Shown piece by piece: positions 1 to 64,000 of a stretch of DNA of 64,000 nt. Source of the stretch: Candidatus Peregrinibacteria bacterium GW2011_GWF2_38_29 (lineage in GTDB: Bacteria > Patescibacteriota > Gracilibacteria > UBA1369 > UBA12463); assembly GCA_000992695.1 (NCBI GenBank), contig LBUS01000002.1, forward strand, positions 1 through 64,000. The letters are read 5' to 3'. Every line of letters starts with the position of its first letter. Position 1 is the first letter of the stretch. Below the pieces are notes generated by a model that searched no databases, had not been told where the DNA came from, and saw only the letters and a list, made by a program, of their open reading frames with translations. The translations under genes were made by a program, and so were the position numbers.

Positions 1-161
1 TTAGCCGCCTGCAAACGCAAGCGAGGGATGTTTGGATTTGTTGTGTATGGCATGTCCATATTCTACAAGGGTGATGCAAAGGTATTGAACCATTACATCC
101 ACTTGACTATTCCAAATTTATCATTATAATAGTTGAGCTTAAATTATTAAAATAATAAAAT

Positions 162-419
162 ATGTCACAATTAAAAGTTAGAGATTTGATGGATTTTAGT
201 TTTACTATTCTTGACGATGATGTTTGCGGAGCTTTCGTTAGAGCCGTTAATGCATCGAATCGCAATGGAGTTTGTTTAATAGCTGAATTAAGAGGTCATT
301 TAAATGGTGCTAGAGTTGAATTAGTAAGGTTTCTAAAAGAACAAGCAATGCCGCCAGCTTCACCTTTTGCAAATGAAGAAGAGTGGGTGTCTGGTGTTGA
401 TTCTGCTCTTGCTGCTTAG
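162..419 (+). CDS. hypothetical protein (85 aa)
   Basis: ORF with A-rich AATATG start context shared with other ORFans here; no family recognised. Confidence 0.55.
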   Translation: MSQLKVRDLMDFSFTILDDDVCGAFVRAVNASNRNGVCLIAELRGHLNGARVELVRFLKEQAMPPASPFANEEEWVSGVDSALAA

Positions 420-430
420 TTCGTTATTGC

Positions 431-1213
431 CTAATCTATCTCGTATTTCAACGTGACTGTAACGGTTGTTTCTTTTGAGCCTGCTTCGATTGCAGGTGCT
501 GGGACTGCGCTGTCTAGCATCATTTTTGATGATTCTGCTCTGCCTCCGCCAACGCCATACATTGGATAAACCGGGCTTGAAACGCCTTCTTCAATTGAAA
601 GTAATTTTCCCAGTGAAAAACCGCCGGCACTTGCAATTTGCTCCGCTTTCTTTTGAGCTTTTTCAATGGCTTCTTCGCGAGCCGCATCTTCGGCTTGAGT
701 TGGATCATCGAGTTTGAATGAAAGTTCGGAGACTGTGTTTGCGCCGTTTTTTACAACTCCGGCTAAGAGGTCTCCGATTTTATCAAAGTTTCGAACTTTT
801 ACGCCGACTGATTGCGTTATTGTGTAGCCTGTGATTTCTGATGGAGGGCAAACGCCATTTGTTTTGCATTCATAATATTGATATCGAGGTGAAACATTAT
901 AACTTTCGGTTTTGATATCCTTTTTATCAACATCGTTTGATTTTGCGAACTCGATGGCTTTATTCACTTTTTCCGTATTTGTTTTTTGAAGATCTGCAAC
1001 GTTTTTTCCGCCTTCTGTGATGACGCTAAAGCTAAATTCCGCAACATCAGGAATTGAAACTGATTTTCCTTCCGCACTGACTGAAAAATTTCTGAAAGAA
1101 GTCGGTTGAATTGATTTTGAATAAGAGTTTACGTAACTAACTGTTCCGTAGCATAGGAACGCGATAAATACGACGAGCGCCAGATTTTTGAGGTCTTTGA
1201 TTTTTTCATTCAT
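431..1213 (-). CDS. SIMPL (DUF541) domain protein, N-terminal membrane anchor
   Basis: FSVSAEGKSVSIPDVAEFSFSV...TESYNVSPRYQY pattern typical of SIMPL domain proteins. Confidence 0.85.
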   Translation of the reverse strand: MNEKIKDLKNLALVVFIAFLCYGTVSYVNSYSKSIQPTSFRNFSVSAEGKSVSIPDVAEFSFSVITEGGKNVADLQKTNTEKVNKAIEFAKSNDVDKKDIKTESYNVSPRYQYYECKTNGVCPPSEITGYTITQSVGVKVRNFDKIGDLLAGVVKNGANTVSELSFKLDDPTQAEDAAREEAIEKAQKKAEQIASAGGFSLGKLLSIEEGVSSPVYPMYGVGGGRAESSKMMLDSAVPAPAIEAGSKETTVTVTLKYEID

Positions 1214-1293
1214 GTTTAAAGTGGTTAGATGTTTTTTATATTATACGTTTTACGTTGATGATTAGCACTTGACTTATTAGTTCTTTCTTGGAG

Positions 1294-1299
1294 TATTAT
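1294..1299 (+). promoter_or_regulatory. -10-like TATTAT exactly 6 nt before ATG at 1306 (putative leaderless promoter; TTGACT 19 nt upstream)
   Basis: Direct reading: TTGACT (1269) - 19 nt - TATTAT - TGAGTT - ATG. Confidence 0.5.
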
Positions 1300-1305
1300 T
1301 GAGTT

Positions 1306-2961
1306 ATGAAGAAGTGTAAAAAATGCGGAATTGATTTTGAAATTCGCGATCAAGATATTATATTTTACGATAAGATTTCGCCTATTTTTGATGGGCAAAA
1401 ATATCCCATTCCCGAGCCAAAATTGTGTCCAAAATGTCGTGAGCAGAGACGCTTGGCTTATCGTAATGAAAGGATTTTATATAAGTGTAAAAGCTCGCTT
1501 AGTAATAAAGATATTATTTCTGTTTTTAGTCCGGATTCAAAATATAAAATTTATACAAGCGATGAATGGTGGAGCGATTTTTGGGATCCGCTTGCTATGG
1601 GACGCGATTTTGATTTTAACAAAGGGTTTTTTGATCAATTTTATGAGCTGGAACTTGAAGTTCCGCGTCCGCCTTTGATTAATAATAAAGCCGAGAATTC
1701 TGATTTTTGTAATTTTGCGGATGGAAATAAAAATTCATATCTTGTGACCTCTGCGAACTGGAATCAAGACTGTTATTATAGCTTTTTGATGGTCAAATGT
1801 CGGAATTCCGCTGACTGCATTTGGTGCACGGATTGCGAGCTTGTTTATGAATGTTTGGACTGCATAGGTTGCTATAATCTGCGTTATTCGCAAAATTGTG
1901 AGAGTTGTTCTGAAAGCGTATTTTTATATAACTGCAAAGGTTTGATGAACTGCATGTTTTGTATAAATTTGAATAATAAAAAGTACTGCATTTTTAATAA
2001 GGAGCATACGAAAGAAGACTATGAGAAAGCCGTAAAATACATGTATGGCAGTTATGCGAAGTATCAGGAAATGATTGCGAAATTTGCGGATTTTAAAAGA
2101 TCTTTTCCAATAAGAAAGGCAAATAATTTTATTGGATGTCAGGACTGTGTTGGTGATAACATTTTTCATTCGAAAAATATTTATATGGGTTTTGATATCT
2201 ATAATTCAAAAGATTCGGCTTATTTGCACGATGGGCTTAAAGGTTCGGATTGCTATGATGTTTGTTTTTTCGATGGCGTCGAACTTTGTTATGAATCCAC
2301 GAGTTTGATTGGATATGGCTATCGGTTCACGAATTTTTGTCGCGATTCTTATAATTTGTTCTACTGCGACAATTGTTATTCTTGCAAAAATTGTTTTGGA
2401 TGCGTCGGGCTAAGGAGAAAGGAGTTTTGTGCATTTAATAAGCAATATTCGGAGTCTGAATATAATGCGCTTGTTGTGCAAATAATTAAAAAAATGGAAG
2501 AAACAGGGGAGTTTGGTGAGTTTTTTCCTGCAAAATATAGCCCGTTTGCCTATAACGAAACTCTTGCGCAGGATTATTATCCGCTGAAAAAAGATCAGGC
2601 GGCGGTTCAAGGATTTTGCTATGTGGAGCCAAAAAAGTCGGATTATATGCCGCAAAAAGTTGTTTTGCCGGATAATATAAATGAAGTTTCGGATTCTATT
2701 TGCAATGAATTATTGGCGTGTAACGTAACCGGTAAAAATTATAAAATTATTCCGCAGGAATTGAGCTTTTATAAAAAACTTGGCTTGCCTTTGCCAAGAA
2801 AGTGCTTTGATCAAAGGAATTTTGAACGCGTTGCGTTAAGAAATTCGCACATTCTTTATGATCGAAAGTGCGATAAATGTGGTTCGCTAGTTAAAACTAC
2901 TTATGTTCTGAATCGTCCTCCGAAAATTTATTGCGAGAAGTGTTATTTGGGGACGGTTTAA
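1306..2961 (+). CDS. large Cys-rich zinc-ribbon repeat protein of unknown function (551 aa)
   Basis: N-terminal CKKCG...CPKC and C-terminal CDKCG...CEKC ribbons; central repeated CxxCxxC...K-x-[FY]C-x-x-N-K motifs; paralogue at 6673. Confidence 0.85.
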   Translation: MKKCKKCGIDFEIRDQDIIFYDKISPIFDGQKYPIPEPKLCPKCREQRRLAYRNERILYKCKSSLSNKDIISVFSPDSKYKIYTSDEWWSDFWDPLAMGRDFDFNKGFFDQFYELELEVPRPPLINNKAENSDFCNFADGNKNSYLVTSANWNQDCYYSFLMVKCRNSADCIWCTDCELVYECLDCIGCYNLRYSQNCESCSESVFLYNCKGLMNCMFCINLNNKKYCIFNKEHTKEDYEKAVKYMYGSYAKYQEMIAKFADFKRSFPIRKANNFIGCQDCVGDNIFHSKNIYMGFDIYNSKDSAYLHDGLKGSDCYDVCFFDGVELCYESTSLIGYGYRFTNFCRDSYNLFYCDNCYSCKNCFGCVGLRRKEFCAFNKQYSESEYNALVVQIIKKMEETGEFGEFFPAKYSPFAYNETLAQDYYPLKKDQAAVQGFCYVEPKKSDYMPQKVVLPDNINEVSDSICNELLACNVTGKNYKIIPQELSFYKKLGLPLPRKCFDQRNFERVALRNSHILYDRKCDKCGSLVKTTYVLNRPPKIYCEKCYLGTV

Positions 2962-3931
2962 TTGCTTTTTTATCTTCAGGTTTTTGCTCTTTTAATTGCG
3001 GTTTTTCGATTTCTTGCGCATCTTTTTCAGACTTGATTTCGTCTTTGATTTCTGGTTTTATTTCATTTGCCATTTTGTGCGCTTCCTTGAAGGATTCGAA
3101 TGCGGATTTGAAATCTTCGGATGTTGTGGCGGCCGTACCTTCTTCTATCTTTTGTTGAACTTCGATTAATTTTTCTTGTGCTTGTTTAAGGCTTTCTTCA
3201 GGCATTTTGTCGTGATTTTTTTCTATGAAATTTTGAATTTTTTCAATTTTTTCGTTGGCGTTTTCGAGTTTGTTTTCTGCGGCTTGCTTTGGAAACGTGA
3301 TGACCTTTAGATCGTGTACGGTTTCTTTTATTTCTTGTGTGCTTGTATTTTCATCATTTAACTTTTCAAGAACTTTTTCGTGTTCTTTTACTGAAGTTTC
3401 CAGTTTTTCGATTATTTTTTCCGCGTTCGTTGAATCGCCTGAGGATTTTAAAGCTTCGATTTTTTCTTTGGCTTTTTCGGTTTGTTGTTCAATTTTTGCT
3501 TTAATTTTTTCAATTTGATCTTTGCTGATTGTGCCTTTTTGTTCGAGCTCTTTGATTTCGCCAAGACGTTTCTGGATTCTTGTGGCTTCCCATTCAGCTT
3601 GCCCTTGTTTTGAAAAAGTAAGGCGTGAGCGGATTTCTTCGTTTACGTTTGTTTTTATCGGATAAAGCAAATCTCCGGGAAGGCTTGTTTCAGCTGCAAA
3701 TGCTGTGCCGGTGCTCCCTCCAAAAACCAAAACAATTATATAAATTGCGATGAAAGCTTTTTTATGTTGAGTTGGTATGAAAATTTGAGCAATGCGTGTC
3801 CAAAATGATGCAGTGTTTCCAATTGGATTTTTTTCCATATGGCTAATAATATCTGTTCGGGCTGACATTTTTTCATTTTGCGTGAGCCTGATTTTTTTCA
3901 TCTCCGATATGAATTGTTTTGTTTTATCCAT
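2897..3931 (-). CDS. DUF5667-like single-TM protein, coiled-coil C-terminus (probable partner of the upstream sigma factor)
   Basis: TSLPGDLLYPIKTNVNEEIRSRL...QAEWEATRIQKRLGEIKEL motif; overlaps ECF sigma gene by 8 nt. Confidence 0.8.
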   Translation of the reverse strand: MDKTKQFISEMKKIRLTQNEKMSARTDIISHMEKNPIGNTASFWTRIAQIFIPTQHKKAFIAIYIIVLVFGGSTGTAFAAETSLPGDLLYPIKTNVNEEIRSRLTFSKQGQAEWEATRIQKRLGEIKELEQKGTISKDQIEKIKAKIEQQTEKAKEKIEALKSSGDSTNAEKIIEKLETSVKEHEKVLEKLNDENTSTQEIKETVHDLKVITFPKQAAENKLENANEKIEKIQNFIEKNHDKMPEESLKQAQEKLIEVQQKIEEGTAATTSEDFKSAFESFKEAHKMANEIKPEIKDEIKSEKDAQEIEKPQLKEQKPEDKKAIKPSPNNTSRNKFSEDDSEHK

Positions 3932-4430
3932 TTAATAATTGTTTTAACTGTTTTAATGCTCTATTTATGCGGACTGATATGTTGTTTTCGCTTTCTCCGG
4001 TCGTTTCTGCCATTTCTTGAATCGACATTTCTTCTACGTATCTCATTGTGATTGCTTCTTTATATTTATCTTCCAGCTTTTCCATCACTTTTAATGCTTT
4101 TTCGCTTTCCATTTTTATATCGATCTTTTCTGTACTGATTGCGACTTTTGGAACTATTCCTTTTTCCGCGAGCTGTTCAAGAGATTCTTCTTTTTTCTTG
4201 CGATATTCGTCGATCAGCAGGTTGTTGGCTATTTTGTAAAGTAATGATTTTATTGTGTCTTTTGCACCCTTTTTCCCGATATAGTCCCAGGTTTTCATGA
4301 ATGTGTCTTGCATGAGCTCCAACGCTCTTTCACGGTTCATCAGGCGGAAATATATATGTCTGAATATTCCGTCTGAAAATGCTTCATATGCTTTCAAAAA
4401 TTCTTGATGTATATCGTTTTTATTAGTCAT
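3924..4430 (-). CDS. RNA polymerase sigma factor, sigma-70/ECF family
   Basis: Region 2 (HIYFRLMNRERALELMQDTFMKTWDYI) and region 4 (YKEAITMRYVEEMSIQEMAETTGESENNISVRINRALKQLK). Confidence 0.92.
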   Translation of the reverse strand: MTNKNDIHQEFLKAYEAFSDGIFRHIYFRLMNRERALELMQDTFMKTWDYIGKKGAKDTIKSLLYKIANNLLIDEYRKKKEESLEQLAEKGIVPKVAISTEKIDIKMESEKALKVMEKLEDKYKEAITMRYVEEMSIQEMAETTGESENNISVRINRALKQLKQLLNG

Positions 4431-4450
4431 TTGTATTACGTGCGACTTGT

Positions 4451-5335
4451 TTAATTCTTACAAAACTTTTTTATGAAATGATCCGGGTGATAACCTAATT
4501 TTGCTTTGCGTAAGCCCGGAATTCCAAGGTCTTGTTCTCGATTTACGAATTCAATTCCGGCATTATTTAGCGAATTTATCAAAAACCATTGGTTGATAAC
4601 TTGATATAATCCCGGAATTTTTGCGTTGGCTTTTTCTGAGTGTATTATAGCCGTTTTTTCGTTTATTTTCCCGCCAATCGTGAAGGCTTCAATTTGTCTA
4701 TTGATTCGAATTGCGCCTCCAATAAGTTCTAATTCGTTGAAATATTGCAGAGATTTTTTGACAGCCAAGTGTTCATCTTGCGTTTCTTTTTTTTGATCCG
4801 GTTTTGTTGCGGCCCATTTTTCGTGAAATTTCAGGCAATCTTCGCAGTTGTTGTGGGATAATTTTTCATAAATGCATTCGTATTTTGATAAACAAGTTTT
4901 GATATTGTGGCGCTTCCCGTCGTATCTTCTGCCTTTTAATTCGGCCAAATCTTCATATTTATAAACATATTCAAAGTTGTCGCGATCTTCTTCTATTTTG
5001 AATCCAAGTTGTTGCAATTTTTCGGCGGCTCTTTCCGGGATTTTTATTATATTTGGAGAAATTTTGATTAATTTTTCAATCATATTTTCATAGTCGAATT
5101 TGCCAATTGGATATATGAATTTTTTTTGACCGTCGTATATGCCTGCAATGATTAAAGCGTTATCAATTTTACTGAACAGGATTGGCCTGGAATCGCTCCA
5201 AATAAACAAATTTGCAAAGATTGTGTCTGCCATTTCAGACCCGTTTTCTTTGCGCCATTTTTCGTATAAAGCAAAATCGGAAATATTGATCTTGCGCGTT
5301 TTGGGGAAGGCTGGAATTGTATCTAAAATTGTCAT
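4451..5335 (-). CDS. DUF2156 (LPG_synthase C-terminal-like) protein
   Basis: GRRYDGKRHNIKTCL...FTIGGKINEKTAIIHSEKANAKIPGLYQVINQWF...VNREQDLGIPGLRKAKLGYHPDHFIKKF. Confidence 0.85.
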   Translation of the reverse strand: MTILDTIPAFPKTRKINISDFALYEKWRKENGSEMADTIFANLFIWSDSRPILFSKIDNALIIAGIYDGQKKFIYPIGKFDYENMIEKLIKISPNIIKIPERAAEKLQQLGFKIEEDRDNFEYVYKYEDLAELKGRRYDGKRHNIKTCLSKYECIYEKLSHNNCEDCLKFHEKWAATKPDQKKETQDEHLAVKKSLQYFNELELIGGAIRINRQIEAFTIGGKINEKTAIIHSEKANAKIPGLYQVINQWFLINSLNNAGIEFVNREQDLGIPGLRKAKLGYHPDHFIKKFCKN

Positions 5336-5341
5336 AGGCTA

Positions 5342-5347
5342 AGGATA
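5342..5347 (-). promoter_or_regulatory. -10-like TATCCT exactly 6 nt before ATG of the DUF2156 gene
   Basis: minus strand TATCCT-TAGCCT-ATG. Confidence 0.35.
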
Positions 5348-5394
5348 CGGGGATGGAGGCAGCGGCGCAAGTGGGACGAGTTGTTCGTATTATA

Positions 5395-5423
5395 TTGACA
5401 TGTTAAGATTTTAATGCTAAATT
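5395..5423 (+). promoter_or_regulatory. sigma-70 type promoter TTGACA-17-TAAATT
   Basis: Direct reading of -35 (5395-5400) and -10 (5418-5423). Confidence 0.55.
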
Positions 5424-5458
5424 GGCTTCCTTAGTTAATTTTTTAAACCAAATTTAAT

Positions 5459-6022
5459 ATGCCAGACAATTTACATAAACGTTATACTGATCGAACGGGC
5501 GCTATGCAAGACTTCAGTTTTGATAGTGATACAATTTTGGACAATAGAAGAGGGGTCGGCAGTCGAGGCAAAGGCCCTTTTCAGTATCGTAGAACTGATT
5601 CTGATACGTTCAAGAATGCTACAGATGCAATGCGCATATCGCGCGCTATTATATTGACCATGGATGAGAACAGAGCTGTTCGTCCAACGTGTTCTAGAGA
5701 TGTTTCGCAAATTAAGGATATTCTTAAAAACGGTGATCTGAATTTGATTTGTGGTGCCGTTGTTGAGTTGCTCGTTTTTTTAGGTCAAGAATTACTTACT
5801 CATGAAAGAATTGAGCGAATTGTTCGTAATATGGTTGATTTTATTGAGAACGCAGAATGGAAGGAGGGGTATGGTTTTCTCGCATTTGATTGTGGACCTA
5901 ACTCCGTAATTAGATTCTATTCCAGAGATAATAGAGGTAGCGTTAATGTTGAATTGTTGCCAGGGGATGATGGGGTTATTGAAAGATTTGCAAGCATTAA
6001 CGATGAAGAGCATTCTGCTTAA
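5459..6022 (+). CDS. hypothetical protein, paralogue of next gene
   Basis: Shares HxRYTD N-terminus and [YR]RxTDSxTFxxxxDxMRxxxAx core with 6047..6667. Confidence 0.7.
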   Translation: MPDNLHKRYTDRTGAMQDFSFDSDTILDNRRGVGSRGKGPFQYRRTDSDTFKNATDAMRISRAIILTMDENRAVRPTCSRDVSQIKDILKNGDLNLICGAVVELLVFLGQELLTHERIERIVRNMVDFIENAEWKEGYGFLAFDCGPNSVIRFYSRDNRGSVNVELLPGDDGVIERFASINDEEHSA

Positions 6023-6046
6023 ATTATTTCCTTAACCAAATTTAAT

Positions 6047-6667
6047 ATGTCACAAGAATATCCACATGAACGTTATACTGATTCAACTCCGAAAGGTGAT
6101 GAGGTGCCCGGTTTAGAGGCTTTTAGTGGTCCATTGCCTGCTGATTATTCGAAAGATGCCGTTGGCGTCATTGGTAGAAGTCATGAAACTCCCGCTTTGC
6201 AATTTGGATATCGCGAAACCGATTCGCGCACTTTTCAAATTCAAGCCGATATTATGCGCGTTGCAGATGCAGTTTTGACGGTTTCATCGCCTCGTGGAGA
6301 AATCGATATTACGTCGCCAGTTTCTATGCTACATGTTAAGGAGGCTATTAAGACCGGTACATTTGATGCGATTTGTGAAACTGTTCACGATTTTGTTTCT
6401 CACATTGCGGGGCGCTCTGTTGATAATATCGAAGGAGTTGTTAAAAGTTTGAAATTTTTGATTGATGGAATGAAATCCGGTAGAACTAGCTATGCTACTA
6501 TTAATTTTATGTCTTCAACCGGTAATATGGAGCGTTTGCGTTTTTATCCTAAATCCGGAAAAACTCCTGAAGTTGAAGTTGCTTTAGTTAGCCCTAAGGA
6601 TCCTGATGTTAAAGCGCGTTTTGCTGCTTGTAGTGGTGCAAGGCCTAAGACTCAACCTGAAGAGTGA
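6047..6667 (+). CDS. hypothetical protein, tandem paralogue of previous gene
   Basis: Same short A/T leader (CCAAATTTAATATG) and same protein core as 5459..6022. Confidence 0.7.
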   Translation: MSQEYPHERYTDSTPKGDEVPGLEAFSGPLPADYSKDAVGVIGRSHETPALQFGYRETDSRTFQIQADIMRVADAVLTVSSPRGEIDITSPVSMLHVKEAIKTGTFDAICETVHDFVSHIAGRSVDNIEGVVKSLKFLIDGMKSGRTSYATINFMSSTGNMERLRFYPKSGKTPEVEVALVSPKDPDVKARFAACSGARPKTQPEE

Positions 6668-6672
6668 TATAA

Positions 6673-7608
6673 TTGATCCGTATGAGCTTTCTATCGGATT
6701 ACAAAAAGTTGCTCTTTTCCACGCCAAAACAGGCGTTGACTCAGTGGAATTGCGAAAATTCGGATTATAACGTTTGGGCGAATCACAGTAAGAATTCATA
6801 TATGACTCGCGGAAGTGGTTGGATGAAGGATTGTTTTTATTTGTATTGGGTTTATCACGCTTTGGACGTTTCCGATTGCGCTTATTGTGAGCGTATTGAG
6901 CTTTGTTATGAGTGTGTTGATTGCAATCGCTGTTATAACTGCGATTTTTGTCAGGATTGTAAGGATTCGAATGATTTGGTTTATTCTTATGATTGCACGG
7001 GATGCAAAAATTGTTTGGGGTGCATTGGGCTTGTGAAGAAGGAATTTTGTGTATTTAATGAGCAAAAAACGAAGGAGGAATATGAGGCGATTTTGAAGAA
7101 CAAAAATTCGACGCAAATCGTTAGTGCTTTTGAAGATTTAAAATCGAAAATTCCGCATAGGGATTTCATTTTAAAGAGCGAAAATTGTGTCGGGAATCAT
7201 ATTGAGAATAGTCAAAACTGTTTTTATTGCTTTGATACGGTGAGGTCGCGCGATGGGATTTATAATTTTAATGGATATGAAAATATTGATTCTGTGGATT
7301 GTTCATTTGCTAAAGAAGAGCTTAGTTATGAGCGTGTTGGCGGTGGTTGGAATTTTAATTGTGATTATGGCTTGTTTTTGATGAATTGCGTTGATTGTAA
7401 GTTCTGCTTCCAGCTACAGGATTGCAAAAATTGTTTTGGATGTGATGCGCTTCATCATAAGAGGTTTTGCATTTTGAACAAGGAGTATTCGGAGGAGGAA
7501 TACTTTAAAAAAACTGCGGAAATTTGGGCGGAGTTGAAAAATAGTATTGAGGCAGGGGACTTGATGAGCGTGTTTGAAGACAGCGAATATGCGGGGATCG
7601 AGCATTGA
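6673..7608 (+). CDS. Cys-rich repeat protein, shorter paralogue of 1306..2961 lacking the terminal zinc ribbons
   Basis: CTGCKNCLGCIGLVKKEFCVFNEQ / CKNCFGCDALHHKRFCILNKEYSEEEY repeats. Confidence 0.82.
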   Translation: MIRMSFLSDYKKLLFSTPKQALTQWNCENSDYNVWANHSKNSYMTRGSGWMKDCFYLYWVYHALDVSDCAYCERIELCYECVDCNRCYNCDFCQDCKDSNDLVYSYDCTGCKNCLGCIGLVKKEFCVFNEQKTKEEYEAILKNKNSTQIVSAFEDLKSKIPHRDFILKSENCVGNHIENSQNCFYCFDTVRSRDGIYNFNGYENIDSVDCSFAKEELSYERVGGGWNFNCDYGLFLMNCVDCKFCFQLQDCKNCFGCDALHHKRFCILNKEYSEEEYFKKTAEIWAELKNSIEAGDLMSVFEDSEYAGIEH

Positions 7609-7662
7609 GTTTACAAAGTTATTAAAATATGGTATAATTTTAATAATAAAACAAAAATACAA

Positions 7663-8502
7663 ATGACGCCTCTGGCTATATTTGGTGAGATTGCGAAATT
7701 ATTGGCTAAAAAACCTTTTACTTTTTTGGACGAAAAAGCTCGCAATTTGATCTTAAAAGATGCAAAAATTGCGTTATCTGAGATCGTTTCCAAGCTTGAG
7801 ACTAAGGTCTTAAATGAGACTTTGACTTATAAAACAGCAAAGAAGACTTTGGATTTTTTGCATAAATTTGATGAAGTTGAATTTGTTCAGGCCTTGGATT
7901 CCTTGGTTGATATTTATTTATATTCTGAGAATGTGAAAATTAAAAAGGCGGCACATAGCGCCAAATCCTTTTTAACAAAAGCCAAAAAACACGTTTTGGA
8001 ATATCATATTTCGCTTGAGAAAATTAATCAAAGAGCGGAAGAAATGAGCGAGAAAGACCAAGAAATGGCTGATTTGAAACATCTGCAGAACGTCGGTGTT
8101 TTTTATGTTTTGGAATATACGCTTCAGGTTTTGTTTGAATTTAGCCGAATTTCCGATGAAAATAAGAAGAAATTATTGAACGACGGTCTAAAAACCGATG
8201 CCGGTAATTTGCCTTCATATTTGCCGCTTGAAGATAGTTTTAGGCAGGAATTGTGTTTGAAGATTTTTGATGAGAAATTACGAAATAATTTGCTTTTTGC
8301 TTTTTATGAATTTGAAGAAAACCTGGAAGGTGAAATTGATTTGAAAAAAATCGCGCAAGCTTTGAAAAAGTTTAATTTATTTGTTTTAAATGAGTTTGAT
8401 AAGAAAGGATTTAAAACGTTTAAAGCGCTTGTTTATAAGCCATTTGGGAATAATGTGAGTTTGAGCGAAATTATAGAAAAAATTAATTTATTAAAAATTT
8501 AA
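7663..8502 (+). CDS. hypothetical protein (279 aa, helix-rich)
   Basis: Long ORF with upstream TATAAT and A-rich leader. Confidence 0.7.
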   Translation: MTPLAIFGEIAKLLAKKPFTFLDEKARNLILKDAKIALSEIVSKLETKVLNETLTYKTAKKTLDFLHKFDEVEFVQALDSLVDIYLYSENVKIKKAAHSAKSFLTKAKKHVLEYHISLEKINQRAEEMSEKDQEMADLKHLQNVGVFYVLEYTLQVLFEFSRISDENKKKLLNDGLKTDAGNLPSYLPLEDSFRQELCLKIFDEKLRNNLLFAFYEFEENLEGEIDLKKIAQALKKFNLFVLNEFDKKGFKTFKALVYKPFGNNVSLSEIIEKINLLKI

Positions 8503-8514
8503 AAACAAAAAAAT

Positions 8515-10383
8515 ATGTCACAACAAGATCCAAATCAAGTTCAAAGAATAGATGTAAAAGAAGTTCAAGATAAAAAAGCCCTTCCTGCGGAGGGCGGGGT
8601 TGATGTTAAAGAGCAAGAAGCTAGGGCGATTTTGGACGAGATGGAGAGTGCACAAAAATTTCCGGAGGTCGTACTTGATGAATCGATGATTTGTAAAAAT
8701 GTAAGTGATAGGATTAGACGATACGAGACTGACTGTAGGATGTTTGAGGATCGTGCTTACGCAGATGTTAGAAGTATTCGTTATTCTTCTTCTCCTTTTG
8801 TAAAGGATGAAGGCAGCCGTAAGTTTGAATATGCTTTGGCAAAGATACGGCACGATAAAAAAAATTGGTATATCTCTTTGATGTATGATTTGAAGGGAAC
8901 CGTTTCTCCTGAGGCATGGAGGATTAAGCTTGCAACATTTTTGAATCCACATATTTTGGATGTCAAAATGGTGGATGAAATATATAAAACTCTTGCAAAA
9001 GATGAATCTGAATTCGCCGTTCAAGTTGAATGTGAACTTATTGGGCGTGGCTATTTTGCATCTGTTTGCCCATTTTGGAATAAAATTCGTGGTAAAAATA
9101 CTGATTATGCAAATAAAATAAGACGTGCGATTATTAAGTATATTTTAGAGGATTCCGGTAAGGCTAAGCTTGAAGATTTGAATGCTTTGATTGATAGATT
9201 GGACGTTAGTGCTGATTCGACGGTTCGCCAATCTTTTCCTGAAGGTTTGCGTAAAGACTTTGAAGCTGTTGTTAAAAATGAAAAAAGAGCTTGTTACAAA
9301 ACAAACGGTAAACTTAGTGGATATGAATATGATTTAGGAAGATATAATCAAGCTGAATATTTACTGCAAAATGGTCGTGGTGATTATGAGACGCGAATTG
9401 AACGTGCCCGTGAGGTAGATAGGCTTCGTAGAGCCTTGCCTAATCAGTATAATTTTTATTTTGGGTTGTTTGATGATTTGAAAGACACTGTTTCAGATGA
9501 AGCATGGGGCATTAAGCTTAGATCTTTTTTAAATCCTAATTTTTTGAATAAAAAAGTTGCTTCGGAGATATATAAAAAGCTTGAAAATGATGAGTCTGAA
9601 TTTGCCGCTCAAATTGAGCTTAATCTTATAAGCCGTGGTTATGTTGAATATGGACCTGATTCTTCGCGTTATGCATTTTGGAATAAAATTAGTGGCAAAA
9701 ATACTGATTATGCAAATAAAATAAGACGTGCGATTCTTTCTTATGTTTCCGGAAAATTGGATGGGTATTCTAAAGAAGTTGATAATGCGATCGTTGGATT
9801 GCAAGATGGCATTCCTGACAGCATGCGTGAATCCTTACCAAAAGATTTATTTGAAGAATTAGATCGAATTCACGAAATTGTAGGTAAGAATATTGTTGAT
9901 GAGTTAGATAGGGTTGCTGCAGAGAAGCTTAAAGAAAAACAAGAAAGAGAGGCTCGCATGAAAGAGCAAAAACAAAAAACGGTTGATGACATGAATGAAG
10001 TTCTTGATGAAAGATTGGCTGATGATATAGGCGTTTATGGAGAAAATGAAAGCAATGTCGAGGATCGTTTGCATGTTATTAAATATATTTTTCAAAATAT
10101 ATCATGGGCTGATGATGAAACAGGCGTTTCGATTATCGAAAAATTATTTGATTTTTTGGCAAAGTGGCAAGATTCGGTTTATTTTAAGGATGAATTTCAA
10201 TATCGCCTTCATGGATATTTGGATCAACTATCTAGGCGTGGTTTGAAGGATGGTGCTCTAGTGGAGCGTTTAAATAAGCTTTTGAGTGTTGATTATTTTC
10301 ATGCACGTTCAAGTGAAATAAATAAAGGCTATGAATTTGGATATCATGGGTATTCTTATAAGAGGACGCGAAAGGTTGCGTAG
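8515..10383 (+). CDS. hypothetical protein with two internal repeats of roughly 200 aa
   Basis: DLKgTVSpEAWrIKLatFLNP...FWNKIrGKNTDYANKIRRAIikY occurs twice. Confidence 0.75.
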   Translation: MSQQDPNQVQRIDVKEVQDKKALPAEGGVDVKEQEARAILDEMESAQKFPEVVLDESMICKNVSDRIRRYETDCRMFEDRAYADVRSIRYSSSPFVKDEGSRKFEYALAKIRHDKKNWYISLMYDLKGTVSPEAWRIKLATFLNPHILDVKMVDEIYKTLAKDESEFAVQVECELIGRGYFASVCPFWNKIRGKNTDYANKIRRAIIKYILEDSGKAKLEDLNALIDRLDVSADSTVRQSFPEGLRKDFEAVVKNEKRACYKTNGKLSGYEYDLGRYNQAEYLLQNGRGDYETRIERAREVDRLRRALPNQYNFYFGLFDDLKDTVSDEAWGIKLRSFLNPNFLNKKVASEIYKKLENDESEFAAQIELNLISRGYVEYGPDSSRYAFWNKISGKNTDYANKIRRAILSYVSGKLDGYSKEVDNAIVGLQDGIPDSMRESLPKDLFEELDRIHEIVGKNIVDELDRVAAEKLKEKQEREARMKEQKQKTVDDMNEVLDERLADDIGVYGENESNVEDRLHVIKYIFQNISWADDETGVSIIEKLFDFLAKWQDSVYFKDEFQYRLHGYLDQLSRRGLKDGALVERLNKLLSVDYFHARSSEINKGYEFGYHGYSYKRTRKVA

Positions 10384-10396
10384 AGTGATAAGACTA

Positions 10397-10459
10397 ATTG
10401 AGGCAGGGGATTTGATGAGTCTGTTTGAGGATGAAGAGTACGTGGGGATTTTGTACTAA
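10397..10459 (+). pseudogene. 3' remnant of a third Cys-rich gene copy
   Basis: Translates IEAGDLMSLFEDEEYVGILY*, matching the end of 6673..7608 (IEAGDLMSVFEDSEYAGIEH*). Confidence 0.75.
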
Positions 10460-11959
10460 TTATGCTTTTCCCGTTATCCAAGCCAATCTATAAGCATTGA
10501 CATATTTTGTTCTTTTGCCTTCTTTCGTTGGATCTTTGACGCGCTTTTGGTTTACATCAATTCTTAATTTTACGCCCGAGATCATGCTTGGCAATATAGT
10601 GTCTAAGTTTCCTTTGAATAAGCTAAAGTCATCTACCGATGATTGCGTGCGCGTCATTTCAAATAATTCTTCCGCTGTATATTGAGTGCCTTTATCCGAT
10701 GCTTCTGCTAATTTTTCTACAACAAATTGGTCTATTTTGCCTATTCTGGTCAATCTTTTTGTAGCTATTGCAAATGTTGGTGCTCCTTCAGGAATTTCCA
10801 GGGCAGGCGGTTGCATGGCGACTCTTAACACTCTCGCAGTGAACATTTGCATTACTTCTATTAGATATTCCATTCTTTCCATGACTTCTCCGGCTTGCTG
10901 TCCCTGTCTATCGCGTAGTACGCTAGTGATTTCTCCCAGAAGGGCTTCCGTTCTTGCTCTTTTTCCTTTGGCTTTTTCGCTTTTGTCATTTTTATCGTCG
11001 GTTTCTCCCATTATATTTTTGAATCTTTCCGCTAGCTGTCCCAGTGTATTTACTAATCCATCGCATCTTGTTTCAGCTTTTAGCCTTAAAGCGTCTTCAG
11101 GTCTTCCTGTTTCGCCCAATGCTTCGGCCATTGCATCACGAATGTCTTCAGCTCCCAGCTTCGCTCGTTTTCCGTTTTTGTCATGCGGTAATGCGCCTGC
11201 CGCATTTGCGACTCTTCTGGTGAATGCTCCTCCTGTTAGATCGTCTTCTCCGTTCAAAAAATCTGCCGCTTCAATTCCTGAGGATGCTTTCATTGACCCA
11301 TCTGCCACGAGTCTTTGCATTCTTTCATCTAGCGTTAATAGTTTTAAATAACCTTTTATGTGAGTTATGGATATTCCCGTTTCTTTTGATAATATTTCTG
11401 TCGCCCTTTTTTTGTCTGTTTTTCGTTCTATCATCCTTCTTGCAATCATTTTTTCATAAGATTTCGCTTCTTCTATTGGATTTAAGTTTTTTCTGTTTGT
11501 GCTGTTGAACGCGGCTTCAAAGATGTCTTCTTTATTTGGATACCATTTGACTTTGATTTTCATATATTCGGCGCCTTGTTTTTTCATCGAGCGCCATCTT
11601 CTTTCTCCATCAACAAGTATAAATTTGAGATGAGTTTCGCCTTTTATGAGGATTGGAGTTACTTCGGCGGCATCTCTTTGTCCGTTTGTTAAAAGGTCAT
11701 GATCGAATTTTTCTATATCATCAAATTCAAAATTTTCTCTTGGTTGATCCGGATTTGGAATAGCCCAGCCTATTGGTATATAAAATATTTGTTCGCCTTC
11801 AAGACTTTCAAGTCTTATTAATTGAGCGGAGTCGTTTTTTAAAACCATGCCGCCTTTTGTGCATTGTCCAAGGTTTTCCGCTTTTAAAGAGTCTTTGTTT
11901 AAAATTCTCTCTTGCGGAGGCGTTTCTAAAAGCGGTGATGTTTGTAGACGTGTTTCCAT
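10460..11959 (-). CDS. ParB/KorB-like partition-type nuclease-domain protein (499 aa)
   Basis: ParB N-terminal motifs NPDQPRENFE, ILVDGERRWRSMKKQG, NLNPIEEAKSYEKM, HTH with SKETGISITHIKGYLKLL. Confidence 0.85.
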   Translation of the reverse strand: METRLQTSPLLETPPQERILNKDSLKAENLGQCTKGGMVLKNDSAQLIRLESLEGEQIFYIPIGWAIPNPDQPRENFEFDDIEKFDHDLLTNGQRDAAEVTPILIKGETHLKFILVDGERRWRSMKKQGAEYMKIKVKWYPNKEDIFEAAFNSTNRKNLNPIEEAKSYEKMIARRMIERKTDKKRATEILSKETGISITHIKGYLKLLTLDERMQRLVADGSMKASSGIEAADFLNGEDDLTGGAFTRRVANAAGALPHDKNGKRAKLGAEDIRDAMAEALGETGRPEDALRLKAETRCDGLVNTLGQLAERFKNIMGETDDKNDKSEKAKGKRARTEALLGEITSVLRDRQGQQAGEVMERMEYLIEVMQMFTARVLRVAMQPPALEIPEGAPTFAIATKRLTRIGKIDQFVVEKLAEASDKGTQYTAEELFEMTRTQSSVDDFSLFKGNLDTILPSMISGVKLRIDVNQKRVKDPTKEGKRTKYVNAYRLAWITGKA

Positions 11960-12070
11960 GAGAGAGTATTTATATCAAATTATGAATTATTGTCAATTTT
12001 TTGATTCCAGTTTTGCTTGACTTTCTTGAATTTTGAAGCGAAAATGCTTTCCTTGTAATAAAATGAAAAT

Positions 12071-13069
12071 ATGGGAAGAGGCGGTGAAAAATTAGGAGTT
12101 GATAAGGATTTAATGCTTTCTAAAGCCGATGCTGTTGCTTTGCAACGTTTCTTGGAAGAGAGAAGGGCTTTAAATAGAGATCTTGCTAATTTAAGAGGTT
12201 CTTTAGATGAAAGACTAGCAAGGATGAGAAGGATGGAGCTTGAGGCGATTGATCGTGAATTGGAGCTCGAAAGGGCTATCGCAGAAAAAAAGGCTTTAGG
12301 TGCTGTTGATGATAAAGACGACGAAGGAGATGATGATTTGGACCTTGCTGAAAAGGTTGATATGGCTCTTGGCTCTCATCCTCGCGCTGTTACTTTGATG
12401 CAAAAATTGTTGACAAAACTTAACGGTAGAACTGTTCGTATCCTCGAGAGTGGTCTTGATGATGTGATGGACGCTTTGCGTCCTAAAAAGAGAGGTGATT
12501 GTGAATTGAGAAATGGTTGCGCCGAAGATGATAATAGAAAACGTCCTTGTACGTGGGTTGGATGTAATTATAATCTTTATTTAGACGTAAATCCTGAAAC
12601 AGGTTCTTTAAAGCTTAATTTTCCGGATTTGAATCCGTGGGAAGTTCATCCTAGATATTCTTGCGCATTGGATATTGCGGACGATGGTGGTTGGCCACTC
12701 GAGCGCGTTGGCAAAGTTATGAATCTTACCAGAGAGAGGATTAGGCAGTATGAAGTTGCGTGCGTTAAAAAGCTTCGTTCATCTCTTGGGCTTGATGATT
12801 TTGTTGTTTCTGATGAGCTCGATGTTGGATTACGCGTTGAGGATGGTGACGATAGCGTTGTTGTTAATGATGAAAAAAGTTTGGCAAAAGCGGGTGTGGC
12901 GGTTTTGGCTGAAGGAGTTGATGGGAATGGAGAAGATGCTGATGTTACCGTTAAAGCGACGGCAGTTGATGCTGCGCCTAAAAAACCGTTAAAAGCGCCT
13001 GTTGAAACATTGAATGCCGGTCAAAGTGAAGGTGACGATGTTTTTGATATTGGCGAACTCGAGATATAG
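12071..13069 (+). CDS. Cys-motif protein with sigma-70 region 4-like HTH
   Basis: RPCTWVGCNYNLYLDV...SCALDIADDGGWPLERVGKVMNLTRERIRQYEVACVKKLR. Confidence 0.8.
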   Translation: MGRGGEKLGVDKDLMLSKADAVALQRFLEERRALNRDLANLRGSLDERLARMRRMELEAIDRELELERAIAEKKALGAVDDKDDEGDDDLDLAEKVDMALGSHPRAVTLMQKLLTKLNGRTVRILESGLDDVMDALRPKKRGDCELRNGCAEDDNRKRPCTWVGCNYNLYLDVNPETGSLKLNFPDLNPWEVHPRYSCALDIADDGGWPLERVGKVMNLTRERIRQYEVACVKKLRSSLGLDDFVVSDELDVGLRVEDGDDSVVVNDEKSLAKAGVAVLAEGVDGNGEDADVTVKATAVDAAPKKPLKAPVETLNAGQSEGDDVFDIGELEI

Positions 13070-13082
13070 ATTTTGTATTTAT

Positions 13083-14279
13083 TTAGATCCGTATTCCAAT
13101 TTGATAAATCAAAAAACACACTATCCATGCGAGAGCGGTTGGATAAAGAAAGCTGATTATTGCCCAGCGTGTTCCGAATTGATGTTTTATTATTGAAATT
13201 ACGGGAATGCATGGGGAATAAAGCAGGATAAATACGAGTAGAATTACGGCTATAAAGGGGTTGAACGTTGGATCGTTTTGAAACGCATGGATTAAGCCTT
13301 GTTCCGAATTTGTTTCGATTGAATATAAAATTCCAAATGTTGATATGAATACTTCTTTTGCGCCGAGTGCGCCAAATAATCCGGTCACGATTCGCCAGTC
13401 AAATCCTATTGGCTTGAAAATTGGTTCGATTATCATGCTGATTTTGCCGGCATATGATTCTTGGATTGTTGGAGGAATGCCGTTTGCTTGAGGGAAGCTG
13501 AATAAAACCCATATTAATATTGAGAAAGGGAGAATTATTTTTCCGGCTTTGAGAGTGAAATTTTTTACCGGCTGCCAAATTGCTTTGCAGACTGTTTTTA
13601 ATTCCGGGAATTTATATTTTGGAAGTTCCGATGGTCCTGCTAGAATTTTTCCCGCAAGTATTTTGTTGAATACCGCACCTGTTAAAAATGCGAATAATAT
13701 TCCGAGTAAATATAGTCCAAATAAAGCCGTTCCTCTCCATTTTTCTTCAAAAAAAGCGGCGATGAGAAGCGTGAATATTGGAAGAGTTGCGCTGCAGCTT
13801 AAAAATGGAATCATCATTGTTGTTATGAGCTTTTCTCGCTGTGTTTTTAGATTTCTTGTCGCCATTATTGCCGGGACATTGCATCCATATCCCATAATCA
13901 AAGGAACAATTGATTCGCCTTTTAATCCGATTCTTTTTAAAGTTGAATTGAAAAGGAGTGATGCGCGATTGAGATATCCGGTTTGTTGAAGAATTGATAG
14001 AAAGAAAAATAAAAGGATGATTAAAGGTATAAAAACCAGCATTGCCCCGATTCCGCCGATTGCGCCGTCTATTATCATTCCGCTCCACCAAGCGTGCGGG
14101 AGAATTGTTGCGAGGTATTTTTGAATAAGCGAAACTCCTTTATCAATCATGTTCATTGGAATTGATCCGATCGTGAAGATTGCTTGAAAGATAAGCCACA
14201 TTATAAAGAAGAATATTGGCAGTCCGAAGAATTTATTTAGAAGTATTTTATCTATTTGTTGTTGTTTGTGTTGTTTCAT
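13083..14279 (-). CDS. feoB: FeoB-type ferrous iron permease lacking the N-terminal GTPase domain
   Basis: FeoB core: GYGCNVPAIMATRNLKTQREKLITTMMIPFLSCSATLPIF, GALGAKEVFISTFGILY; starts at the DKILLNKFFGLPIFFFIMW junction. Confidence 0.85.
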   Translation of the reverse strand: MKQHKQQQIDKILLNKFFGLPIFFFIMWLIFQAIFTIGSIPMNMIDKGVSLIQKYLATILPHAWWSGMIIDGAIGGIGAMLVFIPLIILLFFFLSILQQTGYLNRASLLFNSTLKRIGLKGESIVPLIMGYGCNVPAIMATRNLKTQREKLITTMMIPFLSCSATLPIFTLLIAAFFEEKWRGTALFGLYLLGILFAFLTGAVFNKILAGKILAGPSELPKYKFPELKTVCKAIWQPVKNFTLKAGKIILPFSILIWVLFSFPQANGIPPTIQESYAGKISMIIEPIFKPIGFDWRIVTGLFGALGAKEVFISTFGILYSIETNSEQGLIHAFQNDPTFNPFIAVILLVFILLYSPCIPVISIIKHQFGTRWAIISFLYPTALAWIVCFLIYQIGIRI

Positions 14280-14413
14280 TGGACTACATTTTAACGTAAA
14301 AATTTTATATATGTAACTTTAAATAATGCGATAAGTTCGACATAACTTTGAATACGTGCTACGCTTCTTATGCAAAAGAGAAAAACTCCTTTGTGTCTAT
14401 TTTTTTAACGACA

Positions 14414-14680
14414 ATGAGTATGGTTGGTAAGATCAAAAAGCTTACTGAGAAAGGCTTCGGCTTTATCACAGGCGAGGGGCTCGAGAAAGATTTATTCTTT
14501 CACAGCAACTCTTTAGTTGGAATAACTTTCGCTGAACTTAGAGAAGGCGATTCAGTTACTTTCGAAACAGCAGAATCCCCAAAAGGGTTGAATGCTGTTA
14601 ATGTTCAGGTTGCGAGTGGCGATGCCGCTCCTTCCGAAGCTGTTGCCGAAGAGGCACCTTCAGAACCAGCAGCTGAGTAA
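14414..14680 (+). CDS. cold-shock-domain protein (CspA family) with acidic Ala/Glu tail; start reassigned from 14348
   Basis: VGKIKKLTEKGFGFITGEGLEKDLFFHSNSL...GDSVTFETAESPKGLNAVNV. Confidence 0.88.
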   Translation: MSMVGKIKKLTEKGFGFITGEGLEKDLFFHSNSLVGITFAELREGDSVTFETAESPKGLNAVNVQVASGDAAPSEAVAEEAPSEPAAE

Positions 14681-14708
14681 GCTTTAAAAGCTTAAATAAG
14701 CAAAAAAG

Positions 14709-14738
14709 ACCACTATCTGTTAAAAGGTAGTGGTTTTT
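14709..14738 (+). terminator. intrinsic terminator
   Basis: ACCACTATC-loop-GGTAGTGGT followed by T run. Confidence 0.8.
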
Positions 14739-14763
14739 AAGTTGGTGCGGTTGTTTTGCGTTA

Positions 14764-14792
14764 TTGACATATTTATTAAAATGGTGTATAAT
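14764..14792 (+). promoter_or_regulatory. perfect-consensus sigma-70 promoter TTGACA-17-TATAAT
   Basis: Direct reading. Confidence 0.8.
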
Positions 14793-14829
14793 TATGGTAT
14801 AAATTAATTAATATATAACAAAAATAAAA

Positions 14830-15927
14830 ATGAAGAAAAAAATCGTAATCGGCTTAGTTGCCGCAGTGGTCCTCGTCGGAGCCTCTGTTTTTGCGTTTAC
14901 CTCAGTTGGAAACATGCTGAAGGGAAACGTTGTCAACGGAGTGGACTGTACAAATGTAAGTAAGCAATATACTTCATTGCAAATAGCATTTGTCAAAGAG
15001 CTCTCTTCTAAGCCTGTAAGTCTTTCTAAACTAGAGAGTCATATTGTTAAGTATATGATAACTAGGAATAAAGATAAAAATGTTGAAACTTGTAAGTTGG
15101 AAAAGTTTGTTAGTGATATTTATCTTACAATGAGGGCGAAATTTGACGCTGCAAAGCAAAATAACTCGGCAACTTTTGACTGTGATGGAGTAAAGGCGAA
15201 ATTTGATGCATTGCAAGCTAAGTTTCTCAATGAGATGGCTCCTAATGCTCAAGACATTTCCGTTTTGAATACTTTGATTGCTGACTACTGGTATTTACAA
15301 AAGATAAATGCTAATGGTAAGCCTAGTGAGGATATCACTGTGTGTAAACTAGAAGATTATATTAAAGCTTCGCACGATAAAATGAAAAAACAAGTTGTCG
15401 ATGATGTGTGGCCTAAATTATTGAAAACTTTAGCGAATTCACCTACTTATGAATACGAAGGGTACCCAATTAGAACAGGTATAAAAGCTAGTCCGATTGA
15501 TTCAAAGTTAACACGTGTTACATATGATCTTAACTATTCCGTTCCGGACATTCTTTCAAAGCTTAATTTAAGCAAGCTTCCTGTTGGTGCTAAATTGTAT
15601 ATGTATACATTTGGTAAGGAGCTTTATGGTGATATGTCTTTGTACACAAATAATCCACAGGAGTTTACTATAGTAGATAAGCCTTCTTGTGATACAGCTT
15701 TGCCTAATGGCGTGACTTTATCTGGTAATTTTTCCGGAATTAGATGCCGAATGCCAAGTTCTGGGAATGGAGTTGTTTCGTTTTATGTTGATTTTAATTA
15801 CGGGGGAATTAATTCTTATAATAAGGGAATTGGCTTTACCAATGCTTTTGTGATCCTTGATTCAAATGGCAAATATATTACAGGCCCGGAAGAATATACG
15901 CTTCATTATACAACTGAAATATATTAA
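14830..15927 (+). CDS. exported hypothetical protein with Cys-containing repeats
   Basis: Signal-peptide-like N-terminus; repeats around DCTNVSKQYTSLQ / DCDGVKAKFDALQ and CKLEKFV / CKLEDYI. Confidence 0.75.
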   Translation: MKKKIVIGLVAAVVLVGASVFAFTSVGNMLKGNVVNGVDCTNVSKQYTSLQIAFVKELSSKPVSLSKLESHIVKYMITRNKDKNVETCKLEKFVSDIYLTMRAKFDAAKQNNSATFDCDGVKAKFDALQAKFLNEMAPNAQDISVLNTLIADYWYLQKINANGKPSEDITVCKLEDYIKASHDKMKKQVVDDVWPKLLKTLANSPTYEYEGYPIRTGIKASPIDSKLTRVTYDLNYSVPDILSKLNLSKLPVGAKLYMYTFGKELYGDMSLYTNNPQEFTIVDKPSCDTALPNGVTLSGNFSGIRCRMPSSGNGVVSFYVDFNYGGINSYNKGIGFTNAFVILDSNGKYITGPEEYTLHYTTEIY

Positions 15928-15958
15928 AATAATTTGATTGTTTGTAAAAAATTTTAAA

Positions 15959-15993
15959 AGCCACGATTTCTCAATAAGAGTCGTGGCTTTTTT
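15959..15993. terminator. bidirectional intrinsic terminator
   Basis: GCCACGAtttctcaataagagTCGTGGC with flanking A and T runs. Confidence 0.8.
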
Positions 15994-16015
15994 GTTTGCT
16001 TTGTTTTGACGCGAT

Positions 16016-16087
16016 TTATTTCTTCTTATCCTTCTTTGCTTTCTTCTTTTTCTTGTTTTTTGCGTCTCTGTTTTCGCCTTTGCCCAT
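16016..16087 (-). CDS. candidate Lys-rich microprotein (23 aa) MGKGENRDAKNKKKKKAKKDKKK
   Basis: Complete short ORF with A-rich leader, minus-strand TATAAT about 50 nt upstream and downstream terminator. Confidence 0.5.
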   Translation of the reverse strand: MGKGENRDAKNKKKKKAKKDKKK

Positions 16088-16138
16088 TTGTGTTGTTGTT
16101 ATGAGGGTAAATAATTTTCACTTAACCATTTTACCACA

Positions 16139-16885
16139 TTATATTCCCGCAATCATTTTTATTCCGAGGATTGCGCCGATTATGATGAATGCGGATTTTA
16201 TGAATTTGTTGCCTTTGTATTTGCCGTATTTGGAGCCCATATAGCTTCCGAGAGTCGAGCCGAGAGCGCATGCGATGGCCATGTTTAAGTCGAAATATCC
16301 CTTTTGAATGTATAAAATTGCGGCAAAACTGACCCAGAAAAATGCGATTGCGTAATAATGTCCGAGTGCATCAATAAAATCAAAACCGCGTGTTTTTATT
16401 GTTAATGCTGAGAAAATGACGCCATTGCCGGATCCTATTATTCCTTCATAAAACCCCATAATTAGTGCGACAGGGTAGGCGAGTGCTCTTTTGAATTTTG
16501 ATTTAACTACTTTTTCTTTTAATCCGAGGTCTTTTTTGATGTATACGTATGAAATCAGAATTAAAATTAATGCTCCAATTATTGGTTGAAGAATTCTTTG
16601 ATCCAAATGGATCGTGAATTGAACTCCAAAATATGCGCCAATTAAGCCGATAAATGCGAATAAAAGTAAAAATTTCCACTGTATTTTGCGATTTTTGAGG
16701 TAGTTGTATGAGGAAACCGGTGTGCAGAAAAATCCCGCGATTTTGTGAATTGCGACCGCGAGCGGAAGGTTAATGCCTAATGAAAGGAATATTGGTAGCG
16801 TTATAACCGAACTGCCGCCGCCGGACATTATGCCGACAAATGTGGCGAAAGTGGACGAAATGAAGATTATTAGAGGGATTGTCAT
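16139..16885 (-). CDS. TauE/SafE family sulfite exporter-like membrane protein
   Basis: GGGSSVITLPIFLSLGINLPLAVAIHKIAGFF and GFYEGIIGSGNGVIF motifs. Confidence 0.85.
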   Translation of the reverse strand: MTIPLIIFISSTFATFVGIMSGGGSSVITLPIFLSLGINLPLAVAIHKIAGFFCTPVSSYNYLKNRKIQWKFLLLFAFIGLIGAYFGVQFTIHLDQRILQPIIGALILILISYVYIKKDLGLKEKVVKSKFKRALAYPVALIMGFYEGIIGSGNGVIFSALTIKTRGFDFIDALGHYYAIAFFWVSFAAILYIQKGYFDLNMAIACALGSTLGSYMGSKYGKYKGNKFIKSAFIIIGAILGIKMIAGI

Positions 16886-17215
16886 TTAGAAAGCTAGAAT
16901 TTGTATATTTAACTTGAGAGCGATTAGCGCTATTAAAAATACAATAAATGTGATGCCTGCGAATATGGCAATTGTGCTTCCAAACAAACGAATTGCTTCT
17001 TTGCGTTTGCCTTCCAAAAGCATAACAATTGGTTGGTATAGGAAAATGTATGCCATTATTGCGGCTGAAAGTACGAACAATGAAAGCATGCCAATAGGTA
17101 TCAAATAATTTCCCTCTGAATCGCCTGCCAATTTCCCTCCAATGCTGATGCTTGTAACTATAAAAATGATGTATAGAAGTGCCGTTCCTGCATTATAAAA
17201 AGGATTTTTTGTCAT
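16886..17215 (-). CDS. hypothetical membrane protein
   Basis: Multiple hydrophobic segments; abuts TauE/SafE gene. Confidence 0.65.
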   Translation of the reverse strand: MTKNPFYNAGTALLYIIFIVTSISIGGKLAGDSEGNYLIPIGMLSLFVLSAAIMAYIFLYQPIVMLLEGKRKEAIRLFGSTIAIFAGITFIVFLIALIALKLNIQILAF

Positions 17216-17239
17216 AAAGATTGTGTAAATGAAATTGTT

Positions 17240-17542
17240 TGGCTCCCGAGGTCAGGTTCGAACTGACGACCCACCGGTTACATTTATCTTCAAGTTTCCT
17301 TGAAGGATGGACTATATCATCATCCTTTCGGATGCGAGGCGTTTCGACCGTTAAAATTTAGCGGCCTACTCCTTTCGGATAGTCTCTGAACCTTCCGTGA
17401 ATTTTAAAGTTCACGGCTTGGCTGCGGATTACCTTGGTTTTACTTTAGGCTTCCCGCAATTAACCTCGTTTTTCATCCTAAATTTCTTTAGGAAGCTGCG
17501 ATTATTTCACAGCCGGTTGCTCTACCACTGAGCTACTCGGGA
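17240..17542 (-). tRNA. tRNA-Asn(GTT) interrupted by a group I intron; CCA encoded
   Basis: Exons TCCCGAGTAGCTCAGTGGTAGAGCAACCGGCTGT and TAACCGGTGGGTCGTCAGTTCGAACCTGACCTCGGGAGCCA join into a full cloverleaf with anticodon GTT. Confidence 0.95.
17281..17508 (-). other. group I self-splicing intron, 228 nt, no ORF, inserted between anticodon positions 35 and 36
   Basis: P1 GCUGU/GCAGC with U.G at the 5' splice site; P3 CGAGG/CCTCG; P4 TGCGG/CCGCA; P6 CCGTGAA/TTCACGG; P7 core TTCAGAGACTA...GATATAGTCC; P8 CATCC-GAAA-GGATG; P9 CTTCAAG-GAAA-CTTGAAG; terminal omega-G. Confidence 0.95.
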
Positions 17543-17590
17543 GTTTTAAAGAACAGGAGAATTATACCTATGCTTGAATTTTTTACAATA

Positions 17591-18832
17591 TTATTTTAGC
17601 TGAAAGCAAAAAATCTCACGTGCGACGAACTGATCCGGGCGGTCATAAATCAAAGAAGAGCGTTTTTTTGGAGAAAGGGGAGCGACGGTGAAGCCGAATT
17701 CGAGTGCTTTTTCCGGAATGCTTTCGATATAGCGATAACTAAATTTATCACGGAATGCGGCGAGTGCGAGGATTATCGGGCATTTTATTTTTAATTCGCT
17801 GAGTTTTTTGAGAGTTGCGACGTATAAAGCTTCAAGTTCTGCGCTTATTGCTGCGATTTCTTCGAGCGTTGGTTTTTTGATGAGGCGTGGGCCAAGATAA
17901 GATTCTCCAACAATTGCGTCGATTTTGTCCGGTAAATCGGATGCTTTTAAATCATTTATATCTTTTGCGAAAATGTATGATTTTGGTTCTTGTAATTCAT
18001 ATTCTTTTGAGAGCCAATTAATATTTATTTGTGTGTCTTTGATTGCTTTTTCGGCCTTATCTGAGCCAACAACTTCAGCACCCATCAAAAGTGCTTCGCA
18101 TAAAATTGTGCCGTTTCCGCAGAATGGGTCATAGATTACAGGATTTTTATTTTGAAGCGATGAATCGAACTTATTTATGCCGGAAAGGTTTATCATAATC
18201 TGCGCGGTTTTTGGTGGGAGCATGCCGGAATCCATGTTTCTTGCAGGGCGATTAAAATCGCGATGTTCGTATGATTCAAAATCTTGAATTGCAACCGTTT
18301 CCGTTATATAAATCTTTTCTCCGATTTTTATAATTGAGGCTTCCAAGCCCTTATCTATCATCTTTTCTTCCACGACAATCACATTATGAACGTTCTGAAA
18401 ATCTTTATTTACAAACCTTGAAGAGCGGCCATTTTCTGTCAGAAATTTTTTAATATTTTTTAATGAATTCTTTAGAATATTTTCACTTTTAGCATGTAAA
18501 TTGTGGACACTTATTCCATAAACTATCTTTGAAGATGAAGATGCAAACTTTTCTAAAATGCGGTGAGTGATCACTGCGCAAGCCGTTTCGGTCAGGGTGT
18601 TTACAGGGAACCGGAGTTCGCTCAAAACTTTTGAAATTTTGATTGTTCCACCAAGAATATTCAAAATTCCTTGAGGGTTTGAAAGAGGTTTTGAGAGCGA
18701 TAAGGCGTAAAAACCGTCTTCGTATCCGATCATTTGGTCGCCTTCGCTCATTAGCCCTTTTAATTCCATGAATGACAATTCCGGGACCCTGCCGAGCGAA
18801 AAAATATATAAATTTTGATCTAATGAAACCAT
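17591..18832 (-). CDS. Trm11/UPF0020-type RNA (tRNA guanine-N2-like) methyltransferase
   Basis: YDPFCGNGTILCEALLMGAEVVGSDKAEKAI and catalytic region DAIVGESYLGPRL. Confidence 0.8.
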   Translation of the reverse strand: MVSLDQNLYIFSLGRVPELSFMELKGLMSEGDQMIGYEDGFYALSLSKPLSNPQGILNILGGTIKISKVLSELRFPVNTLTETACAVITHRILEKFASSSSKIVYGISVHNLHAKSENILKNSLKNIKKFLTENGRSSRFVNKDFQNVHNVIVVEEKMIDKGLEASIIKIGEKIYITETVAIQDFESYEHRDFNRPARNMDSGMLPPKTAQIMINLSGINKFDSSLQNKNPVIYDPFCGNGTILCEALLMGAEVVGSDKAEKAIKDTQININWLSKEYELQEPKSYIFAKDINDLKASDLPDKIDAIVGESYLGPRLIKKPTLEEIAAISAELEALYVATLKKLSELKIKCPIILALAAFRDKFSYRYIESIPEKALEFGFTVAPLSPKKRSSLIYDRPDQFVAREIFCFQLK

Positions 18833-19104
18833 CTAATTTTGTTACTTTGGCTGTGATTTGTGTTCTAAGTATAGCTATATTCATGTTTTTTGGCTATAGC
18901 ATTGGAAGATATGTGCAAATGGACGCTATGCGAGGCGGAATTGAGTTTATTCCGGATATCAATCCCGGAGTTTGTGCGGTTGATATAAATGAAATTACTG
19001 ATTATGAATTGCGCGGGAGTATAGGTGAAAAACATGTGCGAGTGCGATATAAAGGCAAAGTTGTGATTCCTGATGCGGCTCGAAATTTTACGATTCAATA
19101 TTAA
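18823..19104 (+). CDS. hypothetical single-TM protein (start reassigned)
   Basis: MKPSNFVTLAVICVLSIAIFMFFGYSIGRYV N-terminal TM; divergent, 10-nt overlap with the methyltransferase start. Confidence 0.65.
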   Translation: MKPSNFVTLAVICVLSIAIFMFFGYSIGRYVQMDAMRGGIEFIPDINPGVCAVDINEITDYELRGSIGEKHVRVRYKGKVVIPDAARNFTIQY

Positions 19105-19195
19105 CCTTTATCCGACAAGCGGTTTTTATTGTGCGGTCGATTTTTGCGTATTATAGTGTCAACGATTTTTCATCAAAAATTTAACAAAAATTTAT

Positions 19196-19720
19196 ATGGC
19201 GATGTCTTTAAACAGAGTTCAATTGATTGGAAACGTGACGCGTGATCCTGAAATGCGCGAAATTCCGGGCGGAAGCATGGTTGCAAGCTTTGGAATTGCA
19301 ACAAATTTTACATGGAATGATGCTCAGGGAAATCGTCAGTCAAAAGTCGAATTTCATAATATTGTGGCCTGGAGGAAACTGGCTGAAATTTGCTCAACTT
19401 ATTTGAAAAAGGGAAGCAAAGTTTTTATTGAAGGAAGGCTTCAGACTCGAGAATGGGAAGGCCAAGATGGTGTAAAAAGATATAGGACTGAAATTATTGC
19501 GGATAATATGATTATGTTGGATAAAAAGGGGAGCGAATCGGGCGAAATGGGTGCTGGTATGGGTGCAGGAGCAAGCGCGGGTGCGAGTTATGCGGAAAGA
19601 CCACATAAGGCGGTTGCAAAGAAGGCTGAGGGCTCTGGCGAGGGTGCGGGCGCGGATGAAATGGCGGTTGATGCTGTGCCGGCTGGAGAAGAAATTAATA
19701 TTGAGGACTTGCCATTTTAG
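19196..19720 (+). CDS. ssb: single-stranded DNA-binding protein
   Basis: MSLNRVQLIGNVTRDPEMREIPGGSMVASFGIATN... and acidic C-terminal tip EDLPF. Confidence 0.97.
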   Translation: MAMSLNRVQLIGNVTRDPEMREIPGGSMVASFGIATNFTWNDAQGNRQSKVEFHNIVAWRKLAEICSTYLKKGSKVFIEGRLQTREWEGQDGVKRYRTEIIADNMIMLDKKGSESGEMGAGMGAGASAGASYAERPHKAVAKKAEGSGEGAGADEMAVDAVPAGEEINIEDLPF

Positions 19721-19762
19721 AGGATGGCGGTTTAGTTTTGAGCTTGCCGCGCAGGCCGGAAA

Positions 19763-19808
19763 GGAATTCTATGTAATGCAATAAAATAAAAATTGCGTAA
19801 TATTTTTT
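19763..19808. repeat. interspersed inverted-repeat element, copy 1
   Basis: GGAATTCTATGTAATGCAATAAAATAAAAATTGCGTAATATTTTTT, about 41/46 identical to 58638..58683. Confidence 0.65.
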
Positions 19809-19825
19809 TGCCCCGGGGCAAAAAA
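19804..19825. other. 22-bp perfect palindrome TTTTTTGCCCCGGGGCAAAAAA
   Basis: Direct reading. Confidence 0.85.
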
Positions 19826-19918
19826 TTGTTATTAAAATTGAGATTTATTTTTTGAGATATTTTTTCGCGTTTGCCATTTTTATTAAATCAATTATAATAA
19901 GCCCTCATTTTAATATTT

Positions 19919-20305
19919 ATGGGAAAAGTAAAAAACTTAGACGATGTTTTGCCTCTTGATGATGATCCTTTGTCTAAAGACGAGGTTGATGCTTTGTGCA
20001 ATGATAGGCCGAAAACTCGCGGTGGATGCGTTGGTGCTTATAGGCCATGTCCTCATATCTCTTGTCATCATAATTTGTATTTGAATGTTAATGAAGAAAC
20101 AGGAGCGGTTTCGCTTAATAATGCCGGTGTTGACGTCCTTGCTGTTGATCCTGACAAGTCGTGCGCTTTGGATATTGCTGATGCGGGCGAGCACTCTTCA
20201 GACGAGGTTCAGTGGGTCATGCCTTCTTTGTCCGTTGACGCTATTGAGCGCATAGAGCAAGTTGCCTTAAGAAGGCTTAGGCCTTATCTTAGGAGGATTT
20301 TATAA
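19919..20305 (+). CDS. Cys-motif/degenerate sigma-region-4-like protein, paralogue of 12071..13069
   Basis: RPCPHISCHHNLYLNVNEETGAVSL...SCALDIADAGEHSSDEVQWVMPSLSVDAIERIEQVALRRLR. Confidence 0.75.
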   Translation: MGKVKNLDDVLPLDDDPLSKDEVDALCNDRPKTRGGCVGAYRPCPHISCHHNLYLNVNEETGAVSLNNAGVDVLAVDPDKSCALDIADAGEHSSDEVQWVMPSLSVDAIERIEQVALRRLRPYLRRIL

Positions 20306-20312
20306 TATAAAT

Positions 20313-20351
20313 AAAAAGCCACTCAGAAGTATTTGTGTGAGTGGCTTTTTT
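20313..20351. terminator. bidirectional intrinsic terminator
   Basis: AAAAGCCACTCA...TGAGTGGCTTTTTT. Confidence 0.8.
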
Positions 20352-20383
20352 GATAAATTCCAACTTATTTATCTTCTTTATTG

Positions 20384-20443
20384 TTACTTTATTTTTTGTT
20401 TTTGTTTTTGAGGAATGTCTTCCTTTTGTGTTTTTGTTGGCAT
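20384..20443 (-). CDS. possible 19-aa basic peptide MPTKTQKEDIPQKQKQKIK
   Basis: Short ORF between a minus-strand TATAAT and a terminator; ATG lies within a TGGCAT/ATGCCA hairpin. Confidence 0.25.
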   Translation of the reverse strand: MPTKTQKEDIPQKQKQKIK

Positions 20444-20542
20444 TGTTGGGATGCCAAAGTAACAATTCAGAGATTTGAATGAACAAATCCTATAATTATA
20501 GCAGAGATTAGCTGAAAAGTCAAAGCTGGAATTCGGGCATGT

Positions 20543-20548
20543 TATAAT
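20543..20548 (+). promoter_or_regulatory. extended -10 TGtTATAAT exactly 6 nt before the gmk ATG (leaderless promoter)
   Basis: TGTTATAAT-AGGCGC-ATG. Confidence 0.65.
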
Positions 20549-20554
20549 AGGCGC

Positions 20555-21112
20555 ATGAGTAAATTAGTTTTAATTGTTGGACCGTCCGGATCAGGTAAGG
20601 GGACTGTAATTGAGGAGCTTAAAAAGCGTCATCCGGAGTTTGTTTATCCGGTTTCTTGCACAACGCGCGCTCCGCGCGCGGGCGAAATTCCCGGCACGAC
20701 TTATAATTACATTTCCGAAGAAGAATTCAAAAAAAATATAGAAAACGGCGAATTTTTGGAATGGGCGGAAGTGCATAAGCAAAGCTATTACGGTACTCTC
20801 AAAAAACCGATTTTAGAGGCTCTTGAAAGTGGAAAAACAGTGGTTCGTGAAGTTGATATTCAGGGATTCAAATCTATAAAAAATATATTTCCAAAAGAAC
20901 AATTACTTTCCATATTTTTAATTTCAAGTTTGGATGAGCTTAAGGCGCGAATTCTGCACCGCGGTCCAATGTCGGATGAAGAGCTTGCGCGAAGAATGCA
21001 AAGCGCAACGAACGAGATGAGCGATTCTGTTTTGTGCGATTTCAAAGTGAAGAGTCCGCAGGGGAAAATCAAGGAGATTACAGATGAGGTTGAAAAGATT
21101 ATTTTGAATTGA
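20555..21112 (+). CDS. gmk: guanylate kinase
   Basis: LIVGPSGSGKGTVIEEL, SCTTRAPRAGEIPGTTYNYISEEEF, REVDIQGFKSIK. Confidence 0.96.
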   Translation: MSKLVLIVGPSGSGKGTVIEELKKRHPEFVYPVSCTTRAPRAGEIPGTTYNYISEEEFKKNIENGEFLEWAEVHKQSYYGTLKKPILEALESGKTVVREVDIQGFKSIKNIFPKEQLLSIFLISSLDELKARILHRGPMSDEELARRMQSATNEMSDSVLCDFKVKSPQGKIKEITDEVEKIILN

Positions 21113-21171
21113 AATTTGCGTTATTTGGAATGTTTGTTAGAATAAAATCTTATTTAATTTTTTTATAAATA

Positions 21172-21537
21172 ATGGTTTTCGGAAGAATTGAGAACGTTGG
21201 CATTACAGAAACTATATTGCCCGGCAGTCAGGCGTGGCGAGACTTGTGTCGTGCGTTTTATAGTTACGTAACTTCCGTGGCTCCTGGCGGAAAACACATT
21301 AAAAGGAAAGTTGTACGTGTTAGTGCTATTATTGATGGAGTTAGAATTGATGATATTTTATGTGCGGTGTATGACAGTTGTGTCCGTATTTTGAATAGGA
21401 GTTCGTGTTGTGGCAAAGAGCGTCGTCGCGATATTGAATTAATAGTTAAAGAGATTTGTGACCAGCTTAAAGACAAAGGACTATTGGTTGGCGGTGCGAT
21501 TTCTGATTTTTATTACGAATATAGAGAAGAATTATGA
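21172..21537 (+). CDS. hypothetical protein (121 aa)
   Basis: ORF with upstream TAGAAT and A-rich leader. Confidence 0.6.
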   Translation: MVFGRIENVGITETILPGSQAWRDLCRAFYSYVTSVAPGGKHIKRKVVRVSAIIDGVRIDDILCAVYDSCVRILNRSSCCGKERRRDIELIVKEICDQLKDKGLLVGGAISDFYYEYREEL

Positions 21538-21720
21538 GCCAAAGTAGTTAACTTTTTGTAAGTCTTCTAATGTTGCTTGTATTTGATTTCCGGTTTCAAC
21601 TTGGATCGTTTGGGGTTGTTCGATTTTGATAATTTCCGTGGATGGTGTATGTAAATGCAAATATTTTATTGTTGAGTCTGCGCTTGATCGTATGCCGGTT
21701 TCCATGTTCATTGGTTTCAT
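21532..21720 (-). CDS. hypothetical short protein (62 aa)
   Basis: ORF convergent with 21172..21537; A/T-rich start context; no homology recognised. Confidence 0.35.
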   Translation of the reverse strand: MKPMNMETGIRSSADSTIKYLHLHTPSTEIIKIEQPQTIQVETGNQIQATLEDLQKVNYFGS

Positions 21721-21757
21721 ATTTATATTGTTAAAAAATAATATACATACAAAAAAC

Positions 21758-21777
21758 GCCTCTCGCGGTGGAGAGGC
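21758..21777. terminator. hairpin GCCTCTC-gcggtg-GAGAGGC with flanking A and T runs
   Basis: Direct reading. Confidence 0.6.
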
Positions 21778-21922
21778 TTATTTTTAACGTGAAAATCTCT
21801 CCATCGCTATGGGCTTGTAATCGTAAGGCTGATAATGAGAGATTTTTGTACCATCAAAATATAAAACGAATTTTTTGTGAATTTGTTTCAATGTGGTAGA
21901 ATTTGGGGCGTTATTTCATCGT

Positions 21923-21940
21923 TGGGGTGTCGCCAAGTGG
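21923..21940 (+). pseudogene. truncated 5' fragment of tRNA-Gln (18 nt)
   Basis: TGGGGTGTCGCCAAGTGG identical to the 5' end of the intact tRNA 107 bp downstream. Confidence 0.7.
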
Positions 21941-22029
21941 GAACTCCGCTTCGCTTCGTTGCCGCTTGTGTGTAAGCCAATGTAATGTACGTTAATAGAT
22001 GTTGTTGTAGATTGTAAGCTTATTTCCTC

Positions 22030-22103
22030 TGGGGTGTCGCCAAGTGGTAAGGCAACTGGCTCTGAACCAGTCACCCGGGGTTCGAATCCCTGCACCCCAG
22101 CCA
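22030..22103 (+). tRNA. tRNA-Gln(CTG), CCA encoded
   Basis: TGGGGTG/CACCCCA acceptor, ACTGG-CTCTGAA-CCAGT anticodon arm, GGTTCGAATCC T arm. Confidence 0.96.
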
Positions 22104-22209
22104 AGAATGTTTTTTTATTTAATTATGAAAGAAAAATCTTTCTTGTTTTGTATTATGGATAGAAAGATCGATCAATCTAATTAATCAATTTTATTAACAA
22201 AAAAGTAGT

Positions 22210-22590
22210 ATGAAAAAAACAATGTTAGGATTGGGAGTGTTAGTGTCGGCTTTGAGTCTTGTTGGGTTGTCTACAGGAGTAGTTTTTGCTTATCAAGGTA
22301 ATCCAAGCGTTCAGGGGCCAAATTATACAGCAGAACGTCACGAAGCTATGACTCAGGCATTTGAGAAGGGAGATTATAGTGCTTGGAAAAATCTTATGCA
22401 GGGACGAGGTAGAGTAACGCAAGTTGTCAATGAAGGTAACTTCACAAAATTTGCTGAGGCACATAAATTGGCAGTGCAGGGAAAAACCGTTGAAGCACAG
22501 AAAATTCGTCAAGAGCTTGGACTGGGATTACAAAATGGTTCCGGTAAAGCAGCAGGAAAAATGGGTTCTGGGAGAGGCTTGAATCGTTAA
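22210..22590 (+). CDS. small exported hypothetical protein
   Basis: Clear signal peptide MKKTMLGLGVLVSALSLVGLSTGVVFA; Gly/basic tail. Confidence 0.75.
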   Translation: MKKTMLGLGVLVSALSLVGLSTGVVFAYQGNPSVQGPNYTAERHEAMTQAFEKGDYSAWKNLMQGRGRVTQVVNEGNFTKFAEAHKLAVQGKTVEAQKIRQELGLGLQNGSGKAAGKMGSGRGLNR

Positions 22591-22606
22591 AATGCCAAGG
22601 TTTCGG

Positions 22607-22644
22607 ATACACTAAATTCCGATCATGATCGGAATTTAGTGTAT
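22607..22644. terminator. 38-bp perfect palindrome, possible bidirectional terminator
   Basis: ATACACTAAATTCCGATCATGATCGGAATTTAGTGTAT. Confidence 0.75.
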
Positions 22645-22674
22645 ATATCGTGAGTTTTATGTAAAATATCTTGT

Positions 22675-23217
22675 ATGATAAACAATGAGAAGTTTACGGA
22701 TGAAGAAATAGTTGAGAAAGTCCGATCTGTTGATCAGGAATTTTATGTAGTGATTATGGAAAGATATCAGAATAAACTCTTGAGATATGCTATGAATATA
22801 ACCGGAGATGAGGATACGGCGGTGGATGTTGTGCAAGAGTCTTTTATTAAGGCTTTTATTAATTTGAAAAGTTTTGATCTGAAGAAAAAGTTTTCCAGTT
22901 GGATCTATCGGATTGTTCACAATGAAGCGATGAACAGTGTAAAAAAATATCTAAAAGAGACACCTCTCCCGGACCATATTGATTCCCAAAGTGATGAAGA
23001 TCTTGAAGATGATTTTAAGCAGAAAGAAACTGTAGCTAAAGTTAAAAAATGTTTGAAAAAAATACCGTTATTATATTCTGAGCCCCTTTCTCTTTATTTC
23101 ATTGAAGAAAAATCATATGAGGAGATAAGCGATATATTGCGAATACCAATGGGTACAGTCGCTATTCGTATTAACCGAGCAAAAAAATTAATGAAAAATA
23201 TATGTCAAAAGAATTAA
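22675..23217 (+). CDS. RNA polymerase sigma factor, sigma-70/ECF family
   Basis: YAMNITGDEDTAVDVVQESFIKAFINLKSFD...FSSWIYRIVHNEAMNSVKK; region 4 EKSYEEISDILRIPMGTVAIRINRAKKLMK. Confidence 0.93.
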   Translation: MINNEKFTDEEIVEKVRSVDQEFYVVIMERYQNKLLRYAMNITGDEDTAVDVVQESFIKAFINLKSFDLKKKFSSWIYRIVHNEAMNSVKKYLKETPLPDHIDSQSDEDLEDDFKQKETVAKVKKCLKKIPLLYSEPLSLYFIEEKSYEEISDILRIPMGTVAIRINRAKKLMKNICQKN

Positions 23218-23648
23218 AAAACATTACCAGCGCTATTATGGGAAAAATCCATCATGGCGAAATAAAAATGCGTTCGAGATTATATTATATTCTTGGATCG
23301 TTGCTTGCGATAAGCGGATTGGCGGCTTCGATTATTGTTTCGGTATTTTTTATAAGCTTAACGCGATTTATGTTGCGTGCCCATGGCCCTATGGGGCAAA
23401 TTCGTTTGGATCAATTAATATCAAGTTTTCCTTGGTGGGCGCCGATATTTGCCATTATATCTTTAGCGACAGGTTTGTGGCTTCTTCGTAAGTATGAATT
23501 TTCTTATAAAAGAAAGCCATGGATGATAATCATAGGCTTTATTATTACGATTTTAATTGTTGGAATTGTTATTGATATGATTGGTTTAGACGATGTATGG
23601 TTGCGTCATGGTCCGATGAAGGGAATTATGGGACGATTTTCGAGATAA
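23202..23648 (+). CDS. membrane protein overlapping the sigma gene (candidate anti-sigma partner)
   Basis: 16-nt overlap with the sigma gene; hydrophobic segments after a short cytosolic N-terminus. Confidence 0.65.
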   Translation: MSKELKNITSAIMGKIHHGEIKMRSRLYYILGSLLAISGLAASIIVSVFFISLTRFMLRAHGPMGQIRLDQLISSFPWWAPIFAIISLATGLWLLRKYEFSYKRKPWMIIIGFIITILIVGIVIDMIGLDDVWLRHGPMKGIMGRFSR

Positions 23649-23755
23649 CAGTTAAGTACTTAATGTAATGGTGTTAGACCTGGTTAGCCGATTAGAATTG
23701 TTAAGATTGCGGTAAAGGTTTGTTGTATTGTTTTTATTCTTGATTTAAATAAGTT

Positions 23756-24055
23756 ATGGGTATATATTCATTATGGTTTTATTCTTTAACTAAATGGATT
23801 ATGCCAAACTTTGATAAAATGGGCCCTGCTGGACAAGGGTCTATGACTGGACAGGGACTTGGTTCTTGTTCCGGAAATCAGCAATCAAATATGGGAGGTA
23901 GGATGGGACGTGGAACGGGTTTTGGAGGAGGAAGAGGATGTTGCGGAAGAGGGTTTTTTCGAAATTCTTCAGTTTCTCTTGAAGATCAAGAGAAATTCTT
24001 GGAGAATAGACTTGAAGCCGTTCGCAAGCTTAAAAAATCTAATCCCATAAAATAG
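23756..24055 (+). CDS. Gly/Met-rich DUF5320-like protein
   Basis: GPAGQGSMTGQGLGSCSGN...GRGTGFGGGRGCCGRGFFRN...LEDQEKFLENRLEAVRKLK. Confidence 0.7.
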   Translation: MGIYSLWFYSLTKWIMPNFDKMGPAGQGSMTGQGLGSCSGNQQSNMGGRMGRGTGFGGGRGCCGRGFFRNSSVSLEDQEKFLENRLEAVRKLKKSNPIK

Positions 24056-24330
24056 TGCCTCGACCAAGATTATGTAGAAGAATAGGGCTTAATCCTAAAG
24101 TCACTTTTTATAAACCTCAGGGAATTCCAATGAGGCATTTAAAAACGATAGAGTTGACCCATGAAGAATGGGAAGCTTTGAGATTAAAGCATATGGAAGG
24201 GCTTGGCCAAATAGAGTCCGCAAAAAAAATGGATACATCTCAAAGCACTTTGCAGAGGATTTTATCTTCCGCTCAGAAAAAACTTGGACAAGCGGTCGTA
24301 AAAGGATTAGCTGTTAAAATTATTAAGTAG
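24055..24330 (+). CDS. DUF134 family HTH protein (GTG start overlapping the upstream stop)
   Basis: MPRPRLCRRIGLNPKVTFYKPQGIP...ELTHEEWEALRLKHMEGLGQIESAKKMDTSQSTLQRIL. Confidence 0.88.
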   Translation: MPRPRLCRRIGLNPKVTFYKPQGIPMRHLKTIELTHEEWEALRLKHMEGLGQIESAKKMDTSQSTLQRILSSAQKKLGQAVVKGLAVKIIK

Positions 24331-24332
24331 CC

Positions 24333-25445
24333 ATGGAGAAAAAGAAATTTGTATTGACGTACGTGGTAGTTGGAATATCGGTTTTGATTTTAATGTCGGT
24401 TATACCAGGACAAAGCCAAAAGTTTTTTTTAAACGAACAAGGAGATAAATATATTCATGAATTTATACATGGAGAAGTTCAAAGAACAATGCCTTTGTTA
24501 GATGAAGACGAGGTTCAAGTTCTTGGAGTTAAAGTGAATTCAGGCAAAGAAAAAGGAGAAATGATCAGTGCTCCCGTGAGTTCAATGAATAATTTTAATA
24601 CATATAGCATTGGCGATGAAGTGCAGATTTATAAAATGACCGATACGGCAACCGGAAGCGTTAGTTATGAAACTGCTGATTATTATCATCAAGACGGTAT
24701 TCAATGGGTTTTCGTTATTTTTGCCGTGATTGCGATTGTAATAGCTCGTAAAAAGGGGTTAACCGCTATTTTAAGTATTATTATTTCGTTGATTCTTTTT
24801 TATTTTGTTTTCTTGAAAATGATTATGGCCGGATATTCGCCATTGATAGCTTGCTTTCTTTTTGTCTTTATAGTAACTGCGCTGACTATTCCGCTTATTC
24901 ATGGATTTAATAAAAAATCGTTATCTGCCATGTTGGCCATTTTGATTGGGTATTTCTTTTCAATTTTGATTTCGTTTGTTTTTAAAAATATCGTGCAATT
25001 AGGCAATGTTCCGGATGAAGAATTTCGTATGCTTGGGGCCGTATATCCAAACATTGGTCTTTCGGATATATTAATTGCTTCTTTATTTATGGGTGCGATA
25101 GGGGCTTTAATTGATACTGCTATTTCAATATCTTCCGCTATTTTTGAAGCTTTAAAAGGGCATTTGAATAAGACTTTTGGTCAAGTTTATAAGGTTGGCA
25201 TGGAAGTTGGTAAAGATGTTCTTGGTTCTATGATAAATACTTTGCTTTTTGCATATTTGGCTAGTAGTTTGCCTTTTTTAATTATTGTTTCATTGAGTAA
25301 GGGGAGCAGTTTAATTGAATTGGTGAATATGGATTTTATAGCATTGGAATTAACCAGGACATTTATTGGGGCCATATCTCTCGTCGTGTTAATACCAATC
25401 ACAGCTTCAATCTCCGCATATTATTTTACAAAAATTAAAAAATAG
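24333..25445 (+). CDS. YibE/F family membrane protein
   Basis: Multi-TM; VIFAVIAIVIARKKGLTAILSIIISLILF and MGAIGALIDTAISISSAIFE. Confidence 0.85.
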   Translation: MEKKKFVLTYVVVGISVLILMSVIPGQSQKFFLNEQGDKYIHEFIHGEVQRTMPLLDEDEVQVLGVKVNSGKEKGEMISAPVSSMNNFNTYSIGDEVQIYKMTDTATGSVSYETADYYHQDGIQWVFVIFAVIAIVIARKKGLTAILSIIISLILFYFVFLKMIMAGYSPLIACFLFVFIVTALTIPLIHGFNKKSLSAMLAILIGYFFSILISFVFKNIVQLGNVPDEEFRMLGAVYPNIGLSDILIASLFMGAIGALIDTAISISSAIFEALKGHLNKTFGQVYKVGMEVGKDVLGSMINTLLFAYLASSLPFLIIVSLSKGSSLIELVNMDFIALELTRTFIGAISLVVLIPITASISAYYFTKIKK

Positions 25446-25447
25446 AT

Positions 25448-26509
25448 ATGAAGAAATTATCATTATTTTTACTTGTCTCTTTTGTATTAGTTATTTGTTT
25501 TACAAATATTGCTTTTGCCGAGAGTAATGCGTCAATTTTGTATTATGGTAATGGATGCTCGCATTGCGCAAAGGTTGAAGAATTTATTAAGAATAATGAC
25601 CTTAATATTGAAATTGATAAAAAAGAAATTTATCAAAATATGAAAAACGCTGAAGAGTTTAATAAATTATGTGATAGCGAGGGCATAGGCTTGATGGATA
25701 GGGGAATTCCATTTTTTTACACTGAAGATGGGCAATGTATTATTGGGGATGAGTCAATTATTCTATATTTGCAAAAGTATAAAAATTTGCCTATAGAAGA
25801 GCCTTTATTACAGAAAAGTGAGCGCACGGAGCAAGGTTTTTCCGAAGTTTTGACATTGCCTGTTTTGATCGGGGCGGCACTTGTTGACTCAATTAATCCG
25901 TGTGAATTTGCAGTATTGTTAATTTTAATGACGACAATCCTTGCGTCAGGGAATAGAAAAAGAGCTTTTTGGTCAGGTATTGCTTATTCTGCTTCAATTT
26001 TTATTTCTTATTTTTTGATGGGGATTGGTCTTTATTCTATAATTTCGAGTATAGATACAACTGCAGTTTTTCTTAAAATCATTGGTTTGGTAGCTATTAT
26101 TATTGGTATTTTTAATTTAAAGGATTTTTTTTGGTATGGAAGATTGTTTGTTATGGAGGTCCCATTGAGCTGGCGCCCAAGATTGAAATTATTCGTGAAA
26201 TCTATAACCGGTCCCGTTAGCGCATTTTTGACTGGATTTCTTGTAAGTTTATTTTTATTGCCTTGTACGAGCGGTCCTTATATTGTGATTTTGGGTATGC
26301 TTGGTCATGATGAAACCTATTTGAAAGCGGTTTTATTTTTAATTTTGTATAATTTGATTTTTATATTGCCGATGATTGCGATCACTATTGGCGTTTATTT
26401 TGGCATGAACGTTGAGGAAGCCGAGAAAACAAGGGTAAAAAATTTAAAGATATTGCATTTAATTGCCGGAATAATCATGTTGGGAATGGGTATATTATTG
26501 GTTGCATAG
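25448..26509 (+). CDS. CcdA-like redox membrane protein with N-terminal thioredoxin-fold CxxC domain
   Basis: YGNGCSHCAKVEEF plus DSINPCEFAVLLILMTTILASGNRKRAFWSGIAY. Confidence 0.85.
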   Translation: MKKLSLFLLVSFVLVICFTNIAFAESNASILYYGNGCSHCAKVEEFIKNNDLNIEIDKKEIYQNMKNAEEFNKLCDSEGIGLMDRGIPFFYTEDGQCIIGDESIILYLQKYKNLPIEEPLLQKSERTEQGFSEVLTLPVLIGAALVDSINPCEFAVLLILMTTILASGNRKRAFWSGIAYSASIFISYFLMGIGLYSIISSIDTTAVFLKIIGLVAIIIGIFNLKDFFWYGRLFVMEVPLSWRPRLKLFVKSITGPVSAFLTGFLVSLFLLPCTSGPYIVILGMLGHDETYLKAVLFLILYNLIFILPMIAITIGVYFGMNVEEAEKTRVKNLKILHLIAGIIMLGMGILLVA

Positions 26510-26570
26510 ATTGATGGTATATTTTTATTTTTAATGACTTGCAATTATTTTTTGCGTGTGTTAAGTTTTT

Positions 26571-26597
26571 ATTAATTGCAATAATATTGCAATTAAT
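26571..26597. promoter_or_regulatory. Fur/Zur-family operator candidate ATTAATTGCAAT-AAT-ATTGCAATTAAT
   Basis: 12-bp perfect inverted arms, 3-nt spacer, just upstream of the Fur gene. Confidence 0.7.
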
Positions 26598-26608
26598 AAT
26601 TTTGCAAT

Positions 26609-27037
26609 ATGTCTTATTATAATTATGCAGAGCGCGTTCTCTCTCAAAATGGTTACAAGTTGACCATCCCACGAATGATCGTTTTAGGATTGCTTGAATC
26701 ATCCGATGTTTCGCAAAATGCGTATGATATGGCGAGAAAAATTACTTCGTCCGGTAAAACCGTAGATACGGTTTCTATTTATAGGACTTTGGCATTGTTA
26801 AAAGAACTCGGTCTTATCCATGAAATGTCTGAAGGAAAGTTTATTGCTTGTCAAAAATTTGATTGTAAAGATTCATCACATTGTCATCATCAGTTTGTTT
26901 GCAAGTCATGCCGTAAAATAGAGGAAATTCACGTAGATGATAGGTTTTTTGTGAAAAAGATAGCAAAAATATTTCCTAAGTTGTTAATAGATTCACATAG
27001 TTTTAAATTTGAAGGTTTTTGTGAAAAATGTAAGTAA
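26609..27037 (+). CDS. Fur/Zur family metalloregulator
   Basis: Winged helix KLTIPRMIVLGLLESS..., TVSIYRTLALLKELGLIHE, CHHQFVCKSCRKIEEI...GFCEKC. Confidence 0.93.
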   Translation: MSYYNYAERVLSQNGYKLTIPRMIVLGLLESSDVSQNAYDMARKITSSGKTVDTVSIYRTLALLKELGLIHEMSEGKFIACQKFDCKDSSHCHHQFVCKSCRKIEEIHVDDRFFVKKIAKIFPKLLIDSHSFKFEGFCEKCK

Positions 27038-27061
27038 AATAATATTTAACAATAATAAAAA

Positions 27062-27814
27062 ATGGATACAATATGGATTTATGCGTTTATGAGCGTTGTC
27101 GTTGTTAGTTTAATATCATTGATAGGTGTTGTGACATTGTCGGTAAAAATCGATAAGCTTCGAAAGATTTTGATTTATTTAATAAGTTTTTCAGCCGGTG
27201 CTTTGATAGGAGACGCATTTATTCATTTATTGCCAGAAGTTATAGAGGAAAGCGGAGGATTTTCTACAGCAATATCTTTATATGTGATTTTGGGTATAGT
27301 TGTTTCGTTTATAATAGAAAAATTTATTCATTGGAGGCACTGTCATATGCCGATTACAACAGAGCATAAACATCCTTTTGCCTGGATGAATTTGTTTGGA
27401 GATTCAATCCATAATCTTATTGATGGGCTTATTATTGGCGCGGCGTATTTGGTAAGCATCCATGTTGGGATAGCAACTACTATTGCGGTGATTTTGCATG
27501 AAATCCCTCAGGAAATAGGAGATTTTGGTGTTCTTATCCATGGTGGATTTTCTGTAAAAAGGGCTATTTTATTAAATTTTGCTACAGCCTTGACAGCAAT
27601 ATTTGGAACTGCTGTGGTTTTGATTTTAGGGGCTCAATTGGAGGGTTTAAGTCTTTTTCTTGTACCATTCGCGGCAGGTAATTTTATATACATAGCTTCA
27701 ACCGATTTGATTCCGGAGCTTCATAAAGAGACCACCGTTTCTAAATCTACACTTCAACTCGCGTGGTTTATGTTGGGAGTATGTGTAATGCTTTTATTAT
27801 TACAGCTGGAATAA
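27062..27814 (+). CDS. ZIP family metal transporter
   Basis: SAGALIGDAFIHLLPE, GDSIHNLIDGLIIGAAYL, ILHEIPQEIGDFGVLIHGG. Confidence 0.95.
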   Translation: MDTIWIYAFMSVVVVSLISLIGVVTLSVKIDKLRKILIYLISFSAGALIGDAFIHLLPEVIEESGGFSTAISLYVILGIVVSFIIEKFIHWRHCHMPITTEHKHPFAWMNLFGDSIHNLIDGLIIGAAYLVSIHVGIATTIAVILHEIPQEIGDFGVLIHGGFSVKRAILLNFATALTAIFGTAVVLILGAQLEGLSLFLVPFAAGNFIYIASTDLIPELHKETTVSKSTLQLAWFMLGVCVMLLLLQLE

Positions 27815-27819
27815 ATTAT

Positions 27820-29364
27820 TTACAGCAATTCTTTTAGATCCAGCAATTCATTAAACTCTATTTGCTCAACGAATTCCGGCATATGGGAGACGAGAATGAT
27901 TGCGCCTTTGTAGTCATTGATTGCTTTGGCAATGACCGGCAAATGACGGAAATTGATGTGATTTGTTGGTTCGTCGAGAATCAGTAAGCCCGGTTCTTGT
28001 AAAACAAAACGGGCATAGCAGAGTAAGCCTTTTTGTCCTTCGGAAAGTGATCCGACTTTGTTTTTCATTAATTCGGAAGTGAGCAGAAAGTGCGCGCCTG
28101 TGGCATAAACTTTTTCGATTGAAGGTTCTTCCATCATTTCAAGAAGTGAGTCATATGTTGTTTTGTTGAAGTCCAAGCCCGAAAAGTCTTGTTGATAATA
28201 TCCGACTTTTACTCCTTCGGTAATTGAAGTTCCTTTTGATTCGCCGGCTGCTAATTCTTTAAGGAGTGTGCTTTTCCCGATGCCGTTTGGTCCGGTGATT
28301 TTTAATTTACTACGGCTAAAAAGTTTCATTTCCACTTTTTTTGAAATTCTTTTGTGACCGACAATTATTCCAACTGAAGATATTCTTGATATTACTTCTG
28401 ACCATGTTTGAGCCGGAATAATGAAATTTTTGATGGTTTTATCATCACGCCTGACCTCAACCATATTTTCTTCATCTTCTTCGGCTTCATCACGCAGTTT
28501 GCTTGCGAGCTTGCGCATTTTTCCCCCTTTATGAGCGAAGAAATTTATTTTGTCTTTTCTGTCTTGAATATTTTTTTCCAGTTGAGCGTTTTTTCTGCGT
28601 TCACGTTCAAGGTTTCCGGCAATTTGTTCAATTACATCAAAATAGTCGCCAACATATTGTTCAACCTTTTTTGTATAAACGTCGAGATTTAAAACTCCGT
28701 CCGTGAAAGAATTCAAGAAATTTGCATCGTGAGAAATAACGATAACGGTTTTTTGATAGCCCATTAAGAATCCCGTCAAATGATCGATGCCGTCTGTGTC
28801 TAAATTGTTCGTAGGTTCATCAAGTAGCAAGATATCCGGTTCTTGAATAAGCGCATATGCAAGCAGAAGTCTCGCCAATTGTCCTCCCGAAAAATCTTTA
28901 ATTTTTTTGTTTAAATCCGCTTCAAATTGAACAACTTCAAGTACGTCTTTTATTAATTTATCGATGTTGCGAGGCACTTCTTGAAACGCGGTTTTGAAAT
29001 ATTCCAAAACAGTGTGTTCGAAAAATCTTTTTGGCATAACTTGAAGTCCGATGCCGACAGATGCTCCATTCAAGACGTTTACTTTGCCTGAAATTGGCTT
29101 TAAAGTCATATCTTTTGCTACGTCTTCTTTTGCATCGACTGCTCCTAAAATCAATTTAAAAATTGTGCTTTTCCCTGCACCATTTTGCCCCATGATTGTG
29201 ATTTTTGCATTTTCACGAACAGAAAAATCCGCCTCACTTAAAATGGGTTTATTGTGGTCGTAAAAAAACGAAACCTTGTCGAATCTGAGTACTACATTGC
29301 CGTGTTCCATGTCTTTGTAATTTATAGTGTTTAAATTAGTAGCGGTTTTATCGGGAAAAGGCAA
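27820..29364 (-). CDS. ABC-F family ATPase (start possibly 29310, MEHGNVVLRF)
   Basis: Two ABC domains with GQNGAGKST, SGGQLARLLLAYAL, LLLDEPTNNLD and GPNGIGKST, SEGQKGLLCYARF, LILDEPTNHI. Confidence 0.95.
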   Translation of the reverse strand: MPFPDKTATNLNTINYKDMEHGNVVLRFDKVSFFYDHNKPILSEADFSVRENAKITIMGQNGAGKSTIFKLILGAVDAKEDVAKDMTLKPISGKVNVLNGASVGIGLQVMPKRFFEHTVLEYFKTAFQEVPRNIDKLIKDVLEVVQFEADLNKKIKDFSGGQLARLLLAYALIQEPDILLLDEPTNNLDTDGIDHLTGFLMGYQKTVIVISHDANFLNSFTDGVLNLDVYTKKVEQYVGDYFDVIEQIAGNLERERRKNAQLEKNIQDRKDKINFFAHKGGKMRKLASKLRDEAEEDEENMVEVRRDDKTIKNFIIPAQTWSEVISRISSVGIIVGHKRISKKVEMKLFSRSKLKITGPNGIGKSTLLKELAAGESKGTSITEGVKVGYYQQDFSGLDFNKTTYDSLLEMMEEPSIEKVYATGAHFLLTSELMKNKVGSLSEGQKGLLCYARFVLQEPGLLILDEPTNHINFRHLPVIAKAINDYKGAIILVSHMPEFVEQIEFNELLDLKELL

Positions 29365-29481
29365 GTTTTGTTTGTTGTATTTAAGATTGAAAAAACTTTA
29401 ATTAAGATCATCATAGGAGCTTTTTTTGATGATTATATCTCAACCATATACTTTTAACGTGAGAATGATGCAAGATCGTGA

Positions 29482-29487
29482 TACTGT
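29482..29487 (+). promoter_or_regulatory. TGaTACTGT exactly 6 nt before ATG at 29494
   Basis: Direct reading. Confidence 0.4.
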
Positions 29488-29493
29488 TTATTT

Positions 29494-29829
29494 ATGAAAA
29501 ATAGAACATTGAAAATTATCTTTGCCGTACTGCTTTGTGTCTTTATTTTTATAGCGGCGAACGTGGCGAGACAGGCTTGGGCGTTTAGAGTTCATAAAGA
29601 TTATTTTAAGCAGCCTATTGAACAGCAAAAAATTCAAGAATGGATGACTTTTAGGCTTATTGAAAGGCGTTACAATGTTAAGTCTGAAGCTGTTTTGCAT
29701 AAGACGCTGTCTTTTCCGGAATTCAAGAGCCCGATTTCCAATTATTGTGTAAAGGAGAAGTTGGATTGCAATAAATTGATTATAGACCTGGAAAACTACA
29801 GAGGATTAAATTCAAATAAAGTACCATGA
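29494..29829 (+). CDS. hypothetical N-anchored protein
   Basis: N-terminal hydrophobic segment; 4-nt overlap with the DedA gene. Confidence 0.65.
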   Translation: MKNRTLKIIFAVLLCVFIFIAANVARQAWAFRVHKDYFKQPIEQQKIQEWMTFRLIERRYNVKSEAVLHKTLSFPEFKSPISNYCVKEKLDCNKLIIDLENYRGLNSNKVP

Positions 29830-30419
29830 TTGATTATATTGTAAGATTTTTAGATGGGAACATTTATTTGTTTTTGTTGATTATTCCATTTTTAGGGCAA
29901 CTTGGTATTCCCGGTAGTATGTTTTTTGTTTTATATGCCGGATCTCAAGCGAATAATTATAATGATTTATTTGTGTTCTTTATTATTGTGCTAATTTCTG
30001 AAATTGCAGGGGATTTATTGAGTTATGGCGTTGGAAGATTGTTTTGGGAGACGGCTTTGGTTAAAAGGATATTGCATCATAAAAGAGTTAAAAAAGTATT
30101 TGATAAAAGTAAGCTTTTTATGGAAGACAAAGGTGGGGTTAGTATATTCCTTTCAAGATTTCTTGTTACCGGGATAGGGGCGAGCGTAAATTATATATCC
30201 GGTTTGGAGCTTTATAGTCTTAAAAGGTTTGCATTTTTTGTTGTTACGGGAGAAATTCTTTATTCTGTCGAGCTTTTATTTTTAGGTTATTTTTTTAAAG
30301 AAACATTTGAAGAAATTGCGAATTTGTTTACGAATTTTAGTACACTTATAATTTTAGGGTTTGTTTTATATATTATTTGGAAAAATGCTTTTAGAATGAG
30401 TCCATCCGATAACTCGTAG
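29826..30419 (+). CDS. DedA family membrane protein
   Basis: LGQLGIPGSMFFVLYAGS...ISEIAGDLLSYGVGRLF...LSRFLVTGIGASVNYISGL. Confidence 0.85.
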   Translation: MIDYIVRFLDGNIYLFLLIIPFLGQLGIPGSMFFVLYAGSQANNYNDLFVFFIIVLISEIAGDLLSYGVGRLFWETALVKRILHHKRVKKVFDKSKLFMEDKGGVSIFLSRFLVTGIGASVNYISGLELYSLKRFAFFVVTGEILYSVELLFLGYFFKETFEEIANLFTNFSTLIILGFVLYIIWKNAFRMSPSDNS

Positions 30420-30446
30420 GTGGTATCTTTTGATGTGATTGCGGCG

Positions 30447-30452
30447 TACTGT
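30447..30452 (+). promoter_or_regulatory. TACTGT exactly 6 nt before ATG at 30459
   Basis: Same hexamer and spacing as 29482. Confidence 0.4.
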
Positions 30453-30458
30453 TAAATT

Positions 30459-31082
30459 ATGAAAAAACTTTTTATCTTATTTGCAGTGATTTTGTTTGTT
30501 TCGGGGTGTACAAATACGGTTGTTCCGGCTCAGGATGTTCCGGTGCCAACGCCGACGCCAGTTGTTTCCGCTCCAGTTGTTCTGCCAAGTACGCAAATTT
30601 ATAATAACGGTACTTACAATTTTGAATTTACTTATCCTGTGGAATTTGTTTTTGCGAATCCGGTTTATACCAATTTTGAGAATCAAATTGTTCAGATTAA
30701 TCTTCCAAAAAGTGCTTATCCAAGCACTAATTTTGGTGATGCCGCTTTTGCGGTTGGCTCGGTTTATACCAAAACATTGCCGGAATGTTTGAAGGTCGGA
30801 TCGGATAAATTTAGTGAAACTTTTGACGCAAAAAATTCAGTTGTTATAAATGGAGCTACTTTTTACAAAGCTTCTGCATCTGATGCGGGGATGGGTAATC
30901 TTTATGAATCAAGAGGCTTTTTGACTTATCACGATAGTAATTGTTTTGAAATAGTCGAAATGCTTCATTCCACCCGTATTGAAAATTATCCTGAAAATAC
31001 GGTCAAAGAGATTGATAAAGCTTTGATTTGGCAAAGACTTGATGACATTTTGAATACTTTTAAATTTATTTCAAATCCTTAA
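30459..31082 (+). CDS. lipoprotein, unknown function
   Basis: Lipobox-like FVSGCTN after an N-terminal hydrophobic stretch. Confidence 0.75.
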   Translation: MKKLFILFAVILFVSGCTNTVVPAQDVPVPTPTPVVSAPVVLPSTQIYNNGTYNFEFTYPVEFVFANPVYTNFENQIVQINLPKSAYPSTNFGDAAFAVGSVYTKTLPECLKVGSDKFSETFDAKNSVVINGATFYKASASDAGMGNLYESRGFLTYHDSNCFEIVEMLHSTRIENYPENTVKEIDKALIWQRLDDILNTFKFISNP

Positions 31083-31965
31083 TGGTTTTAAGTTTTTTTG
31101 CGAATCTTCGTCTTAAATCGTCTACAGCTTCTTGTTTTACAAAAATTTCTATTCCCATTTTTGAGTTTTCTTCGAATTCCGGAAATACTTTTTTTAATGA
31201 TATGAACCCATGTTGTTCAAATATTTTTAGAAATTTTTCTTCTAAGAGTACAGTCAATATGATATCTCCGTTTTTCGTAAGCCTATTTAGTTCTTCGACC
31301 ATTAAATCAAAATAATTTTTTCCGGTTTGCGGATGTCTGAATAGAGCATCATCTCTGTCGCTTCCTGAGTCTAGTCCGCAAATGCAAAACACTTTACCAT
31401 TGTTGCCCATGTCGTTCATTTTTGACACATAAGTAAGTGCGTCGGCTTCAACCCAAGACATTGGAAATCCTTCTACGTTTTGGCTATAAATTGCTGCTAT
31501 TTCTTGGTCGCCTTTTAAAGCATCCTCCGCTATTTTTTGTGCATTTGCATATGGATTTTTATAAAATAAATTCTTCCTTAAAACATCGACTCCAACATAT
31601 GATTTTGTTTTACAGTATTGAGCCATTTTTCTTGGTATCCATGAATCACACACTTTGCCGCATCCAAGATCTATGAAGTCTTTATTTGCAATCAAATCAA
31701 TTATTATTTTACCTTTTCGACTTAAGCCAGTCCTTTTTAAGTCTTCGATGAGGCCTGGATATGGTTCAAAGCTTGGAGGTTGATCTCCATTAAGCATTAA
31801 TACTGCCAAATGGTTAGACATTAACGTTTCCGGGCTTGATACAAGAGTTGTATTCTCTACAACAACGCGACTATCATCAGGCAGTTTTCGCGTTAATGTT
31901 TCTTTTAACGTCTCAGATAGCTCTAATGATTCCTCGTGTGACTCTTGTGGTTTTGATGTATTCAT
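31066..31965 (-). CDS. SAM-dependent methyltransferase-like protein
   Basis: NKDFIDLGCGKVCDSW...YVGVDVLRKNL...EADALTYVSKM. Confidence 0.65.
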   Translation of the reverse strand: MNTSKPQESHEESLELSETLKETLTRKLPDDSRVVVENTTLVSSPETLMSNHLAVLMLNGDQPPSFEPYPGLIEDLKRTGLSRKGKIIIDLIANKDFIDLGCGKVCDSWIPRKMAQYCKTKSYVGVDVLRKNLFYKNPYANAQKIAEDALKGDQEIAAIYSQNVEGFPMSWVEADALTYVSKMNDMGNNGKVFCICGLDSGSDRDDALFRHPQTGKNYFDLMVEELNRLTKNGDIILTVLLEEKFLKIFEQHGFISLKKVFPEFEENSKMGIEIFVKQEAVDDLRRRFAKKLKTIKDLK

Positions 31966-32011
31966 TGTGTTTTTAAATCTATATATTATATCATAATTTG
32001 TTTTTTTCTGC

Positions 32012-32017
32012 TACCAT
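32012..32017 (+). promoter_or_regulatory. TGcTACCAT exactly 6 nt before the engB ATG
   Basis: TGCTACCAT-AAGCGC-ATG. Confidence 0.45.
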
Positions 32018-32023
32018 AAGCGC

Positions 32024-32593
32024 ATGGAAATAAAATCTGCAGTATTTATTAAGGGCATAGTTGGGACTGATGATATTTTGGATGATGGAAAGCCGCAAAT
32101 TGCTTTTATCGGTCGTTCAAACGTTGGTAAGTCCAGCACAATCAATTCCTTGGTGAAGCAGGGTAATTTGGCAAGGACAAGCTCTTATCCCGGACGCACT
32201 CAAGAAATAAATTTGTTTTTGATAAATAAATCTTTTTATTTGGTGGATTTGCCCGGATATGGCTATACGAGAACTTCAAAAACAGAGCGTGCGAAGCTTC
32301 AGAAGCGCATTTATTGGTATTTGTTGGATTCGGATTATACGCAAAAAGCGGTTGTTTTGATTGTGGATGCGAACGTTGGTTTGACCGAAGATGATGCGCG
32401 AATGATTTATAGTTTGGAGGAAAAGGGAAAAAATCTCATTATTATTGCGAACAAGATTGATAAGATAAAAAAATCCGATTACGCAAAAAAGATGGAAAAG
32501 CTTCAGGAAGCGGTTGGCGAGCATAAAATTATTCCATATTCCGCTGAAAAGAAGACTGGGGTGGGGGAGCTTTTGAAGGAGATTTTGAAGTGA
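32024..32593 (+). CDS. engB: ribosome biogenesis GTPase YihA/EngB
   Basis: PQIAFIGRSNVGKSSTINSL, SSYPGRTQEINLFL, LVDLPGYGYTRTSK, IIANKIDKIKK. Confidence 0.95.
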   Translation: MEIKSAVFIKGIVGTDDILDDGKPQIAFIGRSNVGKSSTINSLVKQGNLARTSSYPGRTQEINLFLINKSFYLVDLPGYGYTRTSKTERAKLQKRIYWYLLDSDYTQKAVVLIVDANVGLTEDDARMIYSLEEKGKNLIIIANKIDKIKKSDYAKKMEKLQEAVGEHKIIPYSAEKKTGVGELLKEILK

Positions 32594-32610
32594 GATTTTG
32601 AAGTGAGATT

Positions 32611-33096
32611 TTAGATTTGTATCATTTCATCGATCACAATACAGCCTGTGTCTGTAATTTTTGGCATAAGCATTTCCGGTGACAAATGTCTTTCCGGGGG
32701 CAGTAATTCAAGAGTTGGGCTATTTGCGCTTGTCCTTGTCATTGTTGCGAAACCTTCGCTTCCTAATTCTACGCCAAGTTTATGAAAAAGATCTGCTGTA
32801 TCAGGTGAAAAGATGTGATAATTGTGTGGTGATTCAGCCGTTGGCTCTTGTCGAGGTGTGGCTAAAATTCTTTTGAGTCTTTCTCTGACTCCCGCAAATC
32901 TTTCGCATACATCCACCACTCCACTGTTAACTCTATTGTTACCTCTTCTATCCGGATGTTTTTTGCCATCAGTGCTTGTGTATTCGTGTTTGCATAAATC
33001 GCGTATTGCTCTTGGAATATCCAAAAGTCCTCTAATTGGTTTTTCCCTTAGGCTTTCATTTATAGTTGCTTCGTGTAATCCTTCTTCGAATTTCAT
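32611..33096 (-). CDS. hypothetical protein (161 aa)
   Basis: ORF with TTGACA-containing upstream region. Confidence 0.6.
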   Translation of the reverse strand: MKFEEGLHEATINESLREKPIRGLLDIPRAIRDLCKHEYTSTDGKKHPDRRGNNRVNSGVVDVCERFAGVRERLKRILATPRQEPTAESPHNYHIFSPDTADLFHKLGVELGSEGFATMTRTSANSPTLELLPPERHLSPEMLMPKITDTGCIVIDEMIQI

Positions 33097-33158
33097 AATT
33101 TATTTATTTAAAAATAGGAGCTTATATTATTCTTTCGTTGTGTCAAATGTCAAATATT

Positions 33159-34013
33159 TTAAAAAACTATGACTTTATTTTTGTAGATGATTAATTTATC
33201 GTCTGTATATTTTTTTATTGCTTCATAAAAAACTTTTGCTTCAGTCTCTTTGCCTTGATCTTCGAATTTTCTTGCATCATATCCTTCTTTTGTGTGCGTT
33301 ACGTCTTGTTCTATGATTGGTCCTTGATCAAGTTCCGGTATAACAAAGTGGCTTGTAGCTCCAATTAACTTTACGCCTCTGTTATACGCGTCTTCATAAG
33401 GATTTGCGCCTATGAAGCATGGTAGGAATGAATGATGAATGTTTATGATTTTATTTTTATATTCGCTTACGAATTCAGGGCTTAAAATTTTCATATATCG
33501 TGCTAATCCAATGAAGTCCGGATTATATTTTTTAAGCACTTCAAGTTGTTTTTTTTCGTATCCCGGCTTCTGTGTTGATATAAAATAAAACGGAATTTTA
33601 TAGAAGTCCGCAAGTTCTTTAATGTTTTCGGAATTCGCAATAATTACCGGAATATCCACGTTTAGATCTCCTTCTTTCCAGTTGTATAGGATTTTTTCAA
33701 GACAGTGAGTTGTTTTTGAGGTAAATAATGCAAGGCGTTTTGCGCGCGTTGAACAACTTACCTTGAATTCCATATTATATTTATTTGCTATTGGTTGAAA
33801 TTCTTTTTCTATATCCGTATCACATGCGAGTTCATTTGCGCCTGCCCATTTTACGCGCATGAAAAGTTGATTATCGGTTTTTTCAACAATGTGTCTTAAT
33901 CCTACGATTTTTCCTTTTTTAAAATCTATAAAATCGGCTATTTGATGTAGTATTCCATATTTATTTGGGCACGAAATAAGCAGAATTGATCTTGCGCTTT
34001 TAGTTTTATACAT
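33159..34013 (-). CDS. purU: formyltetrahydrofolate deformylase-like (start reassigned from 34070)
   Basis: ACT domain LISCPNKYGILHQIADFI...; formyltransferase-fold IINIHHSFLPCFIGANPYEDAYNRGVKLIGATSHFVIPELDQGPIIEQD. Confidence 0.93.
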   Translation of the reverse strand: MYKTKSARSILLISCPNKYGILHQIADFIDFKKGKIVGLRHIVEKTDNQLFMRVKWAGANELACDTDIEKEFQPIANKYNMEFKVSCSTRAKRLALFTSKTTHCLEKILYNWKEGDLNVDIPVIIANSENIKELADFYKIPFYFISTQKPGYEKKQLEVLKKYNPDFIGLARYMKILSPEFVSEYKNKIINIHHSFLPCFIGANPYEDAYNRGVKLIGATSHFVIPELDQGPIIEQDVTHTKEGYDARKFEDQGKETEAKVFYEAIKKYTDDKLIIYKNKVIVF

Positions 34014-34024
34014 ATTGTGTTTGT

Positions 34025-35254
34025 TTAGTCTTTTGCGATTGATTCTCCCGCAAGCAATCCGGTTGCCCATGCGGCCTGTAGGTTAAAGCCGCCGGTAAAA
34101 CCGTCAATATCCAAAACTTCGCCGCCAAAAAAGAGTCTGGGGCAGATTTTGGATTGCATTGTTTTTGGGTCGACTTCGGATAAATCAACTCCTCCGGCTG
34201 TGACAAATTCTTCACCGGAAATGCGTGCGATTATATTGAGTGGTAAATTTTTGATTGTTTTTGCGACTTCGTGCATTTCGTTTTTTGTAAGCTCGGAAAT
34301 GCGTTTTTCAGGATTTATTTTTGTGATTTTGCCGACTATTTCTGTGAGTTTTTGTGCGAGCGTTCCGATTTTTATATTTTTAAAGGCTTTTCTTGGATTT
34401 GCTTGAATTTCCGTGCGGATTGTCTTTATTAAATCTTCATGCAAGATATTTGGGAATAAATCTATCGAAATTGAAAGTGGCGATGATTCGCTGAATTTTT
34501 CATATGCGATTAAGCTTGAAATTGCAAAAACCGCGGGGCCGCTGATTCCTTTATGCGTAAACAAAAATGGGCCGCGAAAGGTGTGTTTGCCGGCTGTGAT
34601 TTCCGCATCATTAAAAGAGATTCCGGAAACGTCCCTTGTCCAATCTTCTTTTGTTGCGAGTGCGCTTAAGCCTGGTGCGAGTTCTGTGATTTTGTGTCCG
34701 AGTGATTGTGCAAATTCGTATCCGTCTCCAACTGATCCGGTTTCCGCGTATGCTTTGCCTCCTGTTGTGATTATTACCGCATCAAAGGTTTGATTTTGTC
34801 TTTTTGCAAATTGAACAAGGAATTTATCGTCTTTTTTGGAAATTTTGAAAACGGTTTGATTTTTTAAAGTGTGAATATTCTTATTTTCTAGAAATATTTT
34901 TTCAAAGGCTTTTACTATGTCTATGCCGTTTTCGGAGCAGGGGAATACGCGTAAATCTTTTTCTTCTTTTAATGGAACGCCATGAGCTTCAAAAAATTCG
35001 CGTACGCGTTCCGGTGGAAAGTTATACATCGCATGTTTTAAGAATCTTGATCCGCGTGGATATCTCTTTAGAATTTCCGGAATATCATTTAATCCGGTTG
35101 TGACATTGCATCTTCCGCCGCCTGTTAAAGCCACTTTTTTGCCAAAAATCGTGTTGCGATCGATAATGTATGCGTCAATATCTTTGTGTGATTCGGCTAT
35201 AGTTGCAGCTGCTATCATGCCTGCCGCGCCTGCGCCAATGATTGCGATTTCCAT
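34025..35254 (-). CDS. HI0933/BaiN family FAD-dependent oxidoreductase
   Basis: IIGAGAAGMIAA, GKKVALTGGGRCNVTT, CPRLFFGGEVLDIDGFTGGFNLQAAWATG. Confidence 0.93.
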   Translation of the reverse strand: MEIAIIGAGAAGMIAAATIAESHKDIDAYIIDRNTIFGKKVALTGGGRCNVTTGLNDIPEILKRYPRGSRFLKHAMYNFPPERVREFFEAHGVPLKEEKDLRVFPCSENGIDIVKAFEKIFLENKNIHTLKNQTVFKISKKDDKFLVQFAKRQNQTFDAVIITTGGKAYAETGSVGDGYEFAQSLGHKITELAPGLSALATKEDWTRDVSGISFNDAEITAGKHTFRGPFLFTHKGISGPAVFAISSLIAYEKFSESSPLSISIDLFPNILHEDLIKTIRTEIQANPRKAFKNIKIGTLAQKLTEIVGKITKINPEKRISELTKNEMHEVAKTIKNLPLNIIARISGEEFVTAGGVDLSEVDPKTMQSKICPRLFFGGEVLDIDGFTGGFNLQAAWATGLLAGESIAKD

Positions 35255-35259
35255 ATTAA

Positions 35260-36294
35260 TTATGCTTTTTTAAAATCATGCTCCGGGAATCTTCGACCTT
35301 CATATCTTTCAAGTTTTAAAACTTTTTGTTGGCCGAGGATTTCTTTTGCTAAGGGGTCATTATACTCGCTATCGAAAACAACGCGAGTCAGTCCTGCGTT
35401 TATAATCATTTTAGTACAAATGACACATGGAGATGCGTTGCAGTAAAGCGTTCCGTTTTCGATCGAGATTCCGAATTTTGAAGCTTGTGTGATTGCATTT
35501 TGTTCCGCGTGTGTTCCGCGACAAAGTTCATGGCGCTGTCCGGATGGAATTCCAAGTTTTTCCCTTAAGCATCCGCCTTGTTCCGCGCAATGAAGAATTC
35601 CGCGTGGAGCGCCGTTATATCCTGCTGTGAGCTGTTGTTTGTCTTTTGCGATTATCGCGCCGACGTGTCTTCTTAAGCATGTTGATCTTTTTGACCAAAC
35701 ATACGCGAGTTCCATGAAGATTTCATCAAACGTTGGGCGTTCGCCTTTTAATAATCCGAAGAAGTGATTTAATTTTTGTTCGAGTTCTTCCATCGTGCCT
35801 TCGTTTCGAATTATAAAGTTTGTCATATCCAAGCATTTTGAAATCTGTTGGCCGGATGCGTTTTCACCTTCGCCAAATTCACGAGCAAGATTCTTTTCAA
35901 TTTCCGCGCGTGTCACGTGTTTTTCGCCTGTGCGGGCGCGGGAAATAATTCTTTTAATTATCGTTTCTTTTGATGCAAAGACGCCTATTAAGTGAAAATC
36001 TTTAAGCTTGCGTAGCTCTTCAACTTCTTTTGGATTTCGAATTCCATCGATAACAAAGTCTCCTTTTGATTTTGAGATTTTTGAATATATAAGTTTGCCA
36101 AGGACGCCCGGTCCGTGTTTTTCACGCAAACCGTTTCCAACTGCCATTAAATTTTCACGAGTTTCAGGTTTTTTGCGTTTTTTGGCTTCCGCTCGAACTG
36201 CGTCTGAAAGTGAAATATATTTAAAACCGCGTTTCTTGAGCATATTTGCAAGTTCGCCTTTGCCGCATCCCATGTAGCCTGTTAATCCGATATA
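35260..36294 (-). CDS. P-loop kinase-like domain fused to dCMP deaminase (start reassigned from 36327)
   Basis: MYIGLTGYMGCGKGELANML + HVGAIIAKDKQQLTAGYNGAPRG...HAEQNAI...CNASPCVICTKMIINAG. Confidence 0.9.
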   Translation of the reverse strand, partial: YIGLTGYMGCGKGELANMLKKRGFKYISLSDAVRAEAKKRKKPETRENLMAVGNGLREKHGPGVLGKLIYSKISKSKGDFVIDGIRNPKEVEELRKLKDFHLIGVFASKETIIKRIISRARTGEKHVTRAEIEKNLAREFGEGENASGQQISKCLDMTNFIIRNEGTMEELEQKLNHFFGLLKGERPTFDEIFMELAYVWSKRSTCLRRHVGAIIAKDKQQLTAGYNGAPRGILHCAEQGGCLREKLGIPSGQRHELCRGTHAEQNAITQASKFGISIENGTLYCNASPCVICTKMIINAGLTRVVFDSEYNDPLAKEILGQQKVLKLERYEGRRFPEHDFKKA

Positions 36295-36304
36295 CATAAT
36301 AAAA

Positions 36305-36338
36305 AAAAGAATAAAATACGAGGGCATTTTATTCTTTT
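36305..36338 (-). promoter_or_regulatory. 13-bp-arm hairpin with U tract just upstream of the reassigned dCMP deaminase start
   Basis: minus strand AAAAGAATAAAAT-GCCCTCGT-ATTTTATTCTTTT-TTTT...ATG. Confidence 0.5.
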
Positions 36339-36376
36339 AATTTACAATTTACAATATTTCAATTTACAATAATTCT

Positions 36377-36598
36377 CTATTGCATGAGGTGAAATAAGCT
36401 GACCTTAACCAAGCCGATTTGTGGCGTTAAAAGAGAGTGTACCATTGATCCGATGAATGCGGCTGCAAAAAGAAGTCCGAATACTTTTCCGCGTGCTTTT
36501 GTTTTTTGGCTCACGTGTTTTGAGTAATTCCACATTTGTTTAAGTCCTTGGAATTGACCTCTTCCCGGTTCTCTGCTGTGTTTGTAGAGTGAGCGCAT
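36377..36598 (-). CDS. hypothetical small membrane protein (73 aa)
   Basis: ORF with one TM segment. Confidence 0.5.
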   Translation of the reverse strand: MRSLYKHSREPGRGQFQGLKQMWNYSKHVSQKTKARGKVFGLLFAAAFIGSMVHSLLTPQIGLVKVSLFHLMQ

Positions 36599-36731
36599 GT
36601 TTATGTATTTTTATTTTGTACTGTCTATATAATAACATAAAATGTATATTAAGTCAAATAAACATTAAGCTTAAAAAATTGATTTGTTCTTTGTGTAATG
36701 TATTATGAAACCTTATAAAAATTAAAAAAAT

Positions 36732-38651
36732 ATGGAGTATCGTATAGGTGATGACATTGAGACTTTGCGACCGGATCTTTTATCTGCGATGAAAGGGTTT
36801 GTTGCTTATGTTGAAGGCGTCACTGGAATGCCAATAGGCGAGAGGTATTTTGATAAAATTGTTAAGAATTTTGCTGATAAGATTATGCATGCTTATTCTG
36901 AAGTTGGTGGTGATGATGATCGCGATGGTGATTTTTTTGGACTATCCAGTTTTTTGGAATTGCCCGTTTCCGGTCAGATAGCTACTGTTTTATCTGATTT
37001 TTCTTTGCCTAATGATGAGGCTTCTTGTGAAACCGAAAAGGATGCGGCTTATATGATAAGAAGATATATAGAGAGCTTGCTTGGGGATTTTGTTTCTGGT
37101 CCGAAAGTTGTTGCGACTAATGACTCTCGCGGTGTTAAATATGCTGTTCGTGGGCCGATTGAAGTTGAGATTGGAAAGCAAGATGGAAGTTGGCGCCAAG
37201 AGCTTTTTGATGATTTGGTGCAACATGGAGTTGATAATCCAACTCAAATTGTTCAAGAATTTGATAAATTAAAAGTTAAAGGATTTAATTATCAACATGC
37301 ATTTTTGATTAAATATTTAGGTGAACACAGGGCGCTTGAGATGATGAACAAATATCCGATTCGAGCGAATATTGGGAACAGTTATCCATTTGTTGAGCCT
37401 CCAAAAGAGGTTGTCGGTTATATGGCGGAGCATCTTATAAAGCAGAACTTGAGATTTTCGGGTCTTGTTGATGGTGTTAAGTCTTTATGCGAAGGACTGG
37501 GAATCGATAAAGGTTTAACGCAAAGAGTCGTTTGTGTTGCGGAACGTATTGTTGAGGCTGTTGGTGGCTATGATAAGGCGGAATTAGTTCTTGATGAACT
37601 TCTTCCTTATTCGCCTGTTTATGGAATAAAAGGTTTGGTTGAAAAAATTCTTACAGGAATGGATGAAAGAGGGCTTATGGTTGAAGGTGAAAATAAAAAT
37701 GATTTTATTAGACGTCTTTTGCTTGGGAATGGGTCTTCTGAATTAATAAGAATTATTTTTGATGTTTTGACTGAAAAGAGTGATGAAGTCGTATATTTTG
37801 GCGATGCGCAGTATTCGCTTTATGGGGCGGAGGCGAGTAGGAGGGGAGTCACAGAAAGGCGTATTCCGGTTAAAGATAACGATGTTTCGCCTGATGTTAT
37901 TGCTGAAAGTTTAAATCCAAGAACGAGATTGCTTGTTATAAATTCTCCAAATAATCCGACCGGTGCGTATTATGATGTGAATATTATTGATTCAATTGAA
38001 GAAGCAATTCAGCGTAGCGGTAATAGGCAAATCGTTATTGTTTTTGATGAAGCTTATAGACGTATGGTTTATGAAAAAGCTCATGTTGATATTGCTCAGT
38101 ATGTGAATCAGAAATATCCAAATCAAATTTTTGTTACATGTTCGAGTGCTTCAAAAGAAGCGAGCTTGCTTGGACTTCGTGGATCTTTTGCTTATTTTGG
38201 CGGACCAATGCAAAATATGGAATTTTTGGATCAGATTTATGTAGCCAGAGCGACAGGGCTTTGCGCAAATACAATTGGTCAACTTGGGCTTATGGCCGCC
38301 ATGGCAACCGGTAAGATCGTTGATATTGAAAAACTTAAGCATAGAGCTGAGGTTTTGGTTAAAAATTTAAAAACAGTTCCAGGTTTGGAAAATGTTTCCA
38401 TGCCTGATGGTGGACTTTATGTTTTTGCGGATGTTGCGAAGCTTAAAAAAGCGGTTGGTATAAGATCAAGCTCTGAGCTTGCTGAAAGATTGGCTATGGA
38501 TATCCATGTTTCACTTGTTCCCGGAGATGGTTTTGGTGAAACCGTTGGTAATAATGACCGCGTTAGATTTGTAACTTTCTTGCCTGATTCTACAAATCTT
38601 GAGATCGCGAGAAGGCTAAAAAATTGGGTTATTCATAATAGAGTGAAATAA
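36732..38651 (+). CDS. class I/II PLP aminotransferase with long N-terminal extension
   Basis: LVINSPNNPTGAYYD, IVFDEAYRRMVYE, CSSASKEASLLGLRGSFAYFGG. Confidence 0.88.
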   Translation: MEYRIGDDIETLRPDLLSAMKGFVAYVEGVTGMPIGERYFDKIVKNFADKIMHAYSEVGGDDDRDGDFFGLSSFLELPVSGQIATVLSDFSLPNDEASCETEKDAAYMIRRYIESLLGDFVSGPKVVATNDSRGVKYAVRGPIEVEIGKQDGSWRQELFDDLVQHGVDNPTQIVQEFDKLKVKGFNYQHAFLIKYLGEHRALEMMNKYPIRANIGNSYPFVEPPKEVVGYMAEHLIKQNLRFSGLVDGVKSLCEGLGIDKGLTQRVVCVAERIVEAVGGYDKAELVLDELLPYSPVYGIKGLVEKILTGMDERGLMVEGENKNDFIRRLLLGNGSSELIRIIFDVLTEKSDEVVYFGDAQYSLYGAEASRRGVTERRIPVKDNDVSPDVIAESLNPRTRLLVINSPNNPTGAYYDVNIIDSIEEAIQRSGNRQIVIVFDEAYRRMVYEKAHVDIAQYVNQKYPNQIFVTCSSASKEASLLGLRGSFAYFGGPMQNMEFLDQIYVARATGLCANTIGQLGLMAAMATGKIVDIEKLKHRAEVLVKNLKTVPGLENVSMPDGGLYVFADVAKLKKAVGIRSSSELAERLAMDIHVSLVPGDGFGETVGNNDRVRFVTFLPDSTNLEIARRLKNWVIHNRVK

Positions 38652-38708
38652 AATGACCTGTACACCGTTATATAATATTGGTACAATTTTTTTAGATTAT
38701 TTTTATTC

Positions 38709-39827
38709 ATGGAAAAAACCCCTTTTAATAAACAGTCTTTGCAATTAAAGAATATTCCCGGAATTTTTCTTATTCTTTGTCTTGCGGGGGTTACATATTT
38801 TTTATATCAAGTGATTTCGCCATTTCTTCCGGTCGTGATCGTTGCGGCTGTTTTGACTGCGGCGTTTCATCCTTTTTATAAAATTTTCGTTAAGCTATTT
38901 CGCGGTAGGAAGTCGATCGCATCGATCGTTATGTGTTTGCTTATGATTGTTGTGATTATCGTGCCATTGATTGTGTTTATTATGTATTTGGCGAATGAGG
39001 CTTTGAGTGCTTATGCATTGCTTGAGCAAAAAATGCAGTCCGGCGCTATTGATTCTTATTTTAGCAGTACGAGCAAAGGTGGGCTTTTGTATGATATTAA
39101 AGCGCGTCTGGCTCCGATTATGAAGATCGAGCCTACATATATGAAGTCCGCGATTACCGATGTTGCGAAAAATATAAGTAATTTCTTGGTTGATAAGAGT
39201 GCTGAATTGTTAAAAAATGCGACTACTATGCTGATTGGTTTTATCTTTACTCTTTTTACGATGTATTTCTTTTTCAAAGATGGAGAAGTTTTGATACAAA
39301 AAGCCGTTCATCTTCTTCCTTTGCCAAATAAATATGAGAAAATTTTGTTGAGCAAATTATCACAAACAACACGTTCCATATTTCAAGGAATTTTTGCAAC
39401 CGCTATTGCGCAAGGTTTTATGGCCGGGATTGGTTTTTGGATTGCCGGAGTTCCAAATGCGGCTCTTTGGGGCACGCTTGCGGGTTTCTTTTCCATGTTG
39501 CCATACATTGGAACCGCAACAATATGGTTGCCTGCATCTATCGTTCTTTTGACTTCCGGACACGTTTCTTCCGGTGTTTTCTTGATACTTTGGGGATTAT
39601 TTATAGTTTCAACCGTTGATAATGTTGTTAAAGCGTTCGTTATTGGCGGTGGTATGAAAACTTATCCACTTTTTGTTTTCTTTGTCGTATTTGGTGGATT
39701 TTTAGCTTTCGGCTTTCCCGGCATCTTGTATGGTCCTTTGGTTTTGACCGTCTTCTTGTCTTTGCTTGATATTTATAAGATGGAATATGCGAAAGTCCTT
39801 GATGGAATGAGCGACGAAAAGAAGTAG
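38709..39827 (+). CDS. AI-2E family transporter-like permease
   Basis: FQGIFATAIAQGFMAGIGFWIAGVPNAALWGTLAGFFSMLPYIGTATIWLPA; GFPGILYGPLVLTVFLSLLDIY. Confidence 0.92.
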   Translation: MEKTPFNKQSLQLKNIPGIFLILCLAGVTYFLYQVISPFLPVVIVAAVLTAAFHPFYKIFVKLFRGRKSIASIVMCLLMIVVIIVPLIVFIMYLANEALSAYALLEQKMQSGAIDSYFSSTSKGGLLYDIKARLAPIMKIEPTYMKSAITDVAKNISNFLVDKSAELLKNATTMLIGFIFTLFTMYFFFKDGEVLIQKAVHLLPLPNKYEKILLSKLSQTTRSIFQGIFATAIAQGFMAGIGFWIAGVPNAALWGTLAGFFSMLPYIGTATIWLPASIVLLTSGHVSSGVFLILWGLFIVSTVDNVVKAFVIGGGMKTYPLFVFFVVFGGFLAFGFPGILYGPLVLTVFLSLLDIYKMEYAKVLDGMSDEKK

Positions 39828-42029
39828 GGCGGTTATCAATCCTGCGGCAATTATTATTGCGATTATTAAGTACGAGTTGCTTGTTTTGGCGTTGGTGCTT
39901 TGATTTGCGTTGTTGGTGTTTTCTCCATTTTCCGGTGCGTTTTCGCTTAAATTGGATAGTTTTTTAAAGGTTGGATTTTCGTCGATTTGCTTTAATTCAT
40001 AGGAGTTATCGGAAACGGTTTTTGCTTTTACTGCAAAGATTTTTCCGGGTTTGATGATGTTTGATGCGAGGATTTTTGGGATTACGTTTTCCGAATATTT
40101 TATTTGTATTGTTTCATCATTTTTTAGAGCCGTGAAATAATTTTGGTTTTCTTCCGCGGAAACTATTTGTACGTCAAAAATTTCATAAGAAGGGTTTTTT
40201 GCGTTTTTTGTGATGTCGCTTGTCCAAGTCCATGTTTCATCAAAGCCTTCGCGGATTTTGGCATAAGAAAGGGCTTCTTTTGTTGAACTGTATTGTACTT
40301 CGTCAATTATTTCGCCGGATTTGTCTAAAAGTGTAACTTTGTCGGAGCTGTTTTTAAGCGTTAGTTTTGATTCCTTTGAAGAAATTACGAAATAGCCATT
40401 TGGTTTTATTTGAACTGTTTTGAATGTGAATTTGCGTTTTTGATTGCTTGTTTGGAGAGACAAGCCTTCAAGATTTATTTTTTCATCAGAATTATTTTTA
40501 AGCTCAATCCATTCTTGGTTTGTATCAACACCTTTTGGATTTGGCATAATTTCAGTTATTTCGATGTCCGGAGTTGATTCGTCAAGCCCCTGGGGGATGG
40601 AGGTATTTTTGTCGGGCGAATTTTGATTTGTGCTAGCGTTTGGAAGTGAGCTTGAAACTGCGCCATTTTGAGAAATTTTTGTACATGTGAAGGATGGTTG
40701 TGTGTTTTCTGGAAATTGATTTTCCGCGTTTGGCGTTGGGATTGTTGTTGCGCTCCATTGATTGTTTGAATTTTGCGCGAACGATTTTCCGCTTTCGGGT
40801 TTTTCATAAAGGATTTCGTCGATTGTTGTTCCTTCTGTGTTGAATAAGCGCACGCGGTCTGTATCGTTATTTAAGGTTATTTTTGTGACGTTTGAATAAA
40901 ACGCTTTTATTTCGCTTGGTTGAAAAGATGTACTTGGAAAAGCATATGGAGAACTTCCACCTTCAATATCGTCTAGTTTATAGCCTTGTATATTGATTGC
41001 TTCTGATGACGTGTTTTTTAATTCAATCCATTCGTTGTTTGTGTCGGTTCCTTCGGGGTCTGGCATGAACTCGTTGATGACGATTGATGGGGTTGATGTG
41101 GTTGGCGGTGGAGTTGTTGAATCCGGATCGGTTTCGGGAGTGTCGTCGTCTGATGTTTGTGCGGCCTTCGCAATTATTGCTAAAGTTGTTGAATTTTGGC
41201 TTCCAAAAGGGTCTGTCACGGTTAGCGTGATTGTGTAATTGCCGGCTGTTGCATATGAATGGCTTGGTGGATTTTCTGTTAAATACGTTTCGTTATCTCC
41301 GAAATTCCATGAAAATGTTAGCGTATCGTTGTCCGGATCCGAAGAATCTGCGCCGGTGAGATTTATTGAAAGGGGAGCCGTTCCAGCTGCACTTCCTTGT
41401 TGAATTGTAATTACTGCTGTAGGCGGATTATTTCTTATTTCGTTAATAGCAGATGCGGTTTTGTGCAAAAATTGTTGCCAATCTGATAATTGGTTTGTAT
41501 CGTCGGAAGTTAAATTTCTGCCTACGCTTGCGTTATTTGCGATGTTTGTGCTGTTTATGCATTCACCGGTCCATGCATTTGCGCTGATTAAATCTGTGAT
41601 TTTTTGTTGTTGAGGTTCGGTTGGCGTTCCGTTTGTCCAGCAAACTGCGTCCAGAATTTGACTAGCCGGAGACTTTATTTCCACAATGTTATTTGTTGCA
41701 ACTAATCCATTTGTTGCGTTATATAAAATAAAATCTCCGGTTTTTGCGATTGTGTCTGTCTCGATTTTTTGAATTACGCCTTCAGAGCTTGAAATTTCGA
41801 GGCCTTTAATGTTTGCTCCGCTTCCGGCATTTTTATCATCTTTGATATAAAGTTCGACAAAATCAGACGCGGTGTCTTTAAAAGAAACCTCATTTATAAC
41901 AATTATTGGAAAATTTTGCGTTTCTATTTTTGTGACGGTTGAGGTTGATTGCGCGGGTACGCATTCCGTATATGCATGTGCGATCGGAATTTGGATCAAA
42001 AGTGCGATTAAGATTGTCAGTTTTTTCAT
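39702..42029 (-). CDS. secreted multi-domain surface protein: lamin-tail (LTD) domains plus PKD domain, C-terminal TM
   Basis: INEFMPDPEGTDTNNEWIELKNTSSEAINIQGYKLDD, EITEIMPNPKGVDTNQEWIELKNNSDEKINLEG; PKD SSDPDNDTLTFSWNFGDNETY. Confidence 0.88.
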   Translation of the reverse strand: MKKLTILIALLIQIPIAHAYTECVPAQSTSTVTKIETQNFPIIVINEVSFKDTASDFVELYIKDDKNAGSGANIKGLEISSSEGVIQKIETDTIAKTGDFILYNATNGLVATNNIVEIKSPASQILDAVCWTNGTPTEPQQQKITDLISANAWTGECINSTNIANNASVGRNLTSDDTNQLSDWQQFLHKTASAINEIRNNPPTAVITIQQGSAAGTAPLSINLTGADSSDPDNDTLTFSWNFGDNETYLTENPPSHSYATAGNYTITLTVTDPFGSQNSTTLAIIAKAAQTSDDDTPETDPDSTTPPPTTSTPSIVINEFMPDPEGTDTNNEWIELKNTSSEAINIQGYKLDDIEGGSSPYAFPSTSFQPSEIKAFYSNVTKITLNNDTDRVRLFNTEGTTIDEILYEKPESGKSFAQNSNNQWSATTIPTPNAENQFPENTQPSFTCTKISQNGAVSSSLPNASTNQNSPDKNTSIPQGLDESTPDIEITEIMPNPKGVDTNQEWIELKNNSDEKINLEGLSLQTSNQKRKFTFKTVQIKPNGYFVISSKESKLTLKNSSDKVTLLDKSGEIIDEVQYSSTKEALSYAKIREGFDETWTWTSDITKNAKNPSYEIFDVQIVSAEENQNYFTALKNDETIQIKYSENVIPKILASNIIKPGKIFAVKAKTVSDNSYELKQIDENPTFKKLSNLSENAPENGENTNNANQSTNAKTSNSYLIIAIIIAAGLITALLLFVAHSIKDFRIFHLINIKQRQEDGQNQRTIQDAGKAES

Positions 42030-42278
42030 ATTAATTTTGGTTAATTTGGTACGAGTTTACATGACGAAGATTAAATTTCTTTAAACCGTTCTTAACAAAT
42101 TCATAAACGAAACGGATCTGGTTTTTTGTTTGTTTTTTGCTTTATAAAAAGACACTTCGGATTTCCCAGCGTGAAATCCTCATTCGCGTTCGGTTCTCAC
42201 TCGTTCGCTAACGCGAACACCGTGCCCGCTCGAACCTCTCGACGCTTTTTATTCCGCAAAATAACAAACAAAAATCAT

Positions 42279-42307
42279 TTGACCCTTTTTCTATTTTTTG
42301 TTATTCT
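42279..42307 (+). promoter_or_regulatory. promoter TTGACC-17-TATTCT upstream of rny
   Basis: Direct reading; implies about a 180-nt leader. Confidence 0.45.
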
Positions 42308-42494
42308 ATGTAAGAAGTTGCGTAATAAAAGCGCAAAACAGTCGGTTTTTCGGGAAAAATTAAAAGATAATAAACTCAATGAAACCTTTATCATATATCA
42401 GATTCAAGCTCGAAGTTGAGCTTAAAACTCCTTAAAGGCGAGTGTCTTTTTCTTTTTCTAAAACAGGCTGAAGTTATAAATAACAACCCAAATT

Positions 42495-44021
42495 ATGGAA
42501 TTGATTACAATTGTTTTCGTTGCTGTGGGTTTGGCCGTTGGCGCAGGTGTTGGATTTTCAATCAAGCACAAAAAAGTAGCTAAAACCGAACAGGAACTCG
42601 TTGCCGAACAGGAAAGAATTTTAAAGGATTCTCAGCACAAAGCTGATGCCGTATTGCGTGATGCGCAAAATGAAGCTTTTAAACTTCATCAGGATTTGAA
42701 AAAAGATGAGCATGAAAAGCGTGAACAGCTTGAAAAACTTGAGTCCAGATTGGTTAAAAAAGAAGAGCTTTTGGACGATAAAATCGAAAAGCATGAGCAA
42801 ATGCGTGCAAGTTTGGAAGAGAAAGTTATGTCTGTTAAGAGTTTGCGTGAAGAAGTTGAGCGTATTTATAGAACGCAATCTGAGGAACTACAGAGAATTG
42901 CGGCTTTAACAAAGGATGAAGCGCGCGATCTTCTTATGAAAAAGGTTGAAGAAGAATCAAAGGATATTATCGTTGTTCAGATTAAAAAAGCTGAAGATGA
43001 GCTTAAAAAACAGGCTAATGATAGAGCAAAATTTATTATTGCCAGTGCAATGCAGAAATATGCGGCTGAAGTTACGGCTGAATCCACGGTTACAATCGTT
43101 GATTTGCCAAGCGATGAAATGAAAGGACGCATTATTGGCCGTGAAGGTCGCAATATCAATACATTTGAACAAATTACAGGCGTTGACGTTATTATTGATG
43201 ATACGCCTGGTTCAATTATTATTTCCGGATTTGATATGGTTCGCAGATATATGGCAAAGCTTGTTCTTGAAAAATTAATTGCGGATGGACGTATTCACCC
43301 TGCTAGAATTGAAGAAACTTATATTAAAGTTAAAGAAGATGTAAATACTCTTATTAAGGACCTTGGTGAAAAAGCCGTTTATGAAACCGGCGTTACTGGT
43401 TTGCCTCAGAACTTGATCAGACTTCTTGGTCGTTTGAAATTCCGTATCGGATATGGTCAAAATGTTTTGAAGCATTCCATGGAAGTTTGTTATTTATCCG
43501 GACTTTTAGCTGAAGAGCTTAAAGCTGATGTGAATTTGGCGAAAAAAGGCGCACTTTTACACGATGTTGGCAAGGCGGTTGATCATGAAATTCCTGGTCA
43601 TCATGCTAAAATTGGCGCTGAAATTGCCAGAAAATTTGGTTTATCAAAAGAACTGATTCATATAATCGAATCGCATCATAACGATCCTGAACCGCAAAGT
43701 CTTGAGGCCATCATCGTTGCGACAGCAAACTTGATTGCGAATTCAAGACCGGGTGCAAATAAAGACAATTTGGACTCTTATATAAAGAGAATGACTGATT
43801 TGGAAGGTATGTGCACGGAATTTAAGGGCGTTAAGAAAGCCTTCGCAATTCAGGCGGGTAGTGAAGTTCGAGTTTTTGTTGAGCCTGAAGAGGTCGACGA
43901 TCTTGAATCTGTTAAATTAACGCATGCTATTACCAAGAAAATCGAAGAAGGATTCCAGCCACCGGGACCGGTTAAGGTGAATGTGATTAGAGAAACGAGA
44001 GCGGAAGCTTTTGCGGAATAG
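42495..44021 (+). CDS. rny: ribonuclease Y
   Basis: KH domain GRIIGREGRNINTFEQITGVDVIIDDTPGSIIISGFD and HD domain GALLHDVGKAVDHEIPGHHAKIGAEIA. Confidence 0.97.
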   Translation: MELITIVFVAVGLAVGAGVGFSIKHKKVAKTEQELVAEQERILKDSQHKADAVLRDAQNEAFKLHQDLKKDEHEKREQLEKLESRLVKKEELLDDKIEKHEQMRASLEEKVMSVKSLREEVERIYRTQSEELQRIAALTKDEARDLLMKKVEEESKDIIVVQIKKAEDELKKQANDRAKFIIASAMQKYAAEVTAESTVTIVDLPSDEMKGRIIGREGRNINTFEQITGVDVIIDDTPGSIIISGFDMVRRYMAKLVLEKLIADGRIHPARIEETYIKVKEDVNTLIKDLGEKAVYETGVTGLPQNLIRLLGRLKFRIGYGQNVLKHSMEVCYLSGLLAEELKADVNLAKKGALLHDVGKAVDHEIPGHHAKIGAEIARKFGLSKELIHIIESHHNDPEPQSLEAIIVATANLIANSRPGANKDNLDSYIKRMTDLEGMCTEFKGVKKAFAIQAGSEVRVFVEPEEVDDLESVKLTHAITKKIEEGFQPPGPVKVNVIRETRAEAFAE

Positions 44022-44099
44022 GGGGACGGAGGTAGTCGGGCTTGATAAATATATAGTTTTGTTGTATAATTTAGGCAGTTATTATTAAAATAATGATAT

Positions 44100-44558
44100 A
44101 TGGGTGGAGGACCAAATATTCCAAAAGATTATGGCGATGAATCGGAAGTGCGGGCCGAAGGCGCTGTTGTTGATGCTGGTGTTGCTATTGGTAGCGGCAG
44201 TTTGTCTAAACGAGATGAATTAAAAGCTGCAGGTATTACTGAATTACTAGAAAATCCTCTTAAAACACATGATGGATATGTTGAATGTACCCATGAAGAT
44301 CTGGGGGTTTCCAGGCTTGTTTATCAATGTGCCGGTGATAATGCCAGTCGTTTTGTTACTACTTTTGATATGGAGCTACGACTTGGTGGGTATGCAGGTT
44401 CTACTAAATTGTCTTTTTATGCTCAGGGGGTTGATCGTTCAAGCTATGTGGTTGTTGATTGTGAGACAGGTTACGCTGGCGCGGTTGCAAATTGTTTATA
44501 TAAGTCTCCAGTTGGAGGGGTTACCAAATTGCATAAATTTTATAAAAAAACCTCTTGA
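44100..44558 (+). CDS. hypothetical protein, ends in ...YKKTS
   Basis: Similar architecture and C-terminal tag to the next gene. Confidence 0.6.
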   Translation: MGGGPNIPKDYGDESEVRAEGAVVDAGVAIGSGSLSKRDELKAAGITELLENPLKTHDGYVECTHEDLGVSRLVYQCAGDNASRFVTTFDMELRLGGYAGSTKLSFYAQGVDRSSYVVVDCETGYAGAVANCLYKSPVGGVTKLHKFYKKTS

Positions 44559-44576
44559 TTTTTTTAATTAAAAAAT

Positions 44577-44996
44577 ATGTCTTTAAATAGACTTGATGGT
44601 GATAGTGATCAAAATGTTATTAATGTATTGAATGAAGACCCCACTTCAGTCTCTTCTTACGTGGAATGTAAGAAAGGAACGCCTTATTACACTGTAACGC
44701 GTGCTGTTTATAAACTTGGCGATGTCATGATAAAGTCCGCGCCAAGTGAAATTTGTGTAGCTATGATGAGATCTGGCAAGATGGATTTATCAAAAGTTAG
44801 AGTGTCATCTTTTGTAAATCCGGATTTGTCTAAAGGAGGTTATTTGGTTATTGACTTTTTACAATCCGGCGATCCTCAAGTGACAGGAGACGTTGGCGTT
44901 GCTCATTCTAATTGTGCCTATATGGATGGCACTATTAGATTCATTGAATCAGTTATGAATTTACCTTATGTGAAATATTATAAAAAAACCTCTTGA
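44577..44996 (+). CDS. hypothetical protein, ends in ...YKKTS
   Basis: Shares YVEC and C-terminal YYKKTS with 44100..44558. Confidence 0.6.
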   Translation: MSLNRLDGDSDQNVINVLNEDPTSVSSYVECKKGTPYYTVTRAVYKLGDVMIKSAPSEICVAMMRSGKMDLSKVRVSSFVNPDLSKGGYLVIDFLQSGDPQVTGDVGVAHSNCAYMDGTIRFIESVMNLPYVKYYKKTS

Positions 44997-45021
44997 CGAT
45001 TGTTTTTGTGCAGATTATATT
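44993..45021 (+). promoter_or_regulatory. groESL promoter TTGACG-17-TATATT
   Basis: -35 overlaps the preceding stop codon. Confidence 0.7.
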
Positions 45022-45024
45022 AAG

Positions 45025-45051
45025 TTAGCACTCGTAATTTATAAGTGCTAA
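45025..45051. promoter_or_regulatory. CIRCE element (HrcA operator)
   Basis: TTAGCACTC-N9-AAGTGCTAA, one mismatch from consensus TTAGCACTC-N9-GAGTGCTAA. Confidence 0.95.
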
Positions 45052-45071
45052 TTTATTAACCTTTTTATTAT

Positions 45072-45383
45072 ATGGACAAGGAAAAAAATCCAAAGCTTCA
45101 TCCTACGGATGATCACATTGTTGTTGAACCGGTCGTTCAGGAATCAAAGACTGCTTCAGGGCTTTATATCCCGGATACGAGCTCAAAAGAAAGGCCTCAG
45201 AAAGGCAAAGTTGTTGCTGTTGGGCCAGGAAAATTAAGCGAAGATGGCAAAAGAATGCCAATGGGCGTTAAAGAAGGGGATACCGTTTTATTTTCAAAAT
45301 ATGGACCAACCGAGGTTAAATTGGGTGCAACGGAAATTTTGATTTTGAATATGAGCGATGTTTTGGCAATTGTTGAAGAGTAA
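45072..45383 (+). CDS. groES: co-chaperonin GroES
   Basis: LHPTDDHIVVEPVVQESKTASGLYIPDTSSKERPQKGKVVAVGPG. Confidence 0.97.
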   Translation: MDKEKNPKLHPTDDHIVVEPVVQESKTASGLYIPDTSSKERPQKGKVVAVGPGKLSEDGKRMPMGVKEGDTVLFSKYGPTEVKLGATEILILNMSDVLAIVEE

Positions 45384-45400
45384 ATTTTATTAATCATTAA

Positions 45401-47041
<1,641 letters not shown>

Positions 47042-47044
<3 letters not shown>

Positions 47045-47061
47045 AAATGACAAAATCCAAA
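47042..47061 (+). repeat. TAGAAATGACAAAATCCAAA intergenic repeat, copy 1, at the groEL stop
   Basis: Identical 20-mer at 58437..58456; degenerate AAATGACAAA units follow. Confidence 0.7.
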
Positions 47062-47145
47062 ATTCAAATGACAAATGAATGACAAAGTCTAAATTCGAAA
47101 TGACAAAAGGGGTCGGAGGAATCCGGCTCCTTTTTTATTGTAAAA

Positions 47146-47625
47146 CTATTGCAAAAGTTGATTCACGATTTGGCTGACAAGTTTTCCGTCTGCTTTGCCT
47201 TTTACTTTTGGCATGAGGGTGCCCATGAGTTTGCCCATTTCTTGCTTGCTTGTTGTTCCCGTTTCTTTGATTGTTTCTTCGACGATTTTTTTGATTTCTT
47301 CTTCAGAGAGTTGCGGTGGAAGATATGTTTTTAAGAATGCGATTTCTTCTTTTTCTTTTATTGCGAGCTCCGGTCTGCCGCCTTTTTCATATTGTTCAAC
47401 CGAATCTTGCCTTTGTTTGATTTCTTTTTGAACCATTTGGAGTATTTCTTCGTCCGTTGCTTCTTTTACTTCGCCGGAAGTTTCAAATTTCATGATTGAG
47501 GTTTTAAGCATTCGAAGTGCGTCCATTTTTGCTTGTTCTTTGGCTTTCATTGCAGATATTAAATCTTCTTGGATTTTTGCTTTTAGAGACATAAGAATTT
47601 TTGTTATTTTATTCATTTTTATCAT
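47146..47625 (-). CDS. GatB/YqeY domain protein
   Basis: LKAKIQEDLISAMKAKEQAKMDALRMLKTSI...EKEEIAFLKTYLPPQLSEEEI...MGKLMGTLMPKVKGKADGKLVSQIV. Confidence 0.95.
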   Translation of the reverse strand: MIKMNKITKILMSLKAKIQEDLISAMKAKEQAKMDALRMLKTSIMKFETSGEVKEATDEEILQMVQKEIKQRQDSVEQYEKGGRPELAIKEKEEIAFLKTYLPPQLSEEEIKKIVEETIKETGTTSKQEMGKLMGTLMPKVKGKADGKLVSQIVNQLLQ

Positions 47626-47695
47626 AAAAATGGGATTTTTGAAAGATTTGACTTATCGTTGAGTATATTTATAATACGTGTGTAAAGAATAACTT

Positions 47696-48109
47696 ATGAG
47701 TGATAAAGGGGTGAATATAGGTGTTTTGCAAACAACCGAAGGTGATTTGGATTGTGTTGCAGGTGCTGTTGCTGAATATTTTGGAGTTTCATTGGATTAT
47801 ATTTCGAGCATGGTTCGTGGTCATATCCCTGAATCTGTTTTGCCTTCGAGCGGTGAATGGAAAGCAGAGTCCGCTCCTTTGCCCGGAGCGGTTCATGTTG
47901 GGCCTAAGGATATGTTTTGTTCTCATTCTCCAACAGTTTTTATAAAACCTTCTGATGATATTATGGCCGGTGTTTGTAAGCGTTTTGGCGTTCCCGCTAA
48001 ATGGTTTTTGACATCTGGTTGTGCTGATTATATTGCACGTGGTGAACCACCCGTTGATTTTTTTGACGCTGTTCCCGCTCCCTCTGTTCTTGGTGATAAC
48101 GATGAGTGA
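47696..48109 (+). CDS. hypothetical protein (137 aa)
   Basis: ORF with upstream TATAAT and short leader. Confidence 0.6.
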   Translation: MSDKGVNIGVLQTTEGDLDCVAGAVAEYFGVSLDYISSMVRGHIPESVLPSSGEWKAESAPLPGAVHVGPKDMFCSHSPTVFIKPSDDIMAGVCKRFGVPAKWFLTSGCADYIARGEPPVDFFDAVPAPSVLGDNDE

Positions 48110-48168
48110 GTTTTTGTGTTTTAGCTCTTTTGTGTTAAAATCATAAGAGAAAAAATAACACAATTTTT

Positions 48169-48582
48169 ATGAAAGAATTACATATTAAAAGCACGGGCTT
48201 AAAAAAGAAGAAGCTCGAGCAAGTTCGCGAAGTTGAAGTTGAAGAAGATGAAGTGGAAGCGGAAAATGAATTTGAAGTGAAGCCTATGGAGGGCGTTGGT
48301 TTGCATAAAGATGATGATGGTGCTGAAATTCTTGATACGGACGAAGTTGGTGATTTTGTCAAAGTTAAGTTTGATAAATTTGTTCAACTGATGGCAAACC
48401 ATGATTTTAAAAGCGTGATGGATAAACACGCGAACGATGATTTAATTTTGCGCACAAACTTACTTACTGATCTTGCAAATGCGCATACGGAAGAGAAAAA
48501 GAATATGAATTGGTCTGTGGTTTTTGCGGTTGGAATTGTCCTTGGGATTATTGCGGCCTATATTTTGTTTAAATTTTTCTAA
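48169..48582 (+). CDS. hypothetical acidic protein with C-terminal TM anchor
   Basis: C-terminal VVFAVGIVLGIIAAYILFKFF. Confidence 0.7.
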   Translation: MKELHIKSTGLKKKKLEQVREVEVEEDEVEAENEFEVKPMEGVGLHKDDDGAEILDTDEVGDFVKVKFDKFVQLMANHDFKSVMDKHANDDLILRTNLLTDLANAHTEEKKNMNWSVVFAVGIVLGIIAAYILFKFF

Positions 48583-48585
48583 ACT

Positions 48586-49284
48586 TTGATGAAAAAAATT
48601 GTTCTTAAATTATCGGGCGAGATTTTGCAGGGTAAGGATAGGCATGTTGATATTAAATATATTGAAAATCTTGCTAAAGATATTTTTGAAATAGTTAAAA
48701 AAGGTTATAAGATTGCACTTGTTATTGGTGGCGGAAACATTTGGAGACATCGTGATAATGCGGATTTGAAGATGGATAGGGTGCATTCTGATCAAATTGG
48801 AATGATGGCAACGATTATGAATGCTTTGATTTTGGAGGATATGTTTAAAGAAAAAGGACTTAAAGTCAAGGCGGTTTCTGCGCTTTCAGCGCGTGCCGTT
48901 TTGCCTGATTATGAGCCAAAAAAGGCAGTTTCTATGTTTAAAAAATATGATGTTTTGATTTGTGCCGGAGGGACCGGAAAGCCTTATGTTACAACTGATT
49001 CCGCTGCGGCTTTGCGTGCGGTTGAAGTCGGAGCGGAAGCCTTATTAAAAGCTACTAATGTTGATTTTGTTTATAATAAAGATCCTAGAAAATTTAAAGA
49101 CGCAAAACCGATAAAGAGTATTAGCGCGCGTGAAGTTGTTGAGAAAAAACTTGGTGTTATGGATTTATCGGCTGTATCATTATGTATGAGCAAAAAAATA
49201 CCTATTTTTATATTTAATATTTTTAAAAAGGGGAACCTGTTAAGGGCTGTATTTAAGCGAGATGTTGGCACAATAATTAATTAA
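48586..49284 (+). CDS. pyrH: UMP kinase
   Basis: VLKLSGEILQGKD, LVIGGGNIWRH, DQIGMMATIMNALILEDMF, ICAGGTGKPYVTTDSAAALRAVEVGAE. Confidence 0.95.
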   Translation: MMKKIVLKLSGEILQGKDRHVDIKYIENLAKDIFEIVKKGYKIALVIGGGNIWRHRDNADLKMDRVHSDQIGMMATIMNALILEDMFKEKGLKVKAVSALSARAVLPDYEPKKAVSMFKKYDVLICAGGTGKPYVTTDSAAALRAVEVGAEALLKATNVDFVYNKDPRKFKDAKPIKSISAREVVEKKLGVMDLSAVSLCMSKKIPIFIFNIFKKGNLLRAVFKRDVGTIIN

Positions 49285-49296
49285 CAAATTACAAAT

Positions 49297-49857
49297 ATGA
49301 TACCAATGAATATTATTGAGGAGGCGGAAGTTTCTTTTAAGAAAGCCATTGAGCACATGGTTAATGAATTTGCTCGGCTTCAAACCGGTCGTGCGAGCAC
49401 CACTCTTGTTGAGCATGTTCAAGTTGAGGCTTATGGTTCAAAACAGGCTATGAAAGGGCTTGCCAATATTTCCACTCCGGACGCAAGAACAATTCAAATT
49501 CAACCTTGGGATAAAGGGCTTTTGCAAGCCATCGAGAAGGCAATTCAGACTTCGGGATTAAATTTGCCACCTGTTAATGACGGCGTTGTTGTTCGCGTGA
49601 ATATTCCCGTTTTAACAGAAGAAAGACGAAAAGATTTGACCAAATTTGTTTGGAAAATTGCGGAAGAAGCAAAAGTTGCAATTCGTTCATCAAGACAGCA
49701 ATTTATAGGTAAATTTAAAGATTTGGAAAAAGCCAAAGAAATGAGTGAAGATGAGCTTAAGATTGCGGAAAAAAAGGTTCAAGAAAGAGTCGACCATCAT
49801 AACAATGAGATCGATAGTCTTGGGAAGAAAAAAGAGCAAGATATTATGTCGATTTAA
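49297..49857 (+). CDS. frr: ribosome recycling factor
   Basis: LQTGRASTTLVEHVQVEAYGS...ISTPDARTIQIQPWD...LPPVNDGVVVRVNIPVLTEERRKDL. Confidence 0.97.
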   Translation: MIPMNIIEEAEVSFKKAIEHMVNEFARLQTGRASTTLVEHVQVEAYGSKQAMKGLANISTPDARTIQIQPWDKGLLQAIEKAIQTSGLNLPPVNDGVVVRVNIPVLTEERRKDLTKFVWKIAEEAKVAIRSSRQQFIGKFKDLEKAKEMSEDELKIAEKKVQERVDHHNNEIDSLGKKKEQDIMSI

Positions 49858-49888
49858 AAATAATTAATTATCAAAATAATTTCAAAGT

Positions 49889-51508
49889 ATGAATATTCTC
49901 CTCACAGTGATCGTGTTTATCGTTATTTTTTCTCTTATAGTTTTAATACATGAATTTGGTCATTTTTCCGTTGCTAAAAGAGAAGGCGTGAAAGTTGAAG
50001 AATTTGGCTTTGGCTTGCCTCCAAGAGCTTATGGCGTTAAAAGAGGGGATACAATCTATTCTTTAAACTGGTTGCCATTTGGTGGATTCGTGCGAATGTT
50101 TGGTGAAGATTCAAAAGATTCGAAGATGATGACTCATCCGGATAGTTTTATGAGCAAATCAATTGGCGCAAGATCAAGGATTATTGTTGCCGGTGTTTTG
50201 ATGAATTTTCTTCTTTCGCTTGTGCTTTTGAGCGTTGGTTTTTCAGTTGGTATAAAGCCTTTGATGGTTTCCGAGGAAGATATTTTGGCTAATATATCAA
50301 ATGGAACAATAGAGACGGCGAATGGCGTTATGATAAGAGAAGTTGCGCCAAAATCGCATGCGGAAGACCTTGGTATTAAAGCTGGCGATTCTGTTATTCA
50401 AATAGACGGTAAAGATATAACGGATTTTGATGCTTTGAAAAAAAGCGTTGCTGTTATTTCTGATAAATGGCCCATGCTTAAAGTTAGAAGAGGGGACAGC
50501 ATTATGAATATTGAGCTTCGCGGAAAGGTTGGCGTGGAAAGCGGTATTGCTTTTTACGATGCGTTTTTCTTGCCTAGAGTTATCGTGAAAGATGTTAAAA
50601 AAGATAGCGAAATTTCTCGAGCCGGACTTCGAGATAAGGATGTTATTTTATCCATGAATGGTGAACAGATTTATGACATGGGGCGCGCTCAGGCCGTTAT
50701 AAATGAGAATTCTTTAATCAAATTCATTGTTTCACGTGATTATAAGCCTTTTGAATTTATTGTTAATTTACCTCTTCAAAAAACCGTTATTGCCAGCGAT
50801 GTTTTGGCTGATGGAAGCGCCGTTAAGGCCGGATTTTTAAGAGGTGATTATATTTTGCAGGTTAATAAACAGAACGTTTTTACGCCAAAGCAGGTTATTG
50901 ATGAAGTGACGAAGTATAAAAATATTCAGACTTCATTTGTTGTTGATAGAGAAGGCAAAAGATTAACTTTGTATGCGACTCCAAATGCGGAAGGGCAGAT
51001 TGGTTTAATGCTTTCTTCCGTGTTTTCACCTGATAGTATTCAATTTGGATCTTATTTAACATCCGTACCGACTTCTTTGATTAAAATAAATGAGGTTAAA
51101 TATCCTGTTCATGAAGCGGTTTGGAAGTCCATTACGGAATCAAAAAGATTGGCTGTGTTTACAGTTGGAATGTTTGGAAGGCTTGTTGAAGATATTTTTG
51201 GTACGCTTGAAGTTCCACAAGGCGTTTCCGGACCGGTTGGGATTGCACACATGACTTATGTGTTTGTTAAAGAAGGATTTTCATCAGTCCTTAGGTTTAC
51301 GGCACTTTTATCTTTGAGCTTGGCAGTTATTAATATTTTGCCATTTCCGGGATTAGATGGAGGCAGATTGCTATTCGTTTTGATTGAAGGCGTAACAGGC
51401 AAAAGAGTGAATCAAAAAGTTGAATCATGGATACATTTGATCGGATTCTTTGCGCTACTATTCTTGATTGTAATGGTGACGTATAAGGATATTTTGTCGC
51501 TGATCTAA
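49889..51508 (+). CDS. rseP: RseP-type site-2 metalloprotease with apparent three PDZ modules
   Basis: HEFGHFSVAKREGVKVEEFGFGLPPR; NILPFPGLDGGRLLFVLIE; three PDZ-like segments. Confidence 0.93.
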   Translation: MNILLTVIVFIVIFSLIVLIHEFGHFSVAKREGVKVEEFGFGLPPRAYGVKRGDTIYSLNWLPFGGFVRMFGEDSKDSKMMTHPDSFMSKSIGARSRIIVAGVLMNFLLSLVLLSVGFSVGIKPLMVSEEDILANISNGTIETANGVMIREVAPKSHAEDLGIKAGDSVIQIDGKDITDFDALKKSVAVISDKWPMLKVRRGDSIMNIELRGKVGVESGIAFYDAFFLPRVIVKDVKKDSEISRAGLRDKDVILSMNGEQIYDMGRAQAVINENSLIKFIVSRDYKPFEFIVNLPLQKTVIASDVLADGSAVKAGFLRGDYILQVNKQNVFTPKQVIDEVTKYKNIQTSFVVDREGKRLTLYATPNAEGQIGLMLSSVFSPDSIQFGSYLTSVPTSLIKINEVKYPVHEAVWKSITESKRLAVFTVGMFGRLVEDIFGTLEVPQGVSGPVGIAHMTYVFVKEGFSSVLRFTALLSLSLAVINILPFPGLDGGRLLFVLIEGVTGKRVNQKVESWIHLIGFFALLFLIVMVTYKDILSLI

Positions 51509-51948
51509 GCCAAAAGAATTATCGATGAAGCTATGCAGAAAATTATTTGTATAGCAATTCCGAAGTATTTATTTTTGGCGTGACCATGATTTTTGTTTAA
51601 TAGTGCTACTAGTTTTTTTATTTTAAGTTTTCTTATTGAAAATTCTAAAATATCAGGCGAAGATGCAAAAGTTGCTCCTAGCATTATTGGATAAAATAAA
51701 TTAGGATTTTGATAAGCTAAGGCTACGGTTAGAATTATTCCTGATATTGGCTCAATGCTTACTATTAATATTTCGCCAATATTTTTTTTCGTTATTCCAT
51801 TTTTTGAATAATCTTTTATTTTGAAGTCATAATGTGGGATCGCGTCGAGTACAAAGTGTGATAAGAACGTTATTGGTATTATTAATTCCGGTTTTTCTAC
51901 CATTTTGCCAATTACGGCCCCCGTTAACATATGGACTGTTCCAAGCAT
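51505..51948 (-). CDS. small membrane protein, metal-dependent-hydrolase/YdjM-like
   Basis: HMLTGAVIG...FLSHFVLDAIPHYDFK...SPDILEF. Confidence 0.6.
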   Translation of the reverse strand: MLGTVHMLTGAVIGKMVEKPELIIPITFLSHFVLDAIPHYDFKIKDYSKNGITKKNIGEILIVSIEPISGIILTVALAYQNPNLFYPIMLGATFASSPDILEFSIRKLKIKKLVALLNKNHGHAKNKYFGIAIQIIFCIASSIILLA

Positions 51949-52014
51949 CTTATTTGTTTATTTTGATGTTCGAATTATATCATAATATAGTCGTTGGTTT
52001 TAAGCGCGGTTTGT

Positions 52015-52044
52015 TTGACATATTGTATGGTTTTGTTGTATAAT
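52015..52044 (+). promoter_or_regulatory. promoter TTGACA-18-TATAAT
   Basis: Direct reading. Confidence 0.7.
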
Positions 52045-52074
52045 ATAGTTAGTAAATCATATAATTTTAAAAAT

Positions 52075-53277
52075 ATGGCTGATACAAATTCTTTAAAGCC
52101 AAAAAATCATGACGAGGAAGAAGTCGCGAGATTGGCTCGTACTATTTCAAAATTAGTTGCAAGGGGAGAAGTTGATCCTGCTTTTTTGGATGCTACCCTT
52201 AAAAGTATAGGAAATGTTACTCATACCGCTGTTGTTCATGCTGATCCGGCTGCTTTTGAAGAGGCGATTGAGCCCGCTGTGCCGTTTGAATCTGTTGTGG
52301 GACATAGTGGTGCTACTGTTGATGATGATGCGCCGGTCGATGATGCAGCTGCTGACTCGGGTGCCGAGCCACTTATTGAGCTTGTTGTTGATGCATCAGC
52401 TGATGCTCCAATTGCTCCGCCTGATGTTGCTGAACCATCTGTCGAAGCCGTTGAAGCTCCTGAGAGTGGATTGACCGAAGTTCCTTTTGATGAGCTTTAT
52501 TACTTTTTGCTCGAGAGAGGCACAAATCTTCGAGAACAGCTTGATAGTCATGTCGATTTTATGGTTAGAATGGGTATTGTTCCTAAGAAAGATGTTAAAA
52601 AGTATCGTGCAAAATTTGACACTATCAGCGTTGATCTGCCTAAATTTAAATTTGATATACGTTTTAAAAATAGAGGCTACAGGCCGCTGTTGTTTATAGA
52701 TGATTCGACGCCGGCTGAGGCTGCCAAAAAATTTATCCAAGATATTGGTATTAGATATAATGATCGCCGTTCTCCTATTGAAGGTTTTCATAGAACTGAT
52801 CTCAATGGAGAAAAGCTTCCAGATCAAACTCCTTCCGGGAAAGCCCGTCTTATATTTGTTAAGGATTCAATCTCTTCCAGGCTTAATGATGATGGTAGTT
52901 TTGCTGATGACGTTGAAGCCTTTTTAATGCTTAAAAAAATGCGCGATGAAGGTACTACTTATATGGATCCTGCGTGTTGGTTTAGATTATTTGCTGAGTA
53001 TTTTGAAAAGGCTGTTAAGAGATGCAAGGGGACTCTTCCTGACGGTAAAGAATGGAAAGATTTATCCGTTAGTGAGAAGAGCGATATTATGCTTACTGCA
53101 AATATTGTTATGGATTTGCTTGATTCTAGGAGTGCTACTCAGTTTCCTGATTATAGAGATAAGAGCGGTGATGTGTTGGTGCTTTTTGGCAATGATCAAA
53201 TTTGTGAAGTTCATGTTGCGGGGCATGGTTTTTACACCGGAGAGAATGGCGTTGCACCTCGTAAAAGAATTGGGTAA
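52075..53277 (+). CDS. hypothetical protein with Ala/Asp/Pro-rich N-terminal region (start reassigned from 51994)
   Basis: AATATG start context after promoter at 52015. Confidence 0.7.
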   Translation: MADTNSLKPKNHDEEEVARLARTISKLVARGEVDPAFLDATLKSIGNVTHTAVVHADPAAFEEAIEPAVPFESVVGHSGATVDDDAPVDDAAADSGAEPLIELVVDASADAPIAPPDVAEPSVEAVEAPESGLTEVPFDELYYFLLERGTNLREQLDSHVDFMVRMGIVPKKDVKKYRAKFDTISVDLPKFKFDIRFKNRGYRPLLFIDDSTPAEAAKKFIQDIGIRYNDRRSPIEGFHRTDLNGEKLPDQTPSGKARLIFVKDSISSRLNDDGSFADDVEAFLMLKKMRDEGTTYMDPACWFRLFAEYFEKAVKRCKGTLPDGKEWKDLSVSEKSDIMLTANIVMDLLDSRSATQFPDYRDKSGDVLVLFGNDQICEVHVAGHGFYTGENGVAPRKRIG

Positions 53278-53533
53278 TTTTTAGTTGAAAATAATTCAAC
53301 TTGCGCGATAAGAATTTTTGTAACTTTATCACCATTGCGGTGTTAAAAAATTTAGTTTTTGTGTTAAGAAAAAATCAACAGGTTGTGGTGAGAATCGGGT
53401 GAGGGCTCCAATGGGTAGAAAGGCTTTTATAAGGCAAAATTGACTTGAGATTGGGGATAAAAATCATTAGTATGAAATCCCACTAAATTTTTCCTGAAAT
53501 TTTTCTGAAATTTTGTTAACTTTTTATAACCCC

Positions 53534-55030
53534 ATGGAAACAATAAACGCTCAAAAAATCGCAGAACTGAAAGATCTTTGGAGACAAGTTTTGACACGTC
53601 TTCAGCCAACCATTAGCAAGAATCATTTTGTTACTTGGTTTAACAAAAGTTGTATTTTGAGCATTGAAGGATCTGTTTGTAAAATTGGTTTTCCATCGGC
53701 TTATTCCGTTGCATGGGTAAAAGATCATTATGATGTTAAAATTTTGCAGGCTGTTTCAGAAATAAAAAGCGAAGTTAAAGAAGTTTCTTATGATGTTGAT
53801 GGCGCATTGAATGATAAGGATGATATGCGATGCATCCAAGTCAAAGAGCTTTTTGCTGATGCGGAAAAGAAAGTTAGATATTTGTCCGCTTCCGGCGAGG
53901 TTGCAATTGGCGATCTCAGAAGCAAATTTTTGAATCCAAAATATTCACTGGATGCATTTGTCGTGGCAAAAGATAACACTCTTCCTTATTCGGCATGTAT
54001 GGCAATTGCCAGTGCGCCGGGAGGCATTTATAACCCTCTTTTTGTTTATGGTGGCGTTGGGCTCGGAAAAACACATTTGTTGCATGCTACGGGCCTTGAA
54101 ATTCTTAAGAATTATCCGGATAAGGTTGTTGTTTATGTTACATCAGAGCAATTTGTGAACGATATTGTTGGTGCAATCCGAAATCAAAAAATGAATCACT
54201 TGAAAGATAAATATCGAAAAGCTGATGTTTTGATCGTTGATGATGTTCAGTTTTTTGGGAAGAAAGAGGCTAGTCAGAGAGAGTTTTTTCATACAATCAA
54301 TGATTTATGTGAGAATAATAAGCAGGTTATTTTGAGCAGTGATCGTCCACCAACAGAATTGGACGATTTGGAAGATAGATTAAAGAGCAGATTTGGTATG
54401 GGCATGGTTGTTGAAATTTTGCCTCCTGACTTTGAGACAAGACTTGCGATTTTGCAGAACAGATGCGCGGAAAGCGGCATCACTGTTCCAAACGATGCGC
54501 TTGAATGTATTGCTCATTATATTGATAAAAATGTTCGTGATTTGGTTGGAGCTTTTAATCAATTTATTGGTCATGTTAAATTTAATAATTCCGTTCCAAC
54601 AGCAGAACTTGCAATGTCGATTGTTCAGAAGTTCTATGCTCGTGAAATGATGATTAAGAATGCTTATAAACCGGTTGCGCCAAATGTTTATCAAGGCGCT
54701 TCCGCAACTTCTACGGAAATTGTTACAGCGGAAAGAATTTTGGCCGTAATAAGCGAATTTTATCGTATTACAGCTGAGGAATTAACAGGCGAATCAAGAC
54801 GCAAGGAAATTCTTGTTCCACGTCAGGTTTGTATGTATTTGATGCGTGAATTTTTGAATTATTCATATGAAAGAATTGGTGCGGATTTTGGTGGTAGAAA
54901 CCATACAACCGTTATGCACGCTTGCGAAAAAATAACAGGGGAGTTGAAAGCCGATTATAGGATGATACGTGATTTGAATTCTATAAAGTCATCACTTGGG
55001 ACTTGCGGTGCGGCGGGCGTTAGAAATTAG
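53534..55030 (+). CDS. dnaA: chromosomal replication initiator DnaA (start reassigned from 53513)
   Basis: NPLFVYGGVGLGKTHLLHATG, DVLIVDDVQFFGKKEASQREFFHTINDL, DFGGRNHTTVMHACEKI. Confidence 0.98.
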   Translation: METINAQKIAELKDLWRQVLTRLQPTISKNHFVTWFNKSCILSIEGSVCKIGFPSAYSVAWVKDHYDVKILQAVSEIKSEVKEVSYDVDGALNDKDDMRCIQVKELFADAEKKVRYLSASGEVAIGDLRSKFLNPKYSLDAFVVAKDNTLPYSACMAIASAPGGIYNPLFVYGGVGLGKTHLLHATGLEILKNYPDKVVVYVTSEQFVNDIVGAIRNQKMNHLKDKYRKADVLIVDDVQFFGKKEASQREFFHTINDLCENNKQVILSSDRPPTELDDLEDRLKSRFGMGMVVEILPPDFETRLAILQNRCAESGITVPNDALECIAHYIDKNVRDLVGAFNQFIGHVKFNNSVPTAELAMSIVQKFYAREMMIKNAYKPVAPNVYQGASATSTEIVTAERILAVISEFYRITAEELTGESRRKEILVPRQVCMYLMREFLNYSYERIGADFGGRNHTTVMHACEKITGELKADYRMIRDLNSIKSSLGTCGAAGVRN

Positions 55031-55094
55031 ATTATAAATTACACTAGACAAGTTTTTAAATATAGGTTATATTAGCACCCTTAAAATTAAGTGT

Positions 55095-56249
55095 ATGTTG
55101 GAAAGGGTCGTTAATTTAAGCAGACAATATGAGGCGCCGCCCATCGATGCTTTGCTAATCGAATTAAATAGGCTTGGAGTATGTATTTCAAAGCCTAATT
55201 ATAAATTTGGTGACAGAGTGATGTTTGAGCTTAATATGAATCCATTAAGCGAATTTGATTCCGCTTTTAGCCATGAATATAAAGAAAATGATTTTTTTCT
55301 TACATTAACAATTAATCCTGATTCTCCATTTATTTTAAATACTGATTCAGGAACGTTAGAAGTTGATTCAAGAATCATTGGAAAAGTTGAAGAGCTGCAA
55401 GATTGTGGAGGCTATTTATTATATACAAGGGATCAAGGGCGAGTATTGCATCTTGATCCGAAATTAAAAAGTAACTGTAATGGCTGTGATTTTTGTCATT
55501 TTGGAGTAGCATCGGATTTAACTATCGATCTTTCGTTGAATGATCCTAAGACGTATGTGCAGTGGGCTATTTCACAATACAAAAGATTATTGAACGTTGA
55601 TGATTTTAGTGATATAGAGCAGGTGGCTGTGGTCACCGGATGTTTTAAAAGCGCCATGGAGCTATTAACTTATCTTGATATTGTAAGGCAAGAATTTAGT
55701 GGAAAAGGATTTAAAGGCGAGCTTTTTTATTTGGGTTCTGAATTACGATCTGAAGATATGTCGGATTTATGCAAATTGGCACCAATTACATATTGTCATT
55801 CGACCGAATGTTTTGCTAATAGAGAGCAGCATTTACACAGGAAAAAATCATCAGTTACGATCCCTGAAATTGTTGAAATACTTAAGCGAGCAAAAGAAAA
55901 AGGAATAAATACAACTTTTACATATGTTTTAGGTCTAGACCCCGTGAAAGATGTTATTGGCGGAATGAAGCAAATGTTGGCAGGCATAACCAGGGTTCCT
56001 GTAACTAATATTTTTCAAAGACACAGTCAAGGTCTTGAAAAGCTATGGGCTCCTGGCGCAAATGATTTGCCATACTATTTGGAGATTAGAAGGCAATTAG
56101 GAGAAATTCTTGGAAGGGAAGATCTAAAACCCGAAAGGCCGTGGGAGGATTATAGAGGCTTATGGTATACGGAATTTCAAGGCTCTACGATTATAGGAAC
56201 GAGATTACCCGGGAGAAGCAAATTTCATTATAAAGAGCAGGTGTTATAG
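55095..56249 (+). CDS. radical-SAM-like protein with unusual CxxCxxC motif
   Basis: SNCNGCDFCHFG followed by TIM-barrel-like segments (VVTGCFKSAMELLTYLDIV, TTFTYVLGLDPVKDVI). Confidence 0.6.
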   Translation: MLERVVNLSRQYEAPPIDALLIELNRLGVCISKPNYKFGDRVMFELNMNPLSEFDSAFSHEYKENDFFLTLTINPDSPFILNTDSGTLEVDSRIIGKVEELQDCGGYLLYTRDQGRVLHLDPKLKSNCNGCDFCHFGVASDLTIDLSLNDPKTYVQWAISQYKRLLNVDDFSDIEQVAVVTGCFKSAMELLTYLDIVRQEFSGKGFKGELFYLGSELRSEDMSDLCKLAPITYCHSTECFANREQHLHRKKSSVTIPEIVEILKRAKEKGINTTFTYVLGLDPVKDVIGGMKQMLAGITRVPVTNIFQRHSQGLEKLWAPGANDLPYYLEIRRQLGEILGREDLKPERPWEDYRGLWYTEFQGSTIIGTRLPGRSKFHYKEQVL

Positions 56250-57281
56250 GTGCTTTGCTCTATTGATGTTGTGCTCTTCATTCGTCGTCGAATAAATCAT
56301 TTCGTTTGTTTTCGATGAAGTCAGATAAAACCAATATTTGGAGGATTTTGGGTATATTGAGGCTATTATTGCATTTAAGCCGGGATTGGAAATTGGGCCC
56401 GGTGGAAGCCCGCGGTTTTTGCGGACGTTATAAGGCGAATCCATTTTTAAATCTTCGCCGGAAATTGTATTTTTGCCTGTTATATAGAGAATTGCGGCGT
56501 CTGCGTCGAGCGCCCATTTGCTATCAAATCTTTTCCATAAAATACCTGAGACCATTTCAAAATCTTGTTTTCTTCCTTCTTTTTCAAGGATTGAAGCCAT
56601 TGTGATGATTTCATGAAGTGTGCGTTTTGAGGTTTTTATGTCGTTGAGCATTTTTGGTGTTAATTTATTCTTGAAATTGCCAAGCATGCGCTTGATTAGC
56701 GAATCGGATGAGAAGTTTGCCGGGTTCAAAAAGTACGTATCCGGGAAAAGATAGCCCTCGAGTGGAATGTTGAGTTTTGTGAGTGTGTTTTTGTCTAAAA
56801 AGCTGTAATCCGCATAATCTTTGAAGTTTTTTGTCGCCGTTATGAAATCGCCGGATTTTATAAGTTCCATGTCTGCGAGTTTTTTGTCGATATCGCGTAC
56901 CAAAAGGCCTTCACGAACCGTTAAAACGTATTGGCTTTTGGATGGATCTGTAATTGTATTTGCGATTTCAATTGGGGTCATTCTTGGGGATAGCGTGAAT
57001 GCGCCGGCAACGATTTTTGTGTCCTTATTTTCGGATTCCATATATTTGTAGAAATATCGTGAATTTGAGATAAGTTCTTTGTTTTCCAGATTTTTTGAAA
57101 TCGTTTTTGCGCTTTCACCAGATTTGATTACAAAAGATGTCGTTACGAGCATTAAGTTTTTATCATCTAATAGCGGTTTATTTAAGAAGCTTTTATATCC
57201 GATATTGTCAAAAATCAGCGTAAGTAAAATTATTGCGCCGAGTCCGATGACTTTTATTTTTTTATTAAGTAGAATTTTCAA
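56244..57281 (-). CDS. mltG: endolytic transglycosylase MltG (YceG-like)
   Basis: LEGYLFPDTYFL, IITMASILEKEGR, SPYNVRKNRGLPPGPISNPGLNAIIASIYP. Confidence 0.95.
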   Translation of the reverse strand: MKILLNKKIKVIGLGAIILLTLIFDNIGYKSFLNKPLLDDKNLMLVTTSFVIKSGESAKTISKNLENKELISNSRYFYKYMESENKDTKIVAGAFTLSPRMTPIEIANTITDPSKSQYVLTVREGLLVRDIDKKLADMELIKSGDFITATKNFKDYADYSFLDKNTLTKLNIPLEGYLFPDTYFLNPANFSSDSLIKRMLGNFKNKLTPKMLNDIKTSKRTLHEIITMASILEKEGRKQDFEMVSGILWKRFDSKWALDADAAILYITGKNTISGEDLKMDSPYNVRKNRGLPPGPISNPGLNAIIASIYPKSSKYWFYLTSSKTNEMIYSTTNEEHNINRAKHL

Positions 57282-57304
57282 TTTTGCTTTGTTTAAACCC
57301 GCTT

Positions 57305-57601
57305 TTAGCCGCCGAGCCCCATTTGCCCCATGACGCCTTTCATCTCTTCAGCCGCGACTTGTTGCGCTTTTTTTGTGGCTTTATTAAGGCATTTTTGAAT
57401 TGCTCCTTCGAGTCCTTTTTTGTTTTTTGCCGCTTCTGCCATTGCTTCATCGGAAATTGTGACGGAAATGACTTCAAATTCGCCGTCCATAACAACCGTG
57501 AATCCGTCTTGGGTCGCTTCTATATGTATATTTTTAAGCTTTTTCTTGATTTCTTTTGCTTCTTTCTGGAGCTTATACATGTCTTTTACTTTATCGAACA
57601 T
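57305..57601 (-). CDS. YbaB/EbfC family nucleoid-associated protein
   Basis: MYKLQKEAKEIKKKLKNI...VVMDGEFEVISVTISDEA. Confidence 0.92.
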   Translation of the reverse strand: MFDKVKDMYKLQKEAKEIKKKLKNIHIEATQDGFTVVMDGEFEVISVTISDEAMAEAAKNKKGLEGAIQKCLNKATKKAQQVAAEEMKGVMGQMGLGG

Positions 57602-57747
57602 AAGTGATTTTTGTTAATGTTTTTACGCTGAAATTGTAGGTTAAGCGGGCTTCATTGTCAAAATTTTGCCAAATTTGAATTTTGCCTTGCGTGGCTTGCT
57701 GTTTTACGCTAGAATCACGCTTGCTTAAAATTTATCCAGACATATAT

Positions 57748-58434
57748 ATGACTAAAGAATCTTTTTTATTGGAAGCTAAAACTCGTGAGGCAAAAACAGA
57801 ACTTTTGGCTCTAAGAGATGGTGGTAGAATCCCTGTTACTTTCTACGGTAAAGACATTCAGCCAATGGTTATCGATGTTGATTACAAAAACTTCAGAAAA
57901 GTTTTCCTTGGAGCGGGAGAAAGTATTATTATTGACGTTAATGTTGATGGTAAGCCTTTTAAGGCTCTTATCCACGACGTTCAGTTACATCCAATTACAG
58001 ATAAGATTGTTCATGCGGACTTATTGCATGTTAGCATGGATAAGCCAATTGATGCTGAAGTTCCGTTCAATGTTATTGGTGTTTCACCTGCTGTTAAGGA
58101 TTTTGGTGGAATTTTGTCGGTTCAAAAACGCTCTCTTAAAATTAGATGTTTGCCTAAGGATTTGCCTTCATTGATTACGATCGATGTTAGCAATCTTACG
58201 GCATTACATTCTTCGATACACGTTAAAGACGTTGCTCTTCCTGAAGGCGTGAAGGCTATGGACGATGAAAAAATAACGGTTGTAACCGTTGTTGCACCAA
58301 GAAAAGAAGAAGAGGAGGCCGCTCCATTGCCTACAGCCGCGGAAGTTACCGGTGCTGCTCCTGTTGCCGGATCTCCGGAAGCTATTGCTGCTGCTGAGGC
58401 CGCAAAGGGCGATGCAAAGAAGGAGAAGAAGTAA
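57748..58434 (+). CDS. rplY: 50S ribosomal protein L25/Ctc (start reassigned from 57682)
   Basis: LEAKTREAKTELLALRDGGRIPVTFYGKDIQPMVIDVDYKNF; LIHDVQLHPITDKIVHADLLHV. Confidence 0.95.
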   Translation: MTKESFLLEAKTREAKTELLALRDGGRIPVTFYGKDIQPMVIDVDYKNFRKVFLGAGESIIIDVNVDGKPFKALIHDVQLHPITDKIVHADLLHVSMDKPIDAEVPFNVIGVSPAVKDFGGILSVQKRSLKIRCLPKDLPSLITIDVSNLTALHSSIHVKDVALPEGVKAMDDEKITVVTVVAPRKEEEEAAPLPTAAEVTGAAPVAGSPEAIAAAEAAKGDAKKEKK

Positions 58435-58436
58435 TA

Positions 58437-58456
58437 TAGAAATGACAAAATCCAAA
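58437..58456 (+). repeat. TAGAAATGACAAAATCCAAA intergenic repeat, copy 2, just after the L25 stop
   Basis: Identical to 47042..47061. Confidence 0.7.
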
Positions 58457-58509
58457 TTGTTCCAAATGATAAATGAATGTCAGAGCTTTTAATAATCAAT
58501 TATCAACAA

Positions 58510-58612
58510 GGCCGTTGCTGTAGGCAACATAGGCCCATATAAATAAAATACTGCGAAGCAGTAACCATATTGCTTGCAATAATCAAATAATTTTTAATTT
58601 TGCGTTCGCGCA
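58510..58612. other. array of four consecutive small hairpins
   Basis: GGCCGTTGC-tgtag-GCAACataGGCC; TACTGC-GAA-GCAGTA; ATTGC-TT-GCAAT; TGCG-TTCG-CGCA. Confidence 0.7.
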
Positions 58613-58637
58613 GAAAATTTTGAGCTCATTTCGAAAT

Positions 58638-58683
58638 GGAATTCTATATAATGCAATAAATTAAAAATTGCATAATGTTTTTC
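58638..58683. repeat. interspersed inverted-repeat element, copy 2
   Basis: GGAATTCTATATAATGCAATAAATTAAAAATTGCATAATGTTTTTC; contains ATGCAAT-N9-ATTGCAT. Confidence 0.65.
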
Positions 58684-59011
58684 AGTTCACCAATTCTTCC
58701 AGCAATTTTCTCATTACTTCAAATTGTTGTTCGGTTTTTTCGGACAAACTTGCTGAGTTTGTGTTGGCGCTTGTATTTGTAACCGCGTTTTGCGCGTTTA
58801 AATTTTGGATGTCTTCGTTTTCATTCATTTCTGCTTCCGCGAGTTCGTTTTGAGTGCGAGCCGTGAGATATATATCTGAACCAAGGGGAGTGTTCTCAGG
58901 CAAGTCGATAATAGGCCAGAGCATGTAGCCGATTTTTTCGTCTTCATGCTTGAGTAGCGTATATTTTTCCTCAAAACGAATTACGCGAAATTTGATTCCT
59001 GATTTATCCAA
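58682..59011 (-). CDS. hypothetical protein (109 aa), overlaps the hppA 3' end by 8 nt
   Basis: ORF downstream of hppA on the same strand. Confidence 0.55.
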
Positions 59012-61082
59012 ATATTTTTATTGTTACGATCGCTTGAACGATGATGAGTGCGATTGTATTTATAACTTTAATAAGTGAGTTTAACGCTGGGCCTGCTGTG
59101 TCCTTGAATGGATCGCCGACTGTGTCGCCAACAACTGCAGCTTTGTGTGTTTCCGAGCCTTTGCCGCCGAATTTACCGTCTTCAATTAATTTTTTGGCAT
59201 TGTCCCAAGCTGCACCGCCTGTGCACATAAATAAAGCGAGTAAAAGTCCAACGACGATCAAACCAATAAGAAGTCCACCAAGTGCTTTTGGCCCAAGGAA
59301 AACTCCAACAACGATTGGTGACAAGATTGCGATTAAAGCAGGGAGCAACATTTCTTTAAGAGCCGCTTTTGTGACAATATCAACACATCTTCCATATAAA
59401 GGAGTTGCTTTGCCTGTCATGATTCCTTTGATTTGTTTAAACTGTGTGCGAACTTCTTTTACGATTGCGTAAGCCGCTTTACCAACTGATTTCATGCATA
59501 ATGCTGAGAAAACGAAAGGCAAAAGTCCACCAAGGAAAAGTCCGATTAAAACTTTGTAGTCGCTGATATCAAACGTGAAATCCGTTGTGTATCTTGCGAG
59601 TTCTTCTTTATATGCTTGGAAAAGTACAAGAGCTGCGAGAGCTGCTGATGAGATGGCATAACCTTTTGTGACAGCTTTTGTTGTGTTTCCGACAGCATCA
59701 AGAGCGTTTGTGATATTTCTGATTGCCGGAGGCATTTTTGCCATTTCCGCGATGCCACCTGCGTTGTCTGTGATTGGGCCATATGAATCAGTTGCAATAA
59801 CAAGTCCTGTTGTGGAAAGCATTGCGACAGCTGCGATTGCGATGCCATAAATTCCACTTCCAACAGCAGGAGATCTTTCACCAAAGAAATATGCCAAATA
59901 GATCGCTACGCAAATTAATATAACAGGCATAAGTGTGCTTTTCATACCAACCGCCAGACCTGCAATAAGATTTGTTCCCGTTCCTGTTTTTGATGCTTCT
60001 GCGATGCTTTTAACAGGGCCGTATTTTTTTGAAGTGTAGTAATCTGTGATGATGTTGATGAATAAAGTAACAAAAAGACCAACTAGAGATGCAAAGAAAA
60101 TCCAGATGTCGCCGATCAAATATTTTGTTGCGAAATAGAAGCCAACAACTGAAATGAGGCCTGTTATGATCATGCCTTTATACATGGCGCCCATAATATC
60201 TTTTTTCTTGCCGAGCCTGACAAACATTGAGCCGATGATAGATGCGATAACCGCAACAACTCCAAGTAAAATTGGATATTCGATGCCGTTTGTTCCAAGT
60301 GTGTTTGTAAGTGTTGATGCTGCCAAAATCATGGCCGCGATAAGTGTGACTGCGTATGTTTCAAAAAGGTCAGCGCCCATGCCTGCACAGTCTCCAACGT
60401 TATCTCCAACGTTATCTGCAATAACTGCGGGGTTTCTTGGATCATCTTCCGGAATATTTTTTTCAACTTTTCCAACCAGGTCCGCTCCAACGTCTGCGGC
60501 TTTTGTATAAATACCGCCGCCAACTCTTGCGAATAAAGAAATTAAAGATGCGCCAAATCCGAATCCGATTAAGATGTTTGCCGCAGGGCCTGCCGGAATA
60601 TTCATCAAATCCGTGAGTATAAAATATCCACCGCTAACTCCAAGAAGAGCGAGGCCAACGACAAACATGCCCGTGATTGTTCCTCCTCTAAAAGCCATAT
60701 TTAAAGCTGCGTGTAATCCTGATCTTGCCGCTTCTGCTGTTCTGACGTTTGCTCTAACTGAAACATTCATTCCGATATAGCCTGCAAATCCGGAGAAAAA
60801 TGCACCAATTAAAAAGCCGATGCCCATCAAAAATCCAATATTATATTTACCGGGTTGAATTGCGAAATTAATAATCAAGAAAATTATGATTGCGAAAACT
60901 GCCATCGTGAGTGATTGTCGGTTAAGGTAAGCGCTTGCGCCTTCCTGAATGGATTTTGCAATGCGCTTCATTGTGTCATTTCCTTTTGGGTGAACCATGA
61001 CCCAAACGGTTAAAATGATCGCGTATAAAATTGCTACTCCTGCGGTGATCATTCCTAGGAGTGGGATTGAGAGGGTTTCCAT
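59004..61082 (-). CDS. hppA: membrane-bound H+-translocating pyrophosphatase, probably K+-independent type
   Basis: [60 protein letters not shown]. Confidence 0.97.
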
Positions 61083-61218
61083 ACTAAAAATTGTTAATTT
61101 ATATTTGAGAAAAATGTCTTATTTATTCTAAAGGAATTTAGGAAAAATTAAATCCTATTGAGTTGTTTAATGGCAAGTTTTGTGGTATAATTAACAGATA
61201 TATTAGAAATTAAATTAC

Positions 61219-63285
61219 GTGGCGATAAAAAAACAAAAACCAGTCGCGTCTGACGGTGCTTCCGAATCTGAAGAAAAAAAGAAGCCTGTTAAGAAGCGTG
61301 TAGCCGCAAAAAAGCCCACTAAGAAGAGGGTTTTAAAGCGTGCGCCTTCAACTTTGGAGCCAACTGCGAGTGACTCGATTGGTGAGTCGATGGCGGTGGT
61401 TTCTGAACCGGTTGTTGAATCTGTTGTCGAGCCCGTGGTTGAACCTATTTCTGAACCTACTTTTGAATCTATTTCTGAATCAGCGGTTTTTGATGAACAG
61501 CCGGCTGTTCCTGCTCAAGAGCCAATTGTTGAGGATTTTGCTGCTCAGCAAGCTCTTGCGGATGAGCCAATGATAGAACAATCTACTGAGCCTGTTGCAC
61601 CTGCTTCAGACTTTGGTGCTGATTTTGGCTCTGATTTTACTTCTAATCCTAGTACTGAGCCTGTAGCGACTCCGCCTCCTGCATTTACTTCACCTTCTGA
61701 TGATGCTGGTTTTGATTTTACGTCTCAGGAGTCTTCAGCTCCATCTGTCCCTGTTTCCGATTTTCAGCCCGAACCGCAATCTCAACCGCAATCTCAACCT
61801 CAATCTCAACCTCAATCTCAACCTGCTAATGACGATTTTGGCGCTGGATGGCAAGATTCTACTACAACCACGCCACCAGCTTCTGATCCCTCGGATTCTT
61901 CAGTTCCTTTGGCTCCATCTGATGACGTTGTGATTCCCGATTTTTCTACTGGGAAACAGGAAGAAGATAAATATGACTATGGTGCTTCTAATGTTTCTGA
62001 TTCTTCCGGCGTTCCTGGTGCGGATTTCGCGCCTTCTCCTGCCGTTGATCAGCCTGGATTTTCCGAGGCTGTGCCTTTTTCAGATGAACCTATTGAATCA
62101 ACCCCCGTAGAAGAAAAGCCAACTGAACAAAAAGTTTTGTCTGAAGATAGATTTATGGATTTAAGCGGAGGAGATTCGTTGGAAGAGGACCTTAATGATA
62201 AAAGCGAATTTTTAGGCGAAGTAAAAAGCTCTTTAATTGGTACTTTTAGATTTAAAAAAGCATTTGGCTGTGTTGCCGTAGCTTTGATTTTGATAGGAAT
62301 TGGATTTTATTTATTTTATGGGAAGGTTAACTTTTTGTTTAATACATGGGATAAAGTTACTTCACTTGTTAAAAAAACCGAGACCGTTGTTACGCAGAAT
62401 GTTGATAGTGCGAATAAGGTGATTAAAGATATTCAGACTAAAGTTGAAAATAAGAATGTAAAGACTCAGCCGGTTTCATCTCAAGAAAGTTTTATTAAAG
62501 AAATTATTAATTTATCTTATCAAATTGGCGAATCTTATGAGTTCGTACACGGAGGTGCGTTAACTTCATTTCTTGAGACTGCTTATTTGACTGGAGTTTT
62601 GCCTGGTAAAAAATCGGGAATTAATACAGGTCTTGCTCTGGCTTTTAGAGTTGGTTTTACGAAATCAATTCTTGAAGATAATGTTTTTAAAAAGTATGTT
62701 CGTGTTTTTGGTGAGCTGAAAAACGCTTACGCAACCGATATTTATAATATTTTGAATAATTCAACAAATAGAACCGAATCTCTCAATTCCGAACTTGCGA
62801 TTCTTGAAGATGCCTATAAGCGTGGAAAAGAGCAGAGTGATTTAATTTTGAAAGAAATGGCTCAATTAAAAGCTGATGCAAAGGTTGTTGATGCTGAAAA
62901 ATCTAAAATGGAAAAGGCATTTTTTGAAGATTTGAAAGCCGCAAAGCCCGATGATAGTTTTGATAAATTAACCTCTTTTACGCTTTTAACTCAAAAGAAA
63001 GGGGAGATTTCCGTCAGACACAATGCGCTCAAAGCTCTTGATGGTTATTATAAAATAGTTCTTAAACGCGTTGGTATAAGAATCGACGATATAAAGAAAA
63101 ATAAAGATGCTTTGATTCAAGGCGTTAGAGTTTATGAAGTTCCAGGTTCAAATGTTGATGTGATAATCAAAAATGGTACAACCGGCACTAAATCTAATCT
63201 TATTGATTCTTCATTAGATGGTGCAGATGGCGTAGTCCCTGGTGCTGATAATTGGAATATTCCAAAAATTCAATTGAATTTTTAA
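61219..63285 (+). CDS. large hypothetical protein: basic N-terminus, disordered Ser/Pro/Glu-rich region, one TM, coiled-coil C-terminal region (GTG start)
   Basis: MAIKKQKPVASDG...KKPVKKRVAAKKPTKKRVLKRAP; TM CVAVALILIGIGFYLFYG. Confidence 0.8.
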   Translation: MAIKKQKPVASDGASESEEKKKPVKKRVAAKKPTKKRVLKRAPSTLEPTASDSIGESMAVVSEPVVESVVEPVVEPISEPTFESISESAVFDEQPAVPAQEPIVEDFAAQQALADEPMIEQSTEPVAPASDFGADFGSDFTSNPSTEPVATPPPAFTSPSDDAGFDFTSQESSAPSVPVSDFQPEPQSQPQSQPQSQPQSQPANDDFGAGWQDSTTTTPPASDPSDSSVPLAPSDDVVIPDFSTGKQEEDKYDYGASNVSDSSGVPGADFAPSPAVDQPGFSEAVPFSDEPIESTPVEEKPTEQKVLSEDRFMDLSGGDSLEEDLNDKSEFLGEVKSSLIGTFRFKKAFGCVAVALILIGIGFYLFYGKVNFLFNTWDKVTSLVKKTETVVTQNVDSANKVIKDIQTKVENKNVKTQPVSSQESFIKEIINLSYQIGESYEFVHGGALTSFLETAYLTGVLPGKKSGINTGLALAFRVGFTKSILEDNVFKKYVRVFGELKNAYATDIYNILNNSTNRTESLNSELAILEDAYKRGKEQSDLILKEMAQLKADAKVVDAEKSKMEKAFFEDLKAAKPDDSFDKLTSFTLLTQKKGEISVRHNALKALDGYYKIVLKRVGIRIDDIKKNKDALIQGVRVYEVPGSNVDVIIKNGTTGTKSNLIDSSLDGADGVVPGADNWNIPKIQLNF
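61774..61821 (+). repeat. 4 x 12-nt tandem repeat encoding (PQSQ)n
   Basis: CCGCAATCTCAA x2, CCTCAATCTCAA x2. Confidence 0.9.
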
Positions 63286-63324
63286 TTTAGTTTCCTTATA
63301 TTTTGTTTAGCTTAACAGATTTTT

Positions 63325-64000
63325 GTGGCAAAGCTAAAAAATTTTATAGATAAGGTCAAAAAAACTAATCCTTCTGCGGATGTGCTTAAACTGGAGGCGG
63401 TTTATGATTTTATAATGAATCTTTCCGATAGTGAGCCTGATTTGTCCGTTGCGGAAGAGGTTTTGAAATTAAAGCCCGATTTAAGCTCTGTTATTGCCGC
63501 AATGCTTTATCCTGTTATTGAAAAAATTGATCATGAAAGTAAAAAGATAACAGATCTTGTTGATCCTGATTCTGTGAAGCTTTTGTCTTATGTTAAAAGA
63601 TTAAAAGGTATTTCTTATAACGTTGAAGTTACTGATCCGGAAACCATACGCGCTATGTTTATTGCTATGGCAAAAGATTTGAGAGTTATTTTGATTATGC
63701 TTTGTAGTATGGTTGTTATATCTTCCAAGCTTGGTGAGTTGGACGAGGCCGAGTGTGATAAGTTTGCTTTTCGAGCTATGAATATTTTTGTTCCAATTGC
63801 CGCAAGACTTGGTATCTATGAGATAAAGCATAGGTTGGAAGATAATGCTTTTAAATATATAAATACCGAGCAATTTAAAATCATTTCCGATCAATTAAAG
63901 AAATTTGGGCAAAAGAAAGCGGGATATATTAAAGAGATAAGGAATATTCTTACAGAATTTTTAAAAGAAAATGATATAGAAGGTTTTGTTGATGGCAGAA
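63325..64000 (+). CDS. RelA/SpoT family protein with apparently degenerate HD hydrolase domain (GTG start, truncated by window end)
   Basis: Open frame to the window end: ...KDLRVILIMLCSMVVISSKLGELDEAECDKFAFRAMNIFVPIAARLGIYEIKHRLEDNAFKYINTEQFKII... Confidence 0.8.
   Translation, partial: MAKLKNFIDKVKKTNPSADVLKLEAVYDFIMNLSDSEPDLSVAEEVLKLKPDLSSVIAAMLYPVIEKIDHESKKITDLVDPDSVKLLSYVKRLKGISYNVEVTDPETIRAMFIAMAKDLRVILIMLCSMVVISSKLGELDEAECDKFAFRAMNIFVPIAARLGIYEIKHRLEDNAFKYINTEQFKIISDQLKKFGQKKAGYIKEIRNILTEFLKENDIEGFVDGR

Follow-up and report, generated by a model that had tools for sequence, protein, structure and literature searches.

A group I intron interrupting the anticodon of a tRNA-Asn(GUU) gene in a Peregrinibacteria genome, with counterparts across the phylum

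Architecture of the split tRNA-Asn gene and its intron

The window analysed here is a 64,000-nucleotide stretch of a Peregrinibacteria genome (G000; 1.23 Mb in 23 contigs), and it contains a complete tRNA-Asn(GUU) gene that is split within its anticodon by a group I intron (Table 1). The 5' exon reads ...ACCGGCUGU in the window sequence. According to the original prediction, the tRNA would be continuous only upon removal of 228 nt; ARAGORN with introns allowed identified a tRNA-Asn(gtt) at 17240-17542 on the minus strand with a 228-nt intron at exactly 17281-17508, and the same program run without introns found no tRNA at 17240-17542. A standard tRNA search of the window returned tRNA-Gln as its sole find. 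The joined exons, which had been expected to form a tRNA once spliced, adopt a normal 75-nt tRNA-Asn fold in ARAGORN, featuring the anticodon GUU, a U1-A72 pair, G73 and the CCA end. The promoter-like site upstream matches the consensus at 10 of 12 positions, with two such sites found vs 1.4 expected by chance.

Table 1. Positions of the split tRNA-Asn(GUU) gene, its exons and the elements of its intron in the window
Feature	Position	Strand	Description	Support
Promoter-like site	17561..17588	minus	TTGTAA-16-TATAAT, upstream of tRNA	weak evidence; same in congener G001
tRNA-Asn(GUU) gene	17240-17542	minus	complete, encoded CCA; split after U35 by group I intron
5' exon	17509..17542	minus	34 nt, end ...GGCUGU (through U35)
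P1, exon strand	17509..17514	minus	GGCUGU, last U opposite guide G	CTGT invariant in relatives
Group I intron	17281..17508	minus	228 nt, ORF-less, last base G at 17281	RF00028, ARAGORN, intronless alleles
P1, internal guide	17494..17499	minus	GCAGCU	GCAGC invariant in 25 relatives
P2 hairpin	17476..17493	minus	GAAA loop	double-sided changes in 7/7 pairs
P3, 5' strand	17463..17468	minus	CGAGGU, partner GCCUCG 17335-17340	compensatory changes among congeners
P4, 5' strand	17454..17459	minus	UUGCGG, partner CCGCAG 17422-17427	drawn fold and covariation alignment
P5 stem-loop	17431..17450	minus		drawn fold and covariation alignment
P6/P6a stem-loop	17391..17421	minus		drawn fold and covariation alignment
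P7, 5' strand	17380..17384	minus	GACUA, partner UAGUC 17310-17314; guanosine-binding helix	invariant in 25
P8 hairpin	17321..17334	minus	CAUCC-GAAA-GGAUG	drawn fold and covariation alignment
P9 hairpin	17288..17305	minus	CUUCAAG-GAAA-CUUGAAG	95% cells paired, 6/7 pairs covary
3' exon	17240..17280	minus	41 nt, start UAACCGGU, end GCCA (CCA encoded)

The intron matched the Rfam Intron_gpI model (RF00028) along its full length (1-253 of 253) with 106.3 bits, above the gathering score of 50, as expected of a group I intron. The corresponding E-value of 1.3e-26, computed over 64 kb and 4227 families, indicates that the match is not due to chance. Every element originally claimed could be placed in the intron, including P3, P4, P6 to P9, several GAAA loops and the terminal G, together with a P1 helix in which exon GCUGU pairs with GCAGC and leaves a U.G pair at the splice site. 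The GAAA loops are localised to P2, P8, P9 and one hairpin after P7. The region between P7 and P3 holds two extra hairpins in this copy and one hairpin in the congeners. The features that define group I introns are present: a core of P3-P8 and P4-P6 with the guanosine site in P7, a 5' splice site that follows a U paired with a guide G, and a G as the last intron base. Subgroup IC3 is the usual group I class of bacterial tRNA introns. No open frame of at least 55 codons was found in the intron, in agreement with the claim that it has no ORF, and it therefore lacks the coding capacity of an intron with a homing endonuclease. Its description as close to minimal size is fair, given that relatives range from 199 nt to more than 700 nt.

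Intron-bearing and intronless alleles in related genomes

The same intron occupies the same tRNA in two congeners, Candidatus Peregrinibacteria bacterium GW2011_GWC2_39_14 (G001; LBWJ01000011.1) and G002, and the 75 exon bases are identical in G000 and G001. An exact pattern detected no intronless tRNA-Asn in either congener, and none is among the 38 tRNAs found in G001. Thr-GGU, Pro-UGG, Tyr and Ser-GCU are likewise missing from the G001 list; these absences probably reflect assembly gaps or introns. An intronless allele, which the original prediction had suggested seeking in related genomes, was found in three members of the sister genus (G003, G004 and G006) as TGTTAACCGGTAGGTCGTTGG, reading GTT. 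These alleles represent a natural empty site, which independently sets the junction at CUGU|UAA. In another member of the sister genus, G007, the intron is present and its P1 loop contains an HNH ORF. The upstream flank of the window's gene, including a methyltransferase gene (17591-18832), is conserved with the congeners but the downstream flank is not. Immediately beyond the CCA of tRNA-Asn (17240 and below), the sequence resembles neither congener, which makes the 3' end of the tRNA a point of rearrangement or integration.

Alignment of 25 homologous introns provided a further view of the fold. The cells of the drawn helices were paired in 84.7% of cases vs 31-46% with partners slid by 1-3 columns, a measure that favours the drawn over the slid versions because the window's sequence itself served to draw the structure. 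Stronger evidence comes from double-sided changes, of which there were 269 vs an average of 94 after shuffling; the imperfect alignment around P3-P6 reduces the covariation counts and does not inflate them. The P2-P9 helices covary strongly across the homologues, with P7 invariant. P3, for instance, pairs as CGAGG/CCUCG in the window's genome, CAGGG/CCCUG in G001 and CUGGG/CCCAG in G002. The covariance model, the tRNA fold and this covariation, along with the intronless sister-genus alleles and the same intron in congeners, uphold the identification of a CPR tRNA-Asn(GUU) with a group I intron inserted between positions 35 and 36.

ARAGORN labels 17 of the 24 named intron-bearing relatives described below as tRNA-Thr(tgt), which would call for splicing of the precursor, exclusively or in addition, at shifted sites that join CU to UGUAA and give tRNA-Thr(UGU). 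We regard such splicing as extremely improbable, as pairing of the guide GCAGC with the CUGU end of the exon places the U.G pair after U35, the U1-A72 pair and G73 match tRNA-Asn, the intronless alleles read GTT, and the genome already contains an ordinary tRNA-Thr(TGT). Based on the P1 pairing, the acceptor stem and G73, we rejected the label; the tRNA-Thr(tgt) assignments at intron-bearing tRNA-Asn genes (loci L175-L201) are likely an annotation error in public CPR genomes.

A second tRNA-Asn gene in the same genome

The original prediction held that a second intact tRNA-Asn(GTT) would make the split locus a dead copy, and such a gene does exist. It is intronless, lies on another contig of the same genome (C7:52532-52606; L113:12186-12260) and has sound stems and a CCA end. 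It is very divergent from the split gene and is located beside tRNA-Lys(TTT) within a stretch of about 1.1 kb that is absent from G001. The surrounding genes are housekeeping genes, read by eye as nusA, recA and dnaJ, and every match to the second tRNA-Asn in a phage collection is a tRNA-Asn gene of a phage. A tRNA-like element uncalled by ARAGORN directly follows it (L113, about 12266-12376); the ends of this element read GCAGGCG...CGCCTGC, position 33 in its CAGTTAA loop is an A, and a long insert precedes the T arm.

The presence of this second gene, which by eye has promoter-like upstream sequence of its own, raises the alternative that it serves the cell and that the split locus is a dead or dying relic. 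True dead copies do occur elsewhere: in Parcubacteria GW2011_GWA2_48_9 (L184:4045-4512) an intact tRNA-Asn is followed about 125 nt downstream by a 5'-truncated intron-bearing copy, which is a real dead copy and perhaps a step of intron loss. For the window's genome, however, we consider a relic very unlikely. The split gene has intact stems, splice sites and CCA, its 75 exon bases equal those of G001, and P3 has changed in compensation, whereas the divergent second gene in a stretch that G001 lacks looks like a later gain. Thus the second gene was confirmed, but not the dead copy. Since the split gene shows no decay and no other tRNA-Asn was detected among the 38 tRNAs found in G001, these sequence comparisons suggest a split gene that most likely functions and a second gene that arrived later. 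With a sound second tRNA-Asn in the genome, loss of splicing at the split gene need not be lethal; the second gene may relax the need for splicing but would not abolish it.

Distribution, spread and comparison with known systems

A search of the named GTDB collection with the junction pattern gave 27 matches, 24 of which are tRNA-Asn genes with this intron. These carriers belong to the Peregrini-, Parcu-, Nealson-, Kaiser-, Kerfeld-, Buchanan-, Doudna- and Gracilibacteria and to other Patescibacteria; the remaining three matches (two Chryseobacterium and one Rhodospirillaceae) have no tRNA and were dismissed as chance. Across 389 genomes spread over the phylum, a covariance model of the 3' junction scored above 50 bits in 73 (about 19%), contrary to the initial impression that the 35/36 site is unusual. 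Weaker matches of about 38-45 bits, which include plain intronless tRNA-Asn genes, were left out of this count. The 5' half of tRNA-Asn was recovered at 28 of 29 further loci, 27 by an explicit exon ending in CUGU and one by ARAGORN alone; the last locus sits at a contig edge. Three other searches were uninformative or negative: the pattern CCGGCTGTGAACN{20,50}GCAGC was too narrow and had zero matches in the 389 genomes, a two-mismatch tRNA-Asn search gave noise, and none of 2.9 million viral contigs matched the 3' junction pattern exactly, so viral carriage was rejected.

An intronless tRNA-Asn was detected in 10 of the 73 carriers vs 266 of the 316 other genomes (Fisher p about 1e-30, uncorrected for relatedness). 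Pattern searches detected none in the other 63 carriers, where the split gene would therefore have to splice. In most carriers it thus appears to be the only tRNA-Asn, in draft assemblies and with patterns that may miss odd tRNAs. Both intron-bearing and intronless tRNA-Asn genes are kept in five members of one family (f82: G155, G170, G183, G275 and G328).

About 7 of the 24 named relatives carry long ORFs in the P1 loop, and ORFs of about 100-120 aa are found there in the tRNA-Asn introns of G007/L197, L177, L178, L182, L195 and L196. The two that were tested both match HNH endonuclease families (PHROG 2255, E about 1e-31). These introns share the site, the guide and an alignable core with the window's intron, which differs from them in having no ORF. 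In a tree of 25 Asn introns and three others, the Asn introns fall into two strongly supported core types; Peregrinibacteria are found in both, many branches of the tree being weak. The tRNA-Phe(GAA) intron of G004, from the same family (L076:1183-1473), nests inside one Asn type, which makes a move between tRNA hosts possible. With only three non-Asn introns in the tree, a consequence of an overly strict motif filter, the Asn introns could not be placed among the Leu and fMet introns. The HNH ORFs, the patchy presence and the tree fit homing at the tRNA-Asn site with an occasional change of tRNA host. Other group I matches were observed in 23S rRNA genes. In the window's genome, one of 44.4 bits, under the cut-off, adjoins an apparent homing-endonuclease ORF (L002:1501-1760; C4:108787-109046), and two 23S rRNA genes of other genomes (L166, G046:C18; L167, G039:C70) contain up to about seven strong or weak matches within 5 kb.

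We therefore propose, with a probability of roughly 93%, that the locus is a working tRNA-Asn(GUU) gene whose self-splicing group I intron lies between U35 and U36, has no ORF and belongs to a phylum-wide family at this exact site. The fold, the site, its conservation and its distribution carry this proposal; we infer expression and, by analogy with the known group I mechanism, catalysis. In the folded transcript, the guide GCAGCU would pair with GGCUGU of the 5' exon, and a guanosine bound by P7 would attack after U35. In the second step, the freed U35 would attack just behind the terminal G, so that ...GU is ligated to U... and the anticodon GUU is re-formed. The family probably spread by homing, and the window's copy would have lost the ORF or never had it; the second tRNA-Asn was probably acquired later in this genome.

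Judging by these sequences, asparagine decoding in many CPR bacteria appears to hinge on a ribozyme inside the anticodon. Conventional tRNA finders overlook the split gene or call it tRNA-Thr, so a genome may be wrongly listed as having no tRNA-Asn. The presence of the intron in some close relatives and its absence from others allow intron gain, loss and homing to be tested at a single tRNA site. More tentatively, 35|36 could be an undescribed phylum-wide CPR intron site, with two distinct ribozyme core types that have passed from lineage to lineage and, on one occasion or more, between tRNA-Asn and tRNA-Phe, and with about one-fifth of the phylum bearing a self-splicing intron in seemingly its only tRNA-Asn, often mislabelled tRNA-Thr(UGU). 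The literature searched yielded nothing that describes a group I intron at tRNA-Asn 35|36. A 2025 preprint, as cited in PMC12641178, concerns a novel tRNA insertion site in Patescibacteria, possibly the same one, and hence the same phylum and kind of element. Group I introns are known in the bacterial tRNA genes for tRNA-Leu(UAA), Ile(CAU), Arg(CCU) and fMet (PMC3984707). The window's intron resembles these in being a small anticodon-loop ribozyme that, by analogy, would remove itself, with endonuclease ORFs in some relatives. Unlike them, it resides in tRNA-Asn(GUU), has its junction at 35|36 inside the anticodon and carries extra hairpins between P7 and P3.
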